Origin: Gammaproteobacteria bacterium
GTDB taxonomy: Bacteria; Pseudomonadota; Gammaproteobacteria; Pseudomonadales; Azotimanducaceae
DNA: 64,000 nt
NCBI GenBank assembly: GCA_026707945.1
Contig: JAPOVV010000115.1
Location: forward strand, 62,001-126,000
Reading direction: 5' to 3'
Position numbers and translations under genes: made by a program. Under the pieces are notes generated by a model. That model searched no databases and was not told where the DNA came from. It was given only the letters and a program-made list of their open reading frames with translations. Of this stretch, positions 1-64,000 are shown piece after piece (position 1 is the first letter of the stretch; every line of letters begins with the position of its first letter).

Positions 1-138
1 CAGATCGTGTTCCCTGAAATCGACTACGACAAAATCGATCGGATTCGTGGTATGAACATCACCGTTACGACCACCGCGAAATCGGACGACGAAGGTTTGG
101 CATTACTACGAGCCTTCGGATTTCCATTTAGGAGCTAA
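1..138 (+). CDS. rplE: 50S ribosomal protein L5, C-terminal fragment
   Basis: The window opens inside a reading frame that ends at a TAA at 136-138. The 45 visible residues include [19 protein letters not shown] and end in AFGFPFRS, the conserved C-terminus of L5. L5 binds 5S rRNA in the central protuberance of the large subunit. It sits directly before rpsN, as expected in the spc operon. The start lies outside the window. Confidence 0.95.
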
Positions 139-145
139 GAACCAA

Positions 146-451
146 ATGGCGAAGAAATCGATGCTTGCGCGAGAAGTAAAACGGGCAAAGATCTGTGCGA
201 AGTACGCGGAAAAGCGAAGCGAATTGAAAGCTATTGTGAACGATCGTTCCGCTGACTACGAGACACGGTTGGCAGCGCAGCATGCGTTGCAGCGCCTCCC
301 ACGTAACGCCAATCCGATACGACAGCAACGACGCTGTGGCATCTCCGGTCGACCTCGCGGAGTGTATCGAAAATTTGGTCTGGGACGCAATAAGCTGCGC
401 GAAGCAGCGATGCGTGGCGATGTACCAGGTTTGGTCAAGGCGAGCTGGTAA
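146..451 (+). CDS. rpsN: 30S ribosomal protein S14
   Basis: The 101-residue protein begins [13 protein letters not shown] and contains the S14 core [19 protein letters not shown] near residues 63-81. It assembles late into the head of the small subunit. The length and the absence of paired CxxC zinc ligands identify the long zinc-independent form usual in Proteobacteria, as opposed to the 61-residue zinc form. It starts 7 bases after rplE and is followed within 6 bases by rpsH, so it is co-transcribed in the spc operon. Confidence 0.98.
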
Positions 452-457
452 ATCACC

Positions 458-853
458 ATGACGATGCAAGATCCCGTAGCAGACATGTTAACGCGCATCC
501 GTAACGCACAAATGGTGCGCATGAAAACTGTCGCGATGCCGAACTCAAAGCTGAAGCGCGCCATTTGCAATGTTCTAGCGGAAGAAGGTTACATCGAGAG
601 TTACGAAACTTCTGAAGACATCAAACCAGTATTGACTATCACGCTCAAGTATCTGGATGACGGTGCCCCGGTGATTGAATCGATCGACCGAGCAAGCCGC
701 CCTGGTTTGCGACGTTATGTCGGTGCGGCCGACCTACCGAGAGTGCGCGGCGGCTTAGGTACGGCGATTTTGTCTACCAATCAGGGAGTTATCACAGAGA
801 AAGCGGCTCGCCGGCTTGGCGTAGGCGGCGAAGTTCTCTGTACGGTTTTCTAG
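458..853 (+). CDS. rpsH: 30S ribosomal protein S8
   Basis: The 131-residue protein begins [18 protein letters not shown], the characteristic S8 N-terminus. It ends with the conserved block [16 protein letters not shown] and [10 protein letters not shown]8 binds the central domain of 16S rRNA. In E. coli it is also the translational repressor of the spc operon, acting on the rplE start region, which here lies upstream of the window. ATG at 458 is chosen because it gives the exact family N-terminus. Confidence 0.98.
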
Positions 854-862
854 GATTAGACG

Positions 863-1396
863 ATGGCCAAATCGAGCAATAGAACCGTTCCCGTACCTGA
901 AGGTGTGGATGTTGCGCTACATGCTTCGACTGTCACAGTCAAAGGTAAACACGGTGAACTGACCCTTGATTTGAAGGGCGGGATAGATGTTTCACAGGAA
1001 AACGGTGACCTAGCGATCACGCCGCGGTCGTCGGCACGAAATGAGTTTGCATTAGCGGGTACTTATCAAGCGCTGTTGCGCAACATGGTACATGGTGTAA
1101 CCGAACGTTGGGAGAAGCAACTCGAGATCCAAGGTACTGGTTATCGCGCACGGGCTGAAAAAAGCAACTTAAACTTGATGCTGGGATACTCACAACCCAT
1201 TGACTTCCCTATTCCCGACGGCATTGAGATCACAACGCCGACCCAGACGTCGATCGTAGTCTCAGGCATTGATCGTCAGCAAGTGGGTCAAGTAGCCGCG
1301 GAAATTCGTAGTCTGCGCCCCCCAGAACCGTATAAGGGCAAGGGAGTGCGATACCTGAACGAGTACGTAAGGCGCAAAGAAGGCAAGAAGAAATAG
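863..1396 (+). CDS. rplF: 50S ribosomal protein L6
   Basis: The 177-residue protein has the two-fold repeated L6 structure. The C-terminal half contains [27 protein letters not shown] and the signature [26 protein letters not shown] in segments typical of the family. L6 lies near the sarcin-ricin loop and the factor-binding site. It is flanked by rpsH and rplR with gaps below 10 bases. Nothing unusual was seen. Confidence 0.98.
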
Positions 1397-1400
1397 AACG

Positions 1401-1751
1401 ATGAACCGAAAGAGAGTGACACGATTACGTCGTGCCCGACGGGTGCGGTTGAAGTCGCGCGAACTAGGTACGACGCGACTCTGCGTTCATCGCACCTCGC
1501 AGCACATGTACGCACAAGTGATCGACGGTCAAGGAGATAGGGTCGTAGCGCACGCGTCGACGCTAGAAGCCTCGTTGCGAGAAGGACAAACGGGCAATAA
1601 AGCTGCGGCAGCGGCGGTCGGGACGCTCGTAGCGAAACGGGCTATTGAAGCGGGTGTTAAGCAAGTCGCGTTTGATCGTGCTGGGTACAAGTACCACGGT
1701 CGCGTAAAGAGTCTCGCAGATGCAGCTCGAGAAGAAGGATTGGTGTTCTAG
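1401..1751 (+). CDS. rplR: 50S ribosomal protein L18
   Basis: The 116-residue protein has a basic N-terminus followed by the L18 motifs [17 protein letters not shown] and [21 protein letters not shown]18 binds 5S rRNA with L5 and L25. The start at 1401 lies 4 bases after the rplF stop, and the stop lies 2 bases before rpsE, consistent with tight translational coupling in the spc operon. Confidence 0.98.
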
Positions 1752-1753
1752 CT

Positions 1754-2257
1754 ATGGCTTATACCGAAGAAAGTCGCGAAGAAGGCTTAATCGAAAAACT
1801 GGTCGACTTCAAACGAGTTAACAAGACCGTTAAAGGTGGCCGGATCGTTACTCATAAGGCGCTCACCGTGGTTGGCAACGGCAATGGTCGCGTCGGGTTT
1901 GGACATGGTCGCGCGCGTGAATTAGCGACTGCGATCACGAAATCGGGTGAAGCGGCACGCCGCAACATGTTTGACATTGAACTAAACGGGACGACGTTGT
2001 GGTATGCCGTCACGGAAAAGCATGGTGCGTCGAAGATTTTCATGAGTCCAGCTTCCGAAGGAACTGGCATCATCGCAGGTGGGACCATGCGCGCCGTACT
2101 TGAGGCTGCAGGCGTTCGAGACGTACTCGCGAAATGCTATGGTTCAACGAACCCCGTCAACGTCGTTGTCGCGGTCGTCAACGGCTTGCGCAAGATCAAC
2201 TCGCCCGAGATGATTGCGGCTAAGCGTGGCTTGACGGTAGAGCAAGTAATAGGATAG
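1754..2257 (+). CDS. rpsE: 30S ribosomal protein S5
   Basis: The 167-residue protein carries the S5 double-stranded RNA-binding N-terminal domain ([18 protein letters not shown], then [12 protein letters not shown]) and the C-terminal domain with [19 protein letters not shown] and [10 protein letters not shown]5 is a translational fidelity protein near the decoding site and mRNA entry channel. Length and motifs are ordinary. Confidence 0.98.
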
Positions 2258-2261
2258 AGGC

Positions 2262-2456
2262 GTGGCGAGTAAAAAGAAGACATTGGTCGTCAAATTGACT
2301 AAGAGTCCCATTGGTCGCATAGCCAAGCATCGCGCATGTGTGCGTGGCTTAGGCCTACGACGGATTGGTCAGACGGTAGAGCTCGAAGATACGCCTTCGA
2401 TTCGAGGCATGATCAATCGTGTTGAGTATCTAGTCCAGGTAGAGGGCGAGGCGTAG
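2262..2456 (+). CDS. rpmD: 50S ribosomal protein L30
   Basis: The 64-residue protein contains [20 protein letters not shown] and [20 protein letters not shown], typical of bacterial L30. A GTG start at 2262 is used. It gives the expected family length and sits 4 bases after rpsE. The N-terminal MASKKKT extension is slightly longer than in E. coli. Confidence 0.96.
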
Positions 2457-2460
2457 ACGA

Positions 2461-2901
2461 ATGGCATTGCGACTCAACGAAATCGCACCTGCGAAGGGCA
2501 GTCGCCAAACGCGCAAGCGGGTTGGGCGTGGTGCGTCGGCCGGCCAAGGTGGTACCTGTGGTCGTGGGAACAAGGGGCAAAACTCGCGTTCCGGTGGCGG
2601 CGTGCGTCTTGGTTTTGAGGGAGGACAGCTGCCCCTTCAAAAGCGGGTTCCAACCTATGGGTTCAAATCCCGCAAGGGTCGAACTACGGCTGAAGTTCGC
2701 CTCGGAGAACTCAACTCGGTTGAGGGTGATGAAGTGACATTGGCAGCATTGATTGCTGCTGGCGTAGTTTCGAGACAGGTGAAGCGCGCTCGCGTGTTTC
2801 TATCCGGGCAAGTAGACCGTGCTCTGACGGTGAAGGGCGTAAAAGTTTCTGCTGGCGCGAAAGCCGCAATAGAAGCAGCAGGCGGTACGATCGAGGCTTA
2901 A
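2461..2901 (+). CDS. rplO: 50S ribosomal protein L15
   Basis: The 146-residue protein begins [20 protein letters not shown] and includes the glycine-rich [19 protein letters not shown] segment and the block [18 protein letters not shown], both diagnostic for L15, a late-assembly 23S rRNA binder. It is located 4 bases after rpmD and 12 before secY, the standard order. Confidence 0.98.
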
Positions 2902-2913
2902 CGACACATACCT

Positions 2914-4251
2914 ATGGTTACGACAGCGGCCACGCCCCCGCCACCTCCAACGCTTGCTGGTGTACAGACTGGGTTAACCGAGCTGCGCAATCGGCTCCTG
3001 TTTGTGCTGTTTGCGTTGCTGGTATACCGCATCGGTACGCACATCCCAGTACCGGGGATAAATCCAGATCGGTTGGCGGATTTATTCGCAGCAAATCAAG
3101 GAGGAATTCTCGATTTGTTCAACATGTTCTCGGGAGGTGCACTCGAGCGCATGAGCATCTTGGCGATGGGGGTTATGCCCTACATTACGTCGAGCATCAT
3201 CATGAACTTACTCACGATGATGTATCCAACGCTCAATCAACTTCGAAAAGAAGGTGAGGCAGGACGTCGCAAGATTACGAAATACACTCGGTACGGCACG
3301 CTCCTGATTGCGCTCGTACAGGGTACAGCTATGACCGGTGGTATCGCCGCGCAAGGTCTACCGTTTGACCCAGGCTTTGGCTTCTACTTCGTTTCGATCA
3401 CAACCCTTGTGACCGGTGCGATGTTCATGATGTGGCTTGGTGAACAAATCACCGAAAGGGGCGTGGGGAATGGCATTTCGCTCTTAATTTTCGCAGGCAT
3501 TGTGTCGGGGTTCCCGTCCGCGATTGGTCAGGCGTTTGAAGCGGCTCGGCAAGGCACAACCAATATCGTGGCATTGCTTGCGGTTGGTTTGTTCGCGGTA
3601 GTCGTCGTGGGGTTCGTTGTATTTATTGAGCGCGGCCAGCGACGCATTCCCGTGAACTACGCAAAACGGCAACAAGGCAGGCGGGTCGTGCAAGGTCAGC
3701 AGACGCACTTGCCATTGAAGGTCAACATGGCGGGTGTGATCCCTGCGATCTTTGCATCGAGTCTACTACTAGCGCCGGCTTCTATGGCGCAGTGGTTTGG
3801 TCAGGGTGTCGGTATGGGTTGGCTTCAGGATGTCGCCCTCGAATTGAGCCCGGGTCGGCCGTTGTATATCCTGCTGTTCGGCGCCGGCATCATCTTTTTC
3901 AGTTTCTTCTATACCGCGATTGTGTTCGATCCGAAAGATATTGCGGACAATTTGAAACGTCAAGGAGCATACATTCCGGGCATTCGGCCTGGGGTGCAGA
4001 CTACCAGCTACATTGACGACGTCAGCACGAGGCTGACGGTGTTTGGATCCCTATACGTCACACTTGTGTGTTTACTCCCCGAGTTCATGATTGTCTTTTT
4101 TGATATCACGTTTCAGCTCGGTGGTACGGCACTATTGATCGTCGTCGTGGTCTCAATGGACTTCATGTCGCAGGTGCAGGCTCATCTTGTGTCGAGCCAG
4201 TACGCCAAGCTCATGGAGAAGTCAAATTTGCGCGGTTACAGGCGGCGTTAA
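2914..4251 (+). CDS. secY: Protein translocase channel subunit SecY
   Basis: The 445-residue protein is the pore of the SecYEG translocon in the inner membrane. The TM1 and plug region reads [14 protein letters not shown] and is followed by [22 protein letters not shown]. The loop [16 protein letters not shown] and the cytoplasmic [14 protein letters not shown] segment are conserved, and about ten hydrophobic segments can be counted. The N-terminus carries a proline run (residues 8-12) that is not part of the conserved core. It sits between rplO and rpmJ, as in other Proteobacteria. Confidence 0.98.
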
Positions 4252-4269
4252 CGCGTCTCGAGGAAACAC

Positions 4270-4383
4270 ATGAAAGTACGAGCATCCATCAAGAAGATGT
4301 GCAGAAATTGCAAAGTCGTACGTCGTCGCGGCGTTTTGTACGTCATTTGTGACGACCCAAAACATAAGCAACGGCAAGGTTAG
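4270..4383 (+). CDS. rpmJ: 50S ribosomal protein L36
   Basis: This 37-residue frame begins [20 protein letters not shown] and ends KHKQRQG. Cys11, Cys14, Cys27 and His32 form the zinc-ribbon ligand set of the zinc-containing L36 form. It lies 18 bases after secY and 4 bases before rpsM, the usual secY-rpmJ-rpsM order. Sequence match and position make this certain despite the small size. Confidence 0.97.
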
Positions 4384-4387
4384 GTTA

Positions 4388-4741
4388 ATGGCACGGATTT
4401 CAGGCGTCAACGTTCCCGATCAAAAACACGCGGGAATTGCACTCACATACGTATACGGCGTAGGAAGGACCACGGCAGTACAGCTCTGTAACAATGTCGG
4501 TGTGAACGCTAGCGCGAAGATATCGGACCTTAGTGAAGGCGAACTAGATTTACTGCGCGGCGAAGTCGCAAAACTAGCCGTAGAAGGTGACTTGCGCCGA
4601 GAGCAGGACATGAACGTCAAGCGGTTGATGGATTTAGGTTGCTATCGTGGGATCCGCCATCGACGAGGCATGCCAGTTCGAGGTCAACGCACCCAAACCA
4701 ACGCACGCACGCGACGCGGTCGTAAGGTGAATAGAGGCTAA
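4388..4741 (+). CDS. rpsM: 30S ribosomal protein S13
   Basis: The 117-residue protein begins [20 protein letters not shown]. The frame is open further upstream to 4349, but ATG 4388 is chosen because it yields the invariant S13 N-terminus and follows the rpmJ stop by 4 bases. The C-terminal tail [18 protein letters not shown] is the conserved basic extension that contacts tRNA in the subunit head. It begins the alpha-operon part of the cluster. Confidence 0.98.
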
Positions 4742-4744
4742 ATC

Positions 4745-5146
4745 ATGGCGAGAGGCGACAGAAGCGATTCGTCATCCCGACGTCGGCAACGCCGCGCGGT
4801 ATCAGACGGCCTGGCACACGTGCACGCATCGTTCAACAACACGATCATCACGATCACGGATCGCCAAGGCAACACGCTTGGCTGGAAAACCGCAGGTGGC
4901 TCCGGCTATCGAGGTTCGCGGAAAAGCACACCGTTTGCCGCACAAGAAGCGGCTTCGTTTGTGGCAAGGCAAGTCATGGATACATTCGACATGAAAAGTG
5001 TGGATGTGTACGTTAAAGGTCCAGGACCGGGACGTGAGTCGGCCGTCCGCGCAATGCACGCCGAAGGTCTGCGTATCAACACGATCACGGATGTGACCCC
5101 GTTGCCTCACAACGGGTGTCGGCCACCGAAGCGTCGTCGTATCTAA
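4745..5146 (+). CDS. rpsK: 30S ribosomal protein S11
   Basis: The 133-residue protein contains the S11 signatures [31 protein letters not shown] and [15 protein letters not shown], and ends with [10 protein letters not shown]11 forms part of the platform of the small subunit, close to the mRNA exit. The N-terminal basic and serine-rich extension (residues 2-18) is common. It starts 3 bases after rpsM. Confidence 0.98.
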
Positions 5147-5158
5147 GGAAATTCGAAT

Positions 5159-5791
5159 ATGGCAAGGTATCTAGGTCCCAAGCTAAAGCTATCGCGACGG
5201 GAAGGTACGGATCTTTTCTTAAAGAGTGGCATACGAGCGCTTAGTGATAAGTGCAAGGAAGGTAAAAAACCTGGCGAACCGAACATTCGACGCAATGCGG
5301 GTCGTGGGCGGCAATCGGACTTTGCTATTCAACTGCGCGAGAAACAGAAAGTAAAGCGACTCTACGGCGTACTTGAACGACAGTTCCGCAACTACTACAA
5401 GAAGGCGGATCGACAGAAAGGCGCCACAGGCTCGAATTTGCTACGATTGTTGGAGTGTCGGCTTGACAACGTCGTGTACCGGTCTGGATTCGGAAGCACC
5501 AGAGCGGAGTCGCGTCAGCTGGTATCCCACAAATCGATTGAAGTCAACGGCAACGTCGTCAATATTCCGTCATATCAAGTATGTGAAGGTGATGTCGTCA
5601 CGGTACGCGAACGTGCAAAGGGACAAGTCCGAATCCAGGTTGCGCTGCAGCTAGCCGAACAACGTCCGCCGATTGATTGGATTGACGTTGACGGCGAACA
5701 CCAGTCGAGCATTTTCAAGCGATATCCGGATCGGGAAGAACTTTCCCATGAAATCCAAGAGAACTTGATCGTCGAGCATTACTCGAAGTAA
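5159..5791 (+). CDS. rpsD: 30S ribosomal protein S4
   Basis: The 210-residue protein starts [20 protein letters not shown]. It contains [20 protein letters not shown] and the S4 RNA-binding fold ([20 protein letters not shown]) around residues 98-160. It nucleates 16S 5'-domain assembly. In E. coli S4 represses the alpha operon translationally. The N-terminus lacks the four-cysteine zinc site of some homologues. A 91-base gap separates it from rpoA. Confidence 0.98.
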
Positions 5792-5882
5792 CGACGCACC
5801 GGCTTGAAGCGCGGCGTGTTGCGCCAGCGTTGAATGGCGGCAATTCACCCTCACCATTGGTCATAAGAGGACCATCACATCA

Positions 5883-6989
5883 ATGACAGCAGAATCGACC
5901 CAGCTTGAAGTAGACAACGCTGACGAGACACCGGTAGCTGAAGAGGCTAGTTCGGCAGAAGAGCAAGATGGCTTAGTACCTCTGCAACAGGTCGGCACGT
6001 TGCTAACACCGGCCACCATGGTTGTGGAACCGATCGATGGCATGGATCCCAAACTCGCGCTGAAGGTGGTTCTTGAGCCTTTTGAGCGAGGCATGGGACA
6101 TACGGTTGGCAACGCACTCCGTCGAATCATCCTTGGCTTTATGCCTGGTAGCGCGATTACCGAGGTAAAGATTGACGGCGTTGAGCAACCTTACTCGAAT
6201 GTTGAGGGCGTTTATGAAGACGTGGTTGACATTCTTTTAAATCTCAAAGGCGTAAGCGTTCGCCTCAACGGTACCCAGCCGACCGCTGTATTGCGTCTTA
6301 ATGCCAAGGGCACTACCAAGAAGGAAGTCAAGGTTACTGCCAAAGATTTCCAAGAAAATGCGAACGTTGAGATTGCAAACCCCGATCACCTGATTTGCAC
6401 GTTAGGTGAGAAAGGCGAGATTTATTTGGAAGCGACAGTTACGAAAGGCCGTGGCTACGTTCCTGCAAGTGACAAGGGCGATGACTTCGAAACTGTGACC
6501 ACCGGTCATTTGATGCTTGATGCGAGTTACAGTCCCATTCAACGTGTGATTTACCAGGTTGAAAGCACGCGTGTTGAGCAGCGAACCGACTTAGACAAAC
6601 TTATTCTTGAAGTTGAGACGAACGGTACCATCGACGCGCAGGAGATCATTACTCGCGCAGCTAGCATCCTACAGCAGCAGTTGAGCGCTTTTGTTGATGA
6701 GGGATTGCTACCGTCAGCTGCGACAACGGTTACAGATACGGCGAGTGAGGAAATCCCGCGGGAGTTTTTCTTCTCCATCGAGGACCTGACCTTGAGTGTA
6801 CGTGCAATGAATGCGCTAAGGTCTGAAGGAATCGAGACGATTGGCGATTTGGTTAGCAAGCAAGAATCAGATTTGATGAAGACGCCAAATCTTGGTCGCA
6901 AGTCCCTGCAGGAAATCAAGGACGCGCTGTTGGTCATGGGCTTGCATATCGGTATGGAAGTGCCGAGCTACATGGCGAAGCAAGGCTAA
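5883..6989 (+). CDS. rpoA: RNA polymerase alpha subunit with acidic N-terminal extension
   Basis: The 368-residue alpha subunit has the N-terminal assembly domain (VVLEPFERGMGHTVGNALRR near 60-80, then NVEGVYEDVVDILLNLKG) and a C-terminal DNA- and activator-binding domain (MNALRSEGIETIGDLV, TPNLGRKSLQEIKDAL). The usual length is about 325-340. Here about 30 extra residues rich in E, A, T and S precede the first conserved block. No start codon nearer that block restores a normal length except perhaps the ATG coding residue 46, which would cut into the fold. ATG 5883 follows a purine-rich aagagga. The position between rpsD and rplQ is standard. Confidence 0.96.
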   Translation: MTAESTQLEVDNADETPVAEEASSAEEQDGLVPLQQVGTLLTPATMVVEPIDGMDPKLALKVVLEPFERGMGHTVGNALRRIILGFMPGSAITEVKIDGVEQPYSNVEGVYEDVVDILLNLKGVSVRLNGTQPTAVLRLNAKGTTKKEVKVTAKDFQENANVEIANPDHLICTLGEKGEIYLEATVTKGRGYVPASDKGDDFETVTTGHLMLDASYSPIQRVIYQVESTRVEQRTDLDKLILEVETNGTIDAQEIITRAASILQQQLSAFVDEGLLPSAATTVTDTASEEIPREFFFSIEDLTLSVRAMNALRSEGIETIGDLVSKQESDLMKTPNLGRKSLQEIKDALLVMGLHIGMEVPSYMAKQG

Positions 6990-7028
6990 GACGGATTCCA
7001 GTTCAGAGGCGTAGATAGGTAATCGGAT

Positions 7029-7655
7029 ATGAGACATCAAAAGAGTGGACGTCATCTGAACCGGACATCAGCACATCGCAAAGCGATGCTGTCGAATATG
7101 TCAGCGTCTTTGATCGAGCACGAAACGATCAAGACCACGGTGGTCAAGGCGAAGGAGCTCCGAAGGTTCGTTGAGCCATTGATCACGTTGAGCAAGACCG
7201 ATTCGGTTGCGAATCGACGTCGCGCCTTTGCGAAACTCCGCAATAAAGCGGCCGTTGGCAAGTTGTTTACAGAGCTTGGTCCAAGGTATATCGATCGACC
7301 TGGCGGCTACACGAGGATTCTGAAAGCTGGATATCGGCAAGGCGATTCCGCAATGGTGGCTTACATGCAGCTGATGGATCAACCTGAACAAACGGTTGAA
7401 CAAGCACCGGAGCCGTTACTACCGGCTGCAGCTGCCGCCGAGGAAGACGAAGCGTCGGCCATCACTGACGAAACGACGAACGATTCAGAGACGACGGAGT
7501 CGCTCGAAGTTACCGACGAAGTAGAAGAAACCGAAGTTCAAGCTGAAGCAGCGACCGAAGAGGTCAGCGAGTCGTCGGAATCTGATGCGGCTGAGACAAG
7601 TGCATCAGATGAAGAATCTACCGCGGATCAAGCAGAAGATAAAAAGAAGGACTAA
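7029..7655 (+). CDS. rplQ: 50S ribosomal protein L17 with long acidic tail
   Basis: The conserved L17 core is complete: [20 protein letters not shown] at the start, then LITLSKTD, and [20 protein letters not shown] near residue 110. L17 is normally about 120-130 residues. This one is 208, and residues from about 120 on form a low-complexity tail dominated by E, D, A, S and T that ends in DKKKD. The tail is in frame with no break and is presumably disordered. Related tails occur on L17 in some bacteria, but its role is unknown to me. It is the last gene of the alpha operon and converges on uvrA. Confidence 0.95.
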
Positions 7656-7682
7656 GTACAGTCAGTCCCTGACACCGCGGCG

Positions 7683-10550
7683 TTAACCTGCGGCTTGGTT
7701 GAGTTCGACTCGACCCAAGATTGTTTTCAGAAACTGCCCCGTATAGGACTGCTCGAATCCAGATAGCTGTTCTGGCGTTCCTGCTGCTACGACCTCGCCA
7801 CCAGCCGATCCTCCTTCCGGTCCAAGGTCGATCACCCAGTCCGCAGTCTTAATGACATCTAGATTGTGTTCAATCACCACCACGGTGTTGCCTCGGTCGC
7901 GCAAGCGCTGTAAGACATCGAGCAAGTGTTGGATGTCGTAGAAATGCAGTCCAGTGGTTGGTTCGTCCAGGATGTACAGCGTCCGACCTGTATCGGTTTT
8001 CGAGAGTTCACGCGCTAGCTTGACGCGCTGAGCTTCGCCACCAGAGAGCGTTGTTGCACTCTGACCCAAACGGATATAGGACAGACCCACATCTTGGAGG
8101 GTTTGTAGTTTCTTGTGGATAGCCGGGATCGCGGAGAAGAACTCAGAGGCTTCTTCGACGTCCATATCCAGCACATCGTGGATATTTTTGCCTTTGTACC
8201 GGACTTCCAATGTTTCGCGATTGTATCGTTTGCCTTCGCAGACATCGCACTGGACGTAGACATCGGGTAGGAAGTGCATTTCGACCTTAATCAGACCATC
8301 GCCTCGACAAGCTTCACATCGACCACCTTTGACGTTAAAGCTGAAACGACCTGGCTTGTAGCCTCGAGCGCGAGCCTCTTGGGTACGCGAGAATAGATCG
8401 CGAATTGGTCCGAACATCTGCGTGTAGGTTGCCGGATTTGACCGTGGTGTTCTACCGATTGGACTTTGGTCGATCTCAACAACCTTATCCAGGTGCTTCA
8501 GCCCGGTACAGCTGTCATATTGTTTTGGTACGTGCGTCGTTGCCTTGTTCAACTCCCTCGCAGTAATGGGATAGAGCGTTTGATTGACGAATGTCGATTT
8601 TCCTGAGCCTGATACACCCGTCACACACGTAAACAATCCGAGCGGAATCTCCACGTTGATTTTCTTGAGGTTGTTGCCACTTGCTTCCGTTACCGTCAGT
8701 AATCGCTTTGGATTTACTGGCGTCCGCGTGGTCGGGACTTCAATTTCGCGACGACCGGCCAGATAGTCTCCGGTGATCGACTCCGGGGTCCGTTTGACTT
8801 GGTCGATCGTTCCTTGTGCAACGATGAAACCGCCATGTACCCCTGCGCCTGGACCAATGTCCACGATGTGGTCGGCGGTGTGAATTGCCTCTTCATCGTG
8901 CTCGACGATGATCACTGTATTACCGATGTCCCGCAGATGGCAAAGGGTTCGCAGTAATCGACCGTTATCTCGTTGGTGAAGTCCGATCGAAGGTTCGTCC
9001 AAGATATACATGACCCCGACGAGGCCAGCGCCGATCTGACTTGCTAGGCGAATGCGTTGCGCTTCGCCGCCAGAAAGCGTTCCGGCACTGCGATTCAAGG
9101 TGAGATAGGTCAATCCAACGTCGTTCAAGAATCGCAGTCTTGCGCGAATGTCAATCAGGATCTTTTCACTGATAATCTTCCGTTGCCCTTTGAATTCGAG
9201 CGTGTTGAAGTAATCGAGGGCGTCGTGAATGGAATATGCGGTGATTTGATCAATGTTCTGATCTCCGATGAACACGTTCCGAGCTTCTTCTCGCAGGCGT
9301 GAGCCACCGCATTCTGAACATGGTGAATTCGACATGAGTGCGGCAAGATGTTCGCGGATGCCTTCGGAACTCGTTTCGTGCATCCGCCTTTTCAACATCG
9401 GCAACACGCCTTCGAATTTAAAGACTCGCTTAATGACGCGACCGTTCCGAAGTTTGAAGCTGAAATCAATCTTCTCGCCGCCAGAACCATGAAGGATGAT
9501 GTTCTGGTGATCTTTTTTAAGCCTGCTCCAGGGCCGATCGACATCAAACCCGTAGTGTTCGCTGAGTCGTTGGAACATGTGAAAGTAATGGCGCGTATTT
9601 CGACTCCAACCCATACAAGCGCCTTCGGCAAGGGAGAGGGATGCGTCGATGATCACTCGATCCGCCGAGAAACTCTGCTCGGTTCCGAGTCCGTCGCAGC
9701 TACTACATGCGCCATGTGGACTGTTAAAGGAGAACATCCGTGGTTCAAGTTCGACGATGGAGTATCCACACTTGGGACAGGCGTAGCGGTTCGAGTAGAC
9801 GGTCTCAGGAATGGTGTCGGTTTCATCCATACCAACGAGGAGTGCCCTACCTTCACTAAGTTCTAGGGCGGTTTCAAAGCTCTCCGCCAATCGTTGTTGG
9901 TTTTCAGGCCGGATAACGAAACGATCGACCACCGCTTCGATGGTGTGTTTCCGATTCTTATGGAGCTTAGGTTTGGTATCTAACTCAGCGACGATTCCAT
10001 CGATCCGAGCCCGAACATAGCCGGCTGCGGCGAGTTCGGCGAACACGTGCTCATGTTCGCCTTTCCGATCCTCAATGACTGGCGCGAGCACCATGGCACG
10101 GGTACCTTCCGGGAATGCCAACGCATGATCCACCATTTCAGATATCGTCTGTGCGTCGAGCTTGTTACCGTGTGTAGGGCAACGTGGTTCGCCAACCCGC
10201 GCATAGAGTAGGCGAAGATAGTCATAGATTTCAGTGATCGTACCGACGGTTGAGCGGGGATTGTGGGATGTTGCCTTTTGTTCGATCGAAATCGCTGGCG
10301 AAAGGCCGTCAATGTGGTCGACATCGGGTTTGCCCATCATCGATAAGAACTGACGCGCGTATGCGGATAGCGATTCGACATAGCGGCGCTGCCCTTCGGC
10401 GTATAGCGTATCGAAAGCGAGTGAGGACTTGCCTGAGCCAGACAGACCCGTAACGACGATCAGTTTGTCACGGGGAAGGTCAACATCGACATTTTGTAGG
10501 TTGTGGGTTCGCGCGCCGCGAACAGCAATCGTATCGTGACTAGATGTCAT
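7683..10550 (-). CDS. uvrA: Excinuclease ABC subunit A
   Basis: The 955-residue damage-recognition ATPase of nucleotide excision repair has two ABC modules. Walker A motifs are GLSGSGKSS (first) and GVSGSGKST (second), and signatures are [16 protein letters not shown] and [15 protein letters not shown]. Zinc-finger cysteine pairs occur in [15 protein letters not shown] and in [14 protein letters not shown] with CDVCEGKRY. The frame is open to 10631, but ATG 10550 is chosen because it gives the normal start [19 protein letters not shown]. It is divergent from the alkyltransferase-TetR gene, with about 200 bases between. Confidence 0.97.
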
Positions 10551-10689
10551 GTGGGATCTCAACGCGTAACCGGTAATGATAGCGTTTAGGTACGACGGGA
10601 GGAGATAGACCAATCGTGTTTGGATAAACATGAGTGTGTCTCACGAGGATTCGGAATGGGTTTAGCGCGTGGTTCTACGCCGCGAATGG

Positions 10690-10740
10690 TTGCATAGTAA
10701 CTAAATATCTACTAGAATAAGCGTTCAGTAACTAAACGAT
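10690..10740 (+). promoter_or_regulatory. Promoter with embedded AGTAACTAAA repeats, candidate operator
   Basis: TTGCAT at 10690-10695 and TAGAAT at 10713-10718 are separated by exactly 17 bases and make a plausible sigma-70 promoter for the gene at 10752. Two identical decamers AGTAACTAAA lie at 10696-10705, filling the start of the spacer, and at 10727-10736, around the expected transcription start. They are 31 bases apart, about three helical turns. A third copy lies inside the gene at 10865-10874, and an inverted TAGTTACTT at 10961-10969. The core TAGTNACTA is nearly palindromic. Autoregulation by the TetR part of the downstream protein is inference. Confidence 0.5.
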
Positions 10741-10751
10741 TACCTTTCATT

Positions 10752-11759
10752 ATGGTTTACGCTGCCGGATATCAGTCTCCTTTCGGTCCGCTGACGTTAT
10801 TTGCGTCGGATAAAGGATTGGTTGCTGTGGCCTTTAACGATCCTTCCTACGCAGGACGTGATATAGTAACTAAAGAGTGCGTTTTAAATCCTCAAGCATT
10901 TCCTACCGGCCCTATACAGCAGGATGAATCTAGGTTTACGAGTGTTTTTAGTGAACTAGATAGTTACTTTAATGGATCTCTGAATTCATTCGAGACCCCA
11001 CTCGACTATACACATCATGGTACGGCGTTCCAACGTCGTGTTTGGGATGCGCTGAGGGAAATTCCGTATGGCTCAGTCGTCACGTACGGCGAATTAGCCG
11101 AACAAATCGGCAACGCCAAAGCGGCTCGCGCTGTCGGTCTTGCGAACAACCGAAATCCGTTAGCAATTCTGGTACCTTGTCATCGAGTCATTGGCGCGAG
11201 TGGAAGATTGGTCGGTTATGCTGGGGGCTTGCCTTTTAAACGCTCGTTGCTGGACTTAGAAGGTGTAACGCTCGGTGACGATAAGGGGGAAAGTTCGCGA
11301 GATGCGATACTGCACGCAGGGACAATCGCATTTTCAAGGAGCGGTTACAAGGGTACGACCGTCGACGATATCGCGAAAGCGGCCGGGGTCAATAAGCGCA
11401 TGATCTACCATCACTTTGGTTCAAAGCGCGGGCTATACGACGAGGTTTTTTCTATAGTGGAAGGAGGCCACAAAGGCACTAGGACTGACGTCTTGCAGTC
11501 CAGTCCCAATATTGCAATGAGGTTGAAGATCTACCAACTTCTCGAGACGGGTACGACTTCCGATGTGTCGCTCGCAGCCGATATTGAAAGAAATGAGAAA
11601 CGAATCGCCAAGTTGAAGTCCGAAGGCCGCATGGACTCTCGATATGACACTCAGTTAGTTGCACGGCTTCTAACAATCGCGGACCAATGGAAGGCTAGTA
11701 GCGATAAACCGCATACCCGCGTGGCACCGGTCGTGAACCGACTGAAGAAAACCTTGTAA
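10752..11759 (+). CDS. O6-alkylguanine-DNA alkyltransferase fused to TetR-family regulator
   Basis: This continuous 335-residue protein joins two families. Residues about 1-172 are a methylated-DNA-protein-cysteine methyltransferase (Ogt/Ada-C type): GTAFQRRVWDALREIPYGSV, the helix-turn-helix segment ARAVGLANNRNP, and the active-site PCHRVIGASGRL with acceptor Cys143. Residues about 181-235 are a TetR helix-turn-helix with FSRSGYKGTTVDDIAKAAGV and IYHHFGSKRGLYDEVF. About 100 helical residues follow. The parts share one frame without a stop or internal start. Ada is the classic repair-plus-regulator protein but uses an AraC domain. Here a TetR domain replaces it. It is divergent from uvrA. That alkyl transfer to Cys143 modulates DNA binding is an analogy, not shown. 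Confidence 0.9.
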   Translation: MVYAAGYQSPFGPLTLFASDKGLVAVAFNDPSYAGRDIVTKECVLNPQAFPTGPIQQDESRFTSVFSELDSYFNGSLNSFETPLDYTHHGTAFQRRVWDALREIPYGSVVTYGELAEQIGNAKAARAVGLANNRNPLAILVPCHRVIGASGRLVGYAGGLPFKRSLLDLEGVTLGDDKGESSRDAILHAGTIAFSRSGYKGTTVDDIAKAAGVNKRMIYHHFGSKRGLYDEVFSIVEGGHKGTRTDVLQSSPNIAMRLKIYQLLETGTTSDVSLAADIERNEKRIAKLKSEGRMDSRYDTQLVARLLTIADQWKASSDKPHTRVAPVVNRLKKTL

Positions 11760-11769
11760 TCGGTACTAA

Positions 11770-12273
11770 CTACTCGGCAGCGGTACCTGCGTCCTGTTCG
11801 GTTTCATCTTGCTTCAGATGTCTCCGAGTCTCGTTATAGCGGCGAGGCATAGACCTACGCATGACGCGACGACGTTCATCTGGTTCCAATTTCGCCGCAA
11901 CCTCTCGCCACATCTGGTCACTACGTGCCTTCGTTGCCATGAATAGCTCGTTGAACGCTTCTTGAGCTTTGTGAAGGCGAGTCGCGTCGAATGGTTCCTC
12001 GACGGTTGCTCGGTATAGCTCGGTTTGCGCGCGTCGAAGCTCCCTTAAATGTGCGTGGATTTGCTTTCGATGCTCTTCCGTGGATGGGATCAGCTCCTGG
12101 ACACGTTCCTCTCCTAACGGACGGAGGACGCGGTCGATCGGTGCACCAGTCCAAGTCGCTACCCGATCACCGTGGAAGTGCGGACTAAACGACTTTCCAA
12201 CGAAAAAGCCGATAAAACCCAAATTTACTATGAGCGAGATAACGCAAGTAATTAGCAGCGCTTTACGACTCAT
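11770..12273 (-). CDS. Periplasmic heavy-metal sensor-like membrane-anchored protein
   Basis: The 167-residue protein has an N-terminal membrane anchor (ALLITCVISLIVNLGFIGFF) and a mostly helical, charged periplasmic region with RELRRAQTELYRATVEEPF and a METAL_RESIST/CnrX/ZraP-like pattern of paired amphipathic helices. It ends in a hydrophilic tail. The start is taken at MSRKALL (12273), which overlaps the anti-sigma stop by 11 bases, so it is translationally coupled. By context it may sense or buffer an envelope signal for the sigma factor. I see no clear histidine or cysteine metal cluster, so metal binding is uncertain. Confidence 0.7.
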   Translation of the reverse strand: MSRKALLITCVISLIVNLGFIGFFVGKSFSPHFHGDRVATWTGAPIDRVLRPLGEERVQELIPSTEEHRKQIHAHLRELRRAQTELYRATVEEPFDATRLHKAQEAFNELFMATKARSDQMWREVAAKLEPDERRRVMRRSMPRRYNETRRHLKQDETEQDAGTAAE

Positions 12274-12682
12274 CGTCCACATCTCCTGACCACGATTCGT
12301 AGTCGTAAAACGTCATATATGTCAGATCTTCGGCGAGATCGACAGGTAATTCCTGATTAGCTGCACCGAGATAGAAGCCGAAAGCGAGCGAACACGCGGC
12401 GGCAAGTGCTGGATTCCAGATTAGTCCGCGCCAGAAGCCAGTCTCTGAGCGGCGCTTGTGTGCGGCGAATCTCGACATGACCTTCTGCTCGAGACCATAA
12501 GTCTGTGGAACTACCATGACATCAACCAAGTGCTTATCGACGTCAATTTGTGCATTCAACAACGCCCGCGCCAATGCACTCTGCGCAAGCAGCACGTTTG
12601 CTTCCGCCCGCAAGTTTTCGGGCCATGCCGACAGGTTACTCCCGTGAAGGTCTAGTAGCGTTTCGAAGTTCTGTTCATTCAT
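12263..12682 (-). CDS. Probable anti-sigma factor, single-pass membrane protein
   Basis: The protein of about 139 residues starts MNEQNFETLLDLHGSNLSAW. The ATG lies 8 bases inside the end of the sigma gene, so the two are coupled. The cytoplasmic N-terminal part has the LSAWPENLRAEA pattern seen in a family of short anti-sigma proteins. One hydrophobic segment follows near residues 93-110 (NPALAAACSLAFGFYLG), then an acidic periplasmic tail. The zinc motif HxxxCxxC of classical ZAS anti-sigmas is absent. The assignment rests mainly on position and topology. Confidence 0.72.
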   Translation of the reverse strand: MNEQNFETLLDLHGSNLSAWPENLRAEANVLLAQSALARALLNAQIDVDKHLVDVMVVPQTYGLEQKVMSRFAAHKRRSETGFWRGLIWNPALAAACSLAFGFYLGAANQELPVDLAEDLTYMTFYDYESWSGDVDDES

Positions 12683-13232
12683 AGTTCTTAACCAAAATGT
12701 CGCGCAACGTGCGCCGTGCGCGACCAATCAAAGCTTGAACACCGTCCACTGTGGTATCAAGAACCCGGGCGGCATCCTGTTGAGTCCATCCTTGAACCTG
12801 ACAAAGTACGATCGCCGTACGCTGACGTTCAGGCAGTGTTCGGATAGCACTTCGCATCGCTTGTCGTTGTGCGTCGTCTTCTAAGGATTCAATGGTTGAG
12901 TCCGAGAACTCGACGCTCTCTTGAATTACTGTTCGCTTTCGGGATCGTTCTCGCCGAAACTGATCAATACATAGATTTCGTGCGATCTGATGCAGCCATG
13001 TCGTAAATTGCACGGTGTCAGGCGTCCAATTCGACGCTCGTTGCCAGAGGCGAAGGAAGGTCTCCTGTGTGATGTCTTCGGCATCACTTTGATTGCCACA
13101 CAGCCGGTAGATGAATGCGTGGATACTCAGTGTATGTCGTTGCACTAACATGGAGAATGCGGACTCATCTCTCTGCTGAACACGTTGCATGAGATACTCG
13201 TCAGAGTTGGCTTTCAACGTTGTTTGATCCAT
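12675..13232 (-). CDS. ECF-family RNA polymerase sigma factor
   Basis: The 185-residue protein has sigma region 2 (RHTLSIHAFIYRLCGNQSDA, then DITQETFLRLWQRA) and region 4 (LPERQRTAIVLCQVQGWTQQ and GVQALIGRARRTLRD), joined by a linker of about 50 residues. Regions 1 and 3 are missing, as in extracytoplasmic-function sigma factors. It directs polymerase to a stimulus-specific regulon. The downstream membrane protein is likely its anti-sigma, and the EF-hand gene lies 65 bases upstream on the same strand. The nature of the signal is not visible. Confidence 0.92.
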   Translation of the reverse strand: MDQTTLKANSDEYLMQRVQQRDESAFSMLVQRHTLSIHAFIYRLCGNQSDAEDITQETFLRLWQRASNWTPDTVQFTTWLHQIARNLCIDQFRRERSRKRTVIQESVEFSDSTIESLEDDAQRQAMRSAIRTLPERQRTAIVLCQVQGWTQQDAARVLDTTVDGVQALIGRARRTLRDILVKNYE

Positions 13233-13297
13233 CTACGATGGCAACAACTGCGTCATGCACGATTGATTCACGCCAAACCAATTCTGTCAGATCGAAT

Positions 13298-13813
13298 TTA
13301 CTGCTCGATTTTGGGTGCTTTCTTAGCAGTATCTGTCGGTTGACGAGCGGCTCGCATTTCGCTTCTGTCGAGTCTGCCGTCACCGTTCTTGTCAAGCGAA
13401 ACCAGTTCGTCGATCGGCGCGGAGATTTCAGCCTGACTTACCTGGCCATCTTGATCACTGTCGAATTCATCGAAGGACCGCCAACGTAGCGGCATACGCG
13501 CTTGACGTTGTGCCCGTTGACCGCCGGCGCGTGGCCGATCACCTGCGCGTTGTCGATCGCGAGTGCGGCCAACCCCTTCACCTGAGGCGCGCGCATTTCC
13601 GGCGGCGGCTCCCGGTCGAGTCGTAAACTCGTCCTTAGTCAGGAACCCGTCTCCATTGGTATCCATGCGGTCAAAGCGCGTTTGAATCGCGGCGCGCATA
13701 TCCTCGATCGCCAATCCCGCGACTCGGTCAATCGGCAGCGCGGGAGTCTGCGCATGCGTTATCGAGGTGACCAACAAAGCGGATGCGGCTATGCTAAGCG
13801 ACTTTAGATTCAT
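13298..13813 (-). CDS. Secreted EF-hand calcium-binding protein
   Basis: This 171-residue protein has a signal peptide (MNLKSLSIAASALLVTSITH, cleavage probable after Ala21). It has three EF-hand loops: DTNGDGFLTKDE at 51-62, DSDQDGQVSQAE at 118-129 and DKNGDGRLDRSE at 141-152, each with the ligand spacing of a canonical loop. Between the first and second loops is a G/R/A-rich segment (about 67-106). The frame is open to 13888, but ATG 13813 is preferred because it starts the signal peptide. It is co-oriented with the sigma module and may be its first gene, as a calcium-dependent periplasmic partner (inference). Confidence 0.85.
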   Translation of the reverse strand: MNLKSLSIAASALLVTSITHAQTPALPIDRVAGLAIEDMRAAIQTRFDRMDTNGDGFLTKDEFTTRPGAAAGNARASGEGVGRTRDRQRAGDRPRAGGQRAQRQARMPLRWRSFDEFDSDQDGQVSQAEISAPIDELVSLDKNGDGRLDRSEMRAARQPTDTAKKAPKIEQ

Positions 13814-14040
13814 TTCAATTCTCCGAGATGTTTTATCGTTTATACGGAACGGTTGAAAAAACCTGACGCTGCGATCGGTCGAGTTCATGGCTGTGGCACC
13901 GCATTATGTCGTTTGACTCACGAACTGCGCGTCCGAGGCACATGAGAAAAGATCTGACAAAATTGCGGTAGGCGTTTGACTATAAGCTAGTGTACCGTTT
14001 GAGGACAACTCGTTAAGAAAACACATAGATCGATCTCAAA

Positions 14041-15963
14041 GTGAATCAATTGACAGATGTAAGGACTGAATTCGGGGATACGATCGAGCATCCCACGACA
14101 CAGTTTGGCTTGCTCGGTACGCGACGACTTTTGCCGTTGTTCGTAACTCAATTTTTCGGGGCTTTTAACGATAACGTTTACAAGCAAGCGCTCTTGCTGA
14201 TCTTCGTTTTCAGCGCGATTTCACAGTCATACGACACTAACGTGCTTAATAACGTCGCGGCTGGTTTGTTCATCGTGCCGTTTTTCCTGTTCTCGGTCAC
14301 TGCAGGCGCATTAGCAGATAGCTACGACAAAGCGACCCTCGTTCGTTACATCAAGGCGATGGAGATTCTGATCGCGATTTTGGTTGCCGTGGCACTGGTC
14401 ACGCAAAACCTTATCGCAATGCTGGCGGTTTTGTTTCTTTACGGGACGCAGTCGACGTTTTTTGGACCACTCAAGTTTGCACTCTTACCGCAACAGTTGC
14501 ACGCCTCCGAACTAGTCGGCGGCAATGCGATGATCGAAATGGGAACGTTTGTCGCGATCCTTCTCGGAACCGTCGTGGGCGGAGTTCTTGGAAATTCGGA
14601 CCTACTTGGCGACATGGCTCAAGTGAATGTCTGGGTATCGATTACCGTGATCGTGACAGCGATTGTGGGATTTATCGCATGTCTGCAAATTGCGCCTGCA
14701 CCTCCAGTCCATCACGAGAAAATCAATTGGAACCCGATAACGGAGACGGTCAATCTCATCCGATTAACAATGGAAAGAAAAGCTGTGTTCCGAAGCGTCT
14801 TAGGAGTGTCGTGGTTCTGGCTGCTCGGATCGGTATTTCTGACACAAGTGCCGAACTTGACGAAGGAGTATCTCTACGGGGACGGTACCGTGGTGACAGT
14901 GTTGTTGGTCGTTTTCACTGTAGCAATTGCGATCGGTTCTCTGATTTGTGAACGGTTGAGCGGTAGAAAAATCGAAATCGGTCTGGTGCCGCTTGGTGCG
15001 CTCGGTATGAGCGTTTGGGGGATCGACGCATATTTCAGCATTCTGGCAATTGAACCCGTATCGGTACGAGGTGCTTTCGATTTCCTGGCGGCAGACGGCG
15101 TTCCGAGACTTCTGATCGACTTGGTGTTCTTGGGGATATCCGCCGGCGTCTTTGTCGTGCCGATGCAAGCGCTAATACAGAACCGGACGCCGCCAGCGAA
15201 AGTCGCACGCGTTATCGCAGGTAACAACGTGCTCAATTCTCTTGCAATCGTGTTAGGTGCGGGGATTTCGATTTTCTGGTTGACCGTACTTGACTATGGC
15301 ATCCCCTCCTTATTTCTTCTAATCGCCATTCTTACGGCGTTCGTAGCTGCTTACATCTTTGTCACCGTGCCGGAATTTGTGATGCGATTTATCGTATGGT
15401 TAGTGGGACACTCGGTGTATCGTGTAGATCACGTCGGCCTTGACAATATTCCGGATCGGGGTCCCGTCGTGCTGGTGTCAAACCACATTACGTATGTCGA
15501 TTTCATGTTGCTCGCAGGTGCCGTGCGTCGGCCACTCCGCTTCATCATGCACCGATCGTTTTATGACTTACCTGTCGTTCGATTCGTTTGTCGGGTGGGT
15601 GGCGCTGTACCGATCGCGACCAAGGAAGAGGATGAGGAGGTCTACGAAGAGGCATTCGAGAAAGTAAAGGAAGGCTTGGATAGCAACGAGATCTTTTGCA
15701 TTTTTCCGGAAGGACGTTTGACCCCGACCGGGGAAATGATGCCGTTCCAGAGAGGGATTGAGCGTATTCTGCGCGAGTCTCCCGTACCGGTCATACCGGT
15801 CGCCCTTAGTGGCCTATGGGGAAGTTACTTCTCAAAAGCGCCGAATGCTCGAAAACTACCAAAGCGTGTCCGCGTGTCGGTGGGAGAGCCTATATCGCCA
15901 GATTCGGCGACCGCGCAGTTATTAGAAGATCAAGTCCTAGCATTGCGTGGTAGTACGCGTTAG
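14041..15963 (+). CDS. LplT-like MFS transporter fused to PlsC-type acyltransferase
   Basis: This 640-residue inner-membrane protein has two parts. Residues about 15-420 form a 12-helix major facilitator domain that begins LPLFVTQFFGAFNDNVYKQA, the LplT lysophospholipid flippase signature. Residues about 430-640 are a glycerophosphate acyltransferase with NHITYVD (H482, D487) and FPEGRLTP (555-562). Family knowledge suggests lysophospholipid uptake and re-acylation. The three-part LplT-PlsC-acyl-ACP synthetase fusion is known, and here the AMP-binding ligase part is absent. The start is GTG 14041 with no strong ribosome binding site. It is the first of four tightly spaced genes. Confidence 0.88.
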   Translation: MNQLTDVRTEFGDTIEHPTTQFGLLGTRRLLPLFVTQFFGAFNDNVYKQALLLIFVFSAISQSYDTNVLNNVAAGLFIVPFFLFSVTAGALADSYDKATLVRYIKAMEILIAILVAVALVTQNLIAMLAVLFLYGTQSTFFGPLKFALLPQQLHASELVGGNAMIEMGTFVAILLGTVVGGVLGNSDLLGDMAQVNVWVSITVIVTAIVGFIACLQIAPAPPVHHEKINWNPITETVNLIRLTMERKAVFRSVLGVSWFWLLGSVFLTQVPNLTKEYLYGDGTVVTVLLVVFTVAIAIGSLICERLSGRKIEIGLVPLGALGMSVWGIDAYFSILAIEPVSVRGAFDFLAADGVPRLLIDLVFLGISAGVFVVPMQALIQNRTPPAKVARVIAGNNVLNSLAIVLGAGISIFWLTVLDYGIPSLFLLIAILTAFVAAYIFVTVPEFVMRFIVWLVGHSVYRVDHVGLDNIPDRGPVVLVSNHITYVDFMLLAGAVRRPLRFIMHRSFYDLPVVRFVCRVGGAVPIATKEEDEEVYEEAFEKVKEGLDSNEIFCIFPEGRLTPTGEMMPFQRGIERILRESPVPVIPVALSGLWGSYFSKAPNARKLPKRVRVSVGEPISPDSATAQLLEDQVLALRGSTR

Positions 15964-15970
15964 ACATTCG

Positions 15971-16378
15971 ATGGCTAAATCATCCGCTAGCGATACGTTT
16001 TTTCTAGACCATCCCCGGGACTATCCGATCTTCAGACCTAGGGAGGACGAATGTCCCTACACCTTACTCGGATTGAGCACGGACGAGTCTGTCGACCTTG
16101 ACGACATCCGCGTTGCAAAACATCACGATAACGTTGTGGCGGCTTACCAATTCACACGATTGTCCTCCTTGACGTTTGAAATTGAACGGCTAGGTGTCAA
16201 TGAGTCCTACCGAAATCGAGGTCTCGGAAGCTGGATGTTGGCGCACGCCATTGGCATAATCGAATCAAAAGGTGGTCGCGAAATATTCATTCATGCCCCT
16301 TTTTGCGAATTCTTCAGTCGCGTTGGGTTTGAAGCAACGGGTTCGAATTTGCTACGCCTGACTTTAACTGCTGAGTGA
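15971..16378 (+). CDS. GNAT-family N-acetyltransferase
   Basis: The 135-residue protein contains the acetyl-CoA binding motif A (LGVNESYRNRGLGSWMLAHA, with RNRGLG as the pyrophosphate loop) and a C-terminal FFSRVGFEATG segment typical of GNAT folds. The start is ATG 15971, 7 bases after the preceding gene. An in-frame upstream codon at 15947 would overlap that gene. The substrate is unknown. It could modify an amino sugar, given the hexosaminidase-kinase downstream, but that is speculation. Confidence 0.82.
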   Translation: MAKSSASDTFFLDHPRDYPIFRPREDECPYTLLGLSTDESVDLDDIRVAKHHDNVVAAYQFTRLSSLTFEIERLGVNESYRNRGLGSWMLAHAIGIIESKGGREIFIHAPFCEFFSRVGFEATGSNLLRLTLTAE

Positions 16379-16380
16379 CG

Positions 16381-16851
16381 ATGTCTTTAACCGCGCCGGA
16401 TGAGTCAACCATACCTCATGTCGATGGAGGGAACGTCGCGATCCTCAGGTCCAAATGGCACGATGAATTAGTGCACAACATGGCAACAGCCTGCACACGC
16501 GTATTGCTAGAACACGGTATTGAATCCGTTGAAGATCACGTAGTTCCTGGCACACTCGAGCTCCCGTTAGCTGTGCGGGTTTTAGCGGAAAAACGCATGC
16601 ATGACGCATTTGTTTGTCTAAGCGTCGTGGAGAAGGGTAGTACGGCACATTTTGACATGATCGTTCACGCCACGACTGAGGCGTTGCAGCGCGTTTCAGT
16701 TGATCAAAAGATCCCGGTGATAAATGAGATCATTGCAGTGTACGACATTGCTGACGCGATCACGCGTGCGTCTGATGATGAATTCAATAAAGGCATCGAA
16801 GCGGCTGCGGCAACGCTCGAGATGATCAACTTCGTGCGCGCCAACGAATAG
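16381..16851 (+). CDS. ribH: Divergent 6,7-dimethyl-8-ribityllumazine synthase
   Basis: The 156-residue protein aligns along the whole lumazine synthase fold: VVPGTLELPLAVRVL (usual VPGAFEIPLA), GSTAHFDMIVHATTEAL (usual RGETPHFDYV) with the catalytic-region histidine retained, and the strong NKGIEAAAATLEM motif. Lumazine synthase joins a ribitylaminouracil with a butanone phosphate in riboflavin synthesis. The RG of the phosphate loop has become KG. It stands apart from other rib genes and resembles divergent second copies (RibH2 type) in some Proteobacteria. It starts 2 bases after the GNAT gene and ends 2 before the hexosaminidase. A GTG at 16375 is an alternative start. Confidence 0.82.
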   Translation: MSLTAPDESTIPHVDGGNVAILRSKWHDELVHNMATACTRVLLEHGIESVEDHVVPGTLELPLAVRVLAEKRMHDAFVCLSVVEKGSTAHFDMIVHATTEALQRVSVDQKIPVINEIIAVYDIADAITRASDDEFNKGIEAAAATLEMINFVRANE

Positions 16852-16853
16852 GC

Positions 16854-19733
16854 TTGTCAGATCCGGCTGAGCGGTCATCCGCTCTTGACATCTTGTTGCC
16901 AAGCGTTCGTGAGATTAGACGCTTAGACGAAACTCGGTCACTTCGACCGGCGATGGATAGGATCGAGCCTCAAGGATCAAAACACAATCGAATTTCTAGT
17001 GCTTTACGTCGATTCGGACTTGATCGATATCCGGTGCAAATCCGGATCGCTGAAAACAGCGATCGACTACCGCAGCTTGAAGATGACTATGGGTACGAAT
17101 TAGCAGTATCCGAGAGTGGGATCGACATTCAATCCGATTCGATCTGGGGAGGAATCACTGCGTGCAGTGTGCTGGCGGCACTCTCGTGGCGTGACGGCTC
17201 GCTCCCTCATTGTCATCTCGTTGATAGTCCTGCTTATCCATGGCGCGGACTAATGATCGATACAAGTCGCCATTTCATTACAGTCCAAAAGCTAAAGGAA
17301 ACTCTGGACTTAATGGCATGCTATCGGTTAAACGTTTTGCATCTAAACCTCTCAAACGACCAAGCTTGTCGATTTAAATGCTCACGTTTCCCACGCCTAG
17401 CTGCCGCTGAGAGTTATTCCGCAGAAGAACTAAAGGACCTCGTAGAGTTTGCCGCAGATCGTGCGATCCGCATCGTTCCGGAACTCGATGTACCGGGGCA
17501 CACGACGAGTTGGATTTGGGCATACCCGGAGTGGGGGGCAGGGAAGCTCAAAGCACCGTCCACGGGTTTCGGTGTTCACGAGGCGTGTTTGGACCCAACG
17601 AAACCCGAAGTATTAGAAGCCGTCAAGATCGTTTTCAATGAACTAGCAGAGGTGTTTCCAGATAGACATGTTCATGTAGGTGGCGACGAGGTCAATTCCA
17701 CATGGTGGGATAGAAACTCGCGGATTCAAGTTTGGATGAAGTCGCGTGGCATAAGTACGGCGCACGATCTGCAAACCTGGTTCATAAAGGATCTGGGTGA
17801 TCACCTTATGTCGATAGGCAAGCAGGTCATTGGTTGGGATGAGGTGCTGGCAACTGAGTTACCACAGCAGTTCACGATACAGGCTTGGCGTGGAATGAGA
17901 GCCCGAGACACAGCTCTTCAAGGTGGTCATGCAACTATTGTTTCCTCGCCTTACTACTTGGATCTATTTCTACCGGCCGATTACCACTATCGGTATTTCC
18001 CATCGATGTCGATTACTGAGGCTAATGATGCCGACTCCCAAGCACTAGATGATCCACGTCTTGCTCATGTGCGTGAAGGGCTAAAGTGGCAGGCTGCGTT
18101 TGGCTCATTCGATTCTGTCGCGAATCGCGAAGGCGGAAACGTCCTCGGTGGTGAAGCATGTATGTGGAGTGAGATTGTTGACGATAGGACACTGCATACA
18201 AGAGTTTGGAGTCGGATGCCCGCAATCGCCGAGCGATTTTGGTCCGGCGACCAAAGTCTCGGTGAAGCGCAGATGTATGCAAGACTTGATCGCAGTATTT
18301 CTTACTGGCAAAGGAAATTAAGCATCGGGAATCTCATGACCCTACCTCCTGAGCTAACGCCACCGGGATTACGGCCTTTGATTGATCAACTTGAGCCCGT
18401 TAAGTGGTATACCAGGTTGATCGGTATGGCGCGCTCAAGTGCTCGTACGTCTGGTCAGGTTGAGAGTTCGTTTAGCAGACCGTACGACACAAACAGCGAA
18501 TTGGACCGTGTCATCGACTATTTACCGCCTGAGAGTCTGGAAGCGCGCCGCGTTGCGGCGGCATTGCGAGACGCAAAGCGGGTAACGAGTTGGTGCGACG
18601 ACTGGCAGAATCAAGCGATCGTTTTCGAGGACTGCGTGAAGCATGAACCTAGGCTGGCTGAATTACGAGAGCTGAGTCAGGGACTGAAAGCACTCGCAGG
18701 GATTCATCAGAACAAGCTGCCTGTGGCCATGTCGTTGGCGGAGCCAATCGGCGAGTACATACTCCCAATTGCCACCCCGATATTGAACGATGCGCTTAAC
18801 CGAATAGCGGAGAGATTTGGTGCCGATGGTAGTGATATTGAGGAGATCAAAAAGGGACATATCAACGATTCATTTGCGATTGATAGGAAATACTTACTTC
18901 AGCGCGTCAACCGTGAAGTATTCGACGTTGATGCAGTATTGAGTAATCGACGTATGCTTGATCCCGTAATCCGAGATTTCGTGCCTCATTCCCTAGAGAC
19001 GTCGGATGGCGCTGATCACGTTGTAGGTGTAAGTGGTGAAGTTTGGCGTGCGGCTCAGTTCATCGAAGCGCGCAATTTCGATGTCCTTCCAACCGAACTT
19101 TGCGAAGTGGCAGGTCACGCATTTGGCAGTTTCCTTTCACAGCTTTTAAACTGTAGCGAACGACCAGCGTCTGCTATTCCAGGTTTTCATCATCTTGATG
19201 CGTACTTAAGAGATTTTGATTCCCTCAAACCAACATCTGACGCCCAAGAATGGGTCGAATTTATTGACAGACGTCGTTCGTCGGCGCAATCGTTCGATCA
19301 ACAAGAATTCCAAGTTATTCATGGTGACTGTAAAGTCAACAATCTTTTATTTGAACTTGAAGCACCGAGGGTTGCGCGGATCATCGATCTAGATACGCTG
19401 ATGTGGGGGCATCCAGCGTGGGATTTTGGCGATTTGATCCGATCAGTATTAACAGGTTCGGTTAACGCCGATGAGGAGAAAGAACGGCTTCGCTTGACTA
19501 CTCAAGGTTTCGTGGACGCATATCAAGTCAGCGTTGGAGCTCAGGGGACGTTTGCCCGTGCGCCATCCTATATGAGTTTTATGCTTGGCATACGCTTCTT
19601 GGCTGATCACTTCAGGGGTGATACTTACTTCAAGGTTGAGTCACGAGGGGACAACCTCAAACGTGCGATCGAGCAATTGAAGCTATCGGAGCGGCTGATG
19701 CACGCTGCGATCGATATCCAAGGATGGCTATAA
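16854..19733 (+). CDS. GH20 beta-N-acetylhexosaminidase fused to APH/NahK-like kinase
   Basis: The 959-residue cytoplasmic protein (no signal peptide) has a GH20b-like start (residues 5-120), then a GH20 TIM barrel with WRGLMIDTSRHFITVQKLKE, VPELDVPGHTT and the catalytic pair HVGGDEV (Asp278, Glu279). A helical linker follows (about 480-630). The C-terminal 630-930 is an aminoglycoside-phosphotransferase-fold kinase: IKKGHINDSFAIDRKYLLQR, then HGDCKVNNLL (His823, Asp825, Asn830) and IIDLDTLMWGHPAWDFGD (Asp845). N-acetylhexosamine 1-kinase belongs to this fold, so release and phosphorylation of a hexosamine in one protein is plausible. TTG 16854 is the only start that keeps the N-terminal domain. 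Confidence 0.88.
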   Translation: MSDPAERSSALDILLPSVREIRRLDETRSLRPAMDRIEPQGSKHNRISSALRRFGLDRYPVQIRIAENSDRLPQLEDDYGYELAVSESGIDIQSDSIWGGITACSVLAALSWRDGSLPHCHLVDSPAYPWRGLMIDTSRHFITVQKLKETLDLMACYRLNVLHLNLSNDQACRFKCSRFPRLAAAESYSAEELKDLVEFAADRAIRIVPELDVPGHTTSWIWAYPEWGAGKLKAPSTGFGVHEACLDPTKPEVLEAVKIVFNELAEVFPDRHVHVGGDEVNSTWWDRNSRIQVWMKSRGISTAHDLQTWFIKDLGDHLMSIGKQVIGWDEVLATELPQQFTIQAWRGMRARDTALQGGHATIVSSPYYLDLFLPADYHYRYFPSMSITEANDADSQALDDPRLAHVREGLKWQAAFGSFDSVANREGGNVLGGEACMWSEIVDDRTLHTRVWSRMPAIAERFWSGDQSLGEAQMYARLDRSISYWQRKLSIGNLMTLPPELTPPGLRPLIDQLEPVKWYTRLIGMARSSARTSGQVESSFSRPYDTNSELDRVIDYLPPESLEARRVAAALRDAKRVTSWCDDWQNQAIVFEDCVKHEPRLAELRELSQGLKALAGIHQNKLPVAMSLAEPIGEYILPIATPILNDALNRIAERFGADGSDIEEIKKGHINDSFAIDRKYLLQRVNREVFDVDAVLSNRRMLDPVIRDFVPHSLETSDGADHVVGVSGEVWRAAQFIEARNFDVLPTELCEVAGHAFGSFLSQLLNCSERPASAIPGFHHLDAYLRDFDSLKPTSDAQEWVEFIDRRRSSAQSFDQQEFQVIHGDCKVNNLLFELEAPRVARIIDLDTLMWGHPAWDFGDLIRSVLTGSVNADEEKERLRLTTQGFVDAYQVSVGAQGTFARAPSYMSFMLGIRFLADHFRGDTYFKVESRGDNLKRAIEQLKLSERLMHAAIDIQGWL

Positions 19734-19745
19734 GCGCGATCCTGA

Positions 19746-20918
19746 CTAGCTGGTTATCCCGTAGAGTTTTTCCACGTTTTTCCGCGTGATCTTCTCCCGA
19801 TCGTCAGGGTCTATACCCTCAAATAGCTCATCGAGTACGTCTACTGAGCATGGCCAGGTCGAATCTGTATGGGGGTAGTCTGAACCCCACATCAGATTGT
19901 CGATGCCGATCATATGGCGCGTAGCCAATGCAGGACGGTCGTCCTCGATGGTCGCGTAAAACTGGCGATGCCACACTTCGTGAGGATGCGGACCCTTATA
20001 CGGTTCCGCGATGTTGCGACGCTCTCGTTGCAGACCTTGTTCAACGCGATCTAGCCAATGTGCAATCCAACCTGCATTGAATTCTGCGACGACGACTTTT
20101 AGATTCGGATGGCGTTCGCACACCCCGCGGCACATGAATTCGACAATGGTTGATTGAACGGTGTGTTGCGTCCCAGCGTATCCTGCGATGCCATCTGGTC
20201 TCAATGGCTTGCTTCGGTATTCGCGAGGAACGTATGAACCACATCCGACGTGCATGGAAAGCGGGAACTCCGCTTCTTCTGCCATGGACCAGAGCGGCTC
20301 ATAAGCCTCATCGTAGTAAGGTCTTTCTGCTGGTGACGTGCAAGGAATGCAACCTCCTTTGAAACCAAGTTTTATCACTCGACTAAGTTCATCGAAGGCG
20401 GCTTCAGGGTTCTGAACTGGAATGGCGGGTAGTCCGTGTAGTCGCCCTTGACTAGCGACCTCGTAATCGTGTAACCAATCGTTGTAATTTTTCTGCAAGG
20501 CGACCAAGAGTGGGGTGTTCTTCATGCCAAACATCCCGAAATAGCCGGGATACAGGAATTCAGCCGCCAATCCATCTATATCTTGGTCTTCATAGCGATG
20601 CGCTCCATCGACGAGACCTCGACGCATTCCCGCGTACCCGCTTTTAAATAGCGCCACTAGTTCCGGGTCTTGCATATGTGCGACGTCGGGTTTATGTCCT
20701 GCCTTCCGATTCAGCGGTTCGTTACGTCGAAGACGCGTCGCAGCCATACCCATTCGCGCCACGCTCACGCCACGCATACCGCGCGCTGGCACAACGATCG
20801 CATCGACCTGGTCGCCGACATCCATGATTCGTGGTGCTTCGTCGCCAAAACGATCGGCTAGCCCAGTGAAGACGTCACGACCTTCAACAACGTGGGAATC
20901 GGCTGAAATTGGTTGCAT
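19746..20918 (-). CDS. Amidohydrolase-2 family metal-dependent hydrolase or decarboxylase
   Basis: The 390-residue protein begins MQPISADSHVVEG, close to the metal-binding start of the amidohydrolase_2 (PF04909) barrel. It has SMHVGCGSYVP near the middle and LMWGSDYPHTDSTWP near the C-terminus, where the aspartate completes the metal site. It ends ENVEKLYG-like (KNVEKLYGIT). These enzymes hydrolyse or decarboxylate aromatic and cyclic acids. The substrate cannot be told. It converges on the GH20-kinase gene with a 12-base gap. Confidence 0.88.
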   Translation of the reverse strand: MQPISADSHVVEGRDVFTGLADRFGDEAPRIMDVGDQVDAIVVPARGMRGVSVARMGMAATRLRRNEPLNRKAGHKPDVAHMQDPELVALFKSGYAGMRRGLVDGAHRYEDQDIDGLAAEFLYPGYFGMFGMKNTPLLVALQKNYNDWLHDYEVASQGRLHGLPAIPVQNPEAAFDELSRVIKLGFKGGCIPCTSPAERPYYDEAYEPLWSMAEEAEFPLSMHVGCGSYVPREYRSKPLRPDGIAGYAGTQHTVQSTIVEFMCRGVCERHPNLKVVVAEFNAGWIAHWLDRVEQGLQRERRNIAEPYKGPHPHEVWHRQFYATIEDDRPALATRHMIGIDNLMWGSDYPHTDSTWPCSVDVLDELFEGIDPDDREKITRKNVEKLYGITS

Positions 20919-21012
20919 ACTGTTTACCCTCGTAGTTCATTCATTTTAGACGGGCATCACGTTCGCTCGACGAGGTATAAAGAGCTATAGCTAAAGCGGC
21001 TAATCACGCATC

Positions 21013-21387
21013 ATGCCCGTTAACAAGGTTGCCATCCAGCTTATCGTAGCGCTCTTGTTGCTGGCTAGTTGTGGCACATCGGTGGTTCCGCCAATACTGC
21101 TGGAGAGTGGACGACTGGTTTATCCCCCCGAATCGCGTGAAGCGAACGTCGAAGGATCAGTGCTTGTTGTCTACGACGTGAGCGAAGTAGGGGAGGTAAG
21201 CAACGTCCGTGTCATCAGTTCATCACCAGCTGGCGTGTTTGATGAAGCCGCGATCAAATTTGTACGTACGTGGCGATTTCAACCTCAAAAGCGCAGCGGG
21301 TCGCCTGAAGCGGTTCAGGATATCCAAAGTCGGATCTCGTTTACCTTAGAGGATGGGGATGCATCCTATTTGGAGTTCATTGAGTAG
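21013..21387 (+). CDS. Lipoprotein with TonB C-terminal domain
   Basis: The 124-residue protein begins with a lipoprotein signal peptide: a hydrophobic core, LLLLASC, with lipobox cysteine at residue 20. The rest is a single TonB-C type domain: LVYPPESREANVEGSVLVVY, then NVRVISSSPAGVFDEAAIKF and TWRFQPQ. No transmembrane TonB stalk or proline-rich span is present, so it is not a classical energy transducer. It may be an envelope scaffold. Its last 11 bases overlap the 3' end of the minus-strand gene at 21377. Confidence 0.8.
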   Translation: MPVNKVAIQLIVALLLLASCGTSVVPPILLESGRLVYPPESREANVEGSVLVVYDVSEVGEVSNVRVISSSPAGVFDEAAIKFVRTWRFQPQKRSGSPEAVQDIQSRISFTLEDGDASYLEFIE

Positions 21388-21910
21388 CGATTACCTTCAG
21401 TTCGTCGATTATTAGATTCATATCCTGAGCATTACGTTTCGTGAAATGAACCATTACTCCGAATGTAAATACCACTACGACGAAACTTGGGAGGAGCATC
21501 GCGAAATATCCTAGAAGGAGGTCCCAAGGAAGGCCTTCGCGAACTCGGATCACAAAGCGGTACAGCCAAATTCCCTCGAATATCAGCGCGAACAAGAGAA
21601 TCAACCAAGTCTTGATTCGCACGAGTTTCTGAAAGAAAAATCGACCGGAGACTGACGCTCTTGAGCCGACCGTTGTGATGTCGGCGTGGAACACCGGTCG
21701 TACGAACATCCAAAAACTCACTTTTACTACGTACGCGATGAGATGCTTACTGTGTATTCGAAACGCAACTTTCTCAGATGCCTTTTCGGCGCGCAAAGCG
21801 TGCCATACGGATCGTTGACGAGCGCGTCTACGCAATTCATCCGCTGGTACTTGACACTGAAATTTGAACGGGATTCCGACGGAGACGAGCCGCCAAGTTA
21901 ATCGCCACAC
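21377..21910 (-). CDS. Hypothetical multi-pass membrane protein
   Basis: The 177-residue frame uses a GTG start that overlaps the amidase stop by 13 bases, which suggests coupling. The N-terminal 50 residues are basic. Three hydrophobic segments follow, near 57-75, 100-118 and 131-153 (including FAMLLPSFVVVVFTFGVMVH), then a short hydrophilic C-terminus. I do not recognise a family. A start further in is possible, because the basic N-terminus is compositionally odd. Confidence 0.5.
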   Translation of the reverse strand: MWRLTWRLVSVGIPFKFQCQVPADELRRRARQRSVWHALRAEKASEKVAFRIHSKHLIAYVVKVSFWMFVRPVFHADITTVGSRASVSGRFFFQKLVRIKTWLILLFALIFEGIWLYRFVIRVREGLPWDLLLGYFAMLLPSFVVVVFTFGVMVHFTKRNAQDMNLIIDELKVIATQ

Positions 21911-23277
21911 AGTATTTCAGGCAAGACTGCTGCTGAACTAACGACCGATTCAATGGATTTTGCAATTCGTAACAGTCTCGAATCGGATGCGCGCTTTGAT
22001 ATGAGCTGGACACCGACAGGTAAGCCATCCGCAAAACCGGCTGGCATCGACAGTGCGGGACATTCGGTAGTCGTGACCCAGCTACATGATTCCATCCAGT
22101 CGATGTATGTATTCATCTGCACACCTTCGATTTCGCGAATCCAATCGATAGGAATCGGAAATGGAAGCACTTGCGTCGTCGGTCCAACCAGTAAGTCATA
22201 ACGCTTAAAAAATGTTTCAACGCGATCACGCAAAGCGGTCCGCTCTATCTCTGTCCGGCGGAGATCTTCATCGTCAATCGCAAGACCAAGCGCTACGTTC
22301 CAAAGGATGGTCGGTTTAAGTTCGGTTTTTTCTCTCGGATTGAAAGCGTCGTAGCGATTTCGAAAACTCACGCCACGAAGGGTTTGAAAGATGTCGCGCG
22401 CGCCAGCAAGGTCGGGCGCTTCTTCTTCTACCCGAGCCCCAGCATCCTCTAGCTTCGCTGCAACATCTCGGACGACTGTCCTAATTTCAGGCACGACAGG
22501 AAGTCCGCCAAAGTCCTCCGTGAAAGCAATACGAAGGCCCTCTAAAGAAATCGGTTCGAGTCGAGGGGATACTGGTGTCGGCTGGTCGGTTCGGAGTACG
22601 TCAAACAGCAAGGACACGCTGTCGACGTTGCGTGCCATTGGACCTAATGAAGAGAGATTGCGTGAATGATCGCCGGCAAGCGATGGTGGCAGCACGTTGT
22701 TAGTCGGGCGAAAACCGATCACATTGCAGAACGATGCTGGATTGCGTAAAGAGCCACCGAGGTCGCTGCCGTCCGCTATGACTGCCATGCGCATGGCGAG
22801 CGCTACGGCCGCGCCACCGCTACTACCGCCACAGGTGCGCTCAAGGTTGTACGGGTTCTTGGTCGGCCCGAATACGCGATTGAACGTATGAGAACCTGCT
22901 CCGAATTCAGGCACATTAGTTTTGCCGATGGTGATAGCGCCAGCACGTTGTATGCGATCAATGATGTAATCGTTCGTCGTAGGAACATGTTCACGGAAAA
23001 GGGTTGAACCATACGTCGTACGCAGATTTTTCGTGGCAACCAGGTCTTTATGTGGGATAGGAATGCCTGTCAGTAGCCCGGCTTCTCCATCAATCTCGTC
23101 GATCGCTTTCGCACGGTCCATCGCCTCGTCGAAGCACGTCGTGATGATCGCGTTTACCTGTTTGTTTACGACTTCGATATGGTCAATGTGAGCACTAAGT
23201 AATTCAACAGCACTCACCGTATGTGCGGAAAGTAACTCACGTATTTCGTGCGCGTCCTTTAGTAACAGTTCATTCAT
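21898..23277 (-). CDS. Amidase signature family hydrolase
   Basis: The 459-residue enzyme has the amidase-signature Ser-cisSer-Lys triad: Lys77 in PIPHKDLV, Ser152 in CGGSSGGAAVALA and nucleophile Ser176 in DGSDLGGSLRNPA, with spacings (+75, +99) equal to those in well-studied members. It hydrolyses a carboxamide. The substrate is not predictable, and gatA-type partners (gatB, gatC) are absent here, so a tRNA amidotransferase role is unlikely. It lies 4 bases after the PhyH-HEAT gene on the same strand and overlaps the membrane gene downstream. Confidence 0.93.
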   Translation of the reverse strand: MNELLLKDAHEIRELLSAHTVSAVELLSAHIDHIEVVNKQVNAIITTCFDEAMDRAKAIDEIDGEAGLLTGIPIPHKDLVATKNLRTTYGSTLFREHVPTTNDYIIDRIQRAGAITIGKTNVPEFGAGSHTFNRVFGPTKNPYNLERTCGGSSGGAAVALAMRMAVIADGSDLGGSLRNPASFCNVIGFRPTNNVLPPSLAGDHSRNLSSLGPMARNVDSVSLLFDVLRTDQPTPVSPRLEPISLEGLRIAFTEDFGGLPVVPEIRTVVRDVAAKLEDAGARVEEEAPDLAGARDIFQTLRGVSFRNRYDAFNPREKTELKPTILWNVALGLAIDDEDLRRTEIERTALRDRVETFFKRYDLLVGPTTQVLPFPIPIDWIREIEGVQMNTYIDWMESCSWVTTTECPALSMPAGFADGLPVGVQLISKRASDSRLLRIAKSIESVVSSAAVLPEILCGD

Positions 23278-23281
23278 CGTT

Positions 23282-24748
23282 CTAGATTGCGAAGAAAGGG
23301 TCTGGGAACCAACGTTGGCGCCGCAACGGCTCGATGACGGCCTTTCGAGCGATATCCGAGTCGAAACGGCAAAGTTGCTCTATGGCGAAACTGCTCACAT
23401 ATGCGTGTTCGTCGTTAGATGCACGACAAAGTAGAGGAAGCGTTTCGTCATCAAAACCGAAACGAATGACCGCTTGAATGATGTAGAGACGAATATCCCA
23501 ATCTGATTCTGAGTCATACTTACGTGTCAACGTGTCGAGTGATGGCGTTATTTGTGCATGTGTGGCTGAGGAAATGATCCCAATCGAGGAGATAACGTGT
23601 CGCACGACACCAGCATTTGGGTGATCGATTAGTTCCCGTAGTCTCGGTAGTGCATCTGCGCTCCGCAATTGACCTAATCCGTATGCAGCGGTGGCGATCA
23701 GTGCCGGTGAATCCTCATTGAGCATATCGAGCATACGATCGAGCGCGCCAATCTGTGCTAATCCATTCACCGCATCTGCTGTATTGAGCACCTCATTGGC
23801 CGAGTATGCACCAATTTGTTGATTAATCTGCTCGTCGAGGAGATCGGTCACTTTGCCGTAGTCATGTCTTGCGACTAATTCACTTTCGTAGATCGCACGA
23901 GTGGACTCGATTGGGTTCATTGACTGTAGTCGCGAGCACCAATGATCGATATCGGTATCAGTTTCGTGGCGTCTTTTGCTCGTCCCGCCAAGCCACTGCC
24001 AAATGTGTGATTGCGTTGGGTCGTCCGTCTGCAAAGTGCCGAGTCCGGAGCATGGCTCTGGCTCTTCGGTTCTCATTACAACGAATTTATGGACGTAACG
24101 CGGTAAGACACTTGCATTGATCATGGCTCCATGTCCTAGATCAAAATGGCACAAGACCGCGCGCGGGGGCCCTACCATCGGTTCGACGTTTCTGATGTGG
24201 TACGAGGAATCTGTGAAAAATCCGTTCTTAGTTTCTTTCAGCGACGGTGGAGTTCTAGATGGCTTCTGATCGCTCAGGTTACTGAGCAAGTGGCTACCCG
24301 GTATTACCGCCGTTGGTCCTCGATGTAATGGCGTATCCTGAGGACTATAAAACAGGATAAGCCATCGGGGCTCGCGATGACGAGGTCTGGGGCGGTGAGC
24401 ATGTCCGTCCTTATGGAACGCCTGGAGCATGCCGATTCCAGCATTTGATGTGCCCGGAAAGTTCGTATGGCAATGACGATGCGGGTGTATAAGGTAGTTT
24501 TGTCCTACCAATGTCGTTAAAGCGGTTTCGAGTTTAACGTCATTCAATACATCGTGCAATTTCGGTATCATCGGTACGATATTGTTGTGTGGGTTCGCTC
24601 CACTGTTTAGGGTTTGAAATAATCGATCGGTTTGGATATAGATTGATTCATGATCTATACAATCAAGGTTTAATTCAATATCTAAGTATCCATTCGATAA
24701 AAAACTCGAAATTTGTTGATCTGAGAGCATCGGAAGAGAATTAGTCAT
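23282..24748 (-). CDS. Phytanoyl-CoA dioxygenase-like domain fused to HEAT repeats
   Basis: This 488-residue protein has an N-terminal Fe(II)/2-oxoglutarate dioxygenase-like domain (residues about 8-270). The HxD facial pair is FHKDGH (His112, Asp114), the strand GPTAVIPGSHLL is typical of the PhyH family, and a distal GHGAMINASVLPRYVH segment could hold the third histidine. From about 330 the protein is a run of helical HEAT-like repeats (ALIATAAYGLGQLRSADALP, HPNAGVVRHVISSIGI, WDIRLYIIQAVIRFGFDD, HAYVSSFAIEQLCRF). ATG 24748 (MTNSLPML) is preferred over the longer frame to 24850, which overlaps the opposite gene. It probably forms an operon with the amidase. Confidence 0.82.
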   Translation of the reverse strand: MTNSLPMLSDQQISSFLSNGYLDIELNLDCIDHESIYIQTDRLFQTLNSGANPHNNIVPMIPKLHDVLNDVKLETALTTLVGQNYLIHPHRHCHTNFPGTSNAGIGMLQAFHKDGHAHRPRPRHREPRWLILFYSPQDTPLHRGPTAVIPGSHLLSNLSDQKPSRTPPSLKETKNGFFTDSSYHIRNVEPMVGPPRAVLCHFDLGHGAMINASVLPRYVHKFVVMRTEEPEPCSGLGTLQTDDPTQSHIWQWLGGTSKRRHETDTDIDHWCSRLQSMNPIESTRAIYESELVARHDYGKVTDLLDEQINQQIGAYSANEVLNTADAVNGLAQIGALDRMLDMLNEDSPALIATAAYGLGQLRSADALPRLRELIDHPNAGVVRHVISSIGIISSATHAQITPSLDTLTRKYDSESDWDIRLYIIQAVIRFGFDDETLPLLCRASNDEHAYVSSFAIEQLCRFDSDIARKAVIEPLRRQRWFPDPFFAI

Positions 24749-24843
24749 TACGATTTTCGCGTTGGCGCGTAATAGATTTGGTACGTTAGCGCTTTCGTTC
24801 GCTCGTTTATAATAAACGGAAACGCATTTTAAGGTAATTTGAT

Positions 24844-25410
24844 ATGGCATTAAAGTCGGCTTTAAATGCAGAAATGAAGCGCTTGAAAGGCGATGCGAAA
24901 AGTCTCGAAAAGAAGCGCGCAGAATTAACTGCGGAAATCGATAAGAAAATCGCGGAAAATGCTGGCAAACAAGAGATGCTGCAGAATTTCATGGATGCTA
25001 CGTTCGGCGCTAAACCAAAAATGGCAGTATCGCGAGGAAAAGCTTCGGGTGGTACCAGACGTAAACGAAGAAATCGTAAAGGTGTAAAACAGCGCGTGTT
25101 AAACGTAATCAATGCTAGTTCCGGTGGCATTAAGCGAAACGCCATAATTCAAGAGATCGGCATGGCATCATCGGACGAAGCCGGCCATCAGTACGTCTCT
25201 AACACACTTCGCGCCCTTTTAGATGAATCTCGAATTGAGAATCGCGGGAGAGTGTACTTTCCTAAAGACAGTGGTGAGACAAGCGAAGTTGCATCGAGTG
25301 CCGTCGAAGAATCGCCGAGCGACAGTGCTGAAGGAACAGCATCCTCTGGCACGTCTAGTGATGAACCTAGTTCGAGTTCTTCTGGCTTCGGATCGGATTC
25401 GCACAATTAA
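24844..25410 (+). CDS. Coiled-coil, winged-helix-like DNA-binding protein with serine tail
   Basis: The 188-residue protein has three clear zones. Residues 1-48 are a charged coiled coil rich in K, E, A and L. Residues 60-80 are a basic linker (GTRRKRRNRKG). Residues 80-140 look like a winged helix (VKQRVLNVINASSGGIKRNA, then YVSNTLRALLDESRIENRGR and VYFP). The last 45 residues are Ser/Glu/Gly rich and probably disordered. I recognise no named family. Oligomerising coil plus DNA-binding C-terminus resembles the plan of H-NS-type nucleoid proteins, without sequence evidence of relation. It is divergent from the PhyH-HEAT gene. Confidence 0.7.
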   Translation: MALKSALNAEMKRLKGDAKSLEKKRAELTAEIDKKIAENAGKQEMLQNFMDATFGAKPKMAVSRGKASGGTRRKRRNRKGVKQRVLNVINASSGGIKRNAIIQEIGMASSDEAGHQYVSNTLRALLDESRIENRGRVYFPKDSGETSEVASSAVEESPSDSAEGTASSGTSSDEPSSSSSGFGSDSHN

Positions 25411-25462
25411 TAAAGAGTTGGCCGCCAGCTCAATAACATCGCTCAATAAGCACTAATTCAGT

Positions 25463-26446
25463 ATGACATTACGGGTCGCGATGCTAAGTCGCTGGCATGT
25501 TCACGCGAATGAGTACTGCGGTTCAATAAATCGCAATCCCGCAGCACAGGTCGTGGCGGTGTGGGACGAGCAGCCGGAGCGTGGAAGCGCGTGGGCAGCG
25601 GAACTAAATGTGCCATTTATAGCTGACTACGTAGCGCTATTGAGTCGTGAGGATATTGATGCGGTATGTGTCGTAGCGCCTACTAACATGCATCGAGATA
25701 TCATGGTTGCTGCGGCAGAGGCAGGTAAGCACATTTTTACTGAAAAAGTTCTTACCACGACTGTCAGTGAAGCACGTGAGGTTGCTGCTGCAGTTAGAAA
25801 TAACAATGTAACTTTTTGCATCTCATTTCCAAGACGATGTTTACCGGAACTTAAATATGCAAAACAAGCCATTGGTGAGGGGCTTGTTGGTCAAGTAACG
25901 CTAGTTCGAATACGTGTAGCTCATGCAGGATCAAGTCGCGATTGGCTACCTGCGCATTTCTACGATCTTGAAGCCTGCGGCGGCGGTGCGATGATGGATC
26001 TTGGTGCGCACGGTATGTACCTAGCTAGATGGTTACTAGGTAAACCAAAACGCGTGGTTTCAGTTTTTTGCAATATAACGGAACGCGCGGTTGAAGACAA
26101 CGCGGTTTCTGTTATCGAATTCGAAAATGGTGCGATTGGAGTAAATGAAACATCCTTCGTTGCGTATCCAGATTCTTATTCATTAGAGCTAGATGGTACG
26201 GAAGGTGGCGTTAGGATGCTGTCGCCAAGAGACGGCGTAGAAATACGTTCAGATCATTTGGAAGCAAGTGGATGGAACAAAGTCGAGGAATTACCTGATC
26301 GTTCAGCCTCTCCGATCGACCAATGGATAAGTGGATGTTTAGACGGCACTGCAATTGATTTCGGAATAGAAGAAGCCGTTCAATTGACCGAACTTATGGA
26401 AGCGGCATATCGTTCGCACGCATTGGGTGAAAGCGCTTCGGTTTAA
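25463..26446 (+). CDS. Gfo/Idh/MocA family oxidoreductase
   Basis: The 327-residue protein has the N-terminal Rossmann half (LRVAMLSRWHVHANEY, then DAVCVVAPTNMHRDIMVAAA and AGKHIFTEKVL, the family EKP-like motif with V in place of P). The C-terminal half includes CGGGAMMDLGAHGMYLARWL. Members oxidise or reduce sugars and cyclitols with NAD(P). The usual GxGxxG is altered to SRWHVH, which is tolerated in some members. Substrate unknown. Confidence 0.85.
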   Translation: MTLRVAMLSRWHVHANEYCGSINRNPAAQVVAVWDEQPERGSAWAAELNVPFIADYVALLSREDIDAVCVVAPTNMHRDIMVAAAEAGKHIFTEKVLTTTVSEAREVAAAVRNNNVTFCISFPRRCLPELKYAKQAIGEGLVGQVTLVRIRVAHAGSSRDWLPAHFYDLEACGGGAMMDLGAHGMYLARWLLGKPKRVVSVFCNITERAVEDNAVSVIEFENGAIGVNETSFVAYPDSYSLELDGTEGGVRMLSPRDGVEIRSDHLEASGWNKVEELPDRSASPIDQWISGCLDGTAIDFGIEEAVQLTELMEAAYRSHALGESASV

Positions 26447-26450
26447 AAAT

Positions 26451-26567
26451 TTAATCGTTGTTTTGTTTATTTTTTTCGCGACGTAATTTTGATGCCTTCT
26501 TTCGAGAGTTTCCCGTAGTACCTCGATTAATTTTGCCGCGGCGCGTTCGAAGGTCGCCTTTACCCAT
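26451..26567 (-). CDS. 30S ribosomal protein bTHX (Thx)
   Basis: A 38-residue frame begins MGKGDLRTRRGKINRGTTGN and ends with a lysine/arginine/asparagine-rich tail. MGKGD, TRRGKI, RGT and GNSR match the very short Thx family, which binds in the head of the 30S subunit and occurs sporadically in bacteria. The homologues usually have 25-50 residues. A weak ribosome binding site precedes the ATG. It ends 5 bases after the convergent oxidoreductase stop. The match to the N-terminal signature makes the call firm. Confidence 0.87.
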   Translation of the reverse strand: MGKGDLRTRRGKINRGTTGNSRKKASKLRREKNKQNND

Positions 26568-26714
26568 ATCGTTGTTGGTATTTTGAAGGGCTCGCGATTA
26601 TACGGGTGTTGATCTACCTTTAATGAAGTGCTTTATAAAAAAGGATATCAATAGATCGGAAGATCGAGATCTTGATATCAGATGTGTTTTTATAGCGAAC
26701 TAGCGGTAAACTAA

Positions 26715-27644
26715 CTACAACCCCCAGCACTCCTCTTCGTTTGCGTAAAGTTGGACACCTGAAAACGCGGTTGCGATGGACTCTTGTGTTGCGTTCTCGC
26801 GCCCGAATGTTCGCCATCCGCGGCTTCCTAACAAGACGTAGCGAACTTCCGCTTTCGCCGCTATTCGACCGATTTCCTCAGGCGTTACATAAAAATCCAA
26901 TGGTAGTCCACGTGCGCCAGCAGGTAAACGATGCGAAACGACGAGTGCATTCGCGCCATGTGCGAAATCGGCGACGATGTCCCGCTTGTTGGAAAACTCG
27001 CCCGCAAAGACGATGACGGTTTCGCCAATAGTGACGCGCCACGCCAAGCTAGGGATATTTCCACTTTGGACAACGATCGCCGCAAGCCGCAACTCAGAAT
27101 TTGAGAACTCACCCCAGTGTTTTCGAGCTGGAGGGTTCACATCCCGTACACGCACGCGAAAACCCGCGGGACTTGAGTGTGAGAAAAAGGAACTTAGTTC
27201 TGGATACACGCCGTCTTCACTCGTCAAACGTTCGAAGAGCTGCGTGATTGAGGGAAACGACTCGTTACCGCTAGGTCCATAGATTGGCAACGGTTCGTTA
27301 CGCCCACTACGAAGAGATGCCATTAGCATGCTGGGTAGGTCTGCCGTTTGCTCGATGCCAGTCTGCGTGGTGACGATTGCCGTGAGATCGCTGAAGTCTG
27401 CACCGCTGTGCTTGTATCGAAGGTAGGTACCCGCGCCGGCATTGATGAGGACACGAGCCTTGTCGTTGTTCCAAACAAGATACGAACCAGCCGCACGAGC
27501 CGTGTCATAAGACAACTCACCGGAGCCGAGAACCTCTAGCCGGACCCCTTCTTCATTACAGTAGACTGACCCGAACGATGGAGCGGATGCCCACATGAGC
27601 ACTAGGTAGTAGATGGCGAATACTGAGTTCTTAGCTAATTTCAT
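26715..27644 (-). CDS. Exported metallo-beta-lactamase-fold protein without metal ligands
   Basis: The 309-residue protein begins with a signal-peptide-like segment (FAIYYLVLMWASAPSF). It follows the RNase Z-like MBL fold: LEVLGSGE, RVLINAGAGT, then DLTAIVTTQTGIEQTADLPS, and VIVFAGEFSNK and ALVVSHRLP. Where active family members have TH-x-H-x-DH (zinc ligands), it has Thr93-Gln94-Thr-Gly96-Ile-Glu98-Gln99. The later aspartate (GD) is Glu and HE is SH. Most or all ligands are lost, so it is probably a pseudoenzyme with a binding or structural role. It overlaps the nadE stop by 14 bases. Confidence 0.78.
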   Translation of the reverse strand: MKLAKNSVFAIYYLVLMWASAPSFGSVYCNEEGVRLEVLGSGELSYDTARAAGSYLVWNNDKARVLINAGAGTYLRYKHSGADFSDLTAIVTTQTGIEQTADLPSMLMASLRSGRNEPLPIYGPSGNESFPSITQLFERLTSEDGVYPELSSFFSHSSPAGFRVRVRDVNPPARKHWGEFSNSELRLAAIVVQSGNIPSLAWRVTIGETVIVFAGEFSNKRDIVADFAHGANALVVSHRLPAGARGLPLDFYVTPEEIGRIAAKAEVRYVLLGSRGWRTFGRENATQESIATAFSGVQLYANEEECWGL

Positions 27645-29544
27645 CTAACCCCTTAAGGATTTGTTGCCAGTCTGCTTCGTCTGGCATCCGCCAGTCTCCT
27701 CGCGGTGAAAGACTCACTGTTCCAACCTTGGGACCAGGAGGTAAGGTTGTACGTTTAAATTGCTGACGATGGAATCGCGTGATGAAAACCCGTAGCCACC
27801 TATCAATCTCTTTCCCCTCGTAAGCATCGTTATATGCGTGGTTCGCTAACGTACGAATTTTCGCGACGTCTGCGCCAGTCCGCAGAAAGTGATACAGAAA
27901 GAAGTCGTGTAACTCGAACGGACCGACAATCTCCTCCGTGCGCTGAGCGATTTCCCCACGCGTCGCGGGGAGCAATTCAGGTGTGATCGGAGTCTCTAGA
28001 ACGCGCTCAAGCGCTCGTCGCAGATTATCTGAAGCGCGATGCTGTGCGTACCAACGTGTCAAATATTGAACGAGTGTCTTTGGAACCCCAACGTTCACGT
28101 TGTAACTAGACATATGGTCGGCGTTAAACGTGCACCAACCTAAGGCAAGCTCAGACAGATCACCAGTACCAACGACGATACCGTTCATCTTGTTGGCAAG
28201 GTCGAACAATATCTGTGTGCGTTCTCTCGCTTGGCTGTTCTCATACGTTACGTCGTCAAGCGCTTCATGTTGAATGTCGGAAAGATGAGATTCGACAGCT
28301 GCAGAAATGGGGATTTCCCGCAGGGCTAGACCAGCAGCTTCTGTTAACAGGGCAACCGACTCCCTAGTGTGAGTACTTGTCCCGGGTCCAGGCATCGTGA
28401 CTGCGAGGACGGTTTCAGATTCCCATGCCAACTCAAGCTGAGCGTCCATACAAACCAACAAAGCTAGTGTTGAATCGAGTCCTCCAGATAGTCCGATGAC
28501 CATCTTGTTGGTTGCAGAGGATTGCAGTCGCTTTACTAAACCTTGTGTTTGAATCTTGAGAATCGTCTTCGCACGAGCCTCAAGTGTGCTTGCGTCACCC
28601 GGCACGAAAGGATGTCTTGCTATATCTCGACGCAGGCGTTTAAGCAAAGATCTAGTAGGCTGCCCGATGATTCGATAGCCATCGGTTCGGGGGCCGCTCC
28701 TAAACGTAGAGCTCACTGCGCGCTCATGACGCAGCCGATGCCAGTCAATATCAACCAAGAGCTCAGTATCGTTGAGAAACAGGTCGCTTTCACCGAGCAG
28801 CACTGCGTTCTCAGCAGCGAGAAGGTGGCCACCGTAGACAACATCTTTAGAAGACTCTGATACAGTCGAACTGGCATACAAATATGCGCTGATGCACGCG
28901 CCACTCTGCATGCGAACCAGATCGCGACGATACTCAGCTTTCGCGACTTGCTCTGGACTGGCGGAGGGGTTCAGAATTAGCGTTGCACCGTTTAGCGCGT
29001 GCTGGGCGGAGGGTGGTTGTGGCGCCCACAGATCCTCGCAGATTTCTACGGCACAATAGGTATCACCAACTCGAAATAACTGCTTTGGTGATACTCGGAA
29101 TGGCAGCTCGTCAATTTCGTGTTCGACATCGATGCCCGCACCCGAGGCGAACCATCGTTGCTCATAGAACTCAGCGTGATTTGGGTTACTGCATTTTGGA
29201 ACGGCTCCGAGGATTTGACCATTGGCGAGAACGAAAGCCGCATTGACAAGACGCCCATCGACTAGGAGTAGTGGCGCACCCACGACAAGCAACGTCGAAC
29301 TGGTTTCGCGCGCCAATCCAGCTAACGTTTGTGTGCTTTCACGTTGAAGATCGGCGGTTAAAAAAAGGTCCTCGCACGAATAGCCGGTCAAGGAAAGTTC
29401 AGGTGTTAAGACGACGGCGCAATCGCTACTCGAAAGCAGTTGGTATTTAGTGAGAATGCGCTGAGCGTTTCGTGCCGGATTGGCTAGCGCAATGGTCGGT
29501 GCGACTGCAGCTACTCGCAAATAGCCATGATCCGTGTAATTCAT
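27631..29544 (-). CDS. nadE: Glutamine-dependent NAD(+) synthetase
   Basis: The protein of about 637 residues makes NAD from nicotinate adenine dinucleotide with glutamine-derived ammonia. The nitrilase-type glutaminase half shows the triad in LTPELSLTGY (Glu), GAVPKCSNPNHAEF (Lys) and VEICEDLW (Cys). The synthetase half has the pyrophosphatase loop IGLSGGLDSTLAL, LALTMPGPGTS-like (VTMPGPGTSTHTRES) and GTGDLSELALGWCTFNADHM. The start MNYTDHGYLRVAAV at 29544 fits the long two-domain class. An in-frame ATG at 29568 is an alternative. It is followed by the overlapping MBL-fold gene. Confidence 0.93.
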   Translation of the reverse strand: MNYTDHGYLRVAAVAPTIALANPARNAQRILTKYQLLSSSDCAVVLTPELSLTGYSCEDLFLTADLQRESTQTLAGLARETSSTLLVVGAPLLLVDGRLVNAAFVLANGQILGAVPKCSNPNHAEFYEQRWFASGAGIDVEHEIDELPFRVSPKQLFRVGDTYCAVEICEDLWAPQPPSAQHALNGATLILNPSASPEQVAKAEYRRDLVRMQSGACISAYLYASSTVSESSKDVVYGGHLLAAENAVLLGESDLFLNDTELLVDIDWHRLRHERAVSSTFRSGPRTDGYRIIGQPTRSLLKRLRRDIARHPFVPGDASTLEARAKTILKIQTQGLVKRLQSSATNKMVIGLSGGLDSTLALLVCMDAQLELAWESETVLAVTMPGPGTSTHTRESVALLTEAAGLALREIPISAAVESHLSDIQHEALDDVTYENSQARERTQILFDLANKMNGIVVGTGDLSELALGWCTFNADHMSSYNVNVGVPKTLVQYLTRWYAQHRASDNLRRALERVLETPITPELLPATRGEIAQRTEEIVGPFELHDFFLYHFLRTGADVAKIRTLANHAYNDAYEGKEIDRWLRVFITRFHRQQFKRTTLPPGPKVGTVSLSPRGDWRMPDEADWQQILKGLDEIS

Positions 29545-29717
29545 GATCGAAGTGTAATGGCGGTTCATAGGTTTACGACGTTTTCGGATACGCTACGGCT
29601 GAAGCACTTAGGTTCCGTGCGCAATAGGTTAAGTGTCTCAAGAACGCCGACAACAGCGTCCTCCTCTCCTTAAAATCGTGCCCTTGAATCCCTTGATGAT
29701 ATGTTGCCAACACTACA

Positions 29718-30839
29718 TTGAATTTTGAATTTTCGGACGAACAGAACCAATTGCGCGATCAGGCGCAGTCTTTTCTCTCTGACAACTGTCCTCCCGCCAA
29801 AGTGCGCGAGATTCTCGAAGGCGACGAACCATATGACAAGCAACTGTGGCAGTCGATTGCGGAATTGGGGTGGTTATCTACCGTCATTCCGGAAAACCAT
29901 GGTGGGTTAGGGCTTTCTTACTACGAACTAGTCGTTATCGCCGAGGAAATCGGGCGTGTAGTTGCACCGGTGCCGTTCTCATCTTCGGTATATCTAGCCA
30001 GCGAGGCCATACTACAGTTCGGCTCTGATGCTCAGAAACAGAAGTGGTTGCCGCGATTCGCCACAGGTGAGGCGATCGGTACGTTCGCGTTCGGTGAAGG
30101 CGCGGGTAGACCTTCTCCTGGTTCGATACAAACGGCGGCAACCGAGCATGACATCTCCGGTACGAAATATCCCGTGCCCGATGGCGATGTGGCCGATGTG
30201 GCGATCGTTGTTTCCAGTTGCGATAGTGGGGATGGCGTAAGCCTGTATCTTGTGGATCTGTCAGACGTGCAACGAGACGTGATTTCAACTTTAGATCCCT
30301 CACGCTCGCATGCGAAGCTGACATTCGATAGGTCTCCTGCAGAACTTCTAGGATCTGCTGGAAACGGTTGGGGAATGACAAACCAAATATTGGACCGCGC
30401 TGCAGTACTTTTTGCGTGGGAGCAAGTTGGCGGTTCTCAAGCGGCATTGGAACAAGCAAAGGCGTACGCGATGGAAAGGTATGCGTTCGGGCGTCCGATC
30501 GCGGGTTTTCAGGCGATCAAGCACAAACTGGCGAACGTTTACGTGAAGAACACACTTGCACGATCGAATTGCTACTACGGTACGTGGGCATTGGACGAGA
30601 ACAACGCGGAACTAGCGTTGGCAGCCGCGACGTCGCGAGTTAGTGCAACCCAAGCGTTCTACTTCGCGTCGAAAGAGAACATCCAAACCCATGGGGGCAT
30701 GGGATTTACGTGGGAGTTTGATTGTCAGTTCTTCTACCGTCGCGCGAAACTGTTGTCGGTCAATATTGGCAGCGAATCGTGGTGGCAGGATCGATTAATC
30801 ACGGCGTACGAACAAAGCAACCAAGCCGACGCGGCTTAA
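29718..30839 (+). CDS. Acyl-CoA dehydrogenase, first of a pair
   Basis: The 373-residue flavoprotein has the acyl-CoA dehydrogenase order. The N-terminal helical domain includes ELGWLSTVIPENHGGLGLSY, the middle beta domain is weak (SGTKYPVPDGD), and the C-terminal domain has AMERYAFGRPIAGFQAIKHK and HGGMGFTWEFDCQFFYRRAK. The latter motif is like that of the partner subunits of heteromeric enzymes in steroid and branched-chain degradation. TTG 29718 is the start because it yields the family MNFEFSDEQ beginning. It is 9 bases upstream of the second gene, so they are co-translated. Confidence 0.9.
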   Translation: MNFEFSDEQNQLRDQAQSFLSDNCPPAKVREILEGDEPYDKQLWQSIAELGWLSTVIPENHGGLGLSYYELVVIAEEIGRVVAPVPFSSSVYLASEAILQFGSDAQKQKWLPRFATGEAIGTFAFGEGAGRPSPGSIQTAATEHDISGTKYPVPDGDVADVAIVVSSCDSGDGVSLYLVDLSDVQRDVISTLDPSRSHAKLTFDRSPAELLGSAGNGWGMTNQILDRAAVLFAWEQVGGSQAALEQAKAYAMERYAFGRPIAGFQAIKHKLANVYVKNTLARSNCYYGTWALDENNAELALAAATSRVSATQAFYFASKENIQTHGGMGFTWEFDCQFFYRRAKLLSVNIGSESWWQDRLITAYEQSNQADAA

Positions 30840-30848
30840 GGAGAGATC

Positions 30849-32060
30849 ATGGACTTCAATGACACCCCCGCCGAAGCGACTTTCCGACAAGAGGTACGCG
30901 AATGGCTGGAAGCAAACGCGCCGACGGCGGACGAGTTGCAAGGGCTTGACGAAATCGCAAGATCCAAACTTTGGCAAAAGAGGAAATACGATGCGGGTTG
31001 GGCGTGTATTCGTTGGCCAACAGAATACGGTGGCCGGGGCGCCACCGCGATCGAAAACGTAATCTGGGGTCAAGAGGAAGGCAAATTCAACGTACCAGGC
31101 GGCGTGTTCGGCATTGGTCAAGGCATGGCTGCGCCGACCCTCATGGCATGGGCAAACGAAGACCAAAAACGTGAACACCTGCCGAAACTCGCCTCAGGTG
31201 AACATATCTGGTGCCAGCTGTTCAGTGAACCGGCAGGTGGTTCAGATTTGGCGGCATTGCGCACGAAGGCTGAGAAAGATGGCGACGAATGGGTAATAAA
31301 CGGTCAGAAGATATGGACGTCGGGCGCTCACTATAGCGACTTTGGAATCATCGTCGTACGGACAGATCCAGAGGTACCGAAACATCGAGGACTCACATAC
31401 TTTTTCCTCGATATGAAGTCACCGGGTATTGAAGTTAAGCCAATCAAACAGATAAGTGGTGGTGCAAATTTCAATGAGGTCTACTTTACGGATGTGCGAA
31501 TACCAGACGAACAGAGACTCGGCGCCGTAGGACAGGGATGGCAAGTTTCGCTAACGACCCTCATGAACGAGCGCGCCGCGATCGGCGGCGGTGGTGGCGG
31601 CGTTGGATTCAGTCGGGTCTATCGTCTTGCACAACGCGTCACGATCGATGACAAACCGGCGATTGAAGATTCGAGCGTTCGTGCGAAACTCGCAAATTGG
31701 TACTGCCAGGAAACGGGTTTGAAATACACTGGCTATCGTTCGCTAACCGCGTTGTCGCGCGGCGAAACACCGGGTCCGGAAAACTCGATCGGTAAGCTGG
31801 TCGGCGCTTCGAAATTGCAAGACATGGCGTCATTCGCGATGGATCTATGTGAATTGTCAGGCGCAATGCAGGGCGAACTTGCAGAGGAATATGGCATGTA
31901 TCCAGGCGCTTATATGGGAGCGCCTGGCGGGCGTATCGCAGGTGGGTCGGATGAAATCATGTTGAACATTCTGGCGGAGAGGGTACTCGGCATGCCCCAA
32001 GACATCCGGCCTGACAAAGGGATTCCATTCAGTCAGATTCCGACTGGCGCGAACAACTAG
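30849..32060 (+). CDS. Acyl-CoA dehydrogenase, second of a pair
   Basis: The 403-residue protein has QLFSEPAGGSDLAALRTKAE (FAD and substrate region), WVINGQKIWTSGAHYSDFGI and GRIAGGSDEIMLNILAERVL, the complete acyl-CoA dehydrogenase pattern. The C-terminal motif is GGSDEI rather than the YEGT of short-chain homomeric enzymes. With the gene directly upstream it probably forms a heteromeric dehydrogenase, as known for steroid side-chain and related acyl-CoA oxidation. The substrate class is inference. Confidence 0.92.
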   Translation: MDFNDTPAEATFRQEVREWLEANAPTADELQGLDEIARSKLWQKRKYDAGWACIRWPTEYGGRGATAIENVIWGQEEGKFNVPGGVFGIGQGMAAPTLMAWANEDQKREHLPKLASGEHIWCQLFSEPAGGSDLAALRTKAEKDGDEWVINGQKIWTSGAHYSDFGIIVVRTDPEVPKHRGLTYFFLDMKSPGIEVKPIKQISGGANFNEVYFTDVRIPDEQRLGAVGQGWQVSLTTLMNERAAIGGGGGGVGFSRVYRLAQRVTIDDKPAIEDSSVRAKLANWYCQETGLKYTGYRSLTALSRGETPGPENSIGKLVGASKLQDMASFAMDLCELSGAMQGELAEEYGMYPGAYMGAPGGRIAGGSDEIMLNILAERVLGMPQDIRPDKGIPFSQIPTGANN

Positions 32061-32114
32061 ACTGTACTTAAAGATCGCGAGGATCAAGTGCATGTCTAGA
32101 CTCTGTGGTGTTAT

Positions 32115-32354
32115 GTGAGTAACGAACCTCAAACCGAGAAAGGCTCTCGGATTGCCCGCGTCGTTCTTGTTTGCATCATGTGCAGCTTGTTTTGGTCCGC
32201 ATGGCGAGAAATTAGTAACAATGAGGACTATGCGACCGCATTGCTAAATGTGGGATTAGGTCTATTAGGTCTTTGGAGTATTGGGTTTTATAGTGATCTG
32301 AAGACCCTATATCGGAGAATCCGAAAATCCGATGAGGTGGATGAGCAAGCGTAA
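32115..32354 (+). CDS. Small hypothetical membrane protein
   Basis: The 79-residue frame has a GTG start, two hydrophobic segments (IARVVLVCIMCSLFWSAW and ATALLNVGLGLLGLWSIGFY) and a charged C-terminus (YRRIRKSDEVDEQA). No family was recognised. It follows the acyl-CoA dehydrogenase by 54 bases, so it might be read through from that operon. The topology supports a real gene, but translation is unproven. Confidence 0.5.
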   Translation: MSNEPQTEKGSRIARVVLVCIMCSLFWSAWREISNNEDYATALLNVGLGLLGLWSIGFYSDLKTLYRRIRKSDEVDEQA

Positions 32355-32716
32355 AGAATAGTTAGATATCGAGAAACTTCAGGTATCTTCAGATCGCACA
32401 TACGATCGCGGAATTGAAGGGTCGCTGCGGTGTACTCACTTGATTTGCATCCGAACTTAATACAGCGTCAAACGACTTAGTTCATTCAGACTATCCAAGC
32501 GTTCCACTAGTCGTTCGGTTGCCACGCCAACGCTTCGACTGCCGGGGCTCCGATGAACGGATTCATCTCGAATCCCACTGGATCTCAGAAAGGACTGATC
32601 TTTCGGTACGGACATAAATTGCACCTTGTGTCCCAATTTCTTCAATATCCCGGTCTCAAACGGATTGGAAACTAAGGTTTTTTCGAATTGGTCCGCATCG
32701 GTGTCATGCGAAAAGG
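32355..32716. other. Intergenic stretch with no firm gene
   Basis: About 360 bases between the small membrane gene and the DUF6471-like gene. A minus-strand frame at 32457-32645 (62 residues, TTG start, PGSRSVGVATERLVERL) continues upstream without a start codon until the stop of the next gene. It may be a remnant or chance. I see no terminator with a T-run and no RNA gene here. Confidence 0.4.
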
Positions 32717-33073
32717 CTAATGATCGACCCTAGACATTTCAGGTGACGGTGGCTCATCCATCGAGACTTTATCTGGATGCGAAGGTTCGACGGTAGCGGA
32801 TGCGTCTAAATCACGTTCAACGTCGCGATAGATATCTCTAATACCGTCGGTATCGAGTTTGTCGATCCCGAGTGCAAACTGAATAAATATGAACAGTTGC
32901 GCTCCTAGGGTGCCGTGATTGATTTTTGATCTTAGATTGGTAGCCGTTTGGGACACGCCCATCATTGCGAGACGCTGCGAGAGTCCGTTGTAGTCAATAC
33001 CCTTTAGTGCCATTTGAGACCTAAGAAGACGGTGAAGCGTCTCTCGCATTTCCGGAGAATCGAAGAATTTCAT
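32717..33073 (-). CDS. DUF6471-like small regulator
   Basis: The 118-residue protein carries LLRSQMALKGIDYNGLSQRL and ATNLRSKINHGTLGAQLFIF, a helix-turn-helix-like pattern that resembles the DUF6471 domain (residues about 12-70), followed by an acidic and proline-containing tail. Such proteins may bind DNA as XRE-like regulators, but no function is established to my knowledge. It is divergent from the stomatin-like gene, with 137 bases between, and could act on that promoter (speculative). Confidence 0.65.
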   Translation of the reverse strand: MKFFDSPEMRETLHRLLRSQMALKGIDYNGLSQRLAMMGVSQTATNLRSKINHGTLGAQLFIFIQFALGIDKLDTDGIRDIYRDVERDLDASATVEPSHPDKVSMDEPPSPEMSRVDH

Positions 33074-33157
33074 GCAATCGCTCAGCTCACGAATGTGTTT
33101 ATTGTAGTTGATTTGTCAAGAAAAACAAGTTTTAGTTTCTTTTAATCAACAAATACG

Positions 33158-33163
33158 TATAAT
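33158..33163 (+). promoter_or_regulatory. Candidate -10 element for the stomatin/NfeD operon
   Basis: A perfect TATAAT lies at 33158-33163, 47 bases upstream of the start at 33211, in a very AT-rich stretch. The matching -35 is weak (TTTCTT-like near 33136). A strong ribosome binding site AAAAGGAG occurs at 33198-33205. Assigned by position only. Confidence 0.4.
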
Positions 33164-33210
33164 TTGCAACGTTTGTCCGTTATGGGTTTCATTTAAAAAG
33201 GAGAACGACA

Positions 33211-34140
33211 ATGGAAGGTTTCTTCATCGCCGCGGTTCTACTGTTACTGGCCGTAGTAGTGATCTTGCGGATTGTTCGAATCGTTCCCCAGGGATATCAC
33301 TGGACGATCGAACGCTTCGGTAAGTACACGCGTACCGCTGAGCCAGGTTTGAATATCGTGATACCGATCGTGCAGCGGGTTGGAAGGAAGATCAACATGA
33401 TGGAGCAAGTCCTAGATATTCCTCCGCAGGACGTCATCTCGAGTGACAACGCATCTGTAAATACGGATGCGGTGTGCTTCTTTCAAGTTCTTGACGCAGC
33501 GAAAGCCGCATATCAGGTGAACGACCTGGACAATGCGACCCGCAACTTAGTCATGACCAACATTCGTGCCGTATTGGGGTCCATGGATCTTGATGAGATG
33601 TTGTCAAACCGTGATCGGATCAACGCTCAATTGCTTACGAAGGTAGACGAAGCAACGGATCCATGGGGCGTCAAAATCACTCGTGTCGAGATTAAAGACG
33701 TTTCGCCGCCAACGGATCTCGTGAATGCAATGGCGAAGCAGATGAAGGCAGAGCGCGAGAAACGCGCGCTGGTGCTTGAGGCCGAAGGTGAACGCGAAGC
33801 AGCGATTCAGGTTGCGCAAGGTCAAAAGCAATCCGACATCCTAAAAGCGGAAGGCGAGCTCGAAGCAGCCAAACGCGAAGCTGAAGCACGAGAACGTCTG
33901 GCACAAGCTGAAGCAGAAGCGACCCGCATGGTCTCTGAAGCCATCGCAAATGGTGACGCGAATGCGATTAACTATTTCGTGGCGCAGAAGTACGTGGATG
34001 CGTTAGGTGACCTAGCGAAATCCGACAACAATAAAGTGATGATGATTCCCTTGGAGGCGACAAGCATCATTGGAACGATCGCGGGCATCGGCGAGTTGAC
34101 AAAGACGATCGGTAGTAAGACCGCGTCTTCGACTGCGTAA
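33211..34140 (+). CDS. SPFH/Band 7 membrane protein, QmcA/stomatin type
   Basis: The 309-residue protein has one N-terminal hydrophobic anchor ([19 protein letters not shown]), then the SPFH domain: [33 protein letters not shown] and LRAVLG-like ([18 protein letters not shown]). A long coiled coil of E, A, R and K follows (residues about 180-250) and a small C-terminal region. Such proteins form large membrane-associated assemblies linked to protease control. It is paired with nfeD 15 bases downstream, the common arrangement. Confidence 0.92.
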
Positions 34141-34155
34141 CTGAGGATTAGAGAC

Positions 34156-34611
34156 ATGGAATGGTTAGAAGGTTCTAACTGGGTACCTGCGATTTGGTTA
34201 ATAGTTGCCATTGTGTTGTTCATCGCCGAGGTGCTTGGTGCGGCAGGATTCTTAGTGGGTGCTGCCGTCGCCGCATTAGCACTCGCAGCACTTACGTACT
34301 TCGTTGCCGATTTAGGTTTGGCCGCCCAAATCTTCACCTATGCAGTCGTTGCTGTCATTGCAACGTTGGTTTACTTTCGATTTTTTAGAGCCACTCAGCC
34401 CAGCAATCGAGATGTGTTGCCAAAGAGATCTCAAATGATGATAGGCCGTCGATTTACACTCGGTGAAAAACTCGCGGCCGGTACCGAGTTACGAGTTCAA
34501 CTTGGTGACTCTATGTGGGTCGTTACAAGCACGCGGGATATCGATTTGGGAGCGGAAGTAGAAGTCGTCGATTGCGATGCGATGCGATTGCAGGTAGCTA
34601 CAGTGGATTGA
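34156..34611 (+). CDS. NfeD-family membrane protein
   Basis: The 151-residue protein has hydrophobic segments in the first 80 residues (IWLIVAIVLFIAEVLGAAGF and others) and a C-terminal OB-fold-like domain (MIGRRFTLGEKLAAGTELRV, LGDSMWVV, EVEVVDCDAMRLQV). It is the short NfeD form without the ClpP-like protease part and is the standard partner of the SPFH protein upstream. Confidence 0.9.
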   Translation: MEWLEGSNWVPAIWLIVAIVLFIAEVLGAAGFLVGAAVAALALAALTYFVADLGLAAQIFTYAVVAVIATLVYFRFFRATQPSNRDVLPKRSQMMIGRRFTLGEKLAAGTELRVQLGDSMWVVTSTRDIDLGAEVEVVDCDAMRLQVATVD

Positions 34612-34620
34612 CGACCGAGA

Positions 34621-34646
34621 TTGAAAATCGGTTAGTTTGCCCTCAT
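34621..34646 (+). promoter_or_regulatory. Candidate heat-shock (sigma-32) promoter for clpB
   Basis: TTGAAA at 34621-34626 and CCCTCAT at 34640-34646 resemble the sigma-32 consensus (CTTGAAA, CCCCAT). From TTGAA (34621-34625) to the -10 element the spacing is 14 bases, within the accepted range. The element is 60 bases upstream of the ClpB start, the right place for a heat-shock chaperone. It is based on one sequence only, and the -10 has one extra base relative to consensus. Confidence 0.5.
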
Positions 34647-34706
34647 ATAGAAGGTAGGGCCTTGGACTAAATAAAGCCAAGTAAAGCTTCTAGTATGGGG
34701 TAAAAC

Positions 34707-37298
34707 ATGGAGTTTGACCGACTGACATCGCAGTTTCGAACCGCAATCGAACGTGCGCATGAACTCGTTACCCAGAAGAATCAGCAGTTTATTGAGCCGC
34801 AACACGTACTGTTAGCGCAACTCGATGAAGACAAGAGCGGTATAGCAGGTCTCTTGTCTCGAGCCGGTGGTGACGTTGGTCAAATCCGGTCAGAGCTAAC
34901 GAGGACGGTGAATGAGTTGCCTTCCGTGCAAGGTCCTGTTACCGTCACACCTAGTCGGGATCTAAGTCGTGTGCTCTCGCAAGTTGGACAACTAGCAAAG
35001 AGTCGCAACGACACCTACATTGCGAACGAGCTATTCATTCCCGCGGTTCTGCAGGTAGGTGGTCCTACTGCCCGTTTACTTGAGTCCGCAGGCGTTCAAC
35101 CGGCTCAAGTCGACGAAGCGATCGCGACCATGAGACAGGGATCTAGTGTCAATTCGGAAAACGCTGAAGAGCTACGTGATGCATTAACTCAATACACCAT
35201 AGATTTCACCGAGCTCGCCCGAACAGGCAAGTTAGATCCGGTCATTGGTCGAGACGATGAAATCCGAAGGACAATACAGGTTCTACAACGCCGAACGAAG
35301 AACAATCCTGTATTAATCGGTGAGCCCGGTGTCGGAAAGACAGCGGTAGTGGAAGGTCTTGCACAACGGATCGTTCGTGGTGAGGTACCGGAAGGCATGA
35401 AAAACAAACGTCTTCTGGCACTTGATCTGGCGTTGATGGTCGCGGGCGCGAAGTTCCGAGGCGAATTTGAGGAGCGCATGAAAGCGTTGCTTCAAGATCT
35501 ACAGAAACAAGATGGCCAAGTGATCCTGTTTATCGACGAGCTGCATACCTTGGTTGGCGCTGGTAGCGCAGAAGGCAGTATGGATGCAGGAAATATGCTG
35601 AAACCCGCTTTGGCTCGAGGCGATCTACGTTGCGTCGGTGCGACCACGCTCGACGAATATCGCGAGCGTATCGAGAAGGACGCGGCTCTTGAGCGAAGGT
35701 TCCAAATCATCCAACTCGATGAGCCGTCGGTCGAGGCTACGATCGCGATTTTGCGGGGTTTGAAAGAGCGATACGAGGTACACCATGGTGTGCAAATTAC
35801 TGACCCTGCTTTGATTGCGGCAGCTTCGCTGTCGCATCGCTATGTATCAGACCGGTTCCTGCCAGATAAAGCCATAGACCTTGTTGACGAAGCCGCTAGT
35901 CGAATCCGTATGGAGTTAGATTCCAAGCCTGAGGTCATGGACAAACTTGAGCGACGCTTGATCCAATTAAAGATGGAACGAGAAGCACTCAAGAAAGAAA
36001 CAGACGATGCTTCAAAAGAGCGTTTGAATGATCTTGAAGACACAATCAAAGATCTCGAACGAGAGTACGCTGATCTGGAAGAGGCGCTTCGACACGAAAA
36101 AGCAAGCGTTGTTGATGTACAGCAGGTCAAAGAGCGACTTGAGGAAGTGCGGCTTGAATACGAGCGAGCAGAACGCGAAGGTGACCTCGCGAGGATGTCA
36201 GAGCTTAAGTACGGTTTGATTCCTGAACTCGAACAACGTATTGAATCGGAGAACGGTCAGGAAGACGTTCAACTTACCTTGTTACGCAACAAGGTAACGG
36301 AAGATGAGATCGCCAACGTAGTTTCAGCGCGAACCGGAATCCCGATTTCTCGAATGCTTCAAGGAGAGCGGGACAAGCTACTTCAGATGGAAGCATCTCT
36401 ACATAAGCGAGTGGTCGGTCAAGATACCGCCGTGCAAGTCGTATCTGATGCGATCCGCCGAAATCGGGCTGGACTGTCAGATGAAACAAAACCAAACGGC
36501 TCATTCCTTTTCCTTGGACCGTCAGGCGTGGGGAAAACGGAGCTATGTAAAGCGCTTGCGGAGTTCTTGTTCGATACCGAGTCAGCATTAATTCGAGTGG
36601 ATATGTCAGAGTTCATGGAAAAACACTCGGTTTCTCGTCTGATCGGTGCCCCTCCGGGGTACGTTGGTTATGAAGAAGGCGGTTATCTCACCGAGTTGGT
36701 GCGTCGAAAACCTTATTCGGTTGTATTGCTGGACGAAATCGAAAAAGCACACCAGGATGTCTTCAATGTACTGTTGCAGGTGCTCGATGATGGTCGTCTG
36801 ACAGACGGACACGGACGTACTGTTGATTTTCGCAATACTGTAATCGTGATGACATCGAACATTGGTTCGGATGCGATTCGTGAACATAGTAATACCACCT
36901 ACGAGAACATCAAAGCGATGGTTCAGGAACGCGTCAAAACACAATTTCGTCCGGAATTCGTAAATCGAATAGACGAAATGGTCGTATTCGACCTGCTGCA
37001 AAGCGAACAGCTAACAGAAATCGCACGCATTCAGGTAGCGTTAGTGGCGAAGCGCCTCGAGAGCCAAGGAATAGAACTTGAGGTATCGGACGAAACTTTG
37101 GCGAGGCTGGCATCGTCTGCATTTGATCCTGTATATGGTGCGAGACCGATCAAACGAACGATTCAAAATGAATTAGAGAATCCGCTTGCAAGGGCATTGC
37201 TCAACGGTGAGATTAGCGCTGACAAGACCCCAATGGTCAACGCAGAAGACTACATCTATCGTGATAGCGCTGATAGTTCAGACTCGATTGTCGCGTAA
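34707..37298 (+). CDS. clpB: ClpB disaggregase
   Basis: The 863-residue AAA+ chaperone rescues aggregated proteins with DnaK. The N-terminal Clp-N repeats span 1-145. AAA-1 has [16 protein letters not shown] and Walker [10 protein letters not shown] middle coiled-coil domain (about 400-525, [20 protein letters not shown]) distinguishes ClpB from ClpA. AAA-2 has [20 protein letters not shown] and [16 protein letters not shown]. The length equals that of other ClpB proteins, and a heat-shock-like promoter precedes it. Confidence 0.98.
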
Positions 37299-37341
37299 CC
37301 GCCGGTTCTTGAATTTGGTGCGTCCTAGCTGAACTGTCGAC

Positions 37342-37905
37342 CTAGTTGAACGTCCGCTTCGCCCCGAAGCGTACAGTATCGCAATCAGAGGATGCGTCTC
37401 CTGTATCCGGCTCGTGCACTTCATCTTCTTCATTCCAATAGCCCCATCGTTCAGTGCGTCTTGACTTTGGCGGAACTAACACAAGTGTCCATACGCCTTT
37501 TTCGGGAACGTCAGAAATTGCGTGGTAGCGATTTTTGCCCCGGAAGAGATTGAAGTACCTCACATGAACTCTTTTTCTGCCGGTGTTAGTTGCTGGACAC
37601 AGAACCTCCTGAGCGTAGTGACCCCGTAATACGATCGACAAGAACCAAGGCCAAGGGTGGTTGTGTAACCAACGATAGGGGTCTTTTAGTTGTATGAAGT
37701 GTAGATAGAGCTCAAAGCGCCGTCCGGAACCATCGCCTTTCAGGTAGTAACGCGTGAGATACGGTTTCCCATTAAGGAAGATCCGTTTGCCGCTTAGTTT
37801 CTTTACGATCCGATCGATCCAACGAACGGGTTGCGCTGCAGTAGAGCTTTCAAAAGTAGCTTCTGACAATGTCTCACCAGGATGCGGTTCATGCTTAGTT
37901 CTCAA
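37342..37905 (-). CDS. Cupin-like hypothetical protein
   Basis: The 187-residue protein contains YRWLHNHPWPWFLSIVLRGH (a His-x-His metal-like pair in HNHPW), then KNRYHAISDVPEKGVWTLVL and GYWNEEDEVH. The order of motifs suggests a single cupin-type barrel, like small proteins seen widely as uncharacterised. The N-terminal 30 residues are not conserved-looking. No substrate can be given. It is followed on the minus strand side by clpB, converging. Confidence 0.55.
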   Translation of the reverse strand: MRTKHEPHPGETLSEATFESSTAAQPVRWIDRIVKKLSGKRIFLNGKPYLTRYYLKGDGSGRRFELYLHFIQLKDPYRWLHNHPWPWFLSIVLRGHYAQEVLCPATNTGRKRVHVRYFNLFRGKNRYHAISDVPEKGVWTLVLVPPKSRRTERWGYWNEEDEVHEPDTGDASSDCDTVRFGAKRTFN

Positions 37906-37963
37906 AAATACGATCGCTTATGACAAGTTGTGTCGTGAGTTTCCTAGAGCTGCGGGTGACAAG

Positions 37964-38614
37964 TCATTGTGTTGCCCAAATCGCGCCGCGTCGCATGATT
38001 TCTTTTGCTTCTGGTACATCGAAGTCACTGGCGACGTGACCTAGTGCGCTGTAAAACACGCGACCGGCTCCGTAACGCTTCTTCCAACACACTGGCATCT
38101 CTACACCTTTTACCCAATCGATATTCCAGTGATTGCCACTGAAGGTTGTCGTGGCGAGCACTTCATTGGACGGATCAATGTGCATGAAATACTGTTCAGA
38201 GTGCATCGCAAAATCATCGAGACCTGCGACAATCGGGTCATCGCTCTTGATGTTCACGGTGTAGTCGATAACCCCGCCCGGGTGACAGATGAACTGCCCG
38301 CCGACCATGAATTGATATTCAACGTTGTTTCTGAAAGAATCGCCCATGCCACCGTGCCAACCTGCACATCCGACACCTGCACGGACAGCGCGAAGGAGAC
38401 CACGCTCTTGCTCTGGTTTGATCTGGGACATCGTCCACACGGGTACGATGAGATCTTGTTCACTGAGGAACGCTTCGTCCTCAAGACGATCGAGTGAATC
38501 CTCGACGTTCACTTCGTAGCCTTCGTCGCTTAGTAAGCTCGCACATATGTTTGCGGTTTGTTCAGGTTCGTGTCCGAGCCAGCCGCCCCAAGTGATAAAC
38601 GCTTTCTTTGCCAT
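37964..38614 (-). CDS. ThuA-domain protein
   Basis: The 216-residue protein begins [17 protein letters not shown] and contains [31 protein letters not shown] and [15 protein letters not shown], diagnostic of ThuA-like class I glutamine amidotransferase-fold proteins. This family is tied to trehalose and glycoside use, often through 3-keto sugars. It is 25 bases downstream of the Gfo/Idh/MocA gene on the same strand and is its likely operon partner. Confidence 0.88.
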
Positions 38615-38639
38615 CTGCTTGATCCCCGTCTAAATTAGA

Positions 38640-39743
38640 TTAATCGAGAACTGAATCGGCCAGTCCGACGGGTAAGGCGGCCGGTCGGTCTGGTTTCGAT
38701 TTCAATTCGACGTGTTGTCGTGTCTCACTGGACCTTCCAAACGCGTCCATGACTTCGAGAACATGGAATGCTAGTTCGCCGCTGGCACGATGTGCTCGAC
38801 CGGTTCGGATGCCTGTACACATGTCTGCCAAACCAATGCTGCGACTGTTCTCAATGTTGGCGTGCGTTAGCGCTTGTTCTTCCCATTCACGTCCCGGGCC
38901 ATTCATCGCAACCCGTCCGCCAAACCCATTGGGGTCGGGACAGGTCAGTGATCGTTCGGTGCCATGAATCTCGATAAATCGATTGCTATGACGCCACACG
39001 TCAAAACTCATCACCACCGTCACCACTGCACCGCCGCAAAATTCGAGCACGCCGCTTGTATGGGTGTCTACCTCGACGTCAATGATCTCACCATGTTTTG
39101 GCTTTGAAGTAATGGTGCGTTGTTCGAATCCTCGGCTGGTAATTGCCGTCACACGCTTTACGGGACCCAGCGCATTAACGAGTGCGGTAATGTAGTAGGG
39201 ACCCATGTCGAATAAGGGTCCGCCACCTGGTTTGTAATAAAACTCCGGTGCCGGATGCCACGTTTCAACGCCGTGGCTCATCATGAAAGCGGTCCCAGAT
39301 AGTGGATACCCGATCGCTCCGTCATCGACTAAATTTCGCACCGTTTGGTGACCACCACCTAGAAACGTATCGGGTGCGCAACCTAGGCGTAGGTTTGAGT
39401 CGTGTGCGCACTGTAAGACCTTTTTGCCTTCGTCGACATCCAAGCCGAACGGCTTCTCGCAGAAGGCGTGCTTACCACTTTCTAATGCTGCGAGATTGAC
39501 CTCACCATGTGCACTTGGAATGGTCAAGTTGAGTACAACTTCGATGTCGTCGCGAGCCAGTAGCCCGTCGGTTGTTAGAGCCTCGAGGCCGTACGTTTCG
39601 GCCGTACGTTTTGAAGCTTCCGGCACGATGTCCGCACACGCGACAAAGTCCAGTATTGGAAATCTTTCGCTGATGCTTAGATAAGCGTTGCTGATTACAC
39701 CGCATCCGATGAGTCCGATGCGTACAGGGGCGTGGTCGGTCAT
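38640..39743 (-). CDS. Gfo/Idh/MocA family oxidoreductase
   Basis: The 367-residue protein has the Rossmann start IGLIGCGVISNAYLS, VVLNLTIPSAHGEVNLAALE and GKHAFCEKPFGLDVDE with the conserved EKP lysine. The C-terminal half includes FYYKPGGGPLFDMGPYYI. Predicted NAD(P)-dependent sugar dehydrogenase. Together with the ThuA gene just downstream it forms a pair often seen in glycoside and cyclitol breakdown. Substrate unknown. Confidence 0.92.
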   Translation of the reverse strand: MTDHAPVRIGLIGCGVISNAYLSISERFPILDFVACADIVPEASKRTAETYGLEALTTDGLLARDDIEVVLNLTIPSAHGEVNLAALESGKHAFCEKPFGLDVDEGKKVLQCAHDSNLRLGCAPDTFLGGGHQTVRNLVDDGAIGYPLSGTAFMMSHGVETWHPAPEFYYKPGGGPLFDMGPYYITALVNALGPVKRVTAITSRGFEQRTITSKPKHGEIIDVEVDTHTSGVLEFCGGAVVTVVMSFDVWRHSNRFIEIHGTERSLTCPDPNGFGGRVAMNGPGREWEEQALTHANIENSRSIGLADMCTGIRTGRAHRASGELAFHVLEVMDAFGRSSETRQHVELKSKPDRPAALPVGLADSVLD

Positions 39744-39771
39744 AGAGCTCTAATAAAGTTCCATAGGATGA

Positions 39772-40062
39772 TTAGTCGTTGCTGTGGGATTGGTGTTCAA
39801 GCAGCTCTACTCGGTCGTAGATCGCCATGACATTCTCAAATCTAATTACTAACGAGTGACTGAGATTTTGAGCGTAGTCATGGAGATGATATTTGAACCT
39901 GGTTTGCGGTTCACCGTTCAAGAACGCGTCATAGTCACGGGTTAGTTCGCGCACATCGCTCTTTATCTCAGTACTCCAAGTTGCCCGAAATGGACCGAGT
40001 ACGGAACCACCAGCCAACGCTATAGTGATTTCGTGATTAGTTAGCATCCGCGGTTTATTCAT
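39772..40062 (-). CDS. Hypothetical protein
   Basis: A 96-residue frame starting MNKPRMLTNHEITIALAGGS. It contains TWSTEIKSDVRELTRDYDAF and HDYAQNLSHSLVIRFEN. An in-frame ATG at 40101 is less likely because it crowds the divergent gene. It seems soluble and mixed in structure. I do not recognise a family. Confidence 0.45.
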   Translation of the reverse strand: MNKPRMLTNHEITIALAGGSVLGPFRATWSTEIKSDVRELTRDYDAFLNGEPQTRFKYHLHDYAQNLSHSLVIRFENVMAIYDRVELLEHQSHSND

Positions 40063-40136
40063 GGCAATATCCCTCGCGAAAAATCTCGTGTATGAAGCCA
40101 ATGCTATGATTTTGCGAATTTCAAGGAGATATACCT

Positions 40137-40523
40137 ATGGCAATAACGAAATACGATCATTTAGTGGTAAGGGTGAGCGATCTCGAAACGGGCATCGCAA
40201 CGTACCGCGATACATTAGGACTTGAACTCGACCGCACAGATGAAAGTGAAGCGCTCGGAATCAAGCAAGCGTTCTTTAATCTTCCGGGAGGCGGTTTTAT
40301 CGAAGTTGTTGCCCCTACTGATCCTGATTCTGCAGTTGGAAAAGCGCTAGAGGGACGTGGCGAAGGCATGCATACGATTGCATTTGAGGTGGACGATCTT
40401 GCCGCGACCTGTGAAGCTATGAAAGCTGGTGGTGCGCGACTGATTGGTGAAGGCAGTCCCCAAGTATTTGTACATCCGAAGTCAACCCACGGTATTCTCC
40501 TTCAGTTAGGCGAGAAGAAATAG
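40137..40523 (+). CDS. VOC-family protein, methylmalonyl-CoA epimerase-like
   Basis: The 128-residue vicinal-oxygen-chelate protein has two beta-alpha-beta units: YDHLVVRVSDLETGIATYRD, GGGFIEVVAP, GEGMHTIAFEVDDL and VHPKSTHGILLQLGEKK. The metal-site candidates are the histidines in DHLV and GMHT and the glutamate in FIEV. The final C-terminal position, often Glu in epimerases, reads Gln (ILLQL). The HPKSTHG segment is typical of methylmalonyl-CoA epimerase, but the substrate is not certain. A good ribosome binding site (AAGGAG) precedes the ATG. Confidence 0.78.
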   Translation: MAITKYDHLVVRVSDLETGIATYRDTLGLELDRTDESEALGIKQAFFNLPGGGFIEVVAPTDPDSAVGKALEGRGEGMHTIAFEVDDLAATCEAMKAGGARLIGEGSPQVFVHPKSTHGILLQLGEKK

Positions 40524-40567
40524 CTGCAACCTTACGGGGATTCAAAGAACAAGGAATTCTTTGTCGG

Positions 40568-40960
40568 TTAGTCCAGCTCGAGCGTTGTTCTTGACTTGAA
40601 CCAACGATGGGACGTTGGTAGATACAGCAACAGTACCGCGACTAACGCTACGAGTTTGCTAAGTACGTCAGCAAAGTTGAGCTTGTCGAGAGCTTCACTG
40701 ATCGAGGGTTGGTTGACGATCCCCCACACGAAGGCGATTAAAAGGCAAGCAATGCCGATGCGAATCCACCCTTCACCGAGTAACAGTCCCCAAGCGGCGC
40801 TAAACCAAAGCATGATAAAAAAGACCTGCGCGCCATTACTCAGTACATCCTCTGGGAAGACGAGCCACCACGCGAGAAGTATTAGTGAGTTGAATTCGAG
40901 CAGGCATGCGCCAACCAACAAGGGGCGCGGTAGCTGCAAGAGAGACTGAATAAATGCCAC
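40568..40960 (-). CDS. Hypothetical membrane protein
   Basis: The 130-residue frame has four hydrophobic stretches (for example VFFIMLWFSAAWGLLLGEGW and LSKLVALVAVLLLYLP) and short polar connections. It may be a small integral membrane protein of the DoxX-unlike type. No recognisable family. It is convergent with the epimerase-like gene. Confidence 0.5.
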   Translation of the reverse strand: MAFIQSLLQLPRPLLVGACLLEFNSLILLAWWLVFPEDVLSNGAQVFFIMLWFSAAWGLLLGEGWIRIGIACLLIAFVWGIVNQPSISEALDKLNFADVLSKLVALVAVLLLYLPTSHRWFKSRTTLELD

Positions 40961-41295
40961 GGTGCTCGCGTGTACGGGAATTTAGAAGCCTGAGCGGGCA
41001 GGGAATGTTAGTTAGTGGTGACCGAGATGGCGGGCTTTCATGAGACGCATCGACGTTAATTTTCGGATCTGAGAGCTCGTCCTTGACATCCAATACGGTG
41101 AATGTGAGCCCGGTCACATATCACGGTGTACCTCAAATTAGCGAGAGAAATGAGCTCGAATTGTTGGCTCCGAGGTGCATGATCTAGGGGAAATTCACTT
41201 AAAAATTGCGCTCGTATAATTCGCAGGATGGCTCGTTCGAGCCATTCTTTACGCGGGGGAGTTCGCTCTGAATCAGGCGATGTGCGGCTACGGGT
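40961..41295 (+). promoter_or_regulatory. nuo operon leader: candidate promoter and tight inverted repeat
   Basis: This 335-base gap precedes nuoA. TATAAT occurs at 41215-41220, with a poor -35 (TTCACT, 41194-41199, 15-base spacing). Just after it, TGGCTCGTTCGAGCCA at 41229-41244 is a perfect inverted repeat (7-base arms, 2-base centre), so it lies near the expected transcript start. I found no clear tRNA or gene in the rest. A minus-strand frame at 40836-41117 looks like chance. Confidence 0.35.
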
Positions 41296-41709
41296 ATGCC
41301 TGCTGATATGTGGCCATTTCTTATTTTCTGCGTTGTTGTCTTCGGTCTTCTCGGCGTCATGCTCGTGGCGTCATGGTTTATCGGATCGAAAGCGCGTCAC
41401 GGCGGCGCTCAGGACATACCGTACGAATCTGGTGTCGTGCCGGTTGGGGAAGCAGAAGACATGCGCCTCTCAATCGAGTTCTATCTTGTCGCGATCTTCT
41501 TCGTTATTTTCGACCTGGAAACGATTTTCATTGTGGCTTGGGCGGTCGCGTTTGAAGAGACTGCGTGGCTGGGTTATGGGGCAGCGGCGGTCTTTATCGG
41601 CATGCTCTTGATCGCCCTTCTGTATGAATATCGAACGGGTGCGCTGGAATGGGGTGTTAAAGGGCGCGTCTTTGTGCCAGGACGCTACGCAAGGCTCGAC
41701 TCGGCGTAA
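41296..41709 (+). CDS. nuoA: NADH-quinone oxidoreductase subunit A
   Basis: The 137-residue protein has three transmembrane segments. The conserved NuoA region [20 protein letters not shown] follows [20 protein letters not shown], the loop that includes the conserved YESG. It is part of the membrane arm of complex I near the quinone site. Its stop overlaps the ATG of nuoB by one base, so translation is coupled. Confidence 0.97.
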
Positions 41710-42395
41710 TGGAATACCGACTGGTAAAAGCCGTCCCCGACGAGCCGATGGCTGCGGCGGAAGACGCATACAACGAAGAGTCGGGTAAGAGCTTTCTAAC
41801 CGCCAAGCTCGAAGATTTGGTCGCTTGGGGACGAGCAAATTCCGTTTGGCCATTCAATTTCGGTCTATCGTGCTGTTATGTGGAAATGGCGACGAGCTTT
41901 ACGTCTCGCCATGACATCGCCCGATTCGGTGCTGAAGTTATTCGAGCGACCCCTCGACAATCTGATCTGATTGTTGTTTCCGGCACAGTCTTCCGCAAGA
42001 TGGCGCCGGTATTGCAGCACCTCTATGAGCAATTGCTTGAACCGAGATGGGTGATCTCCATGGGTTCATGCGCAAACTCCGGGGGAATGTTCGATATCTA
42101 CAGCGTCGTTCAAGGCGTTGATAAATTTCTACCCGTAGATGTTTACGTACCGGGATGTCCACCTCGTCCAGAAGCATTTATGCAGGGGCTGACCCTGCTT
42201 CAAGAGTCCATAAAGAAAACGCGACGACCTCTGTCATGGGTAATTCAAGAGGACGGAAGTGTCGCAAAATACGCGCCGTCCCAGCGCGATATCAGAACGC
42301 CTGACCGGATGAAAGTCACTGACCTCGCAGAACCAACGACGGTCGGCGATGCACCACTCTCGGACTCGTTACTCGGCAAGAAACGAAAGACATAG
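41709..42395 (+). CDS. nuoB: NADH-quinone oxidoreductase subunit B
   Basis: The 228-residue subunit holds cluster N2, the terminal iron-sulfur centre. Ligands are visible in [20 protein letters not shown] (the paired CC), in [17 protein letters not shown] and in [13 protein letters not shown]. It lies at the junction of the hydrophilic and membrane arms. The C-terminal 45 residues are a non-conserved extension. Confidence 0.97.
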
Positions 42396-42399
42396 ACGA

Positions 42400-44166
42400 G
42401 TGGCACTACCTCAAGAAGCGGCGCAAGAGCCGCCAGGGATAGTTAGTGATCTCATAACCCGTTTTGGGGAATCAACGCGTCTACAGACGACGGTTGACGA
42501 TTACCCGACGGTATGGGTCGAGCGCGAGAACATTCAGGATGTGTTACGGTTCCTAAAACATGATGCGGATACACCGTACGAGCTCTTGTACGACTTGTCC
42601 GCGATCGACGAACGGCTACGCAAACATAGAGAAGATCAACCGGCGTCTGACTTCACGGTGTTCTATCACCTTATCTCACTGGCGGGTGATCACGATTTAC
42701 GAGTCAAAGTACCGCTCCAAGACGACGATCTGCATCTAAAGAGCGTCGAATCGATTTACCCTGTCGCAAATTGGTACGAACGTGAAGCATTCGATATGTT
42801 TGGCGTTCGATTTGATGATCACCCAAATCTACGACGCATTTTGACGCCTCCGTTATGGGAAGGTCATCCACTTCGGAAAGAGCACCCGGCTCGTGCGACC
42901 GAAATGGAGCCATACCGATATACCGAGGAGTTTCAGGATGCGCAACAAGAAGCACTGAAGTTCATCCCCGAAGAGTGGGGCATGTCCCGTGAAGCAAAAC
43001 ACACGGATTTCATGTTCTTAAACCTCGGTCCAAACCACCCGAGCGTGCATGGTGTTTTCCGTATCGCATTGCAGTTAGATGGTGAGGTCATCGTACAGGC
43101 GGTACCGGACATTGGATACCACCACCGTGGCCAAGAAAAAATGGCTGAGCGCCAGTCCTGGCATACATATATCCCGTATACCGACCGAATTGACTATCTC
43201 GGCGGGGTGATGAACAACCTCCCATACGTTATGAATGTTGAACGTATGGCCGGAATCACGGTACCGGATCGTGCGCAGGTAATCCGTGTGATGCTAAGCG
43301 AGTGTTTTCGAATTGCAAGTCATCTGTTGTTTTACGGTACGTTCGCGCAAGACGTCGGTCAGATGTCTCCTGTTTTCTATATGTTCGCCGATCGAGAGCG
43401 GCTGTTTTCGATCATCGAAGCGATAACGGGCGGACGCATGCATCCTAGTTGGTTCCGTATTGGCGGAGTGACCCAAGATTTGCCGGACGGTTGGTATGAA
43501 ATGGTCACCGATTTTTGTGACTACATGCCGAAGCGATTGGACCACTACGAAAAGATGTCGCTTCAAAACAAGATTTTGCAACGTCGAACCAAAGGCATTG
43601 GCGCGTACAACACTGCTGAAGGATTGGACTGGGGGATCACGGGTCCATCGTTGCGCGCAACGGGTTCCGATTGGGACTTGCGTAAGAATCGACCCTACAG
43701 TAGCTACGACCAGTTTGAATTTGACATTCCCACGGCAGTCAACGGAGATTCCTACGACCGGTGCGTAGTCCGGGTTGAGGAAATCCGACAGAGTCTACGA
43801 ATCATTCGGCAATGTGCCGACAACATGCCGTCTGGTCCATACAAGGCTGACCACCGTTCCACCACGCCGCCGCCAAAAGAGCGAACGATGGAACACATTG
43901 AGACATTGATTCATCACTTCTTGAACGTGAGTTGGGGACCGGTCGTCCCTCCTTCTGAGTCCGAAACGTTGGTTGAAGCCACCAAGGGATGGATGGGGTT
44001 TTATTCGATCTCCGACGGCGGAGGGATGGCATACCGATCGCGAGTGCGGACGCCATCATTTCCGGCTCTCCAGCAAATTCCATTCATAAGCAATGGTTTC
44101 ATGGTTGCTGACTTGATCGCGATCATCGCGAGTATTGACTTCGTTATGGCAGATGTGGATCGATGA
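42400..44166 (+). CDS. nuoCD: Fused NADH-quinone oxidoreductase subunits C and D
   Basis: This 588-residue subunit joins NuoC (residues about 25-190, [39 protein letters not shown]) and NuoD (about 200-588, [40 protein letters not shown]). It forms part of the quinone-binding module. The fusion is characteristic of Gammaproteobacteria such as E. coli. GTG 42400 is chosen. It is 4 bases after nuoB and gives a normal N-terminus, whereas the frame is open further back into nuoB. Confidence 0.96.
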
Positions 44167-44651
44167 GCGAAGTTGATTTGATACCGGTACTTTCACAAGA
44201 GGAAGTGGCGGAGATCGAAGCTGAAATTAGCCACTTGCCTGACCGACCGTCGGCAGCGATTGACGCTCTGATGATTGTGCAGAAGCATCGCGGCTGGGTT
44301 TCAGATGAGAGTTTGTCAGCGATTGCGCATCTATTGGGAATGTCCACTGCGGAATTGGATGGTGTCGCAACGTTTTACAACTTGATATATCGCCAACCTG
44401 TGGGTCGCCATGTGATATCCGTGTGCGACAGTGTCTCCTGCTACGTCATGGGAGCAGACGGTTTGGCCAAGGATCTTGAAGCCAAGCTAGGTATTAGTTT
44501 TGGCGAGACGACCGCAGACGAACGTTTTACATTACTGCCAATCGTATGCCTGGGCGCATGCGACAAAGCGCCGACAATGCAAATTGATGAGGACCTGATC
44601 GAGAATGTCTCTGCAGAAAGGCTGGACGATATTTTCGAGAAGTACAAGTAA
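44163..44651 (+). CDS. nuoE: NADH-quinone oxidoreductase subunit E
   Basis: The 162-residue thioredoxin-fold subunit carries the [2Fe-2S] cluster N1a. The ligand cysteines are in [11 protein letters not shown] and [12 protein letters not shown], with the spacing expected of the family. It starts 4 bases inside the end of nuoCD and its stop overlaps the nuoF ATG by one base, so the three are coupled. It is in the NADH-oxidising module. Confidence 0.97.
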
Positions 44652-45958
44652 TGTCATTGTTGGATACGAAACCTCTAACGGGGCGAGTTGAAGAAGTCGG
44701 CGGCCCCGTCTTTCTTGCGGATTACGAAGCCGGTGGTGGTTACGTCGCCGCGAAAAAGGCTATCACTCAGATGACGCCTGCTGAAGTCATTGAAGAGGTC
44801 AAAGATTCGAATCTTCGCGGCCGCGGTGGGGCGGGGTTCCCTACCGGTACTAAGTGGGGATTTGTGCCACCAGGACCGTCGCCTGATGGCGGTGTGAAGT
44901 ACCTTGTCTGTAACGGCGACGAAATGGAACCCGGTACCTTCAAGGATCGTTGGCTTATATCGAACAATCCGCATTCGTTGATCGAAGGTATGCTGATTGG
45001 AGCATACGCGATTGGTGCTACAAAAGCGTATGTTTTCTTACGCGGAGAGTACTTCGAGCCAAAGGCGAAGCTCGAAGAAGCAATCGACGAGGCGAAAGCG
45101 GCAGGATATTTGGGTAAGGGTTTATTCAATACGGAATTCGAGCTGGATTTCCGTATTCACTCTTCCGGTGGCAGATATATCTGTGGCGAAGAAACCGCAC
45201 TTCTCAATGCGCTCGAAGGTAAACGTGCGCAGCCTCGAAACAAACCACCGTTTCCACCTGCAAGCGGTGCTTGGGGACGACCTACGATTGTTAACAATGT
45301 TGAAACGTACTGCAATGTACCGAGCATCATCGAGAAAGGTGCGGATTGGTTTCGGGACTTAGGTCTAACGGAAGACGCGGGTACGAAGATTTACGGCGTG
45401 TCGGGTCGCGTTAACAACCCAGGACTTTGGGAGCTACCGATCGGCACGACGATTAGAGAAATCATCGAGGAGCACGCAGGCGGTATGCAGGATGGATATC
45501 AGTTGCGCGGCTTGCTACCGGGCGGCGCGTCCACGGACTTTCTCGTCGAAGAGCATTTTGATTTGGCGATGGACTACGGCACGATACAGGCAGCGGGAAG
45601 TCGTATGGGTACTGGAACGATGATCCTAATGGACGATTCCATTTGTCCGGTCGACATGTCGCGCAACCTTCAGCACTTCTTTGCTCAAGAATCGTGTGGC
45701 TTTTGCACCCCTTGTCGTGAAGGATTGCCTTGGATCGAGAGTCTACTGCTGGACATAGAGGAAGGACGGGGACAACCAGGCGATCTTGAAGTCCTTGATC
45801 AGAACGCCCAGTACATTGGCGCGCCTGGCAATACGTTTTGTCTCCATGCCACGGGTGCGATTGAACCACTGCAATCGGCATTGAAATACTTCCGGGAAGA
45901 CTTTGAACGTCACATAACGGAAGGCAGGTGTCCATACCGCACGAACGGGAGCGCGTGA
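44651..45958 (+). CDS. nuoF: NADH-quinone oxidoreductase subunit F
   Basis: The 435-residue subunit binds NADH and FMN and carries cluster N3. The glycine-rich GRGGAGFPTGTKWGFVP site is at about residues 56-72, the FMN region is CNGDEMEPGTFKDR, and the N3 ligands are in SCGFCTPCREG with a later Cys in NTFCLHATG. Its stop overlaps the nuoG start by one base. Confidence 0.98.
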   Translation: MSLLDTKPLTGRVEEVGGPVFLADYEAGGGYVAAKKAITQMTPAEVIEEVKDSNLRGRGGAGFPTGTKWGFVPPGPSPDGGVKYLVCNGDEMEPGTFKDRWLISNNPHSLIEGMLIGAYAIGATKAYVFLRGEYFEPKAKLEEAIDEAKAAGYLGKGLFNTEFELDFRIHSSGGRYICGEETALLNALEGKRAQPRNKPPFPPASGAWGRPTIVNNVETYCNVPSIIEKGADWFRDLGLTEDAGTKIYGVSGRVNNPGLWELPIGTTIREIIEEHAGGMQDGYQLRGLLPGGASTDFLVEEHFDLAMDYGTIQAAGSRMGTGTMILMDDSICPVDMSRNLQHFFAQESCGFCTPCREGLPWIESLLLDIEEGRGQPGDLEVLDQNAQYIGAPGNTFCLHATGAIEPLQSALKYFREDFERHITEGRCPYRTNGSA

Positions 45959-48696
45959 TGGCGACATTTACAGTTGACGGAAAACAATACGAGGCAGCTT
46001 CTGGTACGAATCTGCTTCAAGCGATTCTGTCGCAGTCGTTAGATCTCCCTTATTTCTGTTGGCACCCGGCGATGGGTTCCGTTGGCGCTTGTCGCCAATG
46101 CGCGGTGATTCAGTACCAGGACGCTGAAGATGAACGTGGACGCCTGACGATGGCATGCATGACGGACGTTCAAGACGGCATGATCGTGTCGGTCGAAGCT
46201 GCACACGCGAAGGATTTCCGCGCTTCCGTAATTGAATGGTTGATGGAAAACCATCCCCATGACTGTCCGGTCTGTGAGGAAGGCGGTGAATGCCACCTCC
46301 AAGACATGACTGTCATGACGGGGCATTCCGTACGGCGCTATAGAGACAAGAAACGTACATGGGAGAACCAAGATCTTGGTCCGTTTATCGGGCACGAGAT
46401 GAACCGTTGTATCACGTGCTATCGATGTGTGCGTTTTTATCAGGACTACGCTGGCGGCAAAGACTTAGGCGCGTTTGGGTCGAAAAGCCACATGTTCTTC
46501 GGTCGGGTTGAAGACGGCGTATTAGAGAGCGAATTCGCTGGTAACCTGGTTGAAGTGTGTCCAACCGGCGTATTCACCGACAAACCATTTTCGCAACATT
46601 ACACCCGAAAGTGGGATCTTCAGTCGGCGGCATCAGTATGTCCTGGCTGTTCTGTCGGGTGCAATACGTTTGCCTCGGAGCGCTACGGCGTCCTGAAGCG
46701 GCTACACAATCGTTATCACAACGACCTTAACAAGTACTTCATTTGTGATCGAGGGCGCTTCGGTTCTCATTTCGTCAATAGTCAACAACGCGTTCGACAT
46801 GCGGCGGTAAAAGCAAATGACGGCGTCTTTGAATATGGTGATATCAATACCGCGCTGAATCGGGCAGCCGAAATTCTCAAACGCGAAGATGTGGTGGGCA
46901 TCGGCTCTCCTCGCGCGAGTGTTGAGGCGAATCATGCATTGCGCCAGCTGGTAGGAGACGAGAACTTTTGCCGTGGCTTGAGTGACTCGGAACGAATTGT
47001 CACGGACCAAGCTTGCTCGATCCTGATGAAAGGTGGTTTTCGCGTCCCGACCGTAACGGAAGTCGAATCTGCTGATGTAGTGTTCGTGATCGGTGAGGAT
47101 ATCTCAAACACTGCGCCCCGTATCGCATTGGCGATTCGACAAGCAACTCGAAACGTCAGCTACGAGATGGCGAAGACCGCCAACATCCCGTTGTGGCAGG
47201 ACGCTGGTGTCCGCGGTCATGCACAGCATCACCGCAACTCGCTATACATTGCTTCATCGAACGCAACTCGTCTGGATGAGATCGCCGAGATGACGTTCAA
47301 TGCACTGAGTGACGGCATTGCGCAAATCTCGTCACAAATCGCAAGTCAGATTTCCGGCGCATCCCATGAAAACGAGTTTGTAAAGTCAGTCGCGGAAGCA
47401 CTGCTCGCAGCAGAACGACCTTTATTGGTCACCGGAACGAGCTCGCGTGATCCGAACGTACTGAATGCGTCAGCCGCAATCGCATGGGCATTGCGCACGA
47501 ATGGAAAGGATCCCTCCTTGCTCATCGTAGGAAGCGAAGCGAACACATTCAATGCTGTAGTGACCTGCGAGGGAGTGACCTTGGGTAACGCGTTATCCCG
47601 AATGGCAGACGGTGCAAATGCGGTAATACTCGAAAACGACCTATACCGACGTGCTCCTGCTGCTTTGGTAGACAGCGCACTTGCCGGAACCGGCGACGTT
47701 ATCGCATTGGATGTCGTTGAGAACGATACATTGCCGAATGCGGACGTGGTCCTACCGGCTGCAAGTTACGCAGAGCAGACCGGCACCTTCGTAAATTACG
47801 AGACGCGAGCGCAACGGTTCTACCAAGTTTTTCAACCCCAGGACGACGTCCTGCCGGCATGGCGCTGGCTGTCGCAGATCGCCTCGCTCTCAGGCCGAAC
47901 GGACGCAAGCTGGACAACGGTAGATGAGGTCACGCAAAGCGCGTTAGCAGCGTTACCGGGTATCGATGCAACGCTTGAAGAACTCGCGCCGACGAAGGAC
48001 TTTCGCGTGGAGGGTGAACATCGCATAGCGCGTCAGACACATCGCTACAGTGGCCGGACGGCCATGACTGCCGACGTATCGGTACACGAACCGAAAGCGC
48101 CTGAAGACGAAGAGACACCTTATAGCTACTCGATGGAAGGTCAGAATCCAGGTGATCAAACCGGTTCAGCAATCCCCTATTCGTGGTCACCAGGTTGGAA
48201 CTCGAATCAGTCGCTCTTCAAGTTTCAAGAGGAAGTCAACGGGGACTTGCTTGGACAGAGTGGCGGCAAACGCTTATTCGACGTACCGTCAGAACCAGAT
48301 GCCGAAGTAGATAAGGAGTTTGACTTCAGCGTTATGCAGGACACGCGCGATACGACGGACGGCCTCCTGCCGTTTTCCGTTCACGATGTATTTGGGTCGG
48401 ATGAGCTGTCCGCGAAGTCTTGGCCTATCGCAAAACGAGCGAAGGGACCTTATGTACTAGTCCATCCCTCGGATGCATCGGCGCTACACGCTAGCGCAGG
48501 TAGTGGGATTCGAAGCCATGCGTTAGTCGGAAGTTTTGAAGTCGTGTTAGACAATCGTGTGCAGGCGGGTTCTATCGGTATTGCAGTTGGATTGAACGGG
48601 CGTGTAGAGATTCCGGAACAGAGCATTGAGCTCGTCATCGATCCTGATTTCAAGCCACGGCAACTTGGCGATGAACGAGTGATCGCGAAAAGCTAA
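45958..48696 (+). CDS. nuoG: NADH-quinone oxidoreductase subunit G
   Basis: The 912-residue subunit has the N1b [2Fe-2S] ligands (FCWHPAMGSVGACRQC, CMTD), N5 in HDCPVCEEGGECHLQDM, N4 in CITCYRCVRF with VEVCPTGVF, and the extra N7 set CPGCSVGCNTF with ICDRG. N7 occurs in E. coli-type complexes. The rest is a molybdopterin-oxidoreductase-like fold. The C-terminal region with PYSWSPGWNSNQS is of the gammaproteobacterial form. ATG 45958 is used because it is the nuoF stop overlap. Confidence 0.97.
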   Translation: MATFTVDGKQYEAASGTNLLQAILSQSLDLPYFCWHPAMGSVGACRQCAVIQYQDAEDERGRLTMACMTDVQDGMIVSVEAAHAKDFRASVIEWLMENHPHDCPVCEEGGECHLQDMTVMTGHSVRRYRDKKRTWENQDLGPFIGHEMNRCITCYRCVRFYQDYAGGKDLGAFGSKSHMFFGRVEDGVLESEFAGNLVEVCPTGVFTDKPFSQHYTRKWDLQSAASVCPGCSVGCNTFASERYGVLKRLHNRYHNDLNKYFICDRGRFGSHFVNSQQRVRHAAVKANDGVFEYGDINTALNRAAEILKREDVVGIGSPRASVEANHALRQLVGDENFCRGLSDSERIVTDQACSILMKGGFRVPTVTEVESADVVFVIGEDISNTAPRIALAIRQATRNVSYEMAKTANIPLWQDAGVRGHAQHHRNSLYIASSNATRLDEIAEMTFNALSDGIAQISSQIASQISGASHENEFVKSVAEALLAAERPLLVTGTSSRDPNVLNASAAIAWALRTNGKDPSLLIVGSEANTFNAVVTCEGVTLGNALSRMADGANAVILENDLYRRAPAALVDSALAGTGDVIALDVVENDTLPNADVVLPAASYAEQTGTFVNYETRAQRFYQVFQPQDDVLPAWRWLSQIASLSGRTDASWTTVDEVTQSALAALPGIDATLEELAPTKDFRVEGEHRIARQTHRYSGRTAMTADVSVHEPKAPEDEETPYSYSMEGQNPGDQTGSAIPYSWSPGWNSNQSLFKFQEEVNGDLLGQSGGKRLFDVPSEPDAEVDKEFDFSVMQDTRDTTDGLLPFSVHDVFGSDELSAKSWPIAKRAKGPYVLVHPSDASALHASAGSGIRSHALVGSFEVVLDNRVQAGSIGIAVGLNGRVEIPEQSIELVIDPDFKPRQLGDERVIAKS

Positions 48697-49664
48697 TGTT
48701 CGGTATCGAAGACTTTTGGTCCTATGCACTTATCCTGCCGGTTGCAATAGGTGTGCTACTTGGCGCATTGGTGTTGGTATGGTGGGAACGCCGATTGCTT
48801 GGATGGTGGCAAGATCGGCTTGGGCCTAATCGAGTTGGCTGGTTTGGGTCGCTGCAGGCATTGGCGGACTTGATCAAACTGCTCACCAAAGACGACTGGC
48901 TTCCACCTTTTGGTGACCGGGTCTTCTTCATACTCGCGCCGATCATTGTGACGGCGGCCATGCTTCTCGCGTTTGTGGTCGTGCCGTTTACTCCGGTGCT
49001 CGTGATTGTGGAGAGCAACATCGCGCTCTTATGGTTCCTGGCCATGTCCGCGATGGCAGTCTACGGTGTGCTACTAGCTGGACTCTCCAGCAACAACAAG
49101 TACGCGTTACTCGGCGGTCTACGGGCTGCGGCTCAAATGGTGACGTACGAAGTCTTTCTTGCACTATCGATTCTCGGTGTCGTCATGCTATCCGGATCGT
49201 TCAGCCTGGTGGATATCGTGGAAAACCAGCGTGACGGCTTGTGGCACTTCATACCACAAGCGCTGGGACTGGTGATCTTCGTGATTGCTGGACTGGCTGA
49301 AACGCATCGCCTTCCGTTTGATCTACCCGAAGCCGAGCACGAACTAACCGCAGGATTTCACACGGAATATTCAGGCATGAAATTTGGACTGATCATGGCG
49401 GCCGAATATGTCGCATTGATTCTGTTGTCGTGTCTGATTGTGATTCTCTTTTTTGGCGGCTGGTTAGGTCCCGCTTTCTTACCACCGGTGGTTTGGTTTG
49501 GAGTCAAAGTCATCATTGTGATCAACTTTTTCATTTTGGTCCGAGCCGCGATACCCCGACCTCGCTACGACCAGTTAATGTCGTTGGGTTGGAAGATCTT
49601 GCTCCCGTTGACACTAGTGAACATCCTTGCCACGGGTGCTTGGGTTTTGGCAGCACAGGGATGA
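48696..49664 (+). CDS. nuoH: NADH-quinone oxidoreductase subunit H
   Basis: The 322-residue protein has eight hydrophobic segments and the signature blocks [20 protein letters not shown] (residues 28-47) and [20 protein letters not shown]. It contributes to the quinone chamber and proton path. Its first base is the last base of the nuoG stop. No oddities. Confidence 0.97.
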
Positions 49665-49668
49665 GTCG

Positions 49669-50187
49669 ATGCTAAGTCAACTTAAGACGATTTGGACGAT
49701 TTTCACGCATACCTTTAAGCGTAATGAGACCGTCGAATATCCAGAAGAAATGCCATATCAAGCGCCGCGCTACCGAGGACGCATCGTGCTGACGCGCGAC
49801 CCGGATGGCGAAGAACGGTGTGTCGCGTGCAATCTTTGTGCTGTTGCTTGTCCCGTCGATTGCATCGCGCTGCAGAAAACTGAGCGCGAAGAAGATGGTC
49901 GTTGGCTGCCCGAGTTCTTTCGAATTAATTTCTCACGTTGCATCATGTGTGGCATGTGTGAAGAAGCATGTCCCACGTATGCGATCCAGTTAACGCCTGA
50001 TTTCGAGCTTTGCGAATTCGATCGACAAAACATGGTTTATGAGAAAGAGCATCTATTGATCGACGGACCGGGGAAGTACCCCGATTACAGTTTTTGGAAC
50101 GTGGCTGGTAAAACGATCGAAGGTAAGGGTAAAGGCGAAGCGCAAGACGAAGCTGCGCCAACCGACGTTCGTAGTTTGCTACCTTGA
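49669..50187 (+). CDS. nuoI: NADH-quinone oxidoreductase subunit I
   Basis: The 172-residue subunit binds two [4Fe-4S] clusters (N6a, N6b) through [12 protein letters not shown] and [12 protein letters not shown]. The start [12 protein letters not shown] at 49669 gives the family length. The frame is open earlier but inside nuoH. The acidic and basic C-terminal tail beyond residue 145 is variable in the family. Confidence 0.97.
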
Positions 50188-50204
50188 GGAAGTCGGACTA
50201 AGAC

Positions 50205-50735
50205 TTGACAGCACTCATTCTGTTTTACGTCGCGGGCTTCGTGACGCTCGCATCTGCGATACTAGCGATCACGCGAACCAACGCGTCCCATGCGTTAATC
50301 TATATGGTGGTTGCCTTGTTGGCGATCGCTGTGATCTTTTTCCTGCTTGGATCGCCTTTTGCTGCTGCGCTTCAGATCGTGGTATATGCCGGCGCAATCG
50401 TCGTACTCTTCCTATTCGTCGTGATGATGCTGAATCTCGGTAAATCCTCTGTTGCACGAGAACGTGCGCTGCTCACGAGGGGGATTTGGACCGTGCCTAC
50501 TTTGCTTGCGTTGGTGCTGTTCGCGGTAGTGGTATTCGCCTTGGTGAGTGGGGACCACGAATCGGGCGCGCAAGCTCGAATGATCGAACCGAAGGAAGTC
50601 GGTATCGCGCTGTACACGAAATACGTACTAGCCGTTGAGCTGGCTGGTGTTCTGCTTTTGGCTGCTTTGGTAGGCGCATATCACCTTGGCCGTCGTTATT
50701 TATTGGATCGGCGTGAAGAGGAGGAGAGCTCTTGA
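50205..50735 (+). CDS. nuoJ: NADH-quinone oxidoreductase subunit J
   Basis: The 176-residue protein has five hydrophobic segments. FFLLGSPFAAALQIVVYAGA and IVVLFLFVVMMLN match NuoJ TM3 and neighbours. The start is TTG 50205 with an upstream GAGGAAG ribosome binding site. It belongs to the membrane arm. Its stop overlaps the nuoK ATG by one base. Confidence 0.95.
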   Translation: MTALILFYVAGFVTLASAILAITRTNASHALIYMVVALLAIAVIFFLLGSPFAAALQIVVYAGAIVVLFLFVVMMLNLGKSSVARERALLTRGIWTVPTLLALVLFAVVVFALVSGDHESGAQARMIEPKEVGIALYTKYVLAVELAGVLLLAALVGAYHLGRRYLLDRREEEESS

Positions 50736-51037
50736 TGCCGCCAACCGAGCATGTATTGGTGCTTGCTCTGATGCTGTTCTGCGTGGGCGCGGTCGGCGTT
50801 CTCGTACGGCGCAACATCATTTTTATTCTCCTTTCACTCGAATTCATGATGAATGCGTGTGCAATGGCATTCATCGCTGCCGGCGCAAAGTGGGGCCAAC
50901 CTGATGGACAGGTCATGTTTATGCTGATCCTTGCGATCGCCGCTTCCGAGGTCGCAGTCGCGTTAGGCATTGTTATTCAGATGGCACGACGGTTTCGTAC
51001 CTTGGATGTCGATTCCGTAAGTGAGTTGCGCGAGTGA
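50735..51037 (+). CDS. nuoK: NADH-quinone oxidoreductase subunit K
   Basis: The 100-residue protein has three transmembrane helices, with LLSLEFMMNACAMAFIAAG and LILAIAASEVAVALGIVI including the membrane glutamates typical of this subunit. ATG 50735 overlaps the nuoJ stop. A TTG at 50732 is an alternative. Confidence 0.96.
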   Translation: MPPTEHVLVLALMLFCVGAVGVLVRRNIIFILLSLEFMMNACAMAFIAAGAKWGQPDGQVMFMLILAIAASEVAVALGIVIQMARRFRTLDVDSVSELRE

Positions 51038-52881
51038 TTGAGATGCTCTGGCTAGTCCCGGCCATACCGTTACTTGGGTCGATCATCCTGTTGAGTACGG
51101 AAGGGCGCTTGCCGAAGATGCTCGTTGCCGTGGTGGGGGCGGGTAGCGTCGGTCTTGCCGCGATATGCGCGCTTTTCGTTGGTATGAACGTCGTTGGTAC
51201 GGGCGAGTGGTACTACACGGAAACGCTCTGGACGTGGATGGCGGTCGGTGATTTCAATCCCTCCATCACGCTCTATCTCGACGGCTTGTCGCTCGTAATG
51301 ACCGGTGTCATTACAGGTGTTGGATTTCTGATTCACTTGTATGCGACGGGCTACATGTGGGACGAGGAAGGCTATAGCCGCTTTTTCGCGTACATGAACC
51401 TGTTCGTATTCGCCATGCTCATGCTGGTGCTTGGCGACAACCTCCTCACGCTTTTCCTCGGTTGGGAAGGCGTAGGGCTTTGCAGTTATCTGCTGATTGG
51501 TTTCTTCCACACAGATCCGGCAAATGGCTACGCCGCACGCAAGGCGTTCGTCGTCACACGTGTAGGCGATACGCTGATGGCGTTGGGGTTGTTTCTGCTC
51601 TTCCGAGACATCGGCACACTCGAAATTCAAGCGGCAATCGAAGGCGCGACTTCGACATGGCCTGATGGTTCCGGAATCAACACGGCGATTTGCCTGTTGC
51701 TACTAGGAGGCGCGGTTGGCAAATCAGCACAAGTGCCTTTGCAGACTTGGTTGCCAGACGCCATGGCGGGTCCGACACCCGTGTCAGCGCTGATCCATGC
51801 GGCGACGATGGTGACTGCTGGCGTCTATCTGATAGCCCGCATGCAGGACATGTTCATGTTGCCAGGTCCAGCGATGCACTGGGTTGCTTTTGTTGGTCTT
51901 ATCACGCTGTTCATTTCAGCGTTTACGGCGCTCGTTCAAACAGACATCAAACGCATCCTTGCGTTCTCGACAATGAGCCAGATCGGCTACATGTTCTTAG
52001 CGCTGGGTGTAGGAGCCTGGTCGGCAGGCATCTTCCATTTGATGACGCATGCGTTTTTCAAAGCACTTTTATTCCTAGCGAGCGGTTCGGTCATATTGGC
52101 AGTGCACCACGAGCAGGATATCTTCAAGATGGGCGGTTTGTGGAACAAGCTCAAGATCCCATTTGTGAGTATGTTGATCGGTTCGCTGGCGCTCGCGGCG
52201 TTGCCGCTTACCTCGGGATTCTTCAGCAAGGACGCGATCCTGCTCACTGCGTACAACGAATCGTCGTACGGCATGCTGTTTTGGATTGGTGCCGTTAGCG
52301 CCGCATTTATGACCTCGCTATACACCACTCGGATGATGTTGATCACATTCTTCGGTGAGGCTAAAACCGAGCCACATGACCATTCAAGAATCAACATGTG
52401 GGGTCCACTGTTAGTGCTGAGCGCTTTGTCAATTGGTGGCGGTTGGCTTGGCTTTATGGTGTTAGCGCCATATATGGGCGATGGCGGGGTAGCAGTCGAA
52501 TTTCATGCGGATGCGATTGCGCTGCTGACCATGGGAGTGCCGCTCATTGGCATTCTGCTTGGTTACTTGATCTGGGGTAATCACGCGATTTCAGTCAATC
52601 GGATCGCGGAGTCGACCTTTGGGGAGCAGCTTCGTCGTTTCTTCTTCGGAGGCTGGGGATTTGATTGGATATACGATCGCGTGTTCGTGAATCCGTTCGT
52701 ACGCCTAGCGCAGATCAATAAGTCTGACTTCGTCGACTTGATGTTCACTTCCATAGCGTCACTTACGGCTGCAATACATCGTATCGTCCAGCGCACGCAG
52801 ACAGGTCAGCTACGCTGGTATGCGACGAACATGGTCGTTGGACTCTTGTTGGTCGTACTCATAGTCATCGTTCAGGTGTAG
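51034..52881 (+). CDS. nuoL: NADH-quinone oxidoreductase subunit L
   Basis: The 615-residue antiporter-like subunit has the NuoL blocks FLGWEGVGLCSYLLIGFF, SAQVPLQTWLPDAMAGPTPV and SALIHAATMVTAGVYLIARM, and a long C-terminal lateral helix. It is a proton-pumping module of the membrane arm. It starts 4 bases inside the end of nuoK. Confidence 0.97.
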   Translation: MIEMLWLVPAIPLLGSIILLSTEGRLPKMLVAVVGAGSVGLAAICALFVGMNVVGTGEWYYTETLWTWMAVGDFNPSITLYLDGLSLVMTGVITGVGFLIHLYATGYMWDEEGYSRFFAYMNLFVFAMLMLVLGDNLLTLFLGWEGVGLCSYLLIGFFHTDPANGYAARKAFVVTRVGDTLMALGLFLLFRDIGTLEIQAAIEGATSTWPDGSGINTAICLLLLGGAVGKSAQVPLQTWLPDAMAGPTPVSALIHAATMVTAGVYLIARMQDMFMLPGPAMHWVAFVGLITLFISAFTALVQTDIKRILAFSTMSQIGYMFLALGVGAWSAGIFHLMTHAFFKALLFLASGSVILAVHHEQDIFKMGGLWNKLKIPFVSMLIGSLALAALPLTSGFFSKDAILLTAYNESSYGMLFWIGAVSAAFMTSLYTTRMMLITFFGEAKTEPHDHSRINMWGPLLVLSALSIGGGWLGFMVLAPYMGDGGVAVEFHADAIALLTMGVPLIGILLGYLIWGNHAISVNRIAESTFGEQLRRFFFGGWGFDWIYDRVFVNPFVRLAQINKSDFVDLMFTSIASLTAAIHRIVQRTQTGQLRWYATNMVVGLLLVVLIVIVQV

Positions 52882-52891
52882 CGAGAAAGCG

Positions 52892-54355
52892 ATGACGGTG
52901 CTGTATCTGATTTTGTTCCTGCTCGGTGCAGGACTGATCGCCTGCCTCGTTGAGCGTGTAAATGTAAACGCGCCTCGATGGATTTCTTTAGTAGCGTTCA
53001 TCATCGCGACGATTTGGACTGTCGGGATTTGGCTCGGTGGGGTAGACCCCGCGACTGGGTTCTATGTGGCAGGTGAGTTGTCGTGGATTCCCGCGCTCGG
53101 CATCAACGTGATCCTCAAGGTCGACGGTTTGAGCCTTATGCTCGTGGGGCTGACTACGCTGCTCGGCGTGATTGCAGTCGTGTCTTCGTGGTCAGAGATC
53201 AATGTAAGCCGTGGCTTTTTCCAGTTCAACATTCTGTGGGTGATGGCTGGCGTCGTTGGCGTGTTCTGTGCGTACGACCTGTTCCTGTTCTTCTTTTTCT
53301 GGGAAGTCATGCTCATACCCATGTACTTCCTAATTGCAATCTGGGGTCATGAAGACCGTTCATATGCAGCCATGAAGTTCTTCCTGTTTACACAGGTGAG
53401 TGGGCTGCTGATGCTTGTGGCGATCATCGGTTTGGTGTGGTTGAACTATGCGAACACAGGCGTCATAACGTTTAGTTACGACGAGCTGTTGAACGTTGAG
53501 TTAAGCGACACAGTTGGCAGCTTGCTCATGCTCGGGTTCTTCATCGCCTTTATTACGAAATTACCCAGTGTGCCAGTTCATACCTGGTTGCCTGACGCTC
53601 ACACACAAGCGCCGACTGCAGGTTCGGTGATCCTTGCAGGGATTCTGCTGAAGACCGGCGGTTATGGCCTGATTCGCTTCACGGTACCACTATTCGAAGA
53701 AGCGTCACGCGATTTTGCGTTCGTTGCGATGTTGCTTGGTGTCATCAGCATTCTCTACGGCGGCTACATGGCTTACAGTCAGTCGGACTTCAAGCGGCTT
53801 GTGGCATATAGCTCAATCGCACATATGGGGTTCATCCTCGTAGGTGTGTACGCGTTCAACGAACTCGGGATGCAAGGTGCAATCGTGACAATGATCGCGC
53901 ATGGCTTCTCGACGGCGGCGCTTTTCATGATGGCGGGTTCGCTTCAAGAGCGTCTGCATACGCGTGAGATGGGTGAGATGGGCGGTTTGTGGGTCAAGGC
54001 TCCTCGAATGGGTGCAATGACAATGTTCTTCGTGATCGCATCGGTCGGTATGCCGGGTCTTGGCAACTTCATAGGCGAGTTCTTAGTACTAGTTGGCGCT
54101 TTTAAGGTGAATGTGCCGCTAACGGTCCTTGCCACGATAGGTATCGTGGTCGCGGCGGTGTACGGACTCTCACTTATGCAGCGCTCCTTCCAAGGAACGC
54201 CCAATCCGCAAGTCGCCACGATGCAGGATTTTGGTTTCCGAGAGATGAGCGTGTACGCAATCATGATTGTGGCGCTTGTATGGATCGGTGTTTATCCGCA
54301 ACATGTTTTAGATCTCGCACAACCGACGCTTGACGCGTTAGGGATCGCGCTGTGA
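52892..54355 (+). CDS. nuoM: NADH-quinone oxidoreductase subunit M
   Basis: The 487-residue antiporter-like subunit contains FFFWEVMLIPMYFLIAIWGH, LPSVPVHTWLPDAHTQAPTA and YSSIAHMGFILVGVYAFN. About 14 hydrophobic segments are visible. It lies between nuoL and nuoN and overlaps the nuoN start by 4 bases. Confidence 0.97.
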   Translation: MTVLYLILFLLGAGLIACLVERVNVNAPRWISLVAFIIATIWTVGIWLGGVDPATGFYVAGELSWIPALGINVILKVDGLSLMLVGLTTLLGVIAVVSSWSEINVSRGFFQFNILWVMAGVVGVFCAYDLFLFFFFWEVMLIPMYFLIAIWGHEDRSYAAMKFFLFTQVSGLLMLVAIIGLVWLNYANTGVITFSYDELLNVELSDTVGSLLMLGFFIAFITKLPSVPVHTWLPDAHTQAPTAGSVILAGILLKTGGYGLIRFTVPLFEEASRDFAFVAMLLGVISILYGGYMAYSQSDFKRLVAYSSIAHMGFILVGVYAFNELGMQGAIVTMIAHGFSTAALFMMAGSLQERLHTREMGEMGGLWVKAPRMGAMTMFFVIASVGMPGLGNFIGEFLVLVGAFKVNVPLTVLATIGIVVAAVYGLSLMQRSFQGTPNPQVATMQDFGFREMSVYAIMIVALVWIGVYPQHVLDLAQPTLDALGIAL

Positions 54356-55806
54356 CGTTGGCGGATTTGTGGGTTAGTTTCCCACTGGTGGTTTTGGTGG
54401 GTGGTACGCTGATCTTGATGATCGGCGTCTCGATCGTACGTACGCACAAACTGGCTCTCGGTTTAACGCTTCTGACACTGGTGCTTTCACTTGCCGCGCA
54501 CGACCTTGCATTAGAGAACATTCCGGCGGGTGGATACGAGCTATTCGGTCTACTGAATGTGTCCGGTGTACAGGTGTTCTTCAACGCGCTGTTTTTACTC
54601 GGCGCCATCGTGACGGCACTGTTTGCGTATCCGTATTTCAACGAGCGATTAGAGCGCTGTGAAGAGTTCTATATCTTGTTGTTGACCGCAACCGCTGGTG
54701 CGATGGTGGTTGCAGCTGCTACGCACTTCGCCAGTTTCATACTTGGTCTCGAGATTCTGTCGATTTCGCTGTATGCGATGATCGCATATCCGCGCCAAAG
54801 CCACCAACCATTGGAGGCAGCGGCGAAGTACCTCGTACTGTCAGCGGTAGCTTCAAGTGCGATTCTAATGGGCATGGCACTCATCTATGCGGCGTCAGGA
54901 ACGATGGCGTTCGCGGAACTCACGCTCTCACCCGAATCGGGTGAACGCAGCTACTTTTTGTTAGGTCAAGCACTGATATGTGTGGGGATCGCGTTCAAGT
55001 TGTCGCTTGTGCCGTTCCACATGTGGACGCCGGACGTATATCAAGGGGCACCTGCGGTCGTCACCGGATATGTGGCAACCGTGTCGAAAGGCGCTGTTAT
55101 TGCACTCTTGATCAGGTATGTCCAAGCGACAGATGTACTAAGTTACGATGGGGTGTTCTACGCCGTTGTTTTCGTAGCTGTGGCATCGATGATCGTAGGA
55201 AATTTGCTGGCCCTGCTTCAAACCAATGTAAAGCGGCTACTGGCTTATTCGTCTATCGCTCACCTAGGATATCTTCTCATTGCTGTCCTCGTAGTTAATA
55301 GCGCTCGCCCCGAGCTGGTAATGGAAACAATCCTGCTGTACGTAGCCGCGTACTTCATGATTACGTTGGCTGCTTTCGGTATCGTGAACTTAACGAGTGA
55401 ACACGAAACTGAAGACAATGAGCAATTAGAAGCCTATACAGGACTTTTCTGGCGTAATCCGTTGTTGGCCTCGATTCTCACCGCAGTTGCATTGGCATTG
55501 GCGGGCATTCCGCTGACAGTCGGATTTATCGCCAAGTTTTATGTTTTTGCGGCTGGCGTAGAGGGTGCCGCTTGGGCGTTGATCTGGGCATTACTAATTG
55601 GTAGTGCCATTGGGGTTTTCTACTACCTGCGTCTGATTTATACGATGGTGAAGGAAGTACAACCAGGCGCGACCGCGTTACCGAGAATCGGCACTCAAAG
55701 TGTCGTGGCGGTAACGGTGCTTGGTATCTTAATCGTGGTACTAGGCGTGTACCCCACGCCCATGATTGACATGATTCGATCGATCGTTCAAGCTTCCGGC
55801 TTCTGA
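54352..55806 (+). CDS. nuoN: NADH-quinone oxidoreductase subunit N
   Basis: The 484-residue antiporter-like subunit contains LGLEILSISLYAMIAYPRQS, KLSLVPFHMWTPDVYQGAPA and YSSIAHLGYLLIAVLVVNS. It uses a GTG start that overlaps the nuoM stop. It is the last gene of the operon, and a 135-base gap with a weak GCGAA/TTCGC inverted repeat (55855-55874) follows. Confidence 0.96.
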   Translation: MTLADLWVSFPLVVLVGGTLILMIGVSIVRTHKLALGLTLLTLVLSLAAHDLALENIPAGGYELFGLLNVSGVQVFFNALFLLGAIVTALFAYPYFNERLERCEEFYILLLTATAGAMVVAAATHFASFILGLEILSISLYAMIAYPRQSHQPLEAAAKYLVLSAVASSAILMGMALIYAASGTMAFAELTLSPESGERSYFLLGQALICVGIAFKLSLVPFHMWTPDVYQGAPAVVTGYVATVSKGAVIALLIRYVQATDVLSYDGVFYAVVFVAVASMIVGNLLALLQTNVKRLLAYSSIAHLGYLLIAVLVVNSARPELVMETILLYVAAYFMITLAAFGIVNLTSEHETEDNEQLEAYTGLFWRNPLLASILTAVALALAGIPLTVGFIAKFYVFAAGVEGAAWALIWALLIGSAIGVFYYLRLIYTMVKEVQPGATALPRIGTQSVVAVTVLGILIVVLGVYPTPMIDMIRSIVQASGF

Positions 55807-55941
55807 CCCTTCACACTTACTAATTCGTCACCCTTGTGTTTGCATGATGTCTAGGCGAAGCAAACTTTGTTCGCATTGAGGGGTCGACGAACGACGATAG
55901 TGCACTGGTTCTTCATGATCGGCTTCTAAGTATGTTCGTGT

Positions 55942-58308
55942 ATGTCTCTTAAGTTCGCGCACGCCTTGTTGTTTTCTGCGGCCTCCGTACCAATAGCGCT
56001 AGCTGATTCAAAAACTGAGGCCGAGAACGACGACAAATCTCACATCGAAGAGGTCGTTGTGACTGGGAAAACTGGATCAATCTACGCGAGCACGTCAGTT
56101 CACGAAAGTATGCGACGTTCGGAGACACCACTCACTAGTGCTCTAGCACTTGCTGACAACGTTCCGGGTGTTTCGATTCACGAAGGTGACGCGTTCGGTT
56201 TTGACGACTGGTCGACTACGGTGTCCCTACGTGGGTTTCAAATAAACCTTGATGATCAACATATCGGAATCACAGTCGACGGCATACCCAATGGGAACTC
56301 AAACTACGGAGGCGGTGCGAAAGCGAATCGATATATCGATATTCTGAACCTAAGTGGAGTCAGCGTATCGCAAGGTACCGCTGACATTTCTTCACGATCG
56401 AACGAAGCACTAGGAGGAACACTCGATTTCTCGACCCATGATCCCGCTGTCGAGCGTAGAGCAAAAGTGGCGTTCGCAAGAACTGAGTTCGAAGGTACCA
56501 AACATTACATTCGATACGACACGGGAGTACTGGCTAATGGCGTTAGTGGGTGGCTATCTGCCTCTCGTCAACGGGCGACAGATTGGATCGACCATAGCGC
56601 CGAAAACGAACGTGACCACGTAGCACTAAAACTCCTAGCATCGCGTAAGAATGTCGACTTTACCGCGTATTTTTCGTGGGACGATACACATGAAGACAAC
56701 TACCAACGCCTCTACTCCGCTGCAGATTTCAACGGCAATTCTGAGTGGGATAGGTTGACGGCTATATGGACTGGGATACCACACATCGATCAAGCTCATC
56801 GACGTGTCTGGTCGACGCTTCGAGAAAACACGTTCGCATATTTGAAATTCGAGACAACGGTTCGAGATTTAAGACTGAGTGGGAATCTCTATGGTCACGC
56901 GAACTCAGGGAGAGGCGATTGGGCACCGCCGTACTTGGTCGATATAGTTGAAGATGAGGGACGTCCTGAGAGTGAGAGAGTTGGGAACTTAGTCTATCGC
57001 GGCGGCGATATTTTGGGACGTATCTATTTCGTTGATGCTTCTGGCGTGCGACTGTGGCCAACGACCGGATGTGTATCGAGTATTACCTTTCCTTATGGTG
57101 GTGCGGCGGCGGAAGCTGACCCAAGATGCTACGCGGAGGATGCGCTCGCTGTTCAGTCCTACCGACACACCCACTATGCCAAGAGAAGAACGGGGGGTGC
57201 GTTCGATCTTGACTGGGAAACAACCTGGCGAAATGGTTTGACTAACCGCCTACGCGCCGGTGTTTGGCATGAAGTTTCGCGCCGAGACGAAGAACGGGAT
57301 TGGCATGACATCATCGACACGAGCGAAGGTTTCGCGTATGAACCAATGCCTTATTGGATTCAATACGATCGCAGCTATCCATCCAGCACCTCAAAGATCT
57401 ACGCTGAAAGCGTAATTTCGACCCAACGAATTAGCAGTAGATTAGGCATTAAGTGGCATCGAGGTAAGATCAAGCGAAATGATGAATTTGGTAGGTACAG
57501 CGTTTTGTCGGTGTCTTCGTCATCGCCGTTGCTACTATCGAGCGGAGCAACGGTTCAACTACCTTTGCGCGGCTTGGAAGCGTATGTTGGACTTGCGTAC
57601 AACTACAAGGCTCTGTCCGATTTGCTGTTCGAACGTACGGCTTCGATGTTAGATCAGATTGAGCCAGAGACCGCTCGCAGTACTGAGCTTGGATTTCGTT
57701 ATTCGTTGGGTGGAATTTCGATCGCAACGACGTGGTATGACAGCAGATTTAGCAATAGGATCGCATTCGTTAACGAACTGGTGAGCGGATTGCCAGACTT
57801 CCTCAGCGGTACTGACGGAGCCTACATTAACTCGGGAGGGATCGAATCGAGCGGGCTCGAGGTCGCGGGAGTTTGGCAACCGTTCGAAGGAATGTCAGTT
57901 TACGTTGCGTACACAGATGACGCTTCAGAATACTTAGGAACGAGTTCGCGCGACATCGATGCAAGCGTAGGGGTAGTGCCTGGGAATCGCGTCACCGGGA
58001 TGCCATCGGAGATGTTCGTCGCTACCGTTGAATGGCGGCGTGGTCGCGTACAAACCGGCATTACGCATAAATTTACCGGGACGCGTTTTGTCGATCTTGC
58101 CAACTCATGGGAGGTAGCTAGTTACACGAATACCGACGTACATATCGGTGGAGAATGGATATTGCGTGGAGAATCGATGAGTGCTAACACTCGTCTTGCG
58201 ATCAATAATTTATTTGATACGGATTACCTTGCGGGAATCGCCGGAGAAGGCGCTTGGATAGGTGCCCCACAAACAGTATCGTTCTTATTCGAGATCGAGT
58301 TCAAGTAA
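55942..58308 (+). CDS. TonB-dependent outer membrane receptor
   Basis: The 788-residue protein begins with a signal peptide (FAHALLFSAASVPIALA). The plug domain has HIEEVVVTGKTGS, LADNVPGVSIHEGDAFGFDD and VSLRGFQINLDDQHIGITVD. A long beta-barrel region follows and ends in a phenylalanine-containing strand, PQTVSFLFEIEFK. It takes up large nutrients with TonB energy. The ligand is not predictable. It is next to a sulfatase gene, so a sulfated glycan is one guess. Confidence 0.93.
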   Translation: MSLKFAHALLFSAASVPIALADSKTEAENDDKSHIEEVVVTGKTGSIYASTSVHESMRRSETPLTSALALADNVPGVSIHEGDAFGFDDWSTTVSLRGFQINLDDQHIGITVDGIPNGNSNYGGGAKANRYIDILNLSGVSVSQGTADISSRSNEALGGTLDFSTHDPAVERRAKVAFARTEFEGTKHYIRYDTGVLANGVSGWLSASRQRATDWIDHSAENERDHVALKLLASRKNVDFTAYFSWDDTHEDNYQRLYSAADFNGNSEWDRLTAIWTGIPHIDQAHRRVWSTLRENTFAYLKFETTVRDLRLSGNLYGHANSGRGDWAPPYLVDIVEDEGRPESERVGNLVYRGGDILGRIYFVDASGVRLWPTTGCVSSITFPYGGAAAEADPRCYAEDALAVQSYRHTHYAKRRTGGAFDLDWETTWRNGLTNRLRAGVWHEVSRRDEERDWHDIIDTSEGFAYEPMPYWIQYDRSYPSSTSKIYAESVISTQRISSRLGIKWHRGKIKRNDEFGRYSVLSVSSSSPLLLSSGATVQLPLRGLEAYVGLAYNYKALSDLLFERTASMLDQIEPETARSTELGFRYSLGGISIATTWYDSRFSNRIAFVNELVSGLPDFLSGTDGAYINSGGIESSGLEVAGVWQPFEGMSVYVAYTDDASEYLGTSSRDIDASVGVVPGNRVTGMPSEMFVATVEWRRGRVQTGITHKFTGTRFVDLANSWEVASYTNTDVHIGGEWILRGESMSANTRLAINNLFDTDYLAGIAGEGAWIGAPQTVSFLFEIEFK

Positions 58309-58427
58309 CTCTTTTGTATTGAATCTGGTCTGGATTAGGCGAGTCTAGTTCATACTTCGTCCTAGTCGATCCGAACGCGATCGCGGCTGAATTCAATTTA
58401 ACTAGAGCCTAGAGAAGGTCTAACACT

Positions 58428-59861
58428 TTGGTCGATCAAAACCCCTTGAATTTTGTTTTCTTTCAACCGGATGAAATGAGGGCTGAGAGTTTAGCTTGTT
58501 ATGGTCACCCGTTAGTCCAAACACCAAACTACGATCGATTGGCTTCGGAAGGCGTTCGTTTCGACCAATGTCATGTTCAAAACGCACAGTGTGTGCCTTC
58601 AAGGGTATCGATGATGACTGGACTTTACCCTCATTGTGCAGGTCATCGAACGAATTGGCATTTGATCCGTTCCCACGAACCTCATCTTTTTCGTTATCTA
58701 TCTGAAGCGGGCTACGACATCCGATGGTATGGCAAGAACGACATGCTCGCACAGGAGAGTTTGGGCTGCATTACGGAGTATTTTGAACCCGAAGGACCAG
58801 ATAGAAAAAACCGATACGAACTAGGGGACAAGAGGTACTACACGTTTGACGCACAACCGTTTGATTGTGCTCGGGAGGATTTAGCCGACTATACAAAAGT
58901 TAAAGCAGGAATCGACTATCTGCGAAGCAGAAAACACGCTGATCGTCCTTTCTTTCTGTTTCTACCGTTACTTCAACCTCATCCTTCCTATACCACGCAT
59001 AGTGATTTCTATCACATGTACAGAACAGAGGATATCCCTGAGCTAAGACCGTCTGATTTGAAAGACAAACCGATCCACTACGAGTTAATTCGTAAATATC
59101 GGCGCTTGAACGAACTACCGGAGAGTTTCTTCAAGAGGCTCAATGCTGTATACCTTGGGATGATTAGTTACACCGATTGGCTTTTAGGTGAGTTGATGGC
59201 CGTGATGGATGAAAGCGGGTTATTCGAGAATACCGTTCTCATCGTTTCTTCCGATCACGGCGATTGGGCGGGCGATTTTGGTTTAGTCGAGAAGTGGCCG
59301 AGTGATTACTCTGATCTTATAACGCGCGTACCTCTACTGGTAAAAGCGCCGGGCTGTAAAGTGGGTCACATGGTCGAAGGTCCAGTAGAAATGTTTGATC
59401 TGATGGCGAGCGTCATGGAACTTGCAGGTGTCGACGCAGATCACGTTCATTTCGCCAAGTCCTTTGTGCCACAACTGCTCGGTGATCCAGAAGACAAGGA
59501 GCGCTTCGTATTTGCGGAAGGTGGTTATGACACTAACGAGCCGCACGCGTTTGAAGGCAGATGGAGCGAGGTTAATCCTCCAATCGAAGGAAACTACTAT
59601 CCTAAAGGCCGGTTACAGCAAGAGGTCCCATCGAGTGTTTGCCGTGCAACGATGATTCGAGACTTGAACTACAAACTCATACATCGTACAGAAGGTTTGT
59701 CAGAGTTGTATGACTTGAACGAAGACCCGCGAGAACTTCGAAATCGAATCAATGATTCCCATATGAGCGACGTTCGTCAGAGGCTTGAAAGTACTTTGCT
59801 TGATTGGTTTGTTAAGACATCGGATACTGTTCCAGTAGGCCAAGATAAACGTCGGTTCTAG
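58428..59861 (+). CDS. Sulfatase (arylsulfatase A family)
   Basis: The 477-residue protein has the formylglycine motif CVPSRVSMMTGLYP with Cys55, the metal aspartates in FFQPDEMR (near residue 15) and SSDHGDWAGDFG, and GYDIRWYGKNDM-like active-site elements. No signal peptide is visible, so it is perhaps cytoplasmic. Maturation needs a formylglycine-forming enzyme or anSME, which is not in the window. TTG 58428 is used, preceded by GAGAAGG. It hydrolyses a sulfate ester, possibly on sugars or aromatics. Confidence 0.9.
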   Translation: MVDQNPLNFVFFQPDEMRAESLACYGHPLVQTPNYDRLASEGVRFDQCHVQNAQCVPSRVSMMTGLYPHCAGHRTNWHLIRSHEPHLFRYLSEAGYDIRWYGKNDMLAQESLGCITEYFEPEGPDRKNRYELGDKRYYTFDAQPFDCAREDLADYTKVKAGIDYLRSRKHADRPFFLFLPLLQPHPSYTTHSDFYHMYRTEDIPELRPSDLKDKPIHYELIRKYRRLNELPESFFKRLNAVYLGMISYTDWLLGELMAVMDESGLFENTVLIVSSDHGDWAGDFGLVEKWPSDYSDLITRVPLLVKAPGCKVGHMVEGPVEMFDLMASVMELAGVDADHVHFAKSFVPQLLGDPEDKERFVFAEGGYDTNEPHAFEGRWSEVNPPIEGNYYPKGRLQQEVPSSVCRATMIRDLNYKLIHRTEGLSELYDLNEDPRELRNRINDSHMSDVRQRLESTLLDWFVKTSDTVPVGQDKRRF

Positions 59862-60123
59862 CGCTTTCACGGACGATACGGCCCTCTTTCGTTTCAACGA
59901 TATTACGGAGTGATACCGAGCGTCAGGAGTCTACAAATCGTTCGTTTTAAACATGCGACGGATTCGCACGCAGAAAAATAAACACTTTTGCGCACTCCGT
60001 TAGATGTACCGAGTTGGACCGTAGGATTAGTACCATGCTCCATAAAATGAGCGACCCGGTCGGCCAAGGTTGTTCTCAGACCCTTCAACTAGGCGGACTA
60101 GTCGAATCATCTAAAAGCGACCT

Positions 60124-60915
60124 ATGAATATAGAACACGTTGTAGAAACAATGAGGGAAGAGGGGTTCGCAGTAGTCCCTGATTTTCTTGATGAAGAGAC
60201 GATCGAACGTCTGCGACAAGACCTCGCTCCTATTTTCAATGACATTGGGAGCAGATCAACGAAAGACTTCGGCCAGCAGACGATTCATACGCATAACTTA
60301 CTAGCAAAAACTCGTGCAGTCGATGGCGTGCTGATGGACGATAAGTTATTGACTTTGATCGAAGCGATTCTCGGCCCTGATTTTCAGATTTCGGGAGTTG
60401 CCGCGATGCGACCTGCACCTGGCGACCGGCGTCAACATATGCACCGGGATGATGGGCATTACCCCATTCCGTACCCGCATCCCCCATTAATTGTCAATAC
60501 GCTAATCGCATTGGACCCATTCACGGTAGAAAACGGCGCGACAGAAGTTGTGCCTCGAAGTCACCTCTTGACTGAACGGGTCGATCAAGACAAGCCGACC
60601 GTTTCAGTGGAGATGCCCATTGGGGGATTGCTTCTCTGGGACGGCGCACTTTGGCACAGAGGTGGAGGCAATTCCACAAAGAACACTTATCGAAGATCGA
60701 TTAATCTGAACTTTAATTTGGCGTGGCTAAAACAACGCGAGAATCAATTCATCGGCGTGCCACCTGAGGTCGTGGTAGCCATGCCGGAGAAACTCCAAGC
60801 GTTAATTGGTTATAAACTGACGAATTTCGGACTCGGAACCGTCGACTACCGAAATCCGATCGAAACCGTTAAAAAGCGACTCCTTGAGGACGAATCGGTC
60901 CGCTCAGCAATCTAG
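60124..60915 (+). CDS. Phytanoyl-CoA dioxygenase family protein
   Basis: The 263-residue protein is a Fe(II)/2-oxoglutarate dioxygenase: GFAVVPDFLDEETIERLRQD at the start, the HxD pair in QHMHRDDGHYP, NGATEVVPRSHLL, and GGLLLWDGALWHRGGGNST (distal His) followed by RRSINLNFN (2-oxoglutarate Arg). It probably hydroxylates a small organic acid or fatty acid. It is separated from the sulfatase by 262 bases with no gene visible between. Confidence 0.9.
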   Translation: MNIEHVVETMREEGFAVVPDFLDEETIERLRQDLAPIFNDIGSRSTKDFGQQTIHTHNLLAKTRAVDGVLMDDKLLTLIEAILGPDFQISGVAAMRPAPGDRRQHMHRDDGHYPIPYPHPPLIVNTLIALDPFTVENGATEVVPRSHLLTERVDQDKPTVSVEMPIGGLLLWDGALWHRGGGNSTKNTYRRSINLNFNLAWLKQRENQFIGVPPEVVVAMPEKLQALIGYKLTNFGLGTVDYRNPIETVKKRLLEDESVRSAI

Positions 60916-61037
60916 CGCTATTGAACTGCACAAGGTCTCAACGGCATCTGGAATCGTTGTGCGTAGCTCGCAATAACAATCCAACTCTTAGGGCTTGGCT
61001 GAATTGAAACGCTTCGCTCAGTAGCAAATTTCGGACA

Positions 61038-61616
61038 TCACCTCAATCGAAGCAGTTGTTCGATTTTGAACATTGCATAGACCCTAAACGTTGTCAAATC
61101 GCCGAGATTGTCTCGGGCACTTGATTTCAAAGCTGCTTCAAATTTATATCCCAAACGTTCGGGGATCGCCCAGCTCTTCTGATTGTTGGTATCCACGCGG
61201 ATTTGAACACGATTGCTGTCCAATTTCTGGAATGCGAGTGTAGTTAACGCATGCGTTGCTTCGGTAACGTACCCGTGTCCCGAATAGGCGCTATGAATCC
61301 AGTAACCGATTTCGAAACTTGGTACCTCCGGATCGATGGATTCAAGTTCAGCCATGCCGATGATCTTCCCGTCGTCTGGCAACCTGAGCAATGTCGGCAG
61401 ACGTACTCCTGAATCGAAACCTTCTTTTGCACGTATGCAAGCCTCTTCGGCACTTTCGATGTTGTAGCTTCCGCGAGCCCACACCATCCATCGGCTTAAC
61501 TCGGTATATGAAGCCGTGACCGCCTCATGTAGTCCAGAAGCGTCTTCTAAGGTAGGTCGGCGAAGTATCAAACGGGCGGTCGGAATCTCGATCGGATAGG
61601 GATGTGGCGCAATCAT
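61038..61616 (-). CDS. GNAT acetyltransferase, RimJ/RimL-like
   Basis: The 192-residue protein begins MIAPHPYPIEIPTARLILRR, and the GNAT motif A is GYWIHSAYSGHGYVTEATHA. It has RVQIRVDTNNQKSWAIPERL and GYKFEAALKSSARDN, the pattern of RimJ/RimL ribosomal-protein acetyltransferases and many others. ATG 61616 follows GAGAAGG. The longer frame to 61679 begins with a basic leader without signal character. Confidence 0.85.
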   Translation of the reverse strand: MIAPHPYPIEIPTARLILRRPTLEDASGLHEAVTASYTELSRWMVWARGSYNIESAEEACIRAKEGFDSGVRLPTLLRLPDDGKIIGMAELESIDPEVPSFEIGYWIHSAYSGHGYVTEATHALTTLAFQKLDSNRVQIRVDTNNQKSWAIPERLGYKFEAALKSSARDNLGDLTTFRVYAMFKIEQLLRLR

Positions 61617-61876
61617 GCCTTCTCGGGTTCGGTTTGTTGTGGTAAAGAGAAACAGAAGAAGAACGCGCCGACGCCGCAATGTGGGTGCTCGACCATCCGT
61701 CTCGCTTGCAGCATTCTAGATTGTCACTGTAGAACTTGCGTTGGTTTCGACTAATTCAAAGAGGAGTAGTGCGATAAACGAGCGTATAGAAAATTACGCG
61801 TTCGATTCATCAGTGTCGTGCGTCGCTGAGGGATCAAACCTGTTTTCCTCCTTTAAGTCACATACAGGGACCTAAG

Positions 61877-62884
61877 ATGACGATTCGAGTACTTTGGCCA
61901 AATGGGCGTGGCGTCAATAACCAAATCGAGCTGGATGCGTTAGGCGAAGGTGTGTCTGGTGAATGGGGCGGCGGCTTCACCAACGTATCGGACGAGCAAT
62001 GGGCAAATTGCGATGGAATCGTTGGGACACAACCGCCATTGGACTGCATGGAAAAGTTGGAGAAGTGTCGGATCTTCGTTAAACCCGCGGTCGGTTTCGA
62101 CGATGTTGATCTTCCTAGTTGGTCATCGCGCGGTATCGCGGTTTGCAATGTCCCTGATTACGGTACGCGGGAAGTCGCGGACCATGCGATCGCTCTCATG
62201 ATGACCTTGACAAAAAGCATCGCGTTTCATGACGAGTCTTTGCGCGCGGACCCGCTTGGGAATTGGAGGCCAGCGTTAAACCCCTACGGCAAGCGTATGG
62301 CAGATTGCACTTTCGGTGTATTGGGTTTAGGTCGAATCGGTACTGCTGCTGCACGACGCGCAAAGTCGTTCGATATGCGAGTGATTTTTTTCGACCCTTA
62401 TCGCGAGAACGGAACAGAACTAGCGTTAGGCATCGAACGAGTCGACTCGCTTGAGGAACTCATGTCTGAATCGGACATTTTGAGTGTCCATACGCCTTTG
62501 AATGACGAGACCCGTAACCTTGTCGGTGCGGACGCGTTTGCGTATGCTAAGAAAGGCATGATTCTGATCAATACAGCGCGAGGACCCATTGTGGACGTGG
62601 ATGCGCTGTATGATGCCATGAAGTCAGATCGTGTGCTAGCTGCTGGACTCGACGTTTTACCTGAGGAACCAGCAAAAATGGACCGGCCATTGCTAAAAGC
62701 TTGGGGCGCAAATGAGGAGTGGGTGAAACATCGCCTGGTAGTGACCCCACATTCGGCCTTCTACACCCCAGAAAGTGTCCGTGACATTCGTGCGTTTGCC
62801 GCGCGAACGGCGGCTAGGTTCCTGCGTGATGGCAGACTTGAGAATTGTGTTAATCAAAAGGAAATTGCATCGATATTGACATAA
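61877..62884 (+). CDS. D-isomer specific 2-hydroxyacid dehydrogenase
   Basis: The 335-residue NAD-dependent enzyme has DYGTREVADHAIALMMTLTK, the Rossmann loop FGVLGLGRIGTAAARRAK, catalytic Arg in LINTARGPIVDVDA, Glu in GLDVLPEEPA and His in VVTPHSAFYTPES, all in normal order. It could be a glyoxylate, hydroxypyruvate or phosphoglycerate type enzyme. The substrate is not determinable. It is preceded by AGGGACCTAAG. Confidence 0.92.
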   Translation: MTIRVLWPNGRGVNNQIELDALGEGVSGEWGGGFTNVSDEQWANCDGIVGTQPPLDCMEKLEKCRIFVKPAVGFDDVDLPSWSSRGIAVCNVPDYGTREVADHAIALMMTLTKSIAFHDESLRADPLGNWRPALNPYGKRMADCTFGVLGLGRIGTAAARRAKSFDMRVIFFDPYRENGTELALGIERVDSLEELMSESDILSVHTPLNDETRNLVGADAFAYAKKGMILINTARGPIVDVDALYDAMKSDRVLAAGLDVLPEEPAKMDRPLLKAWGANEEWVKHRLVVTPHSAFYTPESVRDIRAFAARTAARFLRDGRLENCVNQKEIASILT

Positions 62885-62988
62885 CTTGACCTAATGATTG
62901 CTGCAAATTGAACTAATTCAGTTAGATTTGGTCTATATCTCCTAAGAAGCAAGATTATTGTGCAATAGAAGTGAGTTGCGAGGGATTT

Positions 62989-63007
62989 CGCAAGCAAATT
63001 GCTTGCG
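62989..63007. repeat. Perfect 19-base palindrome
   Basis: CGCAAGCAAATTGCTTGCG reads the same on both strands except for its central base, with 9-base arms. It lies about 100 bases after the 2-hydroxyacid dehydrogenase and about 100 upstream of the small gene at 63105, in an AT-rich region. No T-run follows, so it is more likely a protein-binding site than a terminator. Confidence 0.55.
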
Positions 63008-63104
63008 TCTAATTGCGTAATTTAATTAAGATTGCACCCGAGACGCGATAGACCACAAGTATATCGCGTACTCTCAACAATCCACGCCATGAATGGAGAT
63101 GGAA

Positions 63105-63299
63105 ATGTTCAACAACGCACGACGACTGTTGCTGTCCTGTTATAGGCCCGTTAAACGATTCTGGAACGCACTACTGCGATTCGGTTCGCCTCGATTTTCT
63201 ATCGAGACATTTAGCGAGTTCATGCAGATGCAAGCGGCTAACGATGACGAGTGTTCTCACGAGACGGTCGATTGTTCGTGCCAGCTGCAGGCTGCCTAA
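63105..63299 (+). CDS. Small hypothetical protein
   Basis: A 64-residue frame starts MFNNARRLLLSCYRPVKRFW. ATG 63105 is preferred over 63093 because a GGAG sits just upstream. The N-terminal half is basic and aromatic, and the C-terminal half is acidic with cysteines and histidine (DECSHETVDCSCQ), possibly a metal-binding tail. No family is recognised. It could also be chance coding, since the frame is short. Confidence 0.4.
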   Translation: MFNNARRLLLSCYRPVKRFWNALLRFGSPRFSIETFSEFMQMQAANDDECSHETVDCSCQLQAA

Positions 63300-63740
63300 C
63301 GATTACGCGTCGTTGAATCCATTCAAGTATTGGGTCAGGATTGAGGAATCGTTAAAACGAGCTAGGTAATTGCACGATACGAGAGGTGCGTCGAGCACAA
63401 GTTGCGAAGCGCACCTTTATCTAAAAGATAACGACGTAGTAAATACTGATAAGAATTGAAAACGGCGCTAAATCGCTGTGGTGTAGGACTCAACGGATTC
63501 GTGTAGATAGGTGAGATCGATTTTCCCTTGCGTCGTTTGTTTAATCTTCTGTTTTAGGCGCAATATGGCTTGCACGGCAATACCGCGATAAGTGTGGCGT
63601 CGTTGTCTAGCCTCTAGGAAGTTCAACACATGCAACGTGGAGAATGTGCGCCCTGAATCGTGTCCGCTATTGAGCGCTAGACGAGACTCTTCGTGCAAGG
63701 ATACAAACTAGAGTTTATTTCAACTACCCCTAACTAACCA
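63300..63740. other. Intergenic region with two adjacent hairpins
   Basis: About 440 bases. AGGTGCG at 63384-63390 pairs with CGCACCT at 63410-63416. Directly after comes TTATCTAAAAGATAA (63417-63431), a 6-base-arm hairpin. Downstream on the minus strand a TTG-started frame at 63468-63698 (76 residues) is unsupported. No RNA gene is recognised. These hairpins could end transcription of the upstream small gene or form a structured leader, but there is no T-run. Confidence 0.35.
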
Positions 63741-64000
63741 ATGCGCTACCTGATCGCTGCACTAATCATCATGACGGCTACCTTTGTGTTCGGCTGGGTA
63801 GGTCTAGTTGTTGGACCCTTGATTGCGTTTGGTGTACTTCTGTTTAGCAGCAAGCGGATTCGTATAGATCACTCGCAGCCGTTTTTCTCAAGTACGAATA
63901 CCGCATCGATTCAGGATGTCCATTTCTTTGAGTTATTTGGGTATCTGTGCAAGATTGATGGGGTCGTATCTAGAGACGAAATTCGAGGTGTAGAGGTCAT
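63741..64000 (+). CDS. DjlA/TerB-like membrane protein, N-terminal part
   Basis: An open frame runs off the window end. It begins MRYLIAALIIMTATFVFGWV, one or two membrane-spanning segments, then FFELFGYLCKIDGVVSRDEI, which matches the TerB-like N-terminal domain (FxxxxGxxAKxDGxVSxxEI) of the DjlA co-chaperone. A C-terminal J-domain is expected beyond the window. Only 86 residues are visible. Confidence 0.65.
   Translation, partial: MRYLIAALIIMTATFVFGWVGLVVGPLIAFGVLLFSSKRIRIDHSQPFFSSTNTASIQDVHFFELFGYLCKIDGVVSRDEIRGVEV

Follow-up and report, generated by a model that had tools for sequence, protein, structure and literature searches.

The fused gene and its surroundings

The window, a 64,000-nucleotide stretch of a gammaproteobacterial contig, carried at 10752..11759 on the plus strand a gene of 335 codons with no internal stops, which the reading frame, Pfam matches and orthologues together identify as an ogt-tetR fusion. 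Residues 1-172 (10752..11267, plus strand) made up the Ogt half, with Methyltransf_1N at residues 3-86 (9.6e-14), DNA_binding_1 at residues 92-172 (1.7e-35), both over the curated Pfam cut-offs, and the acceptor Cys143 within the motif PCHRV. A TetR helix-turn-helix followed at about residues 183-232 (11298..11447, plus strand), supported by dN/dS and by a TetR_N match at residues 186-232 (3e-16, 59.3 bits against a cut-off of 24), and the rest of the protein (11448..11756, plus strand) was a shortened TetR C-terminal domain with a KPxxR-type tail, as judged from an AlphaFold2 model, length comparisons and the tail motif. Read from its sequence, the gene encodes a complete predicted O6-alkylguanine-DNA alkyltransferase and a TetR domain in one intact open reading frame. 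The first-pass annotation had described an uninterrupted 335-residue frame with an Ogt domain bearing Cys143 and then a TetR helix-turn-helix, which the reading frame and Pfam confirmed, and its view of an Ada-like design with a different DNA-binding domain was upheld, the helix-turn-helix being TetR_N. The PCHRV motif was present in all six fusion genes found. The nearest solved relative of the Ogt half by sequence was the Ogt of M. tuberculosis, and the NCBIfam Ada model also matched this half, with a score under its cut-off.

Identity among four fused proteins was 83-88% in the Ogt C domain and 82-88% in the TetR helix-turn-helix, dropping to 30-60% in the 10-residue linker. For both halves dN/dS was 0.03-0.08 in the calculable pairs, most pairs being saturated at synonymous sites, and these ratios point to purifying selection that acts on the Ogt half and the TetR half alike. 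A pseudogene was rejected on the strength of the intact orthologues and this selection.

The C domain is the usual sensor of a TetR protein, and helices 8 and 9 usually form its dimer. In the AlphaFold2 model of the fusion, helices 5-7 were present with no counterpart of helices 8-9; the one unfused relative modelled did have helices 8-10. The stretch from the recognition helix to the tail was 99 residues long in five fused proteins and 108 in that of genome G006, and 111-151 residues long in the 15 unfused TetRs compared, so that the fused proteins were the shortest of the 21. Because the modelled C domain is without the usual dimer helices, dimeric DNA binding by the fusion is not assured.

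Upstream, uvrA (7683..10631, minus strand) is divergent and has a common upstream gap with the fusion; its orthologues start 23-27 codons later than the uvrA call in the window. Near this start, at about 10565-10585, lies a stretch like GTAACCGGTAATGATAGCG, seen with variations in all six fusion genomes, that may be the uvrA promoter. The bL17 protein encoded at 7029-7655 is 208 amino acids long with an acidic C-terminal tail; it measures 207-217 amino acids in the other five fusion genomes and 127-128 in five genomes of the genus that have a plain ogt (L036, L040, L054, L056 and L057). Downstream, an ECF sigma factor, a putative anti-sigma factor, a metal-resistance-like gene and an EF-hand gene occupy 11770-13888, a set that, among the loci compared, stands near ogt at many from the genus and at some from the family, and a 640-amino-acid reading frame at 14041-15963 combines MFS transporter and acyltransferase domains.

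Distribution of the fusion and alkyltransferase content

In the 58 genomes comprising the window genome and its relatives, the intact fusion was found in the window genome, G016, G001, G010 and G006, as single reading frames of 335, 335, 335 and 343 amino acids in the last four, whose copies were 52-75% identical to that of the window. In G017 the frame of the fusion was broken near residue 80, within the N-terminal half of Ogt and away from the junction. All six fusion loci adjoin rplQ and uvrA; downstream, five have metal-resistance-like, anti-sigma and ECF genes, and G006 has an EF-hand gene and then the contig end. A search with the TetR half at E 0.001 yielded nothing in eleven of the remaining 12 genomes of the same genus; the twelfth, G013, has ogt and tetR as separate tandem genes.

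An assembly or frameshift artefact that joins two genes, a concern already voiced in the first-pass annotation, is so improbable as to be negligible. The source genomes are metagenome-assembled and the frame in G017 is broken, but five copies are intact, the other four differ from the window copy to the extent given above, both halves are under selection and the operator places described below are fixed. The recurrence of single-frame fusions at one and the same place in G016, G001, G010 and G006 rules out a frameshift artefact for practical purposes.

Wider searches placed the fusion in the window genus only. A sample of 390 genomes of the order held at least three fusions, all from that genus, among the matches listed, which were sorted by E-value, an order that would place any full-length fusion first. 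With the junction stretch as query, no fusion except that of the window genome was found in samples of the class (369 genomes) and the phylum (398 genomes); the seven other matches were to the Ogt part alone, save one in G1250 that continued across two stops. On plasmids (PLSDB), none of the 184 matching records reached 80% query coverage, and in a species-wide scan with the TetR half the fused loci among the best 80 of 282 were L122-L126 only, from the same five genomes. All of these searches suit fusions of similar Ogt and TetR parts, and fusions of unlike parts could escape them. The five named loci come from metagenome-assembled Gammaproteobacteria or Pseudomonadales, and the isolate codes of the fusion genomes resemble those of what we take to be sponge projects. 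From these sequences the fusion is real, conserved, rare and, as sampled, confined to one genus. That it might be a common architecture was rejected as far as the order, class, phylum, plasmid and species-wide searches reach: outside the genus, none of the genomes sampled had it. No report of an Ogt-TetR domain pair or of its operator was found among the literature matches listed. Contrary to what the first-pass annotation supposed, the TetR half is not new: an unfused group of such TetRs lies behind ogt in 11 genera among the family members examined.

The methyl-sensor domain Ada_Zn_binding had no match in any of the six fusion genomes, of which G001 is 78% complete; it was found in four of the 12 other genomes of the genus and in eight of nine other genomes of the family that had been picked as TetR carriers. 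Loss of Ada as the cause of the fusion was unsupported, as eight of the 12 fusion-free members of the genus are also without Ada. Each fusion genome encoded two PF01035 proteins, one being the fusion and the other a short alkyltransferase-like protein in which Trp replaces the acceptor Cys in all six (PWHRV in five, PWYRV in G006), so that no alkyltransferase other than the fusion was seen to have the cysteine in these genomes.

Operator-like repeats and the unfused relatives

Two operator-like inverted repeats precede the fusion gene: O1, AGTAACTAAATATCTACT, at 10696..10713 and O2, AGTAACTAAACGATTACC, at 10727..10744, starting at -56 and -25 relative to the start codon. Both are 18-bp repeats of the form AGTAA-N8-TTACT, and the pair, spaced by 31 bp (30 bp in G006), was found upstream of all six fusion genes. 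O1 had invariant arm columns in the six genomes; in the 64-column alignment from O1 to O2 the four five-base arms held 17 of the 19 invariant columns, and in the distant G006 both repeats were perfect in these arms. The consensus AGTAACT-N4-AGTTACT was derived from unfused tetR loci, and scoring the fusion promoters against it is therefore an independent test. By this measure the window genome's O1 and O2 had two and three mismatches, respectively, and equally good two-site sets turned up 0 to 6 times per 20,000 Markov shuffles, depending on the genome. Among 62 upstream regions in the window, the gap between the fusion and uvrA alone scored well, with five mismatches over two sites and ten for the next best, and nine ogt genes without TetR from the same genus had 11-14. 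A consensus scan of the gap in the window gave no sigma-70 promoter, and promoter consensus scans in general were uninformative. The position of O1 and O2 is repressor-like, and a TetR protein bound there would be expected to block transcription. The earlier guess that the protein binds the region 10690-10740 fits well with the sequence, as this region holds O1 and most of O2.

Two further candidate operators lie inside the gene. O3 (10865..10882) has a perfect left arm, and TAGTAACTAA at 10864-10873 was invariant in the six genomes; O4, GTGAACTAGATAGTTACT (10951..10968), has a perfect right arm, and AGTTACTT (10962-10969) within its region was likewise invariant in all six. Across the six genomes, no other invariant run within the gene's first 240 bases was as long as these two, which are operator arms. 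For the five intact genes, the 10-base run was matched by none of 2000 synonymous shuffles, and the presence of the ten-base motif at the same place in all five was reproduced in none of 10,000 synonymous trials. Of the 13 conserved columns of four- and six-fold codons in this stretch of 240 bases, four were identical, and three of the four (V39, T40 and S71) belong to operator arms. O3 was first identified as a copy of the motif and O4 was spotted post hoc. Judged by these codon patterns, O3 and O4 are operator-like sequences under strong synonymous constraint.

Relatives of the TetR half occur unfused beside ogt. We took 27 TetR loci, selected because they resemble the TetR half or lie close to ogt, and 24 of them fell into one group (21 beside ogt and three not). 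In the 21 tandem loci, which come from ten further genera in the family, with G013 representing the window genus, tetR follows ogt on the same strand after a gap of 28 to 1416 bp. Ahead of the tandem ogt there was an Ada-AlkA gene at 11 loci, the AlkA part alone at eight and neither at two; one Ada-AlkA gene comprised Ada_Zn_binding, HTH_18 and AlkA_N by Pfam. A cluster of alkA or adaA-alkA, ogt and tetR recurs at L027-L032 and L098-L117, often with convergent EPSP-synthase-family and syd genes after it. Among the literature matches listed, none described an autoregulatory TetR that accompanies alkA/ogt in this family.

Every one of the 24 group tetR genes had at least one AGTAACT-N4-AGTTACT site with three or fewer mismatches near its start, and 23 had a second (G013 has a single site); the three TetRs outside the group had no site with fewer than six mismatches. 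The 21 tandem loci had 39 sites with two or fewer mismatches, and every one fell either in the ogt-tetR gap or at the start of tetR, L029 having 3-mismatch sites only. The spacing of the sites was 22-23, 31-33, 43-44 or 53 bp in 15 of the 23 pairs, close to whole helical turns as judged by eye, and spacings of 56, 77, 79 and 108 were off them. A site with two or fewer mismatches also stood near the tetR start in six of 65 TetRs outside the group that came from the species-wide scan (L132, L149, L152, L169, L184 and L201), so the operator type extends beyond this family. At L134, L158, L160, L163, L164, L181 and L183, a tetR of alphaproteobacterial type has a similar site directly 3' instead. 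A KPRxR-type C-terminal tail, a motif that was defined after inspection of the linked and fused TetRs, was found in 23 of 23 linked, five of six fused and none of 68 other TetRs.

In a tree of 97 TetRs, which omitted the truncated L030 and included 65 outside rows with their long N ends trimmed, the six fused TetRs formed a single clade (100/98) that stood amid the ogt-linked TetRs and had as its sister (100/91) the unfused TetR from G013, a genome of the same genus. The wider ogt-linked group was weakly supported (89/83 for 26 rows), and three linked rows fell outside it with other TetRs. By this phylogeny the TetR half derives from the ogt-linked group. The Ogt half stood apart from both the ogt of the tandem pairs and the plain ogt of the genus, in a weakly supported placement from a tree with long branches that included 17 of the 21 linked ogt genes and omitted G017. 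A simple read-through of an ancestral ogt-tetR pair was unsupported, the Ogt half not being grouped with linked ogt. Operator distances ahead of the fusion resemble those ahead of unfused tetR, and we infer that an ogt inserted in frame behind a tetR promoter is the better fit for the origin of the gene.

Probable autoregulation, possible damage control and comparable systems

At E 0.001, TetR_N matches numbered three in G000, two in G010 and one each in G016, G001, G017 and G006, the fusion being the sole match in the last four (G001 at 78% completeness). No TetR-family protein other than the fusion was found in four of the six fusion genomes, which makes it a very probable autoregulator; this candidate reader, the array sites and the conserved helix-turn-helix together make autoregulation very likely. 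A model of the O1-O2 array, with up to 150 candidates scored per genome, recovered the genome's own site in each of the six fusion genomes; beyond these there were three marginal matches (E 0.16-0.88), in G016, G010 and G007, and, in G006, the same site on the opposite strand. Exact AGTAA-N8-TTACT sites were not enriched over a reversed control. Sites with two or fewer mismatches fell at tetR in 18 of 19 cases in eleven genomes outside the genus, picked as TetR carriers, and seven genomes of the genus had four, at tetR in G013, in the fusion (O4) in G016 and elsewhere in G000 and G006; for sites as weak as those of the O1-O2 pair, a genome-wide search would be swamped by chance matches. Neither the exact pattern, the sites with two or fewer mismatches nor the array model revealed a wider regulon; the regulon appears to be a single locus. 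Co-control of uvrA by the fusion is possible, because the two genes have a common upstream gap.

We give an even chance to a model in which a single-use repair enzyme is the repressor of its own gene and alkylation lifts the repression. Undamaged fusion protein would bind O1 and O2 through its TetR domain and keep expression low, probably assisted by O3 and O4 inside the gene. Transfer of an alkyl group from DNA to Cys143 would spend the protein, and loss or misfolding of the Ogt domain would free the operators and allow the gene to refill the repair pool. The first-pass annotation had likewise proposed that DNA binding by the TetR domain might change once Cys143 is alkylated. The binding, its repressive sign and the release by alkylation are all inferred here, and the release has a parallel in passages of PMC10779285, which describe alkylation as destabilising and opening AGT proteins and report a lower melting point for S. 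solfataricus AGT once alkylated. Since the usual dimer helices appear trimmed in the model of the fusion, the Ogt half might supply dimer contacts; it may, speculatively, have taken these over, in which case its opening would dissolve the DNA-bound dimer. Since the same molecule would both repair and repress, each repaired lesion would remove one repressor, and we tentatively propose an Ada-independent inducible alkylation response in which the repair enzyme is its own gauge and the refill is proportional to damage.

Autoregulation need not involve damage sensing, because the unfused TetRs of the group have the same operators without an Ogt domain. The TetR half might simply hold the Ogt level constant, much as the unfused TetRs seem to hold their own, with alkylation having no direct effect on binding, an explanation that we consider possible though rather unlikely. 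The operators at the start of the unfused group tetR genes, the placement of all 39 sites at the tandem loci and the apparent single-locus regulon speak for it. Fusion to a suicide enzyme, however, would itself couple loss of the repressor to repair if the spent protein is unstable, and the short linker of about 10 residues and the shrunken C domain, the usual sensor, also argue against it.

In the usual TetR mode, the domain would sense a small molecule, perhaps a natural product from the environment that is alkylating or halogenated, with Ogt as co-regulated cargo, but a C domain that is the shortest of the 21 compared leaves scant room for a ligand pocket, and we regard this as improbable. 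Still less probable is an Ada-like activator, with alkylation strengthening binding and switching transcription on. Most TetR proteins are repressors, O1 and O2 at -56 and -25 are in a repressor-like place, and the fusion has no Ada_Zn domain; the fusion genomes are also without the Ada sensor domain, which would favour an activator, as would the precedent of E. coli Ada in the passages of PMC10779285 that treat it. On the Ada-like reading of the first-pass annotation, then, the sign has to be revised: damage-lifted repression seems likelier than activation.

Like E. coli Ada as portrayed in those same passages (PMC10779285), the fusion joins an O6-alkylguanine transferase and a DNA-binding regulator in one polypeptide. 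It differs from Ada in having no phosphotriester-sensing Zn domain (Ada_Zn_binding), in a helix-turn-helix of TetR_N rather than AraC type, in carrying Ogt at the N end and the regulator at the C end where Ada has its Ogt at the C end, and in its repressor-like operator places. It would be Ada-like in logic, yet it does not have Ada's defining features, and its sign is probably opposite. Compared with bacterial Ogt (M. tuberculosis, 4bhb/4wx9), the catalytic half is standard by sequence and fold, and a regulator is added. E. coli Ogt is expressed constitutively according to a passage of PMC10779285, which elsewhere mentions fusions of AGT with EndoV and histone-like AGT fusions; these resemble the present protein in that an alkyltransferase is joined to another domain, but the partners described there are not transcription regulators. 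With the unfused ogt-linked TetRs the fusion has in common its recognition helix, operators, KPRxR-type tail and near position in the tree, but those TetRs are separate proteins with operators between ogt and tetR, not ahead of ogt.

BirA and PutA are enzymes that repress their own genes, and the fusion would be a new case of this known enzyme-regulator type, with the difference that its enzyme would be spent in one turnover, so that the pools of activity and of repressor are the same molecules. Ada is the textbook example of a repair protein signalling its own damage. The unfused relatives suggest that the alkA/ogt genes of the family are accompanied by an autoregulatory TetR, and the fusion would offer a simple, testable circuit of one protein. 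If the proposed model is true, the unrelated regulator and the probably opposite sign would mean that self-reporting logic evolved twice.
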